Source: Clostridia bacterium
GTDB taxonomy: Bacteria > Bacillota > Clostridia > Lachnospirales > Lachnospiraceae
Direction: 5' to 3'
Assembly: GCA_021201905.1 (NCBI GenBank)
Contig: JAJQEA010000126.1
Coordinates: forward strand, 1-38,339
Length of the DNA: 38,339 nucleotides
Shown here: one piece after another, positions 1 to 38,339 of the stretch
Numbering within the stretch: position 1 is the stretch's first letter
Layout of the letters: each line of letters starts with the position of its first letter
Notes under the pieces: model-generated
Databases searched by the model: none
What the model saw: only the letters and a program-made list of their open reading frames with translations
Told to the model about the DNA's origin: nothing
Position numbers and translations under genes: made by a program

Positions 1-447
1 ACTAAATACCGGGTATCCGGCGGGCGCCGGCTTGCTGCGGGTAAAAACTCGGTACGCAGAACAGAATTATATTTCGGGTTCATTCCATGGAAGCCTGCCC
101 CCCCCCCCCCCGACCTGCCGGTTGAGGATATGGATTTATGCGTCATTGTTTCAAATGCCCTGGATAATGCAATCCAGGCGTGTTTAAAAGTAAAGCATTG
201 TCAGCCCGATATTGAGATTACCATAAAAGTACGCCATCAGTTTTTGCTGGTGGAAGTCACCAATACAACGCTGTCCATGGATGGACCGGAGCCTGGGACG
301 GGCCTTAAAAATATTTTCAGCGCGGCGGAAAAATACCAGGGCACAACGGAAATCGGCACGGATAACGGGCGCTTCCGCATCAGCGTGTTACTTTGCCTGG
401 AGACAGACCGCCTGCCGGATACGAAGCGGAAGCAACCGTTCACGTAA
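1..447 (+). pseudogene. GHKL sensor histidine kinase, 3' part, frame broken at a C14 tract
   Basis: This is the C-terminal part of an AgrC-like GHKL kinase; the 5' end lies outside the window. From base 2 the frame reads LNTGYPA, then LLRVKTRYAEQ, then FHGSLP, which fits the segment before the N-box in this family. After the run of C at 98-111 the matching continuation, DLPVEDMDLCVIVSNALDNA, is in another frame (codons from 112). The N-box (NALDNAIQAC) and G-box (GTGLKNIFSAAEKY) are intact. Twelve or fifteen C would give one open frame, fourteen does not. The stop is at 445-447. Its final codons overlap the operator and promoter of the next gene. Known for the family: such kinases sense extracellular peptides and phosphorylate a LytTR regulator. 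No regulator gene for this copy is inside the window. Whether the break is phase variation, mutation or sequencing error cannot be told. Confidence 0.8.
98..111 (+). repeat. Homopolymer of 14 C inside kinase gene
   Basis: Fourteen consecutive C lie between codons for SLP and DLPVED of the GHKL kinase. A tract of this length is prone to replication slippage. It sits exactly where the two kinase frames meet, so its length sets whether the ATPase domain is translated. Confidence 0.9.
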
Positions 448-483
448 CAGGGCTTACTTTATTCGGAGTGCGTGCGATATAAT
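414..483 (+). promoter_or_regulatory. Putative LytTR operator and promoter, copy A
   Basis: Two 9-bp boxes, GCCGGATAC (414-422) and ACCGTTCAC (435-443), are separated by 12 bp, the 21-bp period typical of LytTR regulators such as AgrA and ComE. The second box fits the known LytTR consensus well, the first poorly. A perfect TATAAT lies at 478-483 but the -35 position (455-460) has no consensus, as expected for an activator-dependent promoter. The boxes overlap the last codons of the upstream kinase. About 70 bp of this element recurs at 1846-1915. Confidence 0.6.
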
Positions 484-534
484 ATATGATACGAACTATT
501 TTCCTTCTAACACGCACAGGAGGTGACAAATATC

Positions 535-1749
535 ATGTATGGTATAAACTGCATGATTCCGAATTATGCTCAGATGTATGACAGATGGCTGGCCGGCATT
601 CTGCATAACTATTCCAGCCGTATGAAAGAGCAGACAGAAGCGCTTACCAGCTATGAGCGCGCTTCCAAAGAATTTTTTTCTGAGTTTGATTCTGCATTTG
701 GCCAGTTGAAAGCGGCATCCTCGGCCCTGAAATTATTCAGCAGCGACAGTGTTTTCCGTCCCATGGGATACGGCAGCAGTAATTCCGGTGTGGCTGAGGT
801 GACACGGGATACCACAGTGGTCACAGGCCCCATTCATCTGGAGGTTGCGCAGACAGCAGCTTCCACCTCTTATGCTTCGAAAGCATTGGTTTCTTCGGAG
901 TACACGCTGCAGGGACAGCACACGCTTACCATCACCGGTTCCGGCGGAACCACCACGTCCATCCAAGTGGAATTCGATTCCGCAATAGATAATAAGACCA
1001 ACCTGAACCGGATGGCGGCAGCGCTGAATGAGGCAAATTCCGGTATTACTGCTTTTGTTTCCGAGGCAGACGGCGAGAGTACACTGCATTTTTCTTCCAA
1101 CAGAACAGGGACGGAGCATGGGTTTACCGCTGCGCTGTCCGGCGGAAGCGCTGTGACAATTGGTTTGGAAGAGACGGAGCAGGCCAGGAATGCCAGGTAT
1201 ACTGTGGACAACGGCGGGGAAATGGAGTCCCAAAGCAACATGATAGAACTGCTTGACGGCAATCTGGGCGTCACCCTCACGGGGACTGGAAGCGCGGATA
1301 TTGGCAGCAAGACAGCGGACCATACCCAGACCATGGATGGGGTAAAGAAATTTGCGGACAGTTATAACAACGTTTTAAACTTTCTGAACAAATACAAAAA
1401 TACCTCACCAACGCTTGGCAATTTAGCGTATTCCTATGCCGCCACACGTTTCCAGTCCGGAACCCTGTCCCGGATTGGCATTGATGTTGACAGCAGGGGC
1501 ATCCTTTCCGTAGACGAAGGCAGGCTTGGGGAGGCGTTCAGAAATAACCGCGGGGAAGTGGAAAATCTGCTGGGCGGCGCAGACGGCCTTGCTTACAGTA
1601 CTTATGCAAAAACCTTAAGTACCATGTTAAGTTCCAAAAATCTTTATCCCAAGGCGCCGGCCGTATCCCATTCCGGTTATAGGTACGGACCCCGCTGTAA
1701 CTATGAGAGATCGTATATAAGCGGTACCTTTTTCAATACACTGGCCTGA
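535..1749 (+). CDS. Orphan FliD-like (flagellar hook-associated protein 2-like) protein
   Basis: A 404-residue protein resembling a flagellar filament cap protein. Residues about 20-65 form a helical segment like the FliD N-terminus. A beta-rich middle follows, with a gtTTSIQVEFDSA-type stretch, INA-like helix (AAALNEANSGITAFVSEADG) and an ARNARYTVDNGG motif matching the FliD phrase for an internal domain. Near residues 280-300 a VKKFADSYNNVLNFLNKY segment resembles the start of the FliD C-terminal region. The start at 535 is chosen because AGGAGG (518-523) lies 11 bases upstream; a GTG at 523 overlaps that site. No flagellin, hook or motor gene is nearby. The gene follows a GHKL kinase and precedes two small unknown genes, so it may be an exported surface polymer or adhesin element under quorum-type control (inference). 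At about 400 residues it is shorter than many true FliD proteins. Confidence 0.7.
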   Translation: MYGINCMIPNYAQMYDRWLAGILHNYSSRMKEQTEALTSYERASKEFFSEFDSAFGQLKAASSALKLFSSDSVFRPMGYGSSNSGVAEVTRDTTVVTGPIHLEVAQTAASTSYASKALVSSEYTLQGQHTLTITGSGGTTTSIQVEFDSAIDNKTNLNRMAAALNEANSGITAFVSEADGESTLHFSSNRTGTEHGFTAALSGGSAVTIGLEETEQARNARYTVDNGGEMESQSNMIELLDGNLGVTLTGTGSADIGSKTADHTQTMDGVKKFADSYNNVLNFLNKYKNTSPTLGNLAYSYAATRFQSGTLSRIGIDVDSRGILSVDEGRLGEAFRNNRGEVENLLGGADGLAYSTYAKTLSTMLSSKNLYPKAPAVSHSGYRYGPRCNYERSYISGTFFNTLA

Positions 1750-1779
1750 ACGTTTTTTTGCAGGCGGACACTCTGCCTG

Positions 1780-1812
1780 GGCGGCTTTGAGAGAATCAAA
1801 GCCGCCGTTTTT
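1780..1812 (+). terminator. Rho-independent terminator after the FliD-like gene
   Basis: An 11-bp perfect stem GGCGGCTTTGA / TCAAAGCCGCC with a 5-base loop, followed by GTTTTT. It starts 31 bases after the stop codon, so the downstream genes need their own promoter, which is present at 1846-1915. Confidence 0.92.
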
Positions 1813-1845
1813 CTGCATCCTGACAAGGTGGCCTTACAGGCCTTT

Positions 1846-1915
1846 GCCGGATACGAAGCAGAAATAACCGTTCACGAAACAGGGCTTATTATGTGCAGAA
1901 TGCGTGCGATATAGT
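1846..1915 (+). promoter_or_regulatory. Putative LytTR operator and promoter, copy B
   Basis: This is a near copy of the element at 414-483, with the same boxes GCCGGATAC (1846-1854) and ACCGTTCAC (1867-1875) at a 21-bp period and the same 34-base gap to a -10 like TATAGT (1910-1915). The -35 position is again poor. It sits between the terminator at 1780-1812 and the gene at 2018, so the same regulator probably drives both transcription units. Confidence 0.6.
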
Positions 1916-2017
1916 GTAATATAGAAAGCTCTTTTGTCTTTCTGACTCTTGGGGGAAGGAGGCGGGATTGTCTAAGTTCTCAGATAAAATATTACAGAAA
2001 GAAAGGATGGAAACAAA

Positions 2018-2428
2018 ATGCCAATGCCAGTAAAACCGGGATATGTAAATCCCATGACAATGATGAAAACCAAAAAGACCGGATTGAAACCGGCAGGTAA
2101 AACACAGCAGGAAAGCAAAGGAAACAACAATGTAAAAAACCTTGAGACAAAGCAGCAGGGTCTTAAAAACCAGCTTCTGCTGATGAAAAGCACCACTTCA
2201 GGCAGCTCTGCGGGAACCAAGGAGTTGGAACAAAAGCTGGAGGAAATCTCCACAGAACTGAAGGCTGCAAAATCCCAGAATGTGCAGCCGGCAGAGACGC
2301 AGCCAATCAGGAAAAGATTCGACACATATGAGTCTGCCAAAGAAAAAGAGAAATCCAGCGGCCTTTACAAAATCCAGCAGGACAGGGATAAGCATAAGGT
2401 GGTATTTTCTCCCTATTCCGACCGTTAA
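2018..2428 (+). CDS. Small coiled-coil protein of unknown function
   Basis: A 136-residue, lysine- and glutamine-rich protein without signal peptide or membrane segment. Residues about 40-90 form a heptad-like helical region (KELEQKLEEISTELKAAKS). Residues about 102-132 carry a FDTYE...SSGLYKIQQD...KVVF motif. The same two elements, in the opposite order, occur in the protein at 3659-4177 on the other strand, so the two are probably paralogous. The start follows AGAAAGGATGGA. The gene at 2447 begins 18 bases after its stop, suggesting one operon. It could be a secreted or chaperone-like partner of the FliD-like protein, or resemble FlxA-like coiled-coil proteins, but I cannot assign a function. 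Confidence 0.7.
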   Translation: MPMPVKPGYVNPMTMMKTKKTGLKPAGKTQQESKGNNNVKNLETKQQGLKNQLLLMKSTTSGSSAGTKELEQKLEEISTELKAAKSQNVQPAETQPIRKRFDTYESAKEKEKSSGLYKIQQDRDKHKVVFSPYSDR

Positions 2429-2446
2429 AACGAAGGAGACGAGAAC

Positions 2447-3487
2447 ATGCAGATTGGAGAAAGCAGTATGTTTTTGGGGGTGTATTATGAGAGAAATGTG
2501 GATATATCACGCCATCAGGACATCATACAGGACAGGGAGCATGCAAACGCGCTGGTCAATAGCGCATCCGCTAAAAATACCATCCGGGAAGCAATCCGGG
2601 CCAAAGCAGCAGCTTCTGGCAGTTCCCCCGTAAGCTCCAATCAGGATACATACCAGCACAGCTCATCCGATTATATCATATTTGAGGATGATACTGAAAA
2701 TCTTTATGAACTGTATGCGCGGAAAAACAGGGAGCTGCAGGAACAGCACAGTGGTGATGTATTCTGGGGCAATGCCAAAAGCCAGTGGATGGTTTTCAGT
2801 GAAAAATTATACCAGAACGGTTTTTATGATAACATGTCCGACGATGAGGTGAAGAATTTTGAAGGTATGCTTGCGCATATTACGGCAGGCATGGATAATG
2901 TAAGCAAAATAAAATATTCGGAAGGAACCTCCATTGACTTCAACCGATACAATGACGCCACGTTTTCCGCCATGAATTCGGAAGAGGCAAAACTGGAACT
3001 GGAATCAGAGACAGCAGCACTCCACTTTTTCGGAGATCAATTTGTTGATAAAGAATATAAAGAGGAGTTTCTGAACATGGTGGATGAATTCCACTCCCAT
3101 AATAAGGGGATTCTAAAGGATTACCAGGGACCTCTTGAAGGGGCTGAGAAGGGCATTATGAAGCTGCAGGCAGATCCCGGGATGCGGGGACTGGCAGACA
3201 AGGATGCAGCCAGCTACTCTGGATATATGAATGGCCTGGTCCATACAGAGGAGGAGACAGACCTGTATCAAAAAGAAGTCACTGATCTGTTTCAAAAGCT
3301 ACAGGAACCCGAACGCAATCAGGCAGATATCTGGGAACAGCTGAAATTAGTGTATATAAAATATATTACAAAGGATACAGACCGGCCGGATATAAAAGAT
3401 CAGGCGTGGAGCAGGGCGGAGAGTACATTTAATCTAATGCAGGGGTATTGGTCTGAGTTACTGGGGGCCGTATCCTTAAATCCATAG
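2447..3487 (+). CDS. Hypothetical protein, 346 aa, operon partner of the coiled-coil protein
   Basis: An acidic, mostly helical soluble protein that I do not recognise. It has no signal peptide and no membrane segment. The N-terminus (MQIGESSMFLGVYYER) is hydrophobic but short; about residues 40-75 are Ser/Ala/Asn rich and probably disordered; the rest has long charged helices, with a repeated EE/K pattern near residues 180-290. GAAGGAGACGAGAAC gives a good ribosome site before the ATG. It sits 18 bases downstream of the 136-residue gene and shares its promoter. Its 3' end converges with the opposite module; no clear terminator is seen in the 171-base gap. Confidence 0.75.
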   Translation: MQIGESSMFLGVYYERNVDISRHQDIIQDREHANALVNSASAKNTIREAIRAKAAASGSSPVSSNQDTYQHSSSDYIIFEDDTENLYELYARKNRELQEQHSGDVFWGNAKSQWMVFSEKLYQNGFYDNMSDDEVKNFEGMLAHITAGMDNVSKIKYSEGTSIDFNRYNDATFSAMNSEEAKLELESETAALHFFGDQFVDKEYKEEFLNMVDEFHSHNKGILKDYQGPLEGAEKGIMKLQADPGMRGLADKDAASYSGYMNGLVHTEEETDLYQKEVTDLFQKLQEPERNQADIWEQLKLVYIKYITKDTDRPDIKDQAWSRAESTFNLMQGYWSELLGAVSLNP

Positions 3488-3658
3488 CTGCCGGCTCTTT
3501 TTAGGGATGCCTCCGGGCGGCTGTATCCTTCCCATACCGGACGTTCAGGCGAAGAGGGCAGAGGGGCAGATACAGGATATGTGGCGGACGTTGGTTTTAG
3601 ATTTATCACAACGCCGCCATATATCTTATATGGAGTACAAAATGGGCATGGCAGTCCA

Positions 3659-4177
3659 TCAGCCCTGGGTATATTCCGCATGTTGTTTTCTGTAGGAATC
3701 ATTGTCCTTCATTTTGAGTTCGCCTTCGATTTGCTGCAATTCCCTGTATAGCTTACGCTGTTGGATTGGGTCATTCCCGGCCTTTGCAAGCTGTTTCTCA
3801 ATGCTTGCTTTCTCTTTCTTTAGCTTTTTGATTTCCGCATCCACCTTATCCGTATTTACGGTGCATTTCTGTGCTTCCTCTTTTTCAGGCGCACCGGCTG
3901 CTTTTTCACCCTCATCAACTGCTTTTTCGCCCTCATCGGGTGCGTCAAAGATAATCTTCGGATTTCCGTTCTCGTCCGTGCCCTGCCGGTACAGCCCCGT
4001 CGAAACTGGTTCTTCTCCTGGAATATATTCATCAACATTTGGGGGCAGGGAGCTGCCGGATGCCGTGGATTCCTTTTCCTCTTGCACAGCCTGCTGCACC
4101 TGCTCTTGCTTTTTCAGATGCGCAAGGGATGCGGGCTGCGTGTCCATGTGAACAGCTGGTCCTATATTCGTTATCAT
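3659..4177 (-). CDS. Coiled-coil protein, paralogue of the 136-aa protein, with permuted order
   Basis: A 172-residue protein. After an N-terminal glutamine-rich stretch it has a VDEYIPGEEPVSTGLYRQG...NPKIIFDAP segment, two GEKA repeats, and a C-terminal coiled coil (KVDAEIKKLKKEKASIEKQL through QQIEGELKMKDND). The Y...SGLY...D...K..F motif and the coiled coil are the same two elements seen in the protein at 2018-2428, but in reverse order. I choose the ATG at 4177 because GGAGG (4186-4190) lies 8 bases upstream; a second ATG at 4183 is too close to it. The gene follows the GHKL kinase in the same direction with an own promoter at 4218-4285, suggesting it is an output of that system. Confidence 0.75.
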   Translation of the reverse strand: MITNIGPAVHMDTQPASLAHLKKQEQVQQAVQEEKESTASGSSLPPNVDEYIPGEEPVSTGLYRQGTDENGNPKIIFDAPDEGEKAVDEGEKAAGAPEKEEAQKCTVNTDKVDAEIKKLKKEKASIEKQLAKAGNDPIQQRKLYRELQQIEGELKMKDNDSYRKQHAEYTQG

Positions 4178-4217
4178 ATTCATATCCTCCTTTGCAGTAC
4201 GGTTCGTTCGCAATTCC

Positions 4218-4285
4218 ATTGTAAATTTTAACAGATAAATTTCAAGTCATATGTATTGAAATGTCGTCTGGCTGTATTGAAATGT
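4218..4285 (-). promoter_or_regulatory. ComE/LytTR-type direct repeat and promoter for the coiled-coil gene
   Basis: On the minus strand two identical boxes ACATTTCAA (4277-4285 and 4256-4264) are separated by exactly 12 bp. This is the architecture known for ComE/BlpR-type LytTR regulators. A -35 TTGAAA (4240-4245), 16-bp spacer and -10 TACAAT (4218-4223) follow, with 10 bases between the proximal box and the -35. The boxes lie in the last codons of the kinase gene and encode the repeat ISIQPDDISIH. Confidence 0.65.
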
Positions 4286-5552
4286 TCAGCAAAATATTCA
4301 GGAGGAATCTTTCATTTTTATATTCTGCTGTTATGGAACCGCCGTATTTTTCGGCAACTGTTTTTATATTGTTAAGTCCGATTCCGAATTTGGGAACCCA
4401 AGGAGACTCCCTTCGGCAGGTGTTCTCAAATTCCAGCATATAAAAGTCGCCTTGCCGTTCCCCAAGAATATGAATGTCTCTGACTCCATCAGGCTTTCCC
4501 ATGCACGCCTGTATTGCATTGTCCAGCGCATTGGCGAAGATAATGCACCAATCCAGATCCGTGAGGGTACAGGATGATGGTAATGTGATTGATACATCCA
4601 GCTCAATTCCATTGGCGGTACACAGCGCCAATTTATTTTCCAACAGAATATCCACTACGGGTTTTCCGGTAGAAAAAGGAAACGACAATTTCTCCGTGGC
4701 AGCGGCCAGTTTTTGTAAATAGATTTGTGCCTGCTCTATGTTACCTGCGTTCAAAAAGCCATGTATGACAGACAGATGATTTTTAATATCATGCCTGAAC
4801 GCCCTGGTATTTTCGTAACGTGCCTGCGCTTCTGCGACGTAGACTTTCTGAGCATGGACTTCCTGGGTCATGGACACTAACGCTGTTTGCGCTCTGAATC
4901 CGGCACAAACACGCTGGTACGCATAGAGAGAAGAAAATAGAACCAGCAGTCCGAGCGCTTGCAGCGTAAACAGGGTAAGGTGTTTCTGGGCTTCGATGGG
5001 GGCGGGAACGGTTGACACATTTCCGTAATTCGTGGAAAGCAAATAGAGCTCGATTGCGAACAGGAACAAACACGGCGGCAGCAGCAGCCATGGTGTATTC
5101 TCGTTTTGTATATCTTTTAAGGAAAACCGCGTGAATATGAGCCAATAGCCCCCATAGCACAGGGTCAAAGCAAGTAATGTTGGCAGAATGGCCATAGCGC
5201 AAAGCAATATGCTTGATTGGACCCCAAGCGGCATCAGCATCAGAAGTGAGCCAATCAGGCCAAATGAAAGCTGACTGACATACACGGTCATAACTGCCAG
5301 CACACAGCATGTGGAACGGCTGCCTTTCAGCATAAACCGAATCATGGCATACATAAACAGTAAATTGATAGGTATGCCAATATAATTATAGCGGGTTGGA
5401 ATCATGGTGCAGATGAAGTACAGCAGCAAAAAATAGATGAGAAAATTCCGTATTCTCATATGGATATTGGCAATCCGGCCAACAAAGAAAAGCTGCAAAA
5501 CACTTTGGCCGGCAAGCGCCAGAACATTAAGCCAGAATTCAAACCAATCCAC
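4242..5552 (-). CDS. GHKL sensor histidine kinase, AgrC-like
   Basis: A 436-residue membrane kinase. The first roughly 215 residues form six or seven hydrophobic helices. A coiled linker follows, then the H-box FRHDIKNHLSVIHGF (His near residue 253), the N-box FANALDNAIQAC and the G-box GIGLNNIKTVAEKYGG. This fits the family that detects extracellular peptides and phosphorylates LytTR regulators. The gene overlaps the upstream regulator gene by 14 bases, so the pair is co-translated. No AgrB/AgrD-like peptide maker was found beside it. Its last codons contain the operator of the next gene. Confidence 0.93.
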   Translation of the reverse strand: MDWFEFWLNVLALAGQSVLQLFFVGRIANIHMRIRNFLIYFLLLYFICTMIPTRYNYIGIPINLLFMYAMIRFMLKGSRSTCCVLAVMTVYVSQLSFGLIGSLLMLMPLGVQSSILLCAMAILPTLLALTLCYGGYWLIFTRFSLKDIQNENTPWLLLPPCLFLFAIELYLLSTNYGNVSTVPAPIEAQKHLTLFTLQALGLLVLFSSLYAYQRVCAGFRAQTALVSMTQEVHAQKVYVAEAQARYENTRAFRHDIKNHLSVIHGFLNAGNIEQAQIYLQKLAAATEKLSFPFSTGKPVVDILLENKLALCTANGIELDVSITLPSSCTLTDLDWCIIFANALDNAIQACMGKPDGVRDIHILGERQGDFYMLEFENTCRRESPWVPKFGIGLNNIKTVAEKYGGSITAEYKNERFLLNILLNISIQPDDISIHMT

Positions 5553-6264
5553 TGTATGGCCGCCTCTCCTTCATGTGCCGCAAAAGTGCCTGTGTAAGCT
5601 CCCTCTCTCTCAGGCGAGAGACAGGGATTTCGCTGCCCTCTGACAAGGTGACACGCCCGGCATGACACCCGCGCACATGGTCTAAATTAACAAGATAGCT
5701 TCTGTGACACCTAAAAAACCGGCTGTCCATCTGTTTTTCTAAATGTTCCAGTTTATCGTAATAATCGATGGTTATCCCGCCGTGCTGGTGTAGGTAAATT
5801 TTCCGGCCTAAAACCTCACAGTATAGGATCTGGGAAAAAGGAAAAACCTGACATGTATTCCCTCTCTGGACCGTGATGGTATGTTCCCTCCTGTGCTGCA
5901 ATGTATCAAACGCCCTGTCCAGTGTACGGCGAAAACGGGCCTCGTCCAGCGGCTTTACAAGATAATCATAGGCCTCAACCTCAAATGAATCAAACACACT
6001 TTCCTTTAGAATGGTATTAAAAATAATAATTCCGCGGAATCCGTGCTGCCGTAAACGCTTTGCTGTTTCCATGCCGTCTGGCTGTGCTATCTGAATGTCC
6101 AGAAACAGTATGTCAAACAATTGTTTGCTGTCAAGAAGGGCTTTTCCGCTGTCAAATCTTAAAATATCGTACGCTATCTGTTTTTCTTCCGCATATCTTG
6201 AAAGCCGCCCGGCAACATCCTCCAACATAAAAGGCTCGTCGTCGCATACGGCGAATTGTATCAT
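5539..6264 (-). CDS. LytTR-family response regulator (AgrA/ComE type)
   Basis: A 241-residue DNA-binding regulator. The receiver domain (about 1-125) has the acidic pair CDDEP, the phosphoacceptor aspartate in DILFLDIQ and the conserved KPLD lysine. The LytTR domain follows (about 135-240) with HHREHTITVQRG-like start, FFRCHRSYLVNLDHV and PVSRLRERELT. It is expected to activate the promoter at 4218-4285 and perhaps those at 414-483 and 1846-1915 (inference). The ATG at 6264 has GGGGTG six bases upstream; ATG 6270 and GTG 6273 are alternatives that would sit on that site. It overlaps the kinase gene. Confidence 0.93.
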   Translation of the reverse strand: MIQFAVCDDEPFMLEDVAGRLSRYAEEKQIAYDILRFDSGKALLDSKQLFDILFLDIQIAQPDGMETAKRLRQHGFRGIIIFNTILKESVFDSFEVEAYDYLVKPLDEARFRRTLDRAFDTLQHRREHTITVQRGNTCQVFPFSQILYCEVLGRKIYLHQHGGITIDYYDKLEHLEKQMDSRFFRCHRSYLVNLDHVRGCHAGRVTLSEGSEIPVSRLRERELTQALLRHMKERRPYSGLV

Positions 6265-6293
6265 TTTCATCACCCCGCTGATTCTGTCTTTTT

Positions 6294-6322
6294 AATATAC
6301 TAAATGTTTGATATGACGGCAA
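6294..6322 (-). promoter_or_regulatory. Sigma-A type promoter of the regulator-kinase pair
   Basis: On the minus strand TTGCCG (6317-6322), a 17-bp spacer and TATATT (6294-6299) lie 30 bases before the start at 6264. Confidence 0.6.
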
Positions 6323-6444
6323 CGCTTCTGATATGAAATGCTGCTTTTTTGTAGTGGAATGTTTTGGTTATGCAGGTAAGTGCTACCCAAGGAGATTTTT
6401 CGATGAAAAATGCCCGCTGAAAGGTGGACATAAAAAACAGATGG

Positions 6445-6924
6445 TTAAGGTTTCTTCTTTTTTCTCTGCTTATCCACATACATCCGTTTATCTGCAATTT
6501 TCATCAGCTGCTCATGATTTTCGCCATCCTCAGGGAAAACCGCGATTCCAATGCTGATGCCCACCGCATCCTCTGCGGTATCGTCACCCAGAGTGTAAGG
6601 ACGGCTGATGGACCTGCATATCATTTCGGCAATCCTCTGCGCTTCTCCGTTGTCAGCCTTCTGTCTGAGAATCATGACGAATTCATCACCGCCTATTCTG
6701 GACAGGATGTCAGAGGGACCCAGGAATTCCTCCAAACGCCAGGCCACCTCCATCAGGAGCTGGTCGCCGCAGCCATGCCCCAGAAGATCGTTTACTTTCT
6801 TGAAGCCGTCCAAATCCATGTACAAGAGCATGAAGGGCTGGGAGCCCTTGAGGCAGGCCTTTTCCAAATACAGCTTCAGCCACCTCCGGTTATAGGTTCC
6901 CGTCAGCTCGTCCGTGACCGCCAT
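6445..6924 (-). CDS. GGDEF domain, C-terminal part of a split diguanylate cyclase
   Basis: A complete GGDEF domain: VTDELTGTYNRR at the front, DLDGFKKVNDLLGHGCGD, the active-site motif RIGGDEF and the closing ADKRMYVDKQ. Such domains make cyclic di-GMP from GTP. No I-site RxxD is evident just before GGDEF. The piece lacks a sensor and a convincing ribosome site of its own. It is in the -1 frame relative to the CHASE protein upstream; one more A in the A7 run (T7 at 6944-6950 on the plus strand) would join them into one protein of 445 residues reading MNKKKREQIHHMAVTDEL. So it is best read as the 3' half of one gene. Confidence 0.88.
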   Translation of the reverse strand: MAVTDELTGTYNRRWLKLYLEKACLKGSQPFMLLYMDLDGFKKVNDLLGHGCGDQLLMEVAWRLEEFLGPSDILSRIGGDEFVMILRQKADNGEAQRIAEMICRSISRPYTLGDDTAEDAVGISIGIAVFPEDGENHEQLMKIADKRMYVDKQRKKKKP

Positions 6925-7781
6925 GTGATGAATCTGCTCCCTCTTTTTTTATTCATATAGACCAGAGCTCCGCACAGGAGGCTTATGAGAAGGACAATCA
7001 CGGCCTCCGCCGCCATTTCCTTCCAGGGGAGCCATCCTGCCTTGGACTGGAGTGTCAGTGTCCATGTGTGGTTGGGGACATGAATGATATTGTCAATGGT
7101 TTTCTGTCCTGTGAATCCCGGGGACTGGGTAATCACCACCGGCTGCTCGTCCACCATGCAATGGAGGCTGTATTCATAGCCAGACTGCACCAACTCCTCC
7201 AGATGGATAGATTCGATGGCATCCGGGAGATCCAATATGATGACGGAAAAACCCCAGAAATACTCCTGATTATCCTCGCCTGTCAGGAAAATGGGGTTTC
7301 TGGCCGCCAGTCCAAAGCCGCCCTGGCTCAAGTCGTATGGCCCTGATATGGCAATCTCCTTGGTATCCATGGCCAGACGCGCATCCCTCTCACGTTTGGG
7401 ATTTTGGAAGATATTGTCGCCAATGACCGCCTCATTACCCTCCAGGGGATAGCAGTAGCGTACAGTCCCTCCTGGCAGGTATTGGACGGCCCGTATACCG
7501 GGGCTGTCCATCATGGACCTTGCCAAATCCTTAAACGTCTCCTCAGGAACATTTCCATTGCTGGTGATGATGATGGATTCAAGGATATCCGTTTTGTGGA
7601 ACAGGGAATTTAAAAGTGCTTCTGTTCTCTCCGCATATATTTTTGTCTCACGCCGCGCCTCAGCCTTCTTAAGCCTGGCCTCCTGTATCCCTGCAAATAG
7701 AATCAGCATCCCCAGAAAAATGGACAGGATTACGGCTGTCAGCACAAAATAGCGCAGGATTCCCTTTATTCCTTTATGCAT
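6903..7781 (-). CDS. CHASE-domain membrane sensor, N-terminal part of a split diguanylate cyclase
   Basis: The 292-residue reading frame has a membrane helix at about 10-30, an extracytoplasmic CHASE domain (about 60-250) with the typical phrases YCYPLEGNEAVIGDNIFQNP, ISGPYDLSQGG and AARNPIFL, and a second helix at about 255-277. The last residues after YMNKKR are out of frame. GGGGAGGTGG precedes the ATG. CHASE domains bind small ligands outside the cell; here the signal should reach the GGDEF domain encoded just downstream. The break is at the A7 run 6944-6950. Confidence 0.87.
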   Translation of the reverse strand: MHKGIKGILRYFVLTAVILSIFLGMLILFAGIQEARLKKAEARRETKIYAERTEALLNSLFHKTDILESIIITSNGNVPEETFKDLARSMMDSPGIRAVQYLPGGTVRYCYPLEGNEAVIGDNIFQNPKRERDARLAMDTKEIAISGPYDLSQGGFGLAARNPIFLTGEDNQEYFWGFSVIILDLPDAIESIHLEELVQSGYEYSLHCMVDEQPVVITQSPGFTGQKTIDNIIHVPNHTWTLTLQSKAGWLPWKEMAAEAVIVLLISLLCGALVYMNKKRGSRFITWRSRTS

Positions 7782-7820
7782 CGATATCCACCTCCCCGGT
7801 TTACCTTCACAGATATCCCT

Positions 7821-7849
7821 ATTGTATCAAGCAATACGGTTATAATCAA
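7821..7849 (-). promoter_or_regulatory. Sigma-A type promoter of the CHASE-GGDEF gene
   Basis: Minus strand TTGATT (7844-7849), 17-bp spacer and TACAAT (7821-7826), 40 bases before the ATG at 7781. Confidence 0.65.
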
Positions 7850-7911
7850 GACATTAACAGTGGCATGGGAACGATTCAGGCATACCAAAGGTAATGAAAG
7901 ATACTATTTTA

Positions 7912-7940
7912 TTGAATTATTTTTGAACATCGCTTATAAT
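7912..7940 (+). promoter_or_regulatory. Sigma-A type promoter of the hybrid kinase operon
   Basis: TTGAAT (7912-7917), 17-bp spacer and a perfect TATAAT (7935-7940). It lies 77 bases before the small reading frame at 8017 and is divergent from the promoter at 7821-7849. Confidence 0.7.
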
Positions 7941-8016
7941 AAAAAGTATAAATTGAGCATAATAAGATACAATCAGAACAGTTTTGAAAAATAAGACAAT
8001 AGCTTGAGGTCCGTTT

Positions 8017-8112
8017 ATGGAAAATCAATCCTTTGAAGGGAAGCTGACAGCTTTATGCCACTCTATCAGCCGGATGGCTCGGCCAGCATGGAGAAGAGAA
8101 AAAAGACATTGA
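8017..8112 (+). CDS. Possible 31-aa leader peptide ahead of the hybrid kinase
   Basis: ATG at 8017 has GAGGT six bases upstream, a better ribosome site than the kinase ATG at 8113. The frame encodes 31 residues starting MENQSFEGKLTALCHSISRM and ends in TGA directly abutting the ATG at 8113, an arrangement that would allow translational coupling. The product is basic at its C-terminus and not recognised. It might instead be a remnant of an N-terminal extension. Confidence 0.35.
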   Translation: MENQSFEGKLTALCHSISRMARPAWRREKRH

Positions 8113-8787
8113 ATGACTGATGCAATGGAGGAGAGCAAGGTGGAAATCAATTTAAGCTATGAGCAGCTCAATAACGATTATAGTATGCTGATGGGAGTTT
8201 TAGGTGCCAGTGTCAGTAAGCACCTTGTAGACGAGCATCTCACATGTATCTGGGCCAACAACTATTATTATGAGCTGATTGGTTATACCAAGGCTGAGTA
8301 TGAAGCCAGATTTCACAATCAATGTGACCGGTATTTTGAAACGAATCCGGAGGGGTGGAGAATCCTTACAAAAAAGATAGAGTCCAGCCTCGCGGGAGGG
8401 GAAAAGGGATACTCGGTTTATTTGCCCATGATTCATCCGGATGGATCCCCGTTCTGGATCAAGCTGCAGGCTGTCTTTACAGATGAGTGCATGGATGGGC
8501 ACAAGGTCGCCTACACCACCATGGTAGATGTGACGGAAATGATGCTGGCTCAGAAAGAGCAGATGCGTGCGCAGCAAAACTATGAAACCATGACGCGCGA
8601 GCAGGAAATGCTTATGAGCGCGCTCAATGTCAGTGTCAGCTCCCATTTGATAGACGAGCACTTTACCTGTATCTGGGCCAATGAGTTTTACTACAAGCTG
8701 ATCGGCTATCCAAAACAAAATATGAGTCCCTGTTCCATAACCATGCCGATGAATATTACAGCAATAACCCGGAGGGCTGGGACCTGA
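8113..8787 (+). CDS. Multi-PAS hybrid histidine kinase, N-terminal part (frameshifted)
   Basis: One full PAS domain (about residues 25-150: VDEHLTCIWANNYYYELIGY through TTMVDVTE) and the first half of a second, near-identical one. The frame leaves the family pattern after IGYPK and stops at 8787. One extra A within AAAACAAAA (8712-8720) restores KYESLFHNHADEYY and joins the next reading frame, giving a protein of about 1067 residues. There is no membrane segment, so the sensor is cytoplasmic. ATG 8113 lacks a strong ribosome site; an internal GTG preceded by GGAGGAG would give a start a few codons later. Confidence 0.85.
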   Translation: MTDAMEESKVEINLSYEQLNNDYSMLMGVLGASVSKHLVDEHLTCIWANNYYYELIGYTKAEYEARFHNQCDRYFETNPEGWRILTKKIESSLAGGEKGYSVYLPMIHPDGSPFWIKLQAVFTDECMDGHKVAYTTMVDVTEMMLAQKEQMRAQQNYETMTREQEMLMSALNVSVSSHLIDEHFTCIWANEFYYKLIGYPKQNMSPCSITMPMNITAITRRAGT

Positions 8788-8807
8788 TTGCAAAGAAGGT
8801 TGCCTCT

Positions 8808-11315
8808 GTGCTGGAGCGGGGGGAGGACAAATATGAACTGATTGTCCCCATGAAATATGAGGACGGGTCCAGCTATTGGGTCAAGCTGGTCAGCTTTTTT
8901 ACAGATGAATATGTGGATGGCTACCGCACCTCCTACACGGTCATGACGGATGTGACAGAACTTGTGCGGACGAAGAATGAACTGGAAATGATGATGCGGG
9001 CCATGAAGGTAAGCGTCAGCAAGCATAAGGTGGATGAGCATTTCTCCGTGGTCTGGGCCAATGATTTCTATTATCAGCTCATAGGGTATACAAAACCCGA
9101 GTACGAGGCCAGGTTCCATAATCATTGTGATGAGTATTTCATGGACAACCTGGAGACCTGGGACGTTCTCTGCAATAAAATAGATAGCATGTTCGCGGCG
9201 GGGGAGGACTGCTTTGAGACATATCTGCCGCTGAAGCTGCCGGACGGATCCTCGCGGTGGGTGAAGCTGGTGGATTTCTTTACAAGCGAATATCAGGACG
9301 GGAAACAGCTGGCCTACACCACCATGATTGATGTCACCGAACTGCTGCAGGCCCAGCAGGATAAAAGTGTTGCCTATGAACACGTCCCCGGTTTCATTGT
9401 CAAGTACCGGGTTTTACCGGACCGGCTCATCATGATTGATGCAAGCAGCCGCATCCAAGATTTTTTTGAGGTGGATCTGGACCATCTGCCGGATACTGAT
9501 TTTATGGGGGTTTTACAGCCGGAGAGCCGTCTGGTGATAGAGTCCCTGCTTCCGGAATTGCAAAGGAGAGAGACGCTGGAACTGGATGAGTCCATCCGTG
9601 TCAAGGATAAGCACGGCAGGGACTGCTGGCTTCAGCTCCACGGCACCTGTATTGATTCCATTGCCGATGATCCGGTTTATCTGGTGGTGCTTATCGATAT
9701 TACGGATATTACCGAGCTTAGAAAACTCCAGCGCCAGCTGGAGGAGCGCACGAAAATGCTCAATACGGCACTGGAGGCCGCTAAGATGGCGAACACGGCC
9801 AAGTCAGACTTCCTTTCCCGGATGAGCCATGATATCCGGACTCCCATGAACGCCATTGCCGGTATGACGGAGATTGCCGATGCCCACCTCCAGGATCCGG
9901 AGCGTGTAAGAGACTGCCTGAACAAAATCCGGCTCTCCAGCCACCACCTTCTGGGCCTGATCAACGATGTGCTGGACATGTCGCAGATTGAAAACGGTAA
10001 GGTATCCATACATATGGCCCCTCTTTCCCTGCCTGATTTAGTCAGGGAGATTATCATGATTACGCTGCCCAATGTCCGTGCAAAGAAGCAGATGTTCAAG
10101 GTCCATCTGAGAAATGTGGGCCAGGAGCATTTTTACAGCGATGAGCTGCGTTTGCGGCAGATTTTGTTGAACCTCTTATCCAACGCCTCCAAATTCACGC
10201 CTGAATACGGACACATTGTATTTGAGGTGGAGCAGTCGGCGGATAGCTCTGCGATCTCCTTTACGATCTCGGATACCGGGCCCGGCATCAGGGAGGATTT
10301 TCAGGAACATATTTTTGAGACATTTGCACGGGAACGCGACAGCCGCACGGACCGGATTGAGGGCAGCGGCCTTGGACTCGCCATTGTAAAACGGCTCACG
10401 GAACTGATGGATGGCAGCATTAAGCTGACCAGCCTGCCAGGACAGGGGACCACGTTCCATGTGACGCTGCCCATGCAGCAGATCCGGGAGGCTGCTCCAC
10501 AGCGCGTTGGTGAAAATGGAATCATTCTGTTGGCGGACACAGATCCGGTTGTCCTGGAGGATGCCCGGAAGGCCCTGCGATGCCTTGGAACGGAGGCAGA
10601 CTGTGCAAGAAGTGTCAGCGAGGCGTTGTCCCATATCCGTAACAGGAACCAGGCCGGGGAGAGCTATCAGATGATCGTCCTGGATTGGGAACTGTTCTGG
10701 CTGGATGCTCCGGGCGCGCCGGAGCAGGTCCGGAGGGAAGCGTTCGGGGCTCCGCTGCTGATTATATCCGCCTACGATTGGAGCGAGATTAAAAACAGTA
10801 TGACTGCCGGTATCGATGGATATATAGAGAAGCCCTTTTTCCAGTCCACATTCAGGAACTGTATGATGAAGTATTTAAAGGGTGAGGAGACAGCCAGGCA
10901 AGAAGCCAGAACCTATGATTTGCATGATAAAACAATCCTGCTTGTGGAGGATAACGAGCTGAATCGGGAAATTGCCATGGAGCTTTTGGGTGGTTTTGGA
11001 GCCAGGCTGGAGGCAGCGGTAAATGGTGAGGAGGCGGTCAGGCTTTTTCAGGCAAGCATTCCCGGCTATTATTCCCTGATTTTAATGGATATCCAGATGC
11101 CGGTGATGAACGGTTATGAGGCTGCCCGTGCAATCCGGGCGCTAAAACGCCCGGATGCCGCAACAGTACCAATTATTGCAATGACAGCCGACGCCTTTGC
11201 TGAGGATATCCGGAACGCGGAGGCCGCCGGAATGAACGGTCATATGGCGAAACCTTTGAGTTTTGATACCCTTGTATTGGAAATTGAACGATATTTAGTC
11301 TCCGCAGTCCGATAA
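8808..11315 (+). CDS. Multi-PAS hybrid histidine kinase, C-terminal part
   Basis: Continues the frameshifted gene from 8113; the first residue is an internal codon, not a true start. In order it has the end of PAS 2, PAS 3 (VDEHFSVVWANDFYYQLIGY), a divergent PAS 4, a dimerisation helix with the H-box SRMSHDIRTPMNAIAG (near residue 340), ATPase motifs LLSNASKF, ISDTGPGI and GSGLGLAIVKRL, a divergent receiver (VLDWEL, ISAYD, EKPF) and a canonical receiver with VEDNELNR, LILMDIQMPVMNG and KPLS. It is a cytoplasmic phosphorelay kinase. The output is unknown; the next gene, 15 bases on, makes or breaks cyclic di-GMP, so the two may act in one pathway (inference). Confidence 0.92.
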   Translation: MLERGEDKYELIVPMKYEDGSSYWVKLVSFFTDEYVDGYRTSYTVMTDVTELVRTKNELEMMMRAMKVSVSKHKVDEHFSVVWANDFYYQLIGYTKPEYEARFHNHCDEYFMDNLETWDVLCNKIDSMFAAGEDCFETYLPLKLPDGSSRWVKLVDFFTSEYQDGKQLAYTTMIDVTELLQAQQDKSVAYEHVPGFIVKYRVLPDRLIMIDASSRIQDFFEVDLDHLPDTDFMGVLQPESRLVIESLLPELQRRETLELDESIRVKDKHGRDCWLQLHGTCIDSIADDPVYLVVLIDITDITELRKLQRQLEERTKMLNTALEAAKMANTAKSDFLSRMSHDIRTPMNAIAGMTEIADAHLQDPERVRDCLNKIRLSSHHLLGLINDVLDMSQIENGKVSIHMAPLSLPDLVREIIMITLPNVRAKKQMFKVHLRNVGQEHFYSDELRLRQILLNLLSNASKFTPEYGHIVFEVEQSADSSAISFTISDTGPGIREDFQEHIFETFARERDSRTDRIEGSGLGLAIVKRLTELMDGSIKLTSLPGQGTTFHVTLPMQQIREAAPQRVGENGIILLADTDPVVLEDARKALRCLGTEADCARSVSEALSHIRNRNQAGESYQMIVLDWELFWLDAPGAPEQVRREAFGAPLLIISAYDWSEIKNSMTAGIDGYIEKPFFQSTFRNCMMKYLKGEETARQEARTYDLHDKTILLVEDNELNREIAMELLGGFGARLEAAVNGEEAVRLFQASIPGYYSLILMDIQMPVMNGYEAARAIRALKRPDAATVPIIAMTADAFAEDIRNAEAAGMNGHMAKPLSFDTLVLEIERYLVSAVR

Positions 11316-11330
11316 TCCGGGAGGTATACT

Positions 11331-12086
11331 GTGAACGAACATTTTTTTGAACGATTTATTATTAACCAGCAAAATCTGGTGGCGTATGCCACAGATAGGA
11401 ATACCAACGAAATAATATATATGACACAGGCAGCGGCTTCCCTGTACGGATTTGAGCATGCGCAGGATACGTATGGAAAAAAATGCTATGAGCTGATTCA
11501 GGGTCTGGACAGGGTCTGCCCTTTCTGTACAAACAGTAAGCTGGTGCCGGGACAGCCCTATCATTGGGAGCATTATAACGAAAAGCTTTGCATGTGGTTT
11601 GACATTACAGATATTTTAGTTATGTATGAAGGGAAATACCGCCGGCTTGAAATTACGCGGGATGTTACAGCCCAGAAAGAAAGATTCGACCGTGTTTCGA
11701 ACCGCCTTACAGTGGAAGAAACATTGGTGGACTGCATCCAGACCCTTTCCGGTGAGGCGGATGTCAACGCGGCAGTGAACCGCTTTCTGGAGATTATATG
11801 CCGCTTTTATGCGGCTGACCGCGCATACATCTTTAAATACGGAGAAAATCATATCAATAATACCTTTGAATGGTGCGCCCCCGGTATCCTGCATCAGATA
11901 GAGGTTTTGCAGAATATCCCAATGGAATACATCCGGGACTGGAATCACAAATTCAGGATGGACGGGGAGTTTTTTATCACTTCACTGGATAAAGATCTGG
12001 CAGTTAATTCCCCTGATTACCGTATCTTAAAAGCCCAGGGGATTGAAAGCCTTGCGGCCGCCCCTCTTAAAAAAATGGTCAGATAA
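11331..12086 (+). CDS. PAS/GAF sensor part of a split GGDEF-EAL protein
   Basis: GTG start with GGGAGGT five bases upstream. About residues 10-110 form a PAS-like domain with a CPFC cysteine pair; residues 125-250 look like a GAF domain (VDCIQTLSGEADVNAAVNRF, AADRAYIFKYGENHINNTFE). The frame ends abnormally in PLKKMVR; one more A in the A7 run at 12069-12075 gives PLKKNGQIIGFLGVDNP, the normal end of a GAF domain, and fuses with the next frame to about 713 residues. Confidence 0.85.
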   Translation: MNEHFFERFIINQQNLVAYATDRNTNEIIYMTQAAASLYGFEHAQDTYGKKCYELIQGLDRVCPFCTNSKLVPGQPYHWEHYNEKLCMWFDITDILVMYEGKYRRLEITRDVTAQKERFDRVSNRLTVEETLVDCIQTLSGEADVNAAVNRFLEIICRFYAADRAYIFKYGENHINNTFEWCAPGILHQIEVLQNIPMEYIRDWNHKFRMDGEFFITSLDKDLAVNSPDYRILKAQGIESLAAAPLKKMVR

Positions 12087-12100
12087 TCGGATTCCTGGGT

Positions 12101-13471
12101 GTGGACAATCCCACAGAAAGCACGGATGATCTGTCTTTGCTCCGCAGTGTATGCAGCTTTGTATTGGAGGAAATGGAGCGGCGCAGGCTGATCCGGAATC
12201 TGGAGTTATTCAGCTACACGGATTTGCTTACCGGTCTGCAAAACCGCAACAGCTTCATAAAAATGCTGGACAAGCTTTCCAATGAAGCCCTGGGTTCATT
12301 AGGGGTCATCTACATCGACATCAATGGAATGAAGAAAATCAATGACAGCAACGGCCATGAATACGGCGACCGTGTGATAAAAAAGGTGGCGGATATCCTG
12401 AAATTGCATGTGGAATGTGAAGCATACCGGGTGGGCGGAGATGAGTTTACAGTGCTTTGCCCCAATATAGGGAAGCAGGACTTTCAGGTGCTTACGGAGA
12501 AGCTGATCCGGGATTTTGATAAGAATAAAGAGTATAATGTATCCATTGGACACACCTGGAAAGAAGGGAATGTATCTGCGGACGAAGAAATCCTGAAGGC
12601 CGATGATTTAATGTATGCGGAAAAGCAGCGGTATTATCACGCCATTCTGCAAGGCGACAGGATGGCGCGCGCCGGCGTTGCCACGGAGCTTTTGAGGGAT
12701 ATTGCCAACCACCGCTTCGAGGTCCATTATCAGCCCCAGATCTGCCTTAAAACCGGGCGGATTATGGGTGCGGAAGCCCTGGTGCGTAAAAAGAGCAAGC
12801 GGGGAAGCTTGATCCTGCCTGACCGTTTTATTCCCCACTATGAAAGGGAGCGCGTCATCTGCCATTTGGATTTATTTGTATTCCAGACCGTCTGTGCCGA
12901 TTGGCAGAACTGGAAGCGGCAGGGGGTTGAAACCCATATTTCCTCTAATTTCTCCCGTGTTACGCTGATGGCCTCCGATATTGTGGCACAGATCAAACAG
13001 ATTTGCCGGGATTATGAAGTCCCACCGGAGAAGGTCACCATAGAGGTAACGGAAAGCATCAGTAAATTGGAGCCGCAGCAATTGATTGAATTGATGAACC
13101 AGATTGTAGACGAGGGATTTTCTGTTTCGCTGGATGATTTTGGCTCAAAATACTCCAACCTGTCTATTTTGACCACACTTGATTTCAGTGAGATTAAATT
13201 TGACAAGTCTCTGGTTGATAAATTAAGCAGTGATGCAAAGAGCCGCATTGTCATGAAAAATACGATGCAGATCTGCCGGGAACTGCCCATGACACGCTCT
13301 TTGGCGGAAGGGATTGAGACAGTGGAGCAGTTAGATCTGCTGCATCAATATCATTGTGACTACGGACAGGGCTACTATTTTGCTAAGCCGATGAGCGCGG
13401 ATGCGTTTTTAGAACTGCTAAAGAAGGAACAAAGGACGGGAACCTCTGTTTGGATTCAGTCCGGTCCGTGA
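12101..13471 (+). CDS. GGDEF-EAL part of a split cyclic di-GMP enzyme
   Basis: The first residues complete the GAF domain; then a GGDEF domain (YTDLLTGLQNRN, DINGMKKINDSNGHEYGD, RVGGDEF intact) and an EAL domain. In the EAL domain the residues known to matter are all visible: AEALVR, SSNFS, IEVTES, LDDFGSKYSN, IKFDKSLV, AEGIET and YGQGYYFAKP. It could therefore both make and hydrolyse cyclic di-GMP. No separate ribosome site is seen, consistent with being the 3' half of the gene from 11331. Confidence 0.93.
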   Translation: MDNPTESTDDLSLLRSVCSFVLEEMERRRLIRNLELFSYTDLLTGLQNRNSFIKMLDKLSNEALGSLGVIYIDINGMKKINDSNGHEYGDRVIKKVADILKLHVECEAYRVGGDEFTVLCPNIGKQDFQVLTEKLIRDFDKNKEYNVSIGHTWKEGNVSADEEILKADDLMYAEKQRYYHAILQGDRMARAGVATELLRDIANHRFEVHYQPQICLKTGRIMGAEALVRKKSKRGSLILPDRFIPHYERERVICHLDLFVFQTVCADWQNWKRQGVETHISSNFSRVTLMASDIVAQIKQICRDYEVPPEKVTIEVTESISKLEPQQLIELMNQIVDEGFSVSLDDFGSKYSNLSILTTLDFSEIKFDKSLVDKLSSDAKSRIVMKNTMQICRELPMTRSLAEGIETVEQLDLLHQYHCDYGQGYYFAKPMSADAFLELLKKEQRTGTSVWIQSGP

Positions 13472-13522
13472 GGGCGGAGGATGGATGTATGTAAGGGCTG
13501 CCAGCAGGAGGAAGGATAAGGG

Positions 13523-15208
13523 ATGAAGAATTTAAAAGTCAGTAGAAAGCTCACAGTTTCTTATGCGTTTGTTTTAAGTTTACTGGTCATCAGCATTGCC
13601 GTGAGTATTGGAAATTTAATTCGTATCAGGTCAGACGTGGAGGCGTTCTATAATGGGCCTTTCAAAGTTCTGAATGCGGCGCATACGGTTAATTCCAGCT
13701 TTGAGGCAATGCAGAAATCCGTATTTCGTGCCATTTCCAGTACCAATCAGGAGAATACAGAGCAGGCGCTGGATAATGCCAGGGCGTGTGAAGGTAAGAT
13801 TCAGGAACAGATTCCTGTTATCCGGAACGATTTTTTAGGAGACAAGGTCATTGTGGAACGGCTCCAGGCGGCGCTGACTGAGCTTGCGCCACAGCGTGAA
13901 CATGTCCTGGAACTTGCGGTCCGGAATCAGAAGGAAGAGGCTGCCGCCTACATGGAGGCAAACAATATCATAACCATCCATAAAGCACAGGAGGAGCTGG
14001 ATAAACTTATTGATATAGCGGACAAGAAAGCAGATGCATTGATCACAAATCTCCGAGCTGCGCAGACAAAATTTATTGTTGTATTGTCCGTGTTGGGGGC
14101 AGCCAGCGTACTCGTAAGCGTTCTTTTTGGCGTTTATATCACCCGCAGCATTACCAGGCCCATTAAGGTGCTGGAATCTGCCGCCAGGCAGATGGAGCAG
14201 GGCCATCTGAAGGTTGATGTAGCATATATATCAAAGGATGAGCTGGGAAGCCTTTCAAACAGTATGCGGCAAATGTCTGACCGGATTTTTTATTATATGG
14301 ATGCAATTTCCAAGGTTATGCAGCAGCTGGCTGACGGCAATTTGGATCAACCGGACTATGACGCCTTTTTAGGAGATTTTCTGCCTGTCCAGGAGGCGCT
14401 CTCGATTGTAATCAATTCCCTGAATGAAACCATTTCGGAGATTAATATGTTCTCAGACCATGTTGCCAGCGGGTCGGATCAGGTTGCAAGCGGCGCCCAG
14501 GTGCTTTCGGAGGGTGTTATTTCCCAGGCCAGTTCGGCGGAGGAGCTGGCAGCGACGATGTCAGAAATCTCCCGGCAGGTAAAGGAGAATGCGGAAACCT
14601 CACAATTGGTAAAAACAGCGGCAGGTGAAATGGGTACCAATATTCTGGCCTGCAACCAGCAGATGCAGGAAATGAAGAATGCGATGGAGAAAATCAATGC
14701 AAACTCTACGCAGATCAGAAAAATCATCAAGACGATTGATGATATCGCATTCCAGACCAATATACTGGCCCTCAATGCCGCTGTGGAGGCGGCCCGGGCA
14801 GGTGAATCAGGCAAGGGATTTTCCGTGGTGGCCCAGGAGGTGCGCAGCCTGGCAACCAAATCATCAGATGCCTCAAAGAGTACAGAGGCATTGATTGAGC
14901 AGTCCCTTGCCGCGGTTGATTATGGAGCAAAATTAGCAGAAGAGGCGGCTGCCTCCCTTATGAATGTAGCTGTTGGAACGGATGAAACGATATCCCAAAT
15001 AAATCAAATCGCAGAGGCGTCAAACAGACAGGCGACGGCCACGGAATTAGTATCCATAGGCATCGACCAGATATCGGACATCGTGCAGACCAACTCCACC
15101 ACGGCAGAGGAGTTGGCAGCTGCTTCCGAGGAACTGTATGGGCAGTCTCAGCTTCTGAAGGGTAAAGTCAGCCGTTTTAGGTTGAGTACTGTACGGCCTG
15201 GATGTTGA
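13523..15208 (+). CDS. Methyl-accepting chemotaxis protein
   Basis: A 561-residue receptor. Transmembrane helix about 10-31, a four-helix-bundle type sensing domain (about 33-175), second helix about 178-200 followed by ITRSITRPIKVLE that opens the HAMP domain, and the cytoplasmic signalling hairpin with tip [18 protein letters not shown] near residue 406. Receptors of this type control CheA. AGGAGGAAGGATAAGGG precedes the ATG. It sits 52 bases after the GGDEF-EAL gene and is probably co-transcribed. No C-terminal CheR-tethering pentapeptide is seen. Confidence 0.95.
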   Translation: MKNLKVSRKLTVSYAFVLSLLVISIAVSIGNLIRIRSDVEAFYNGPFKVLNAAHTVNSSFEAMQKSVFRAISSTNQENTEQALDNARACEGKIQEQIPVIRNDFLGDKVIVERLQAALTELAPQREHVLELAVRNQKEEAAAYMEANNIITIHKAQEELDKLIDIADKKADALITNLRAAQTKFIVVLSVLGAASVLVSVLFGVYITRSITRPIKVLESAARQMEQGHLKVDVAYISKDELGSLSNSMRQMSDRIFYYMDAISKVMQQLADGNLDQPDYDAFLGDFLPVQEALSIVINSLNETISEINMFSDHVASGSDQVASGAQVLSEGVISQASSAEELAATMSEISRQVKENAETSQLVKTAAGEMGTNILACNQQMQEMKNAMEKINANSTQIRKIIKTIDDIAFQTNILALNAAVEAARAGESGKGFSVVAQEVRSLATKSSDASKSTEALIEQSLAAVDYGAKLAEEAAASLMNVAVGTDETISQINQIAEASNRQATATELVSIGIDQISDIVQTNSTTAEELAAASEELYGQSQLLKGKVSRFRLSTVRPGC

Positions 15209-15228
15209 TGATTAGTTACGATGATTAG

Positions 15229-15429
15229 TTACATGGAAAAGGGAAAGCGCTTGTCGCGGACGTTTTTTCGTTCTGGCTTTCACGTCAGGAAGGGAGTTAC
15301 AAACAGATCACGGAGATTTCATTTGAACCCGTACAGGATACGTTTATGATGGAACTTCTGGCAGAAGAAATAGATATGGAGCCTCATGTGAGCCATGGGG
15401 ACGCAGAGTTATTATATGAAAAAGGATAA
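15229..15429 (+). pseudogene. Short coding remnant without start codon
   Basis: An open stretch of 66 codons ending in TAA TAA has protein-like composition (KALVADVFSFWLSRQEGSYK, then FEPVQDTFMMELLAEEIDME). It has no start codon after an upstream TAG. I do not recognise the family. It is probably the tail of a lost gene. Confidence 0.35.
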
Positions 15430-15518
15430 TAAAAGTATTTGGTATCATGGGGATTATCCTAATCTTACTGTCAACATAGGAAATAGTATGGCCGTTGCTT
15501 GTAATAAGTGATGGCCTT

Positions 15519-15743
15519 TTAATGTAGAGGAATAGGTAACACAATATACGGGGCTGGATATTCAATATATCCAGCTCTTATGTTCGGGAAAGATATGTCG
15601 ATATTACAATTAGAGATGTGCAGCAATATTGCCTGAAAGATAAATAGGCGTTTTTTTGATAATTTATATTCCCAAAGAATGATGCGACAGTCAGTGTCAA
15701 TCTCTTCGGGTTCAATCTCCTGTGGCTTGCACGGGGATTTTAT
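15519..15743 (-). pseudogene. Possible second coding remnant, minus strand
   Basis: A 75-codon open stretch without start codon. Its upstream part (KSPCKPQEIEPEEIDTDCRI, then ILWEYKLSKKR) looks like real protein, the rest is hydrophobic. Nothing identifies it. The remaining bases of the 15209-15967 gap hold a 9-bp hairpin at 15553-15575 and the promoter region of the next gene. Confidence 0.25.
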
Positions 15744-15872
15744 TCAATAGCTTTGGCCAGTAATGATTCTCATCATAAAAGTAAGATTTATTTTAAGTGG
15801 CGGGTGTTATAGATGATTGCTAAACATAATTGACAATGTGCAGGTTATGAGAAAAATAAAGAAAACGGTCAA

Positions 15873-15906
15873 ATGTAACTAGAATGTAACCTGTCTATGT
15901 TATATT
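15873..15906 (+). promoter_or_regulatory. Direct-repeat operator and -10 of the LPXTG gene
   Basis: ATGTAAC occurs at 15873-15879 and 15884-15890, an 11-bp period, and a -10 like TATATT (15901-15906) starts 10 bases further on, with no good -35. This is the layout known for OmpR/PhoB-family activators, whose repeats replace the -35. The regulator is not in the window. Confidence 0.45.
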
Positions 15907-15967
15907 AATTTCGAACATTTAAGGATAGTCCTGAATTTTAAAAATAAGGTATGAAAGGGGAATATAA

Positions 15968-18900
15968 ATGGAGCGTAGGAGAGGAACAAGAACGATGGAA
16001 AAAATTAAATATAACATTCCAAAACGCCTTATGGCATGTGTTCTTGCTTTGACCATGGTTCTGACCAATGTTGGTGCGGATATCAATACGGTGTTTGCGG
16101 CAACCTCATCAGAATCCATCACTTTTTCAATGAGTGGCTCACAGCTTGTGAAGGCCATTGAGGAGGCGGTTGCGGACGGCAATAAAGTAACGGCAGAAGA
16201 TCTTGATTTTACCAACGGTAAGATCGCTGAGTTTGAAAAGCTGTTTGACGGAGGAGAGGGTGCGGTTTATGAAGCTTACCCGGATCCGGAAGGCGGAAGC
16301 AGAGATGCTGAGCTTCGTGTGTTTGTGAGACTGCCGGAAGACGCGGATGACATGTACATGGTAACGGGAGATGAAGAAGTTATCTTTCTGTATGTCAATA
16401 ACGGAGAAGATACCATCAGCTGCACCACTGAAATCACAAGAATGGATGATGGTGTGGAGAAGGTAAAGAAGACCAAACGTGTTACAATAAAGAGTTTTGA
16501 AGCGGCATATGGAGATGAGGAGGTAAACATTATCTCCAAGCCGGCAGAAGAAACCACTGCGCCGGAGGAATCTCAGTCTCCGGAAGATGGCGGGACAACA
16601 GCTCCAACGGAAAGCCAGGTTGAGGCGACAGCGCCGTCTGAGGACGGAACTGCAACCGTACCGGATGAAATAGAAGACGCCATAACGGTGCCGGAGGAGA
16701 ACGTAACTGATTCAGAGGAAGGCGAGACTGCAGAGCCTGAGGACAGCCAGACAGAGGCAGAGACTGAAAAAGTTGAAACCGAAGCCAATGAGGAAAAAGC
16801 TCAGGAAGCGGATGAGCCAAAAGAGGCGGAAGCACCGGAACATGAAGCACCGGAAACCGAAGCATCTGAAAAGTCTGAACCAGTGGCATCCATCATACGT
16901 CACGCTGCTCCAATAGTAGCGGAGAATGAGGACAGTGACGCAACTGACGCGGACGAGCCTAAGGAGGAAGCTCCTGAAAAGGAAAAAGCAGAAGCTCCTG
17001 AGGAAAAAGAGGAGACTGTAAAAGAGAAGGAAGAAGCAGTAGAAGATAACAAGGTGACGGCCGAAGAAAAGACCACGGAAGCAACGGAGCCGTCAGAGGC
17101 ACCTGAGACGGAAGAAAAACCGGCTGGAACCACGGAAGATGCGGTGGAGGAAACCACCACGGCAGCCGATGATGAAGCAGCGGTACCGGATACAGACAAA
17201 GGCACAGATGAAGGCTCAGAAGCCCCGGTAGAGAGTGACACCGGCGCTGCGGATAACAGTGAGGGTACTTCGGAAACTCCTTCCGAGTCCGCACCTGTGC
17301 CGGATATGGCGACATCCTCGGATGCTAAAGATACAACAGAGGCTGCAAAGACGGAGGATTCTGTTTCCAAGGCCGGCTCCTCTGACCTGGTTGGTATTGG
17401 ATATTGCTCAACAGCGAAGGTTTACACGACCACCCTCAATCAATTAAAAGCTTTGGATGATTTTGACGGGTATAAGGTATCATATGCATTTTATCCCGAA
17501 TACAGCGGACGGATTGTTGAGGGAATGCGGGGAGTGGAGGAAGGCGAAGCCCTGACCTTCGGAGTGAAAAACCAGATCGGATATACCGTTGACAGCGTAG
17601 TGGCAAACGGAGAGACGCTTGTTGCTGATTCGATTACAGAGAATCGTGACGGTTCACAGACAATCAATTATTCGGTTCCGGATATATATGAGGAACAAGA
17701 GATTGAAGTCTATATGTTAGAGACGGAAGTACACCCGGAATTTAACCAGGTGCTGGAGATGGAAGACGGCACGATCATCACGTTACATGCACAGGAAGGA
17801 GTCCTTCCTGCCGGTGTAGAGGCCGAGGCCAGTGTGGTAAGCGGAATTGAAGATGCAATCCGGGAAAAGGTTGAGAGCGAATCCGGAGATGAAATTACCG
17901 CTGTTTCGGCTGTTGCGTATGATATCAATCTGATGCTGAACGGCCATAAGCTGGATAACAGCTGGTCTGGTTCCGGCTATGTTGAAGTGACTTGCTCAGG
18001 TGATAAGATTGGGGAGATGCAGGAGGAAGCGGATGGCATTGAGGTGTTTGCTCTTGATGATACAAAAGCAGAGACATTGAGTGCGGACACAGCCGCTGAT
18101 CTGACAGTCGGTGAATTGAAATTGGAAAAGGTGGGAGAAAATGATGTCTCTGTCCAGTTCGATGATGAGATTTCATTCAGGGCAAAGCATTTTACCATCT
18201 ATACACCAGTCGCTTACCAATCCAAGGCAGCAGAGCCAAAATGGTATAGCGCTACATTTAACCCAACGATTGAACATGCAGAAGTTGCGTATCTATTTTT
18301 CCATAATTCGGAGAGTACCGATCCCTTTACCGAGGTTATTAACGGAGTATCCATTAAGAAAGAACAATTCTTTAATAAGGATAATAAAGGGCATATGCTG
18401 TTCTTTGTCAGACCGGAGGAGGGCTATCTGCTTACCGGAGTAGGCGCTTCCGGTAAAGGAGATATGTATTCACTGGATTTGGAAAACTTTGGGAACATTG
18501 AGAAGTATCCGGGAATTCACTCAATGGCCGAACGCGCTAAAGCGGAAGGATATATGGCTTGTTTTGGTTTTTCCAGGGTGTTTAACAACGGTGGAAAGGA
18601 TTTTACCGCTACGCTGGAAGTAAAAGGTGTAAAACCTGGCTTAACAGTTGACGCTGTCAGCAGTAAAACGGAAGGTGTTTTGCCAGGGGATCTGCTTAAT
18701 TTTACAGTTACCATCACTCCCAAAACAGTGGTGAATGAAAACAAACTCACAGTTGAAGGCGTTTCAGTTAAGAGCCTGACAATTAATGGGCAGAGTGTAG
18801 ATTATAGTGATCTAAAAAGAAATAATGACGGCACATATACGACTACGGTTGCGTATGAGGTGTCGAAAGAAGACTGTGAGAAGGGCGGAATTATTCTAAA

Positions 18901-21085
18901 TGTAAATGCACATGTGGATTACGCCTACTACTTGACATTAAATGATAGTACCAATATTACATCCAAGGTGATAACCGAGGCGACTGTCATTGATTCAGCA
19001 TCGGTAGCCTGTTCAATCGCAGAGAAGAAAGGTGTTCAGTATAAGCTGACCTATGAGAATGTGCCAGACGGCAGCTATCCGGAGCGTGTGACAAAGGTGC
19101 CGGAGGATCGCAAAAAATACTATCAGAATGATAATGTTTCGGTTGATGCTATGCTGAAAGATGGCGAAATCGTCCGAGATGAAAAAAATGGCGGCTTTTG
19201 GACCTTTGACGGCTGGTATCTGGCGGGCAATAAGGTAACTGCCTCAACCGTCAAAATGACAGAGGCTAGTCTTGAGTTTGTCGGAGTTTGGACCTTTAAG
19301 AACAATCTGACGGTGGATGTAAAGTATGTGGAATATATAGAGGATAACACGGACTACAGCAAGGTGGCTGAGCTGGCTGACAGTGAACAGCTAAAGGGAA
19401 TTTACCGCGAAGGTTATACCGTGGATCAGAAGACAATTTCCAACTATGAGTTCAAGAAGGTAATAGACAATAACAATCCCAAGACATTCCATGACAATAT
19501 GGAGACTATCTACGTGACTTACACGAAGAAGAGGGACCTGTCTGTTGATGTGAAGTATGTGGAGTATGTAGCCGATGGTACGGACTATAGTGCGGCAGCG
19601 GAAATTGCTCAGCCGGCGCGGCTGACAGGAGCCTATCTTGACACATACAGCCCGGAGGAAAAACAGATTGAACATTATGTGTTCGAGACGGTGATCGACA
19701 ACAACAAGCCCCAGACGTTCCATGAGGGAATGAAAACGATTTATGTAGCATATAGCAGGAAGATGAAAATTACAATCACTGCAGCAAGTGAGCAGTTCAC
19801 CTATAATGGAGAAGCCCATAGCAACCAGGAGGTCACTGTGACGTCTGGTGTACTGCGGACGGGAGACAGACTGGAAGCGAAAGCCACAGGAAGCGTCACC
19901 AACGTTGCGGATACGGCTGCCGACAATAATCCGGTAGCGTCCGGTTATAAAATCATGAACGGCATGACGGATGTGACGGAAAGGTACGATATCACTCCCA
20001 AGGCTGGAACATTGGAAGTCATTCCGAAAGAAGCAATCATTACGGTTATTTCAGCAAGCAAGGATTTTGGCGATAAGGATCCGGATTTTACCGGAACAGT
20101 GGCCGGCCTGATTGCAGAAACGGACTTGGGGACTGTGGAGTATAATCGTACTGCCGATGATAAGGGGAAAGAAAATGTTGGTGATGATATCACTTTGACC
20201 GCATCTTATACGCCAAATCAGAATTATACAGTGACCATTATTCCGGCGAAACTGAAAATTGTGGCTCCCGGAACAAACGAAGTGATGGTTACAGGCCGGG
20301 AAGTCACTTATGATGGAACGCCATATGGATTGACCGACGCACACGCGGCAAGAGAAGGTTCCACGATTCTCTATTCAACGGATAATGTGACATTTACAGA
20401 AACGGCGCCTGTGTTTACCAATGCCGGGGTTTACGTGGTATATGTAAAAGCAAAGAATCCGAATTACCTTGAGACTGGGGTGGTTGAAGGCAAGGTGATC
20501 ATCCACAAGCGTGATGTCACGTTCACAGCCGGCTCAGCAAGCAAAGTGTATGACGGAGCACCACTGACGAATAACCATGCAGAACTCAGTTCCGGAACCA
20601 TTGCAGACGGGCAGACATGGTCGGTAACGGTAAGCGGAAGCCAGACATCGGTTGGAACAAGCACAAATATTGCAAGCGGAGCTGTCATCAAAGCGGGTGA
20701 TAACGATGTGACTGCAAACTATAATATTACCTATATTGCAGGAGAGCTGACGGTCACATCTGCAGGCGGCAGTTCAGACGGAAACGGCGGAAGCGGTGGA
20801 AGTGGAGGCAGTGGAGGCAGCGGTGGAACCACTGGCGGCGGCAACCGTTATACCGCTCCAACAGGCGGCCCAGGTGAAACCACCATCATTACTCCGGATG
20901 ATGTACCATTGGCACAGCTTCCGGGAACACCAGTAGACATAACCATGATTGATGATGGAGAAATCCCATTATCAGCACTGCCCAAGACGGGACAGAGTTC
21001 CGCCAAATCGACCTTTACAATGATGATGTCCGGCATTTTACTGGTGTTGGTAGCAATGAATAAGAGGCGGAAGGAAGATTCCTGA
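15968..21085 (+). CDS. LPXTG-anchored modular surface protein, 1705 aa
   Basis: A large wall protein. A long signal peptide (about 10-50, ending VFAATSS) is followed by a small folded domain, then an acidic Glu/Thr/Pro/Ala-rich stalk (about 185-475). After this come beta-rich domains, a SHIRT-like region near 1060-1110 (FDGWYLAG), two 75-residue MucBP-like repeats that begin LTVDVKYVEYIEDNTDYS and LSVDVKYVEYVADGTDYS, and three or four MBG-like modules (phrases FTYNGEAHS, VTYDGTPYG, KVYDGAPLT). A Gly/Ser spacer leads to the sorting signal LPKTG (near 1671), a hydrophobic helix and KRRK. Such proteins are joined to peptidoglycan by sortase and often act as adhesins; no sortase is in the window. 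AAAGGGG precedes ATG 15968; ATG 15995 with AGGAGAGG is an alternative. Confidence 0.93.
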   Translation: MERRRGTRTMEKIKYNIPKRLMACVLALTMVLTNVGADINTVFAATSSESITFSMSGSQLVKAIEEAVADGNKVTAEDLDFTNGKIAEFEKLFDGGEGAVYEAYPDPEGGSRDAELRVFVRLPEDADDMYMVTGDEEVIFLYVNNGEDTISCTTEITRMDDGVEKVKKTKRVTIKSFEAAYGDEEVNIISKPAEETTAPEESQSPEDGGTTAPTESQVEATAPSEDGTATVPDEIEDAITVPEENVTDSEEGETAEPEDSQTEAETEKVETEANEEKAQEADEPKEAEAPEHEAPETEASEKSEPVASIIRHAAPIVAENEDSDATDADEPKEEAPEKEKAEAPEEKEETVKEKEEAVEDNKVTAEEKTTEATEPSEAPETEEKPAGTTEDAVEETTTAADDEAAVPDTDKGTDEGSEAPVESDTGAADNSEGTSETPSESAPVPDMATSSDAKDTTEAAKTEDSVSKAGSSDLVGIGYCSTAKVYTTTLNQLKALDDFDGYKVSYAFYPEYSGRIVEGMRGVEEGEALTFGVKNQIGYTVDSVVANGETLVADSITENRDGSQTINYSVPDIYEEQEIEVYMLETEVHPEFNQVLEMEDGTIITLHAQEGVLPAGVEAEASVVSGIEDAIREKVESESGDEITAVSAVAYDINLMLNGHKLDNSWSGSGYVEVTCSGDKIGEMQEEADGIEVFALDDTKAETLSADTAADLTVGELKLEKVGENDVSVQFDDEISFRAKHFTIYTPVAYQSKAAEPKWYSATFNPTIEHAEVAYLFFHNSESTDPFTEVINGVSIKKEQFFNKDNKGHMLFFVRPEEGYLLTGVGASGKGDMYSLDLENFGNIEKYPGIHSMAERAKAEGYMACFGFSRVFNNGGKDFTATLEVKGVKPGLTVDAVSSKTEGVLPGDLLNFTVTITPKTVVNENKLTVEGVSVKSLTINGQSVDYSDLKRNNDGTYTTTVAYEVSKEDCEKGGIILNVNAHVDYAYYLTLNDSTNITSKVITEATVIDSASVACSIAEKKGVQYKLTYENVPDGSYPERVTKVPEDRKKYYQNDNVSVDAMLKDGEIVRDEKNGGFWTFDGWYLAGNKVTASTVKMTEASLEFVGVWTFKNNLTVDVKYVEYIEDNTDYSKVAELADSEQLKGIYREGYTVDQKTISNYEFKKVIDNNNPKTFHDNMETIYVTYTKKRDLSVDVKYVEYVADGTDYSAAAEIAQPARLTGAYLDTYSPEEKQIEHYVFETVIDNNKPQTFHEGMKTIYVAYSRKMKITITAASEQFTYNGEAHSNQEVTVTSGVLRTGDRLEAKATGSVTNVADTAADNNPVASGYKIMNGMTDVTERYDITPKAGTLEVIPKEAIITVISASKDFGDKDPDFTGTVAGLIAETDLGTVEYNRTADDKGKENVGDDITLTASYTPNQNYTVTIIPAKLKIVAPGTNEVMVTGREVTYDGTPYGLTDAHAAREGSTILYSTDNVTFTETAPVFTNAGVYVVYVKAKNPNYLETGVVEGKVIIHKRDVTFTAGSASKVYDGAPLTNNHAELSSGTIADGQTWSVTVSGSQTSVGTSTNIASGAVIKAGDNDVTANYNITYIAGELTVTSAGGSSDGNGGSGGSGGSGGSGGTTGGGNRYTAPTGGPGETTIITPDDVPLAQLPGTPVDITMIDDGEIPLSALPKTGQSSAKSTFTMMMSGILLVLVAMNKRRKEDS

Positions 21086-21113
21086 CATGTAAGAATATAA
21101 ATTGAATACACAA

Positions 21114-21165
21114 TAACAGTAAGTGTCCAGGCTGCATATGCAGTTTGGGCACTTACTGTTTTTAG
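21114..21165 (+). terminator. Terminator of the surface protein gene
   Basis: A long stem, AACAGTAAGTG paired with CACTTACTGTT, encloses an imperfect inner hairpin and ends in a T run. It begins about 28 bases after the stop codon. Confidence 0.9.
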
Positions 21166-21224
21166 TGTTTGGTAGCCTCTATATGTTCATAATATCTTTC
21201 TGTATCGTGTAAGTTTTAATACCC

Positions 21225-21476
21225 ATGAGGCTTTCTAAAGGGTATGGTCGAGCGGAATATAGCATATCAAGGTATCAATTCGTGCATAAAACAGACTATT
21301 CGTACAATATCGCTACAAACACAATGTTTATTAGAGAACCTGAACATAAATGGGACAAAGAACAGGTGATAGTGATAATCATATTTTCTTTTATTGTTTA
21401 CTGTATTATTATATATTATAGAAGGGACTGGCATTACACAGGTCCAGATTATATGATTGTACCCAAAGTCGATTAG
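21225..21476 (+). CDS. Possible small membrane protein, 83 aa
   Basis: The frame has a hydrophilic N-terminus and one strong hydrophobic helix (about residues 48-65, QVIVIIIFSFIVYCIIIYY) followed by RRDW. There is no convincing ribosome site before the ATG and the codon use is AT-rich. It may be a real single-pass protein or chance. Not recognised. Confidence 0.3.
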   Translation: MRLSKGYGRAEYSISRYQFVHKTDYSYNIATNTMFIREPEHKWDKEQVIVIIIFSFIVYCIIIYYRRDWHYTGPDYMIVPKVD

Positions 21477-21553
21477 ATTGCTTCTTATGGCTGTGACTGA
21501 GAGTCCGGCAGGGAAGACCATTTGGATCGGCAAACGGGACAAAGGAGGATGGA

Positions 21554-22405
21554 ATGGATTTAAGTTATCAGGAAATTGCGGACAGGGCCGCTGCGCATGC
21601 CTTAAAAAGCGGCATCATACTTGATTATTCGGAAAAAAGCATTGGGGAAGTGGAATCTATCTTAGGGGAGTATTATAACCATCTTGCAGAATACGACGGC
21701 AGGGAAGGCGCGGATACATTGTGGAATATTGCTGTCCACTATGGCATTTACCTGGGTGAAACCATGCTGCGCCTTCAGTTGGGTGAAAAAGGCTTTGCGT
21801 GGTACATGGACAACGGAATGCCGGTCCTGAAAAATCGTACAAGCGTTCAGATATCCCCCATTACAAAGGCCCACAAACGAATGTTAAATGGGCCTGAGGA
21901 CAGTGTAAAAAGCTTCTTCGATGTGGCAATCCTGTTGGCAGATGGTAAATTCCCCACCAAACACGTTGTCCACCGCGCCATCAATGTCCAGTTGCCTTCG
22001 GGTCAGATCATAGAAAATGTGCCATACCGAGACATCACTCCTTACATCATGATGATTGAAGAGGGCCGGGAGGATTTTCTGATATTGGAGTCCCAGGATG
22101 GATTTTTCCAGTTTTACGGGATAGACAACCAGTTTGTCACAGAGGTACGCGTCAGTCTGCCAAAGGGCGATTTCCAAACGTATTCCATCATTGATAAGGA
22201 AAAAGAACAGCAGATGGAACGGATCCGCCTTTCCACTCCCTATGGGCACTTTACGCCTACGGAGCGGGAGGTGGTGTCCTTAGGACTGGTCCAAACAGTA
22301 GTCAGGGCATACTATGAACATATAAATGCAGAAGACTTCCTTAAATCCATCCCATGTGTTGACACCACAGAGGAAACAAAACGATGTATGGGGCTGATAA
22401 AATAA
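21554..22405 (+). CDS. Conserved-looking protein of unknown function, 283 aa
   Basis: A soluble protein with AAAGGAGG five bases before the ATG. The N-terminal half is helical with phrases such as GEVESILGEYYNHL, WNIAVHYGIYLGETMLR and FAWYMDNGMPVL; DSVKSFFDVA follows near residue 120. The C-terminal half is beta-rich and ends in a helical tail. No signal peptide, membrane segment or catalytic motif is evident. It stands alone, bounded by a terminator at 22459. I do not recognise its family beyond resemblance to uncharacterised Clostridia proteins. Confidence 0.75.
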   Translation: MDLSYQEIADRAAAHALKSGIILDYSEKSIGEVESILGEYYNHLAEYDGREGADTLWNIAVHYGIYLGETMLRLQLGEKGFAWYMDNGMPVLKNRTSVQISPITKAHKRMLNGPEDSVKSFFDVAILLADGKFPTKHVVHRAINVQLPSGQIIENVPYRDITPYIMMIEEGREDFLILESQDGFFQFYGIDNQFVTEVRVSLPKGDFQTYSIIDKEKEQQMERIRLSTPYGHFTPTEREVVSLGLVQTVVRAYYEHINAEDFLKSIPCVDTTEETKRCMGLIK

Positions 22406-22458
22406 GAGAATGGCTCATTTAAGAGAATGGTTCATTTGCATGACTGTCAGACAATTTT

Positions 22459-22516
22459 AAGGATGCTGCGTTTCGGCAAGGGCATGTTTCGCCAGAATCC
22501 GCAGCATCCTTTTTTC
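22459..22516 (+). terminator. Terminator after the 283-aa gene
   Basis: Stem AAGGATGCTGCG / CGCAGCATCCTT with an inner loop and a run of T, 54 bases after the stop at 22405. Confidence 0.88.
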
Positions 22517-22527
22517 GTAGAAGTGTA

Positions 22528-22887
22528 TCAGCGGACTGTCACCTTAAACCGGCAATCATCCGCCCCGCCTAATACAGTATGTATTATTTCAACTTGTATA
22601 TCCTTGTCCAGCAGTAAATCCTGTAAAATATATAAAACACTGTTCCTTGAGCATTCACAATGAGACACATCCGTTACCTTGCCGGATAGGACCTCATCAC
22701 AAATGCATTTAGGATATCCTATTTCATAGATATGTCCAGGTTCGATCACTCTCGCAATAAGCATTTCCGTGTTACCATATTTTTTATACTGTTCATCCAG
22801 GCAGCATCCGCATTCTTCAAACTGCGCGCGCTGAATGGGCAAAACCGTGTCCTTTACACAATCAATTGCTTTTTTCTTATAGTCCAA
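22528..22887 (-). CDS. Cys-rich small protein, possibly V4R / thiazoline-hydrolase-like
   Basis: A 119-residue protein with TTG start; AAAGGAG lies about ten bases upstream. It has eight cysteines: one near the front (AIDCVKD), ECGCC, PKCICDE, HCECSRN and DDCRF. The end, VEIIHTVLGGADDCRFKV, resembles the closing strand of V4R-type and L-2-amino-thiazoline-4-carboxylate hydrolase-like domains, which I know only as a family impression. At 119 residues it would be a short or partial version. The cysteines suggest metal or thiol chemistry (inference). It is convergent with the 283-residue gene. Confidence 0.65.
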   Translation of the reverse strand: MDYKKKAIDCVKDTVLPIQRAQFEECGCCLDEQYKKYGNTEMLIARVIEPGHIYEIGYPKCICDEVLSGKVTDVSHCECSRNSVLYILQDLLLDKDIQVEIIHTVLGGADDCRFKVTVR

Positions 22888-22925
22888 TAGTTATATCTCC
22901 TTTACAATACAGATTTACTAAAATT

Positions 22926-22954
22926 AGGATACACGAAACGTTACAAACTATCAA
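22926..22954 (-). promoter_or_regulatory. Possible promoter of the Cys-rich protein gene
   Basis: Minus strand TTGATA (22949-22954), 17-bp spacer, TATCCT (22926-22931), 38 bases before the TTG start. Confidence 0.4.
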
Positions 22955-23089
22955 CAGATAAATAGTAATATACAATTATTGCTATAAATTCCAGTTTCTT
23001 CCAGCGTGTCCAATTTTACAGTTTCTCCACACATATACGTCTCCATGCTTACACTTTCTCCATGTATAAGGAAATCCCAACACGTGAAT

Positions 23090-23188
23090 TTATCTGTTAT
23101 CCCTCATCCCCCTGCAAGGATTCCCGTATGCAATTGTGTTATCCGGAATATCTTTTGTAACAACGCTGCCTGCCTTTTCCCAGGGCCT
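23090..23188 (-). pseudogene. C-terminal remnant of a hexapeptide-repeat acetyltransferase
   Basis: About 33 codons read AGSVVTKDIPDNTIAYGNPC and then RGMRDNR before a stop at 23090-23092. VVTKDIPDN...GNP is the signature end of left-handed beta-helix acetyltransferases of the maltose/galactoside O-acetyltransferase type. The rest of the enzyme is absent: upstream in the frame is a stop, and the DNA joins the lipoprotein-like remnant. It is not functional. Confidence 0.8.
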
Positions 23189-23204
23189 TTAATTTCCCTG
23201 CTGT

Positions 23205-23772
23205 CCATTGATACGGTATTGATATTCCGGTATGTTCTTCATCCCAGTTGGAACATAACAGGTCATTCCCTTGATAAGCCAGACCTTTTACGCATTTCCA
23301 GGACATTTCACGCAATTCTTCTGCCATTGGTTTTATTCTAAGCAGGCGGCTTCCGTCCACCGTTTCCGTAACTTCCGGATACTCAGGCACACATAATTGG
23401 TAGCAGAACCATCCTTTGTCAGAGTAACTCCACTCCTTTATCCTGGTATAAGCCACATATTATATCTCTGAAATACCGTCCATCCCCCATACGGCATTGG
23501 CCGATAATTCATACATATTCGTTCCGTCATATCTGTATTTTATTCTTCTGATCCCGCCATCTGAGCGGATTTCATATATTATCTGTGTACCGTTTTTCCT
23601 TCCATGCATTGCTTCAGGAAATGGTCTGCCTTTTCATGGTTCTCCATGTTGCCATAGATGATTGTGGTCATAACAGGGTATCCTGTTTCACTCACCTTTT
23701 CCTGAATAGCAAGCAAGGTTTCATCATTTAGGACAATATTAGACGCATCTCCTTTACTGAAAATTGTTCCAT
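23205..23772 (-). pseudogene. Decayed sister of the lipoprotein gene (DUF6070-like)
   Basis: ATG at 23772 overlaps the stop of the upstream gene (TAATG) with GGAGG six bases before it, so this was a coupled second gene. Reading through lesions gives MEQFSVK, GDASNIVLNDETLLAIQEKV, KADHFLKQCMEGK, GTQIIYEIRSDGGIRRIKYR, KGWFCYQLCVPEYPEVTETV and GNDLLCSNWDE. The breaks are a missing A near 23753-23755, a missing A at 23593-23597, an in-frame TAA at 23460-23462 and loss of the 3' end near 23205, where an acetyltransferase tail follows. I recall such proteins as DUF6070 in Clostridia, function unknown. Confidence 0.75.
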
Positions 23773-25013
23773 TATCCGCCTCCATACATCTTTTTCCATT
23801 CTTCCATGGGCAGGCGTGGGGTATGCCATGTTTCTTCCGCGTTGTCCTCAGCTGATATGATTTTGTTGGACACATACTGAACCCCGCCATCTTCCAAAGG
23901 GCGGACCACTAATTCATGGGCATACACCTTAGAGACTCCCCCGTACGGAAATACCACATTTACTGTAAGTGCGGATGTACCATCACTGTTTTCCGTAAAC
24001 CCGATAACTTCCGGATAGGGATATTCCGGATATTCCACTTCGTAAAACCCCCTTGGCCTGTATTCATAGACTGAGTCCTCTGGATCATAGTCTGTTTTGG
24101 ATTGGAGCGTTTTACTGTCAATATTGAAATATTCCATAATAACATCCTCAAACCCGTCCTTCGGTATCCGATAACATGTATTGTTTTCCAGATTCTCCTC
24201 TTCAGCATAAGGAACATGGCCTGTCTTTACTTTCTGATATAAAATATCATACATATCATAAAAGTTTAATTCCCCAAAGTCATCTTCGCTCCAGTCCACA
24301 ATAAACATATTATTATTTTCATAACCAATCGGGAGTACATACTGCCGGTTCAATTCCCTGCATTTTTCATCCAGAGGCTGCACCCTGAACGCCTTATATT
24401 CCTCTGCATCGCTCACCATATATGCATATAAGACCTCTGAAAACCAGGTTCCCGAAAACATAAGATATCCTTCTTCCGTGTAATCCCATGAATCCACATT
24501 GTAACTTTCCGTACCCATGTTTTTCAGTTGTGCACCTTCATATTGATAAGATGTCTGTGTGATTTCTGTATTCCCATTCTCTGCTTTCAAATCGTATTTT
24601 GTGAATCCGTCTGACCAGGAAACCTCTATGATTGTAACTGCCGCATCCTTTTGAGATTCTGCCTGTTCACAAAACCGCACAACCTGTTCATGGGCTGTCA
24701 TGTCAATTTGGTTTCTGCTGTCAATCGCCACATACCCATTCTCGCCAAAATGATTTACGATGTTCCGCACATTATCTAAATCACCTGCCCGGTTTTCCCC
24801 CGCAGCCTTTTTATAAAGTTCCATATAGATGCCTGTCATATTATCCGCATCAGCCTCAGTGTCCTGTCTGGCGTCCCGGGTTTCATTTTCTATCTGCTCA
24901 GACCGGGGCTTTTCCGGAAGTGTTTCACTGCATCCCCAAACACCAGCCATCAGTATGACACTGACTGTTATTAAGCCATTCTTCCAAAACAATCCTGTCT
25001 TTTTCCACAACAT
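23772..25013 (-). CDS. Lipoprotein of unknown function (DUF6070-like)
   Basis: A 413-residue protein with a short positive N-terminus, hydrophobic helix and a lipobox-like VWGC, so it is probably a lipid-anchored exported protein. The mature part has an acidic linker (about 27-50) and a mixed domain with phrases GENGYVAIDSRNQIDMTAHE, LMFSGTWFSEVLYAY, PIGYENNNMFIVDWSEDDFG and EYRPRGFYEVEYPEYPYPEV. The ATG at 25013 is chosen because AGGAGAAGGAGG lies five bases upstream. The family resemblance is from memory and no function is known. A damaged sister gene follows with overlapping stop and start. Confidence 0.8.
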   Translation of the reverse strand: MLWKKTGLFWKNGLITVSVILMAGVWGCSETLPEKPRSEQIENETRDARQDTEADADNMTGIYMELYKKAAGENRAGDLDNVRNIVNHFGENGYVAIDSRNQIDMTAHEQVVRFCEQAESQKDAAVTIIEVSWSDGFTKYDLKAENGNTEITQTSYQYEGAQLKNMGTESYNVDSWDYTEEGYLMFSGTWFSEVLYAYMVSDAEEYKAFRVQPLDEKCRELNRQYVLPIGYENNNMFIVDWSEDDFGELNFYDMYDILYQKVKTGHVPYAEEENLENNTCYRIPKDGFEDVIMEYFNIDSKTLQSKTDYDPEDSVYEYRPRGFYEVEYPEYPYPEVIGFTENSDGTSALTVNVVFPYGGVSKVYAHELVVRPLEDGGVQYVSNKIISAEDNAEETWHTPRLPMEEWKKMYGGG

Positions 25014-25088
25014 AACCGCCTCCTTCTCCTGCAACCCCTTACAAATGACGCTGTCAATTCCACACCATGACCGGCCAAACTGCTAAAA

Positions 25089-25117
25089 AGAATAACATAT
25101 AAATTGGTTCATTGCAA
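25089..25117 (-). promoter_or_regulatory. Promoter of the lipoprotein operon
   Basis: Minus strand TTGCAA (25112-25117), 17-bp spacer, TATTCT (25089-25094), about 75 bases before the ATG. Confidence 0.55.
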
Positions 25118-25285
25118 ATCCTTTCATTGATATGCTATACTACAAAAACCACAGCTGTCCGGCAGGGATGCAATCCAATCTTGCGCCGGAACACCAGGCG
25201 TTTGTCGGGAAACTTAATAATAGGAATATCCGCTTCAGGTGATCTCAGGCTTGTATTTCCATCGTGCCAAAAAGGAGTTTTTTAT

Positions 25286-26494
25286 TTGGATAAAAAGAAA
25301 CCATTGCCAATCGGCAACGATGAATTTAGGGAGGTACGGGAACAGGGGTATTATTATATCGACAAGTCTCTGATGATTCGGGATTTTTTAGAGATGGGTG
25401 ATAAGGTTGCCCTGATTGTGCGGCCGCGGCGATTTGGAAAAACACTCAACATGACTATGATGCGGGAATTTTTCGATATCACAGTCGAAAGCAGCCAGCT
25501 ATTTGATGGACTCGCTATTATGAAAACTTCATATGCCGAACAAATGAACAGATGTCCAGTTATTTTTCTAACCCTTAAGAACTGCAAAGGCGCCACTGCT
25601 GATGAATTGATATACACTTTAAAGAAAGAGCTTTTGCGCGAGTTCCTTCGCTATGAAACAGTAGTGGAAAAAAAACTGGACCACAATTCATACGATTATG
25701 AGAACTATAGAGATATCCTAAATACGCTGAAAGACAAAAGTTCTTCTTATATTTATTTGACAACGAGTCTTGTAGATTTAACCAGGATTGTTGCTGCGTG
25801 TTATCACATCTGCCCAATCCTGTTGATTGATGAGTACGATCAACCTATCATGAGCAGCTGCGAATACAATTATCATGACATGTTGGGAGCATTTTTTTCC
25901 ACTTTTTTTGGAGCAGCACTAAAAGGCAACCAATCCTTAGGACAGGCCTTGCTGACAGGTATACAGCGAGTTGCAAAGGAAAGTATTTTTTCACAACTGA
26001 ACAATCCAAAAGTCTACACTGTAATGAGCCACCAGTATGCATCTTATTTCGGACTGACGGCAAGTGAAACAGAAATGCTCTTAAAAGACTATGGACTATC
26101 CTTAACAACAGATGTACAACATATGTATGACGGCTATCTCTTTTCCGGGATTGAAATGTATAATCCCTGGTCGATACTGAACTATGCCGATAATGCTTTC
26201 CTTGATAATTACTGGACCAACACCTCATCCAATTTTCTGATCCGGCAGGCACTCGGAAAGGCTTCAGCAAGTTTTTGGAAGGATTTTGATGTCCTGGCAA
26301 CCGGAGCCGAAACTACTGTCTGGCTCAACCTGGATACATCTTATGTTGAGCGGGAAAGTAATTACAGCCTTTGGGGATTGTTAGTCAATGCCGGTTATTT
26401 AACCGTTCTTCAAAGAAATGATGCCACCTCGACCGTGGTGAAGATTCCCAACAACGAAGTAATGAACGAATTCTTGATGATTGTCACAATGTAA
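25286..26494 (+). CDS. AAA-ATPase-like / PD-(D/E)XK family protein, C-terminally truncated
   Basis: A TTG start with AAAAAGGAG eight bases upstream opens 402 residues that begin LDKKKPLPIGNDEFREVREQ. Walker A is RPRRFGKTLN, Walker B is ILLIDEYDQPI, and the middle has LLTGIQRVAKESIFSQLNN and MYDGYLFSGIEMYNPWSILN, the hallmarks of the abundant Firmicutes/Bacteroidetes family that joins an AAA-like domain to a C-terminal PD-(D/E)XK nuclease domain. Typical members run well past 500 residues. Here the frame ends abruptly after VKIPNNEVMNEFL, so the nuclease domain is missing. The cellular role of the family is uncertain; the truncated copy is probably not nuclease-active. Confidence 0.85.
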   Translation: MDKKKPLPIGNDEFREVREQGYYYIDKSLMIRDFLEMGDKVALIVRPRRFGKTLNMTMMREFFDITVESSQLFDGLAIMKTSYAEQMNRCPVIFLTLKNCKGATADELIYTLKKELLREFLRYETVVEKKLDHNSYDYENYRDILNTLKDKSSSYIYLTTSLVDLTRIVAACYHICPILLIDEYDQPIMSSCEYNYHDMLGAFFSTFFGAALKGNQSLGQALLTGIQRVAKESIFSQLNNPKVYTVMSHQYASYFGLTASETEMLLKDYGLSLTTDVQHMYDGYLFSGIEMYNPWSILNYADNAFLDNYWTNTSSNFLIRQALGKASASFWKDFDVLATGAETTVWLNLDTSYVERESNYSLWGLLVNAGYLTVLQRNDATSTVVKIPNNEVMNEFLMIVTM

Positions 26495-26527
26495 GATAGA
26501 GTATAAAATGATTAACAACTGATTTTC

Positions 26528-26562
26528 ACCAGTGAGAGCTATAATACTTTCACTGGTTTTTT
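26528..26562 (+). terminator. Terminator after the truncated ATPase-like gene
   Basis: ACCAGTGAGAG pairs with CTTTCACTGGT around an eight-base loop and is followed by a T run. Between it and the promoter at 26824 I see no supported gene. Confidence 0.85.
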
Positions 26563-26823
26563 GTTTACACATTATAAAACGAATCACAATTTTAACCTGA
26601 CATCCCATAGATTGGGAAAAAAGCCATTTGCTGTAAGTTACAGAGACGGCTGCCGGAACCGAATGCTGAACGCTATTACATGGTTATATGATAGACCATC
26701 CGGACATGCTTCCTCCTATCATGCCGCCAGGTACGCAGAGCTGGTGCCGGGATGGGTTTTGTACAAAACAGCCAGTACACATTGTGAAAAACATACAAAA
26801 ATTCACGAATACAGAACGTTCTA

Positions 26824-26852
26824 TTGACATTTCAAACGTTTTAAATTATACT
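26824..26852 (+). promoter_or_regulatory. Promoter and LacI-type operator of the regulator gene
   Basis: Consensus -35 TTGACA (26824-26829), 17-bp spacer and TATACT (26847-26852). The spacer is almost entirely a near-palindrome with central CG, TTTCAAACGTTTTAAA (26830-26845), which matches the perfect palindrome at 27988-28003. A repressor bound here would block polymerase directly, so autoregulation is likely. Confidence 0.8.
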
Positions 26853-26899
26853 CAACCTATAAAGTTGGAAAATGAAAAACGGAAAGGGGAAAAGCTTAT

Positions 26900-27913
26900 A
26901 TGACCATAAAGGATATTGCTAAAAATCTGAATGTGAGCTATTCAACGGTCTCCCTGTCCTTGAATAACGACCCCAGAGTCGCGGAAAAAACTAAAAAACG
27001 TGTCATAGAAGAGGCGGAGCGCCTTGGATTTACGTTTAATGCCAATGCCCGAAGCCTGGTGACGAAAAAGACAAACCGGATTGGAATTGTATTCTCCGAT
27101 AATTTTAATGCGCCTGATTACCGTTGGTTTTTCAATGAGATTGAGACATACTCCACCAGGGCAGTTGAAAATTGCGGATACGATTTTCTGATACAGCCCA
27201 ATAAAAACATACATTCCCAGAGCAATATACTTAGAATGGTCAATGGGAAGATGGTGGACGGTCTGGTTATTTTTTCAAAGACCCTGACCGAGGCTGAATA
27301 TAAGTTTCTTAGCAGCGCTGACATTCCTTATGTATATGTATATTTTAAACCGCCTTTTTCCGCGGATACACCGGATAATTTCTTTTGGGATGACAACAGG
27401 AAGGGCGGATACTGGGCTACCAGACATCTGCTGGAACACGGACACAGGAAGATTCTGACCATCCGTTCCAATGATCCGGAATTAAAGATGTATGATGACC
27501 GCACGGCCGGATACATAGAAGCCATGGAGGAATACGGGGCGGCGCCCGCTGTATTGATCGCCCGTATGGACTTTGAATCCCAACGGGAGTTTGTAAGACA
27601 GAATATTGAGTATATACGCAAGTTTACCGGGATTTTTTCGCAGCAGGATCTTCCTGCCTTGTCCATTGTACAGCAGCTGAAAAAAAACTATGGGATGAAT
27701 GTCCCGGAAGATATATCAATCGTGGGTTACAACGATATTGAATTGATTCCGTATCTGGACATACCCCTTGACACCATTGCGGACCCCAGAGAGGATGTTA
27801 TAACCAATGCGGTGAATTCCCTTGTCTGCCACATTGAGGATAAGGAAGATTTGAATCCGCGGAAGATTTATCCCCGCTTAATCATCCGGGGGTCTGTGCG
27901 TAATTTGACATAG
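26900..27913 (+). CDS. LacI/GalR-family transcriptional regulator
   Basis: A 337-residue repressor. The N-terminal helix-turn-helix is canonical (MTIKDIAKNLNVSYSTVSLS), with the hinge region NANARSLVTKKTNRIGIVFS near 50-70 and a periplasmic-binding-like effector domain after it (FWDDNRKGGYWATRHLLEHG, ISIVGYNDIELIPYLDIPLD). AAAGGGGAAAAGC lies before the ATG. The matching operators in front of this gene and of the next operon make it the likely local regulator. The effector is unknown; the family usually binds sugars or small organic molecules. Confidence 0.94.
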   Translation: MTIKDIAKNLNVSYSTVSLSLNNDPRVAEKTKKRVIEEAERLGFTFNANARSLVTKKTNRIGIVFSDNFNAPDYRWFFNEIETYSTRAVENCGYDFLIQPNKNIHSQSNILRMVNGKMVDGLVIFSKTLTEAEYKFLSSADIPYVYVYFKPPFSADTPDNFFWDDNRKGGYWATRHLLEHGHRKILTIRSNDPELKMYDDRTAGYIEAMEEYGAAPAVLIARMDFESQREFVRQNIEYIRKFTGIFSQQDLPALSIVQQLKKNYGMNVPEDISIVGYNDIELIPYLDIPLDTIADPREDVITNAVNSLVCHIEDKEDLNPRKIYPRLIIRGSVRNLT

Positions 27914-27955
27914 AATGGTTATTGTAATTCTGCGTTTTTCTGTGTTTAAACATTT

Positions 27956-27978
27956 AGCCTTGTAAAAGGCTTTGTTTT
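27956..27978 (+). terminator. Short terminator after the LacI-type gene
   Basis: AGCCTT / AAGGCT stem with a short loop followed by TTGTTTT. It is weak; it also lies in the probable promoter region of the next operon. Confidence 0.45.
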
Positions 27979-27987
27979 AACCATAAA

Positions 27988-28003
27988 TTTCAAACGTTTG
28001 AAA
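27988..28003 (+). promoter_or_regulatory. Perfect palindromic LacI-type operator of the SnoaL/transporter operon
   Basis: TTTCAAACGTTTGAAA is a perfect 16-bp palindrome with the central CG typical of LacI-family sites. It is the same site as in the regulator promoter apart from one arm base. A weak promoter (TTGTAA at 27960, -10 near 27982) lies just before it, so a bound repressor would block initiation or early elongation. Confidence 0.8.
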
Positions 28004-28020
28004 TAATGAGAGAGGAGATA

Positions 28021-29175
28021 ATGAAACAGATGATGGAACAACAAAACAGCGGTAAGGTTTACTATGGTGAGACGGAGGAGGTGAATCCGGTCAGGCATGA
28101 AGATTATAATGATTATCTGAAGCTGGATGAATCAAAGCAGCAGCTGCCTGGATTTGACCAGGAGTATCGCGATATTGTGGATTATGTGCTTAAGATAACA
28201 CACCGCATATGGGAGGAAAAGGGAATCGGGGTGATTTATGATACATACCATAACGATGTGACCATGCATTGCGCGTCCACGAACCTGGTGGGTATAAAGG
28301 ATGTGGTGGCAAACACGCTGATGACACTGCATTCCTTTCCGGACCGCCGCCTGATTGGCGAACAGGTTATCTGGTCAAAGCATGATACAAATGGTTATCT
28401 TTCCTCTCACAGGGTTTTGTCCACAGCCACGAACCTTGGGGACGGTGATTTCGGTAAAGCAACAGGAAGAAAGGTGAATTTCCGTACCGTGATTGACTGC
28501 GCCATAGAAAATAACCGGATTTATGAAGAATGGCTGGTGAGGGATAACTTGTGGCTGGTAAAGCAGCTGGGATTTGATGTACATGAGGTTGCGAGGAATA
28601 TGGCCAGAGGAGCCAAGGACAAGACCCCTGCGCTTCAGTCCAGGTACGGCCTTGGCGAATCCATGCAGGGCCAGTTCTTCCCGGAAAGATACACGGCCAG
28701 GGATGACAGCGTGGGGGAGATGATACTGGAAATGCACAGTCACGTCTTTAACTATAAAATGATAAACGAAATCAAGGCCTACTATTCGCCGGATGCGGTG
28801 GTTCATTATATATGCGGAAAAGATCTGGTTGGTTATGAGGAAATTCAGGGCATGGTTATCAGTCTCCTGGCATCCTTCCCCAACGCGCACCATAGCGTGG
28901 ACCGTGTTACCTGCAACAGACGGGCCGGTGACAATGAGTGGGACGTGGCTGCCAGGTGGAGGCTGCGGGGACTTCATGAAGGCCGCAGGATGTTCGGAGC
29001 TCCGTCCATGAAGCCGGTGGATCTGCTGGGAATTAATCATTACCAGATTGCCGGAAATTGGATTCAGGAAGAGTGGGTTACATTTGACGGTCTGGATGTG
29101 CTGAAACAGATTTATCTGGAGACAGATGATGCCTATTTAAAGACAGATGACACTATGATTGAGGGGGAGAGTTAG
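28021..29175 (+). CDS. Double SnoaL/NTF2-like domain protein
   Basis: A 384-residue soluble protein with two alpha+beta-barrel domains of the SnoaL-like (polyketide cyclase-like) fold: about 45-190 (IVDYVLKITHRIWEEKGIG, TMHCASTNLVGIKDVVANTL) and about 225-365 (YYSPDAVVHYICGKDLVGYE, WDVAARWRLRGLH). Known members bind hydrophobic or aromatic molecules and act as cyclases, isomerases or hydrolases, others are carriers. The catalytic residues cannot be assigned from sequence alone. The start is uncertain: ATG 28006 is too near the operator, ATG 28021 is close to AGGAG, and ATG 28030 is also possible. First gene of the LacI-controlled operon; the MFS gene starts right after its stop. Confidence 0.82.
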   Translation: MKQMMEQQNSGKVYYGETEEVNPVRHEDYNDYLKLDESKQQLPGFDQEYRDIVDYVLKITHRIWEEKGIGVIYDTYHNDVTMHCASTNLVGIKDVVANTLMTLHSFPDRRLIGEQVIWSKHDTNGYLSSHRVLSTATNLGDGDFGKATGRKVNFRTVIDCAIENNRIYEEWLVRDNLWLVKQLGFDVHEVARNMARGAKDKTPALQSRYGLGESMQGQFFPERYTARDDSVGEMILEMHSHVFNYKMINEIKAYYSPDAVVHYICGKDLVGYEEIQGMVISLLASFPNAHHSVDRVTCNRRAGDNEWDVAARWRLRGLHEGRRMFGAPSMKPVDLLGINHYQIAGNWIQEEWVTFDGLDVLKQIYLETDDAYLKTDDTMIEGES

Positions 29176-30060
29176 ATGACTGCAATCGCGCAAGATGCAT
29201 ATGAAGCAGAAAATAATATCATTTTAGGAAAGAATTTATCGGCAGCCCGCAGGGGCCTTGCATTCCTGTCCATAGTCATTGTATACTTTTTTTATTGCTG
29301 CAATTTTATGGTGGGAACGTTCGTAAAGCCTACCATGATAGCGGAAGCAGCCGCAGGCGGGTTTGGTTTTACACTGCAGCAGTCGGAAACCATTTTTGCG
29401 GTTATGTCCTTTGGAACGATTCCCGGAACAATTATATTTGGCATACTGAATGCAAAGATAGGAAAAAAATATACATTGATCGCGGTGGCGTCCCTGATTG
29501 CATTGACCACGTTTCTGCCCATGATGACGCCTGGCAGCTACACGGTATGGCTGGTATCCAGACTGATTACAGGCGGTACCCTGGGCGGAGCGTTTGGATG
29601 TGCCATGCCTCTGGTGACGGAGCTGTTTCCGCAGAAATACCGTGGTAAATTGGCCGCGGTTCTGACCAGCCTCTTTTCCCTGGCTATGATATTTGGAGGT
29701 CAGCTCTACTCATTTATGGGGGACTCCAACTGGCAGGTGCTGATGTATACGGCAATCATACCGCCCGCTGTGGGAGCAGTCATGATTTTCCTGTTTGTGC
29801 CAAACGACTATGAGAACACAAAGCAATTAAACGAGATGTCCAGGAAACAGAATGAGAAGGTCAGCTATTTGAATATGTATAAGGGTAAGTTTCTGTGGAT
29901 CGGCCTGGGGGTTATCCTGCTTTCCGGCGCGAACTTTACGGCTTACTCAGCGTTTTTCCAACAATGCCACTACATATCTGCGCAACTCCCTGGGGCTGAG
30001 TGCGGCAGTGGCCGGAGGTATATACAGCCTTCAGGGTATCGGGCAGTTAATCGGTTATAA
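29176..30060 (+). CDS. MFS transporter, N-terminal part (frameshifted)
   Basis: Carries eight or so membrane helices. The loop after helix 2 reads GILNAKIGKKYTLI, the MFS G-x-x-x-D/N-R-x-G/K-R-x type motif, and PLVTELFPQKYRGKLAAVLT is the equivalent in the later segment of the substrate:proton symporter type. After FTAYSAFF the frame is lost. Removing one base in TTTTTCC (29953-29959) gives NNATTYLRNSLGLSAAVAGG and joins the next frame to about 430 residues, the usual MFS length. Starts directly after the SnoaL-like gene. Confidence 0.87.
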   Translation: MTAIAQDAYEAENNIILGKNLSAARRGLAFLSIVIVYFFYCCNFMVGTFVKPTMIAEAAAGGFGFTLQQSETIFAVMSFGTIPGTIIFGILNAKIGKKYTLIAVASLIALTTFLPMMTPGSYTVWLVSRLITGGTLGGAFGCAMPLVTELFPQKYRGKLAAVLTSLFSLAMIFGGQLYSFMGDSNWQVLMYTAIIPPAVGAVMIFLFVPNDYENTKQLNEMSRKQNEKVSYLNMYKGKFLWIGLGVILLSGANFTAYSAFFQQCHYISAQLPGAECGSGRRYIQPSGYRAVNRL

Positions 30061-30469
30061 CATATGGGGCTTTATTTCAGACCGGTTCGGACGAAAGAAA
30101 CCTCTGATCGGAATGGCACTGAGCGCGGTGTTTGTGTTCCTCTTCATGCGGCTGGGGGCCGGGGATATTGTCCAGCTTAAAATTGTATCGGTATTTTTGG
30201 GGTTTGCAGTTGGCTTTTCCGGTGCATGGGGAGCCTATTACACAGAATTATTCCCGCAAAAATTCAGCGCCCTGTCCTCAGGAATCTCATTTAACGGCGG
30301 AAGGATTATATCCACCTTTGCGATTCCCGCAATTGCGGGCCTGGGTTCCACGGCAATGGGAATGCAGGGGATTTTCATGGTATCCATGGCAGTATTTGTG
30401 GCAGGCGCGGTCATATGGATGTTCCTGCCGGAAACATATCGGAAAAAAGAAGAAGCACATAAAGAATAA
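30008..30469 (+). CDS. MFS transporter, C-terminal part
   Basis: Continues the frameshifted carrier: WGFISDRFGRKKPLI repeats the MFS cytoplasmic-loop motif and four hydrophobic helices follow. ELFPQKFSALSSGISFNGGR matches the corresponding helix of the first half. There is no independent ribosome site. The substrate is unknown; the operon context suggests the molecule handled by the SnoaL-like proteins. Confidence 0.87.
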   Translation: MAGGIYSLQGIGQLIGYNIWGFISDRFGRKKPLIGMALSAVFVFLFMRLGAGDIVQLKIVSVFLGFAVGFSGAWGAYYTELFPQKFSALSSGISFNGGRIISTFAIPAIAGLGSTAMGMQGIFMVSMAVFVAGAVIWMFLPETYRKKEEAHKE

Positions 30470-30487
30470 TACGCAGGAGGTTGTGAA

Positions 30488-31496
30488 ATGGGAAAATATC
30501 AGGAAACAAAAAAAGGTTGTTTTATCATACTTTGATGCATTGGAACAGGCTGGTCCGGAGCAGGTGCCGGAGGTTTTACAGGAATATATGACGGACCATT
30601 ATAATTGGAAAGGGGTATACCCGTTCCGTGAACAGAATGGCAGGGAAGCCGTGGCCGAAGTGTTCTGGATCCCTTTAAAAAAGGCGCTTCGCCATATGCA
30701 GAGAAGGCAGGACATCTTCATTGCGGGAACAAATGAAATAAACGGTGAGGAATGGGCCATGAGCATGGGCCATCTGATGGGATTGTTTGACGAGGATTTC
30801 CTGGGAATTCGTCATACAAGGAAAATGGCCAGTCTCCGCTATGCAGAGTTCAGCTGTGTTGAAAATGGTAAAATTTGTAAAAGCGGTATGTTTGTGGATT
30901 TGATTGGATTAATGATTCAGGCAGGTGAAAATCCGCTTCCGCCATCCACGGGTAATTATTTTATCTATCCCGGCCCCAGGTACCATGACGGAATCCTGTT
31001 AGAGGACGCGCCGGAGGAGGAAGGAATCAAGACCCTTGCCCTGGTGAATAAGATGGTGGATGATTTGGATGAACTCAATAAGAGCGGTGCAATGGGATGT
31101 CCGCCGGAGGTACTGGAGAAGGCATGGGCGTCCGACATGATTTGGTACGGACCAGGAGGAATCGGTGCTTCCTATACCATTCCCCGCTATCAGGAACAGC
31201 ATCAGCTCCCATTCCGCAATAATCTGAAGGACAAAACCTTTAACGGACATGTGTGCAGATTTGCGGAAGGTAACTTCGCCTGTTTCTTCGGCTGGCCTAA
31301 TTTGACCAATACACCAATCGGCGGCTTCCTGGGATTACCCGGAGGCGGACGGGGCGACATGCAGGTGGTGGATGTATACTGCCGCAGGGGAGACAAGCTT
31401 TCTGAAAACTGGGTTTTAATTGACCTTCCCTATTGGCTGAAGCAGCAGGGGCTGGATATCTTTGAGAGGACACGCCAGATTCTGAACCATGATTGA
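30488..31496 (+). CDS. Second double SnoaL-like protein (early frameshift)
   Basis: ATG 30488 has AGGAGG seven bases upstream and encodes MGKYQETKK, but the A7 run at 30508-30514 then shifts it out of frame. With six A it continues as VVLSYFDALEQAGPEQVPEV and gives 335 residues. Two SnoaL-like domains follow: about 10-155 (YMTDHYNWKGVYPF) and about 190-330 (ASDMIWYGPGGIGASYTIPR, CRFAEGNFACFFGWP, WVLIDLPYWLKQQGLDIF). It shares fold and length with the first gene of the operon but little sequence, so the two may act together or on successive intermediates (inference). Confidence 0.8.
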
Positions 31497-31559
31497 TTAT
31501 AAGCGGCCCAGGAAATAGGATGGGAAAGAACCTATAAAATTTTTAAAAGAAAGGCAGGC

Positions 31560-33170
31560 ATGACAATGACATTTACAATCATAGATGCTGCAATCATTCT
31601 CGTTTATCTTATGGGAATGCTTGTGTTGGGGTTTATCATGGGAAAGAGCAACAAAACCCAGGAAGATTATTTCGTTGCAAAGCGTTCATTGCCATGGCTG
31701 CCAATCGGCCTGTCCATAGCAGCCACCATGATTAGCTGCAATAGCTTCGTGGGAGGGCCGGGCTGGGGATACCATAGCGGCCTGCTGCCATTTATGCAGA
31801 ACATTACAGTGCCATTGGCATTGTTCATCAGTACCACTGTTTTTGTGCCCATGCTCTATGATTTAAAGCTGACCTCCATATATGAGTATATTGAGCTCCG
31901 TCTGGGCCCTAAAACACGAATGGCGGCAGTGCTGGGTTTTATCCTTAATTCCCTGATTCAGGTCAGCTCCATGGTCTTTGTTCCCTCCCTGGTCCTGCAG
32001 CGGTTTATGGGTATCAGTATAAACACCATAATACCGGTCATCGTGGTGATTGCCGTGGTTTATACAATGGCTGGCGGAATCAAGGCGGTTATCTGGACCG
32101 ATGCCGTCCAGTTACTGGTGATATGGGGAGGCCTCATAGGCGGAATGGTTTACCTGTTCGCAAACAGCGATATTGGCTTTCTGGAAACCGTCCGTATGGC
32201 CGCAGAGGCCGGAAAACTGAAGGCATTTGACACCAGCTGGCAGTTCTCTCTGACAAATGAGAACGGCTTCTGGGCGGCAATGGTGGGAGGCTTGTTCATG
32301 TGGTCACGGTATTTTTCCTTTGACCAGGCTCAGGTACAGCGCATGTTCACGGCGAAATCCATACGGGAATTAAAGCATTCCTTTGTGGTGAGCGGTATTA
32401 TGATGAATGTCCTCTACTTCCTTTTTATCTTTCTGGGGGTACTGCTGTTCATCCAGTTTGGGGGAACCGGCTTTGAAAATGCCAATGATGTAATGATTCG
32501 TTTCATCGGAGGGCTGCCGGTAGGTCTAGTGGGCCTGCTTCTGGCAAGTTTGTTCGCGGCGGCCATGTCCAGTGTGGATTCACTGCTGAATTCCATGTCC
32601 ACCGTATTCACGAAGGATATCTATGAAAGATATATAAAAAGGGACAAAGAGGCATCACTAAGGACGTCCATGCTGGTATCGGCACTCTGGGGAGTCCTGA
32701 TATATGTGATTACCATGCTGGCCTTTTCCGGTACTTCAAAATCCATCTTAGAGGTTATCGGCAGTTACATATCCTACATAAGCGGTCCCACCTGCGGTGT
32801 TTTTCTGTTAGCCATGCTGACCACAAGCGCCAGTGATAAAGGAACGGTATGGGGTGCGGTGTTTGGTTTTATTGTGACGCTGTTGTTTGGAAGATTTGCC
32901 GGCTTTACCTGGATGTGGAATTCAGCCTTTGGTACGGTTATGACGTTTCTGTCAGGATATGCTTTTAGCCGGCTGCTCCGGGAACCGCTGCCAAAACAGG
33001 CAAAGCGCTATACGGTATGGGGCCATATGGCTTATTTGAAGGAACAGGGGCGCACCGAGGAAAATGGCATCAGCCTTATGCCGTTTACGGTTGACAGGTA
33101 CAGTAAGATTTTGTTTGTTTTCTTCCTACTTCAGATAGCGGGTGTATTGCTGTTAAATACCGCCAAGTGA
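31560..33170 (+). CDS. Sodium:solute symporter (SSS family)
   Basis: A 536-residue protein with about 13 hydrophobic helices. Family features are visible: an N-terminal helix followed by DYFVAKRSLPWLPIGLSIAA, SIYEYIELRLG in the early loop, MAGGIKAVIWTDAVQ, and SLFAAAMSSVDSLLNSMSTV in the Na+-site helix. AAAGAAAGG precedes the ATG by five bases. It is the last gene of the operon, 63 bases after the second SnoaL-like gene. The substrate is unknown; members carry sugars, organic acids, vitamins or amino acids. It converges with the chemoreceptor gene. Confidence 0.93.
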   Translation: MTMTFTIIDAAIILVYLMGMLVLGFIMGKSNKTQEDYFVAKRSLPWLPIGLSIAATMISCNSFVGGPGWGYHSGLLPFMQNITVPLALFISTTVFVPMLYDLKLTSIYEYIELRLGPKTRMAAVLGFILNSLIQVSSMVFVPSLVLQRFMGISINTIIPVIVVIAVVYTMAGGIKAVIWTDAVQLLVIWGGLIGGMVYLFANSDIGFLETVRMAAEAGKLKAFDTSWQFSLTNENGFWAAMVGGLFMWSRYFSFDQAQVQRMFTAKSIRELKHSFVVSGIMMNVLYFLFIFLGVLLFIQFGGTGFENANDVMIRFIGGLPVGLVGLLLASLFAAAMSSVDSLLNSMSTVFTKDIYERYIKRDKEASLRTSMLVSALWGVLIYVITMLAFSGTSKSILEVIGSYISYISGPTCGVFLLAMLTTSASDKGTVWGAVFGFIVTLLFGRFAGFTWMWNSAFGTVMTFLSGYAFSRLLREPLPKQAKRYTVWGHMAYLKEQGRTEENGISLMPFTVDRYSKILFVFFLLQIAGVLLLNTAK

Positions 33171-33240
33171 AAACAAGCTTACTGCATCTGCTGATTCATA
33201 TTTGACATCTTTAAGGCATGCCGGTGTTTGCTTTTTGAGG

Positions 33241-35010
33241 TTAATATTTTGCGGAATCCGATGGGGTGGAATACATTTTTGGGGAATCCGGTACCTGGCA
33301 GGGCGTTGTTTCCTGTACCACGGCATTATCCTTTATCTTAAACTGATTTACAAGATTCTTTAAAATCTGTGACTGGCCGGACAGCTCCTCACTGGCGGCA
33401 GCGCTTTCCTCGGCAGTGGCAGAATTGGTCTGGACGACACTGGATATCTGGTCGATTCCCTGTGTTACCTGGCGGATGGATGATGCCTGCTGGACAGAGG
33501 CGTCACTAATCTGGTTGATTGTTTCAGTCACATCATTCACTCCATGCACCACCTCTGTCAGCGCCTGGGCGGTTTCATCGGCAATGGCCCTGCCGTGTTC
33601 AACGGAATGAAGCGAGTTTTCTATCAGGGCTGCCGTATCCTTGGAGGCCTCGGCTGATTTACTGGCAAGGTTATGGACCTCGTCCGCAACAACCGCAAAG
33701 CCTTTGCCGGCTTCTCCTGCTCGTGCGGCTTCCACGGCTGCGTTTAACGCCAGTATATTGGTCTGGAAGGCAATATCCTCAATCGTCTTGATGATTTTGC
33801 CGATTTCATTGGAGCTGCTGCTGATATCCGCCATGGCAGATAACATATCCTGCATGCTTCTACTGCTTTCCGTTGCCTTGCCGCCAACTATCTTGGCTTT
33901 TTCATTGGCCTCCTGCGCATTCTGCGCGTTTTGGTTTACCTGGGCGGATATTTCATTGATGGTTGCAGCCAGTTCCTCCACGGAGCTGGCCTGTTCTGTT
34001 GCTCCCTGAGAGAGGGACTGGGCGGCAGAGGATACCTGCTCACTTCCGGCGGCAACCTGGTCCGCAGCCTGGTTGATTTGTCCCATTGTACGGTTAAGGG
34101 AGGTGGAGATCTCCTCCAATGCCTGTTTTACCTTGGCAAATTCCCCCGCGTAATCATATGTGAGCTGGAAGAGCAGATTTCCCCCGGCAATCTGTTTCAA
34201 CACATCTGATATCTCATCAATATATTTCACATAGTCCCGCAGACGGTTCACGGTTTTATTAAAATTCACTGCCAGTGTGCCAAGTTCATCTTTGGATTCA
34301 TATCTGATACTCTGGTTTAAGTCGCCGTCAGCAATCTTTTTCGCCACATCGTCAAGCTCCCTGACCGGTTTGTTGATTCCCTGTATGATGTACATGGCAA
34401 ACAGAAGAGACAGGGCACCAATTAAAACCAGGGCGCTTATTGTGATTTTCTGGGCGGACGAGTACAGGGCGTCGCCCTCCTGGCTCGCCTGGTCCACCCC
34501 GGATTTGTTAAAATTCACAACGTCAAGGAATGTGCTGGAGGCCTCGTTAAACAGCGTCGCAGCGTCCAGCACCGCTGCCATAGCCTGTTCTGTCTTGTTT
34601 TCACGGCTTAAGGTAATCATGTTGTCGTGAAGATCCAGATACCGGTTCCAGGCCTCCTGTGCCGTCTGCATGAGCTGCCGGTCCGTATCATTTGTGATGA
34701 GGGACGAGGTATAGGTATGGAACAGTCCGTCAATTTCCCCTTTAATCCTTGCCATTTCTGATTCAGCCCCCTGCATCGTTGCCGTGTCCTGGGCTACAAT
34801 ATGCTTGTATTCCTGAATCCGGTAGTCCGATGTGAGGGTATTCAATTCCTCGGATGTGATGACCGAGGGCATCCAATTGGCAGAGACAACCGTGGTTCCA
34901 TTGTTTATTTTACCCATGAACATCAATGATACAATTCCCGTTACTATCAGGCAGAGCAGCATAAAACCTGCCAGAATGAATAGTTTGAATTTGATTTTTA
35001 GGTTTTTCAT
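33241..35010 (-). CDS. Methyl-accepting chemotaxis protein
   Basis: A 589-residue receptor with a helix at about 9-30, a four-helix-bundle sensing domain (about 35-188), a helix at about 190-212, a HAMP domain opened by [20 protein letters not shown] and a signalling hairpin with tip [18 protein letters not shown] near residue 410. AAAGGAG lies about ten bases before the ATG. It has the same plan as the receptor at 13523 but the sensing domain differs. The region just upstream holds a 22-bp inverted-repeat segment that may affect its expression. Confidence 0.95.
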
Positions 35011-35083
35011 AGAAATCGTTCTCCTTTGTTGTTGGTTTGCCTTTTATCCCCTATCCGGTGATTGCATGGAGTGGTGTATTCTG

Positions 35084-35317
35084 ATAAGAGATATTATCGG
35101 TAGTTAATTATCTGAATATTGATAGGATGCAATTGTTTATAGTCATTTGGAATAGGATTTCATTTTTTTGTTTCATATATGGTTAGAAACAGACAGGTGG
35201 CATTGCGCACAATCCATACAAAGTTAGCAAAATTACTTATCAATTTGTAATAACTGCCGATAAATAAAAAAGAGTTAAAGACAGATGCTTTTTGAAACTA
35301 CCGATAATATCTCTTAT
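35084..35317. repeat. Perfect 22-bp inverted repeats flanking 190 bp, upstream of the chemoreceptor
   Basis: Bases 35084-35105 and 35296-35317 are exact reverse complements over 22 bases and do not pair further. Each arm contains CCGATAATAT. The enclosed 190 bases are AT-rich and contain no gene. The segment begins 74 bases upstream of the chemoreceptor start. It could be an invertible switch, a MITE-like element (TA lies at both outer ends) or an operator pair. I see no duplicated target bases beyond TA. Confidence 0.8.
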
Positions 35318-35359
35318 GGGAATCGGACCAAGGTGGCAGATAAAGGCTTGTAAAAAAGA

Positions 35360-35482
35360 TGTGCAGGATAGGGTAACAGAAAAATAGTGTGCTGTTTCAT
35401 ATGAATCAGCGCACTATTTTTTGAGGGTTATATTGTATTTTTATGTTGTGTATCCTATTGGCAGGAAGCCCTATCCTGCACA
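35360..35482. repeat. 14-bp inverted repeat enclosing a bidirectional terminator
   Basis: TGTGCAGGATAGGG (35360-35373) and CCCTATCCTGCACA (35469-35482) are perfect reverse complements. The 95 bases between them hold the hairpin at 35382-35423. The rest of the 35318-35613 gap shows no gene. Confidence 0.7.
35382..35423. terminator. Bidirectional terminator
   Basis: AATAGTGTGCTG pairs with CAGCGCACTATT (one G-T pair) around a short loop, with T runs in both directions. It should end the minus-strand kinase operon from 35614. Confidence 0.8.
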
Positions 35483-35613
35483 GCAGCAATTGCAGCGGGC
35501 AGGGCAGGGGGATATACGCTTCTGCAGCCAGCAATGCATTCCACTTCCGCAAGATAAAGTTCTTTACCATAACGCTTGAATAAAATTCGCACTATCTGGT
35601 GTGAGACCCTCCC

Positions 35614-37566
35614 TCACTCTGAATTTTTTGTCCCGGCAATCAGGAGAACATGGACCGTAAAACGGCGGGTGATGCCGTTTCCGGCGTCTGTCTGAATCCA
35701 TACTTCACCATCGTACCGTTCCGCGATAGAACGGATGGAGGAAATCCCTATTCCATGCCATTCACTCTCCTGGGCGGACTGCTTGGTGGAAAGGAAACCG
35801 CGGCCGTTTGAAACCAACTCTCCGGTGTAGGTGTTTTGGATTTCAATGGCCATCACCGCGTCACAGTATGTCATGGATACGGAAATACGTCGGTGCTTAT
35901 CAGGAACGGATAGACTTGCCTCCAACGCATTTTCTAAGAGATTGCCCAGCACAACGCATAAGTCCTCCTCCGGTATTCCCAGGTGTTCCGGTAAGGCGGC
36001 ATGAATGGACATGGGAACCTGTAATTCCTCCGCCCGGGAGTAGTAGTAGCGCAGCAGCACATCCACATAGTAGTCATTACAGAAGGAAAGGGGTGGGGCG
36101 GTTAAATTACTCTCGGTAAGTTTATTTAGATACTGTGCGGCCGCCTCCCCATTCCCGTCTTTTAAGAGAACAGACAGCTGGGTGAAATGATGGCGGATAT
36201 CGTGACGCAAGGTACGGATTTTTTCAATCTGTGATGCCAGTTCGGAGTAATGTTTTTTCTGCATCTGAATCTGTGATTCCATATACTGCTTTTCCTGGGC
36301 CAGTATAAACTGGCGTTTGTAAAACCGGGCCGAATCGCGGAGCAGGAGGAAACTAAGCAGCAGGACAAACAGGAAACCGGCAATCTCAGAAAACCAGCCG
36401 AAGCGGATTGGTTCAAAAGCAGGATACAGCCGGTCCGCCGCCAGGGAGGAGGCAAATATGCAGATTCCCGCAAGGAGTATGGTGCGGTCCGCCTCTGGTT
36501 CCTGTTCCGCCCTGGAAAAGAAGGCCGTACCCAGCAGCCATAACGCACAGATGACCTTATAGACTCCGGCCGTGCTGGAAAACAGAAGCATCTGGCGGTA
36601 GGAGAGACCCGGTGCCAGCAGCGATACCGCCAGAGCTAAAAACGGAAACAGTGCCGCGGCATAAGAAGCAGCCTTCAAAGCGCGGCTTTGCCTGCCGCAC
36701 AAATCCAGGACAAGGAGAAGGGACAGCCCATAGATGGCATAGCGGCAGAATATCTCAAGGTTATACCATGGCACAATTCCGGTGGTAACCAGCTGGTGGA
36801 AAGTCGGAGTAATTGCAGAGCCGGCAAAGGCCATACAGATGAGACCGGACAGCAGCGAGCGGCGGTTCTTCAAAATAACTGCCAGCGCAAGCTGGAAAAA
36901 ACCAAGGACGGCAGCCAGCACCGTGGTGGTCAGACTGACGGCAAATCTTTGCTTTAAGAGAGAACCGACCGCGTTAGGGGTACCAAAGGCCGGAGGATAG
37001 ACCATACCGCTGTATAAATGGGACCAGTCCGAGACCGCAAGTATGAGCTGCACATCGCCGGCTGCTTCAAACGTGACGGAACCGGAGGTTATGGATGGGA
37101 TATAGTGTTCCTGCTCCGGATTTCCCTGGGAAGCCATCAGGCGGCTGCCTATATAAAGCCGGTATGCCGAGTAAATCTCCGGAAGCTCCAGCGTATAATA
37201 GGCTGGCGTTTCCGGAAGGGACAGGGTCAGCCGGTATGTGGCGCTTCCATGGGGAGACGCCTCCGGGTTTCCGGCTTCCATGCCTGAATACTGGCCGATA
37301 TAAACGTGGTTGTCCGGGATCGGAAGATTGTCTGCAAAATCCTCCGGTGTCAGGAGCCTGCCATGATAGTATTCCCACCCATGAATTAAATAGACCGGAT
37401 CGGCCTGCTTTGGCGTATAGAACAGGATACCGTTTATGGGCTGGATGGTCTGGAGGGTGTATTTGTTATCGAACCGGTAGGCGGCTGTAAACAGACCCAT
37501 GGTGAGAAGTAACGTAATGGCAAGAAGAAGGAGACGCTTGCCAAGTTGTGTCAGTCTTTTGTTCAT
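35614..37566 (-). CDS. 7TM sensor histidine kinase of the GHKL class (7TMR-DISM-like)
   Basis: A 650-residue membrane kinase. An N-terminal helix (about 10-30) leads to an extracellular beta-sandwich domain (about 35-215; ATYRLTLSLPETPAYYTLEL, YRLYIGSRLMASQG), then seven membrane helices (about 220-425), a coiled linker, the H-box LRHDIRHHFTQLSVLL, N-box GNLLENALEAS and G-box GIGISSIRSIAERYDGEVW. The plan fits 7TMR-DISM receptors that sense a carbohydrate-like or other extracellular ligand. ATG 37566 has GGAGG eight bases upstream and overlaps the upstream stop (ATGA), so the two proteins are co-translated. Its response regulator is not in the window. Confidence 0.9.
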   Translation of the reverse strand: MNKRLTQLGKRLLLLAITLLLTMGLFTAAYRFDNKYTLQTIQPINGILFYTPKQADPVYLIHGWEYYHGRLLTPEDFADNLPIPDNHVYIGQYSGMEAGNPEASPHGSATYRLTLSLPETPAYYTLELPEIYSAYRLYIGSRLMASQGNPEQEHYIPSITSGSVTFEAAGDVQLILAVSDWSHLYSGMVYPPAFGTPNAVGSLLKQRFAVSLTTTVLAAVLGFFQLALAVILKNRRSLLSGLICMAFAGSAITPTFHQLVTTGIVPWYNLEIFCRYAIYGLSLLLVLDLCGRQSRALKAASYAAALFPFLALAVSLLAPGLSYRQMLLFSSTAGVYKVICALWLLGTAFFSRAEQEPEADRTILLAGICIFASSLAADRLYPAFEPIRFGWFSEIAGFLFVLLLSFLLLRDSARFYKRQFILAQEKQYMESQIQMQKKHYSELASQIEKIRTLRHDIRHHFTQLSVLLKDGNGEAAAQYLNKLTESNLTAPPLSFCNDYYVDVLLRYYYSRAEELQVPMSIHAALPEHLGIPEEDLCVVLGNLLENALEASLSVPDKHRRISVSMTYCDAVMAIEIQNTYTGELVSNGRGFLSTKQSAQESEWHGIGISSIRSIAERYDGEVWIQTDAGNGITRRFTVHVLLIAGTKNSE

Positions 37567-38339
37567 GGCTGTTTCCTCCGTCCACGTCTGTGAAAACGCA
37601 GGATAAAAAAGCCGGAAGCCAGGATACCTGCAAGGAGGATGCACACAACCAGGGCTACAGAGGAAGAACCGGAAGAAACGGAATCACCGGTCTGCCCGTC
37701 TGCCGGCACAACCGGGGCTGGCGGTGTCACAGCTGCCGGAGCAGATGCAGCTTTCTGTGTTTCTATGGTAAAGATGCCGTTTTCTGATAACTGGTAGGTA
37801 ATAGTGGAGGAATCCAGGTATGCAGCCGTTCCCAAAACCTTCCCATGTTCGTTTGTGACTTCCAGAATAGGCTTTTCGCCGTCTGCCTTCCAGGGCATTG
37901 TGATTGTCATGGAAGGCAGAGCTGCCAGTGGTACGCCGTCCATGGAGAGAACCACCGAGATTTGGTTATCGGCCAGGGACATTACCTCTGCACGGAACAA
38001 GGATTGTTCAGACATGCTGGAAAACAGTCCTGTATCGTCCGGTATCTCCAGCCGGATTCGGTGTTTGGTAATGACAACCGGCCTGCCCGGATTCAGTTCC
38101 AGTTCCTTGTGGATTCGCCTGCCGGACAGGATGGTGTAATCGGCGGTATCCGCTTCCTGCCCGGTTGGAGCCAGTGCGGACATAGCAGCAATTGTTGCAG
38201 CCGTTTCGGTTGCTTCGGTGGGGGACGGACTGGCGGCGGAAGCGATTGCAGCTGCCCCAGATGGTTCTGCCGCCTGCTCCTCAGGAGTTTTAACAGAAGG
38301 TTCTGCCTCTGGCAAAGCGGACAGGGATGCACCGGAAGA
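37563..38339 (-). CDS. Surface protein with C-terminal membrane anchor, partial
   Basis: The frame is open to the window edge, so the N-terminus is missing. It has an Ala/Ser/Thr/Glu-rich low-complexity stretch, a beta-rich domain of about 110 residues (IHKELELNPGRPVVITKHRI, LPSMTITMPWKADGEKP), an Ala/Pro-rich linker and a hydrophobic helix followed by RFHRRGRRKQP. So it is probably exported and membrane-anchored with the bulk outside. The stop overlaps the kinase start, which suggests the two proteins form a sensing pair (inference). Family not recognised. Confidence 0.8.
   Translation of the reverse strand, partial: SSGASLSALPEAEPSVKTPEEQAAEPSGAAAIASAASPSPTEATETAATIAAMSALAPTGQEADTADYTILSGRRIHKELELNPGRPVVITKHRIRLEIPDDTGLFSSMSEQSLFRAEVMSLADNQISVVLSMDGVPLAALPSMTITMPWKADGEKPILEVTNEHGKVLGTAAYLDSSTITYQLSENGIFTIETQKAASAPAAVTPPAPVVPADGQTGDSVSSGSSSVALVVCILLAGILASGFFILRFHRRGRRKQP

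Follow-up and report, generated by a model that had tools for sequence, protein, structure and literature searches.

Gene content of the window

The window analysed here, 38,339 nucleotides in length, is the entire contig C193, and it carries two converging groups of genes, whose starts are the output of a simple ORF caller. The features are as follows.

1-447, + strand: left GHKL kinase, 3' part (HATPase_c_5, E 4e-17)
413-491, + strand: putative composite promoter, copy 1 (GCCGGATAC 414-422, ACCGTTCAC 435-443, CGATAT 475-480)
535-1749, + strand: FliD-like protein, 404 aa (FliD_C, E 4.5e-13)
1845-1923, + strand: putative composite promoter, copy 2 (GCCGGATAC 1846-1854, ACCGTTCAC 1867-1875, CGATAT 1907-1912)
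2018-2428, + strand: 136-aa protein, with a coiled-coil-like stretch followed by a GLY..D motif
2447-3487, + strand: 346-aa protein of an unnamed family
3659-4177, - strand: 172-aa protein, of a LytTR/GHKL-linked family (172 family)
4218-4245, - strand: probable promoter for the 172-aa gene, sigma-A-like as read from the sequence (TTGAAA, 16 bp, TACAAT)
4242-5552, - strand: right GHKL sensor kinase, 436 aa (HATPase_c_5, E 4.9e-16, and SPOB_a)
4257-4285, - strand: right LytTR operator, ACATTTCA-N13-ACATTTCA, in the 3' end of the kinase gene
5539-6273, - strand: right LytTR response regulator (REC and LytTR domains)
6334-6362, - strand: second operator with two mismatches, upstream of the right regulator, a candidate for autoregulation

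The first-pass annotation described two converging LytTR/GHKL modules with paralogous cargo, each with its operator inside the 3' end of the kinase gene. The convergence and the gene calls hold, but no gene for the left LytTR regulator lies within the window. A LytTR gene, encoding both a receiver and a LytTR DNA-binding domain, is found on contig C124 together with the 5' part of a kinase gene that continues off the contig end. Before its terminal poly-C run, C124 aligns with window positions 3-95 without gaps and with 75 of 93 positions identical, as calculated from the alignment score. The match suggests that C124 and C193 adjoin, and the left regulator and the 5' part of the left kinase are probably located on C124. 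The C124 regulator shares 36% identity with the right one, the two kinases are identical at 36 of 90 residues, and the N-terminal half of the right kinase is hydrophobic according to hydropathy. Placement of the operator in the kinase 3' end was confirmed for both modules, with the left element starting at 413 and the right cores at 4257-4285.

The FliD-like protein shares with FliD (flagellar hook-associated protein 2, the cap) a FliD_C match (49.6 bits, cut-off 25.4) and similarity to solved FliD chains (E 5.8e-7), while FliD_N stays below its cut-off (22.8 vs 24.8 bits). Unlike FliD, it lacks the canonical C-terminal segment, as seen by alignment with the 854-aa FliD that the assembly encodes separately and with its own FliD-like paralogue, and its gene does not adjoin fliS. 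The C-terminal segment of FliD has a role in sitting on the filament. As for paralogous cargo, one motif is common to the 136- and 172-aa proteins, whereas the FliD-like and 346-aa proteins have no counterpart on the right. BLASTP relates the two small proteins with an E of 0.11 across 20 residues; a 172-family motif profile, which includes the window's own 172-aa protein, scores 16.7 bits on the 136-aa protein (reached by 0 of 5000 shuffles), compared with 7.2 bits for a coiled-coil profile (27 of 5000 shuffles as high). Neither small protein matches FlxA-like PF14282 at E 1, and the 346-aa protein has no Pfam or NCBIfam match above cut-off; its structural model has a mean pLDDT of 66.8, with a low-confidence N-terminus and a helical C-terminal part. 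FlxA-like (PF14282), DUF6033 and DUF3879 genes adjoin relatives of the cargo, but none of these models is matched by the proteins of the window. No signal peptides or membrane segments were found by hydropathy in the cargo proteins examined, their N-terminal values being at most 0.78 in a rough test in which a Sec-type control gave 1.98.

Operators and promoters

ComE is a LytTR-GHKL signalling system, alongside AgrA/AgrC, PlnC/PlnD and VirR. The modules described here resemble AgrA/AgrC, PlnC/PlnD and VirR in having a GHKL kinase and a LytTR regulator with twin direct repeats separated by about 12 bp; an excerpt of a previous study describes LytTR regulators as binding a pair of imperfect direct repeats with about 12 bp between them (PMC4064291). 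Twin repeats with such a gap are present on both sides, perfect on the right and imperfect (6/9) on the left. The right one is a perfect 13-bp direct repeat with a 21-bp period, equalled in 0 of 300 doublet shuffles, and is the sole exact match in the 5.85 Mb assembly. The operator at 6334-6362 is one of four matches with two mismatches in the assembly, and through it the right regulator might possibly control its own gene. The right operator repeat was present in four of six examined 172 loci, the window counted, with at most two mismatches in L102, L103 and L104.

The two left 79-bp copies are identical at 65 of 79 positions; copy 1 begins inside the kinase gene, whose stop codon is at 445-447. 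In both copies the half-sites GCCGGATAC and ACCGTTCAC have a 21-bp period, and the 22-bp core ACCGTTCACGWAACAGGGCTTA occurs in the assembly only at these two sites, with up to three mismatches allowed. The pair CCGGATACG/CCGTTCACG matches at only 6 of 9 positions, with its second unit 39 bp upstream of CGATAT, and other pairs rank higher in a plain repeat scan; both points count against the reading given below. The second half-site ends 31 bp upstream of a -10 box of the sigma-28 form CGATA[AT], present in both copies. According to part of a previous report, flagellar sigma-28 promoters of Eubacterium/Roseburia and Butyrivibrio have the -10 boxes CCGATAT/MCGATAa (PMC3720852). The left promoters share this -10 box, but differ from those sigma-28 promoters as described in that part: TAAA is absent at 15-17 bp, where TTAC and TTAT stand at 15 bp, and LytTR-type half-sites lie upstream instead. 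We read the 79-bp element as a composite promoter, in which LytTR half-sites would be joined to a flagellar sigma-28-type -10.

The spacing recurs in other genomes, with ACCGTTCAC 40 bp before CGATA twice in the window and 41 bp before it in L139, L141 and L142 (genomes G292, G207 and G336). Across 62 loci, ten exact 9-mer pairs lie 35-43 bp before CGATA[AT], compared with 0-3 in each of the other 7-bp offset bins; the older loci in this count include those from which the rule came, and four of the ten sites (L139, L142, L147, L156) belong to 40 loci fetched after the rule had been noticed. All ten precede a gene at a distance of 35-195 bp, a regulator in eight cases and cargo in two. When upstream regions were picked regardless of the -10 box, an exact repeat was found in 14 of 58, nine of which have CGATA[AT] at 36-44 bp (8/13 if the near-identical L139 and L142 are merged); this set contains 23 cargo heads, one of them (L011 11312) added after the 62-locus count. 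With looser repeats the older loci give 11 at 37-43 bp vs 2-5 elsewhere (at least 8/9 matching) and 30 vs 11-18 (at least 7/9), while in the 40 new loci the effect fades, with 11 vs 2-8 and 31 vs 17-33, respectively. The CGATA[AT] box is enriched only modestly ahead of cargo (9/25 vs 22/167, P 0.008).

These counts bear on an alternative explanation, that ordinary LytTR/GHKL modules act on sigma-A promoters, that CGA before TATAAT is incidental, and that the cargo is intracellular or non-flagellar. The right promoter fits such a view, being sigma-A-like with no flagellar -10 at the 172-aa gene, and so does CGATATAAT, which is found in left copy 1 as well as at several other sites and also contains TATAAT; the two boxes coincide in L139, L142, L088 and L101 as well. 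Of the 19 exact pairs that have at least one of the boxes, TATAAT stands alone in six, one of them 253 bp upstream of the 346 gene of L084, but CGATA[AT] stands alone in nine and both are present in four. Together with the nine CGATA[AT] boxes among the 14 exact repeats that were selected irrespective of the -10, and with the cargo families tracking FlhA, this makes a purely sigma-A scheme rather unlikely in our judgement.

Cargo families in other genomes

Linkage to LytTR/GHKL genes was compared among relatives of the cargo. The 172 family follows a GHKL kinase in 7/7 clear loci, with an intact LytTR gene in six; the G414 copy, counted as a locus, is degenerate, and the regulator of G013 is truncated, while matches in G014, G423 and G477 (E 0.005-0.009) were left out. 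For the 346 family, 15 loci were obtained after merging L081 with L011, L083 with L013, and L082 with L087 (one MAG, two contig ends), and with a second 346 fragment of G193 excluded; the 4.2-kb contig of L013 was uninformative and was set aside. A LytTR gene lies within 5 kb in 10 of the 14 informative loci (9/13 if L079 and L080, which are almost identical but come from two MAGs and were counted separately, are merged). The other four (L012, L015, L084, L086) have no LytTR gene in the stretch examined, and L084 and L086 have a plain sigma-28-like promoter. Homologues without linked LytTR/GHKL genes, proposed in the first-pass annotation as evidence against the link, thus exist for part of the 346 family. 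DUF6033 loci carry LytTR in 10 of 40 cases overall and in 2 of 20 among the best-scoring, and the genome of the window has no DUF6033 match. Regulators, operators and cargo were found together in other genera, and control of the cassettes by LytTR/GHKL pairs appears well supported by the sequence comparison. Decay, with duplicated modules of a draft genome left functionless around a broken kinase, would explain why the left kinase gene is interrupted by a contig break and a poly-C run, and why the G414 copy is degenerate and the G013 regulator truncated, but the window has intact frames for all four cargo proteins and for the right kinase and regulator, and the same operators and protein motifs are shared between genera, so we regard it as highly improbable.

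All 14 genomes with the 346 family and all five further genomes with the 172 family encode FlhA, compared with a background of 209/397; these counts are not independent, because the sampled genomes are related. The tally includes G333, whose 346 match is a broken fragment (E 8.4e-13, and 0.0034 in the locus search) and was not taken as a locus, and leaves out G414. FlhA is likewise present in 133 of 135 DUF6033 genomes. Occurrence in genomes with the export apparatus, as would be expected of flagellar export substrates, was found in 19/19 tested genomes. The same co-occurrence and the absent Sec signals would fit equally well if the cargo comprised intracellular flagellar regulators or chaperones (e.g., coiled-coil proteins that block export or act as anti-sigma factors), controlled by the signal and not exported, as could also be imagined for the small 136- and 172-aa proteins with their coiled-coil-like stretches. 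However, the left cargo includes a relative of FliD, a filament-type export substrate according to an excerpt of a study in which FlgK, FlgL and FliD were decreased in the secretome of a fliK mutant (PMC12109265), and neighbouring ORFs without assigned function reach 583-872 aa; an intracellular role therefore seems improbable to us. That excerpt makes no mention of DUF, and for DUF6033, DUF3879 and DUF4885 no paper was found in the open-licence literature.

Proposed mechanism and signal

Taking together the modules, repeats, spacing and co-occurrence, we consider it fairly probable that these cassettes belong to the late flagellar regulon and are gated by a signal, with products that are probably flagellar export cargo. 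In the mechanism that we infer for activation, sigma factor use, export and signalling, each AgrA/AgrC-like two-component module, a LytTR regulator with a GHKL kinase, would activate the adjoining cargo; the phosphorylated regulator would occupy a pair of half-sites separated by two turns of the helix (21-bp period). The right-hand pair would act directly upstream of the ordinary-looking 172-aa promoter, with the weaker copy at the regulator; on the left, one composite copy would serve the FliD-like gene and the other the 136-aa/346-aa genes. The left promoters combine half-sites with a sigma-28-type -10 and no good -35, and transcription should therefore need both the signal and an active flagellar sigma factor; the promoter would then fire in a cell with hook and basal body completed. 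The products, lacking a Sec signal and belonging to families of flagellar genomes, would most likely leave the cell through the flagellar apparatus or be attached to it.

More tentatively, and with a probability that we put somewhat below even, such cassettes may be widespread in motile Lachnospiraceae, each with its own LytTR/GHKL pair and a private operator some 40 bp upstream of a flagellar sigma -10 as an AND gate, so that a cell with a finished flagellum would export chosen non-motility proteins (346, 172, DUF6033 and FliD-like families) on an outside signal. If true, the DUF6033, 346- and 172-aa families would be placed in the late flagellar regulon under outside signals, commensal flagella could carry or export signal-chosen proteins, and control of flagellar load or export by a sensor-regulator together with a flagellar transcription factor would be a new mode of regulation. 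The twin repeat, about 40 bp and CGATA would then also provide a sequence rule for seeking further cassettes and regulators. No description of such cassettes was found in the open-licence literature, as judged by titles and abstract starts. In an excerpt on Clostridioides difficile, the LytTR regulator of agr affects flagellar genes and flagellation (PMC3754575); as described there, that effect is genome-wide and concerns core flagellar genes, whereas here local cassettes, orphan cargo and a composite promoter are involved.

A signal-controlled surface or secretion system, as first suggested, fits the recurrence of the cassettes and the occurrence of the cargo families in genomes with flagellar export genes. 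Peptide sensing, also suggested, would be no more than a candidate mode of signalling: AgrB had no match in the window, on C124 or in the six 172 loci examined (phmmer, with the AgrB of L076 as query). The modules differ from AgrA/AgrC-type systems in that neither the window nor C124 gives an agrB match, in their flagellum-linked targets and in several promoters with a flagellar-type -10. In the relative G276 (L076), AgrB immediately follows the kinase, and genes for a FlxA-like protein (PF14282, 1.3e-21), a FliD-like protein, a 346-like protein, LytTR, GHKL and AgrB form a single run.

Two converging modules and their operators

The draft assembly comprises 431 contigs, one of which (C193) is the window in full. 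From the left end of the window, the plus strand carries in order a GHKL kinase gene represented only by its 3' part and the genes for a FliD-like, a 136-aa and a 346-aa protein, while a 172-aa gene, a GHKL kinase gene and a LytTR response regulator gene lie on the minus strand and converge on this left set. Two features at the outer ends of the modules are:

1-447, plus strand: ORF, 3' part of the left GHKL kinase, at the window's left end
6334-6362: two-mismatch copy of the right operator, ahead of the window's regulator gene, one of four in the assembly

The left LytTR gene is absent from the window. The assembly holds 16 LytTR matches; one of them lies on contig C124 ahead of a kinase 5' part cut short by the contig end, and the stretch of C124 before a poly-C run aligns to window 3-95 (75/93 identical, by score). 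We infer that C124 and C193 are neighbours. A run of 14 C at 98-111 splits the left kinase in the window, a longer poly-C ends C124 (L069 1-54), and the kinase frame seemingly differs before and after the run in the window; the poly-C could reflect phase variation or a sequencing artefact. The left and right regulators (L032 and L056 in the regulator tree) share 36% identity over 229 aa and fall into one clade (support 0.844) with those of the 172-family loci L102, L103, and L105, and the regulators of two other such loci, L100 and L101, lie in another clade.

The right operator, ACATTTCA-N13-ACATTTCA, lies inside the kinase 3' end and belongs to a perfect 13-mer repeat of 21-bp period. It has no second exact match in the 5.85 Mb of the assembly, which holds 76 matches at up to three mismatches vs. 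49 for the reversed pattern. L102, L103, and L104 each carry the pair at the corresponding position (0 to 2 mismatches over the whole pair) and have no further copy on those stretches, and no right-type pair was found in L100 or L105. The kinase tail encoded by the operator is likewise conserved, which may account for part of the operator's conservation. Downstream of the right operator, a sigma-A-like TTGAAA-16-TACAAT (16-bp spacer) was read from the sequence.

Distribution of the 346-aa and 172-aa families

The 346-aa protein matched no family model above cut-off. In its predicted structure, the N-terminus is of low confidence (most of residues 1-92 under pLDDT 50) and the C-terminal part is helical, for which structure comparison gave no clear match. 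A profile search found the family in 7/397 genomes of the bacterial family, and scanning the named species collection with a pattern gave 10 loci, hosted by MAGs of Lachnospiraceae and Clostridiaceae and by Clostridium sp. MSJ-8. Merging duplicates left 15 loci, one on a contig too short to judge; 10 of the remaining 14 have LytTR within 5 kb of the 346 gene, where about 3% is expected by chance (from 16 LytTR genes in the 5.85 Mb of the window's assembly). The smallest unit is LytTR-GHKL-346 (L079, L080). Genome G276 carries, in a single run, FlxA-like (1.3e-21), FliD-like (frame-broken), 346-related, LytTR, GHKL and AgrB (1.1e-35) genes, the last of which suggests a peptide signal there. DUF6033 or DUF3879 proteins are among the neighbours in L013, L086, and L088, and in L101 of the 172 set. 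Locus L011 (2129-14951) has two LytTR systems, three composite promoters and two kinds of half-site (GTCGTTTTA, TATTCACGT), and next to these lie several uncharacterised proteins, the longest reaching 583 aa.

The 172 family was matched in 10/195 related genomes searched, seven of them clear, including the window's own. In all seven clear loci a GHKL kinase lies 5' of the 172 gene, immediately in G001, G016, G057, G013, G414, and the window, and with two other small genes between in G096; six of these kinases follow a LytTR gene. In G013 the regulator is truncated, with the LytTR domain missing, so this 172 locus has no intact LytTR gene (L104 7749-8006, operator intact), and G414, of the same genus as the window, has a degenerate copy of the module (L105 8285-10693); together these suggest that cassettes may be lost easily. 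Alignment of six 172-family sequences revealed the motif DEYIPxEK...GLYxLGQDENGNPKI and a coiled-coil-like stretch holding one invariant Cys. The 136-aa protein resembles both parts in reversed order: its motif score exceeded 5000/5000 shuffles, and the coiled-coil part is weaker (27/5000 shuffles as high).

A proposed composite promoter

A 79-bp element is present twice in the left operon (413-491 and 1845-1923; 65/79 identical), and its 22-bp core occurs only at these places in the assembly. The element contains GCCGGATAC and ACCGTTCAC 21 bp apart, with CGATAT 40 bp after the start of ACCGTTCAC in both copies; in related bacteria, flagellar sigma-28 promoters have CGATAT/A as their -10 core (PMC3720852). 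The same half-site stands 41 bp before CGATA in G292, G336, and G207 (L139, L142, L141).

The spacing was first noticed in L085, L101, and L102; among all nine promoters with CGATA examined, L087 and L011 also fit, but L015 and L084 do not. Thereafter 40 DUF6033 loci were added, namely 20 top-scoring distinct genomes (passing over the 346-positive G334) and 20 hand-picked lower-scoring ones; LytTR occurs in 10/40 (2 and 8, respectively). Across 62 loci (40 new, 22 older), 10 exact 9-mer pairs have CGATA[AT] 35-43 bp on, four of them from new loci, vs. 0-3 in other 7-bp offset bins, and each of the 10 is followed after 35-195 bp by a gene, which in eight cases encodes a response regulator or LytTR protein and in two cases cargo. 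With looser repeats in the new loci the contrast is weak (8 of 9: 11 vs. 2-8 at other offsets; 7 of 9: 31 vs. 17-33). With upstream regions as the starting point instead, an exact repeat occurs in 14 of 58 (35 LytTR, 23 cargo), nine of the 14 with CGATA[AT] at 36-44 bp. Anywhere in the loci there are 135 exact pairs, 19 with a CGATA or TATAAT box within about 30-58 bp (CGATA alone 9, both 4, TATAAT alone 6). The composite arrangement was not found at the window's 172 gene, L079, L014, the L076 regulator, L103 or L104, and a plain TAAA-N15/16-CGATAA/T precedes two 346 genes without LytTR (L084, L086).

Flagellar genes and putative export

FlhA (PF00771) is present in the window's assembly and in 209/397 genomes of the family, including 7/7 of the 346-positive ones (hypergeometric P 0.011) and 133/135 of those with DUF6033 (PF19498; Fisher P 2e-47), both co-occurrence P values being inflated by kinship among genomes. 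FlhA was also found in 9/9 named 346-positive genomes tested, giving 14/14 combined (two of the nine repeat the first set), and in 5/5 further 172-positive genomes (G001, G013, G016, G057, and G096; G414 excluded). Because of the 133/135, DUF6033 looks like a flagellum-linked family; it was not found in the window's own genome, and its name was in no paper found by a search of open-licence literature.

Another contig of the assembly encodes fliD, fliS and, right after them, a second short FliD-like gene (L017 6052-7368), whose 438-aa product alone matches the window's FliD-like protein elsewhere in the assembly at E 0.1. In the alignment with the 854-aa FliD, both short proteins end without its C-terminal segment, and the window's protein is therefore not called a cap. 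The two also share the C-terminal ending FNTLA.

According to the mechanism we propose, every module would sense a signal of its own and then act through a private operator; for the left module and several relatives, the promoter so activated would be one that the flagellar sigma factor recognises, with cargo production thereby confined to times when the signal coincides with flagellum construction. The simplest purpose of this timing would be export through the flagellar apparatus, and no Sec signals were found in the cargo by hydropathy, which fits this putative route. FliD-like proteins, LytTR systems and sigma-28 promoters have each been described before; a search of open-licence literature, mainly by title and abstract, turned up nothing that combines them like this, so the combination may be new.

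Two further loci in the window were read by eye. On the minus strand, 6445-7781 holds ORFs of 292 and 159 aa that overlap in different frames and look like the sensor and GGDEF parts of one diguanylate cyclase, possibly with a frameshift between them near a T run at about 6940. On the plus strand, 8113-11315 is a large PAS/hybrid histidine-kinase-like gene in two frames, split at about 8790.
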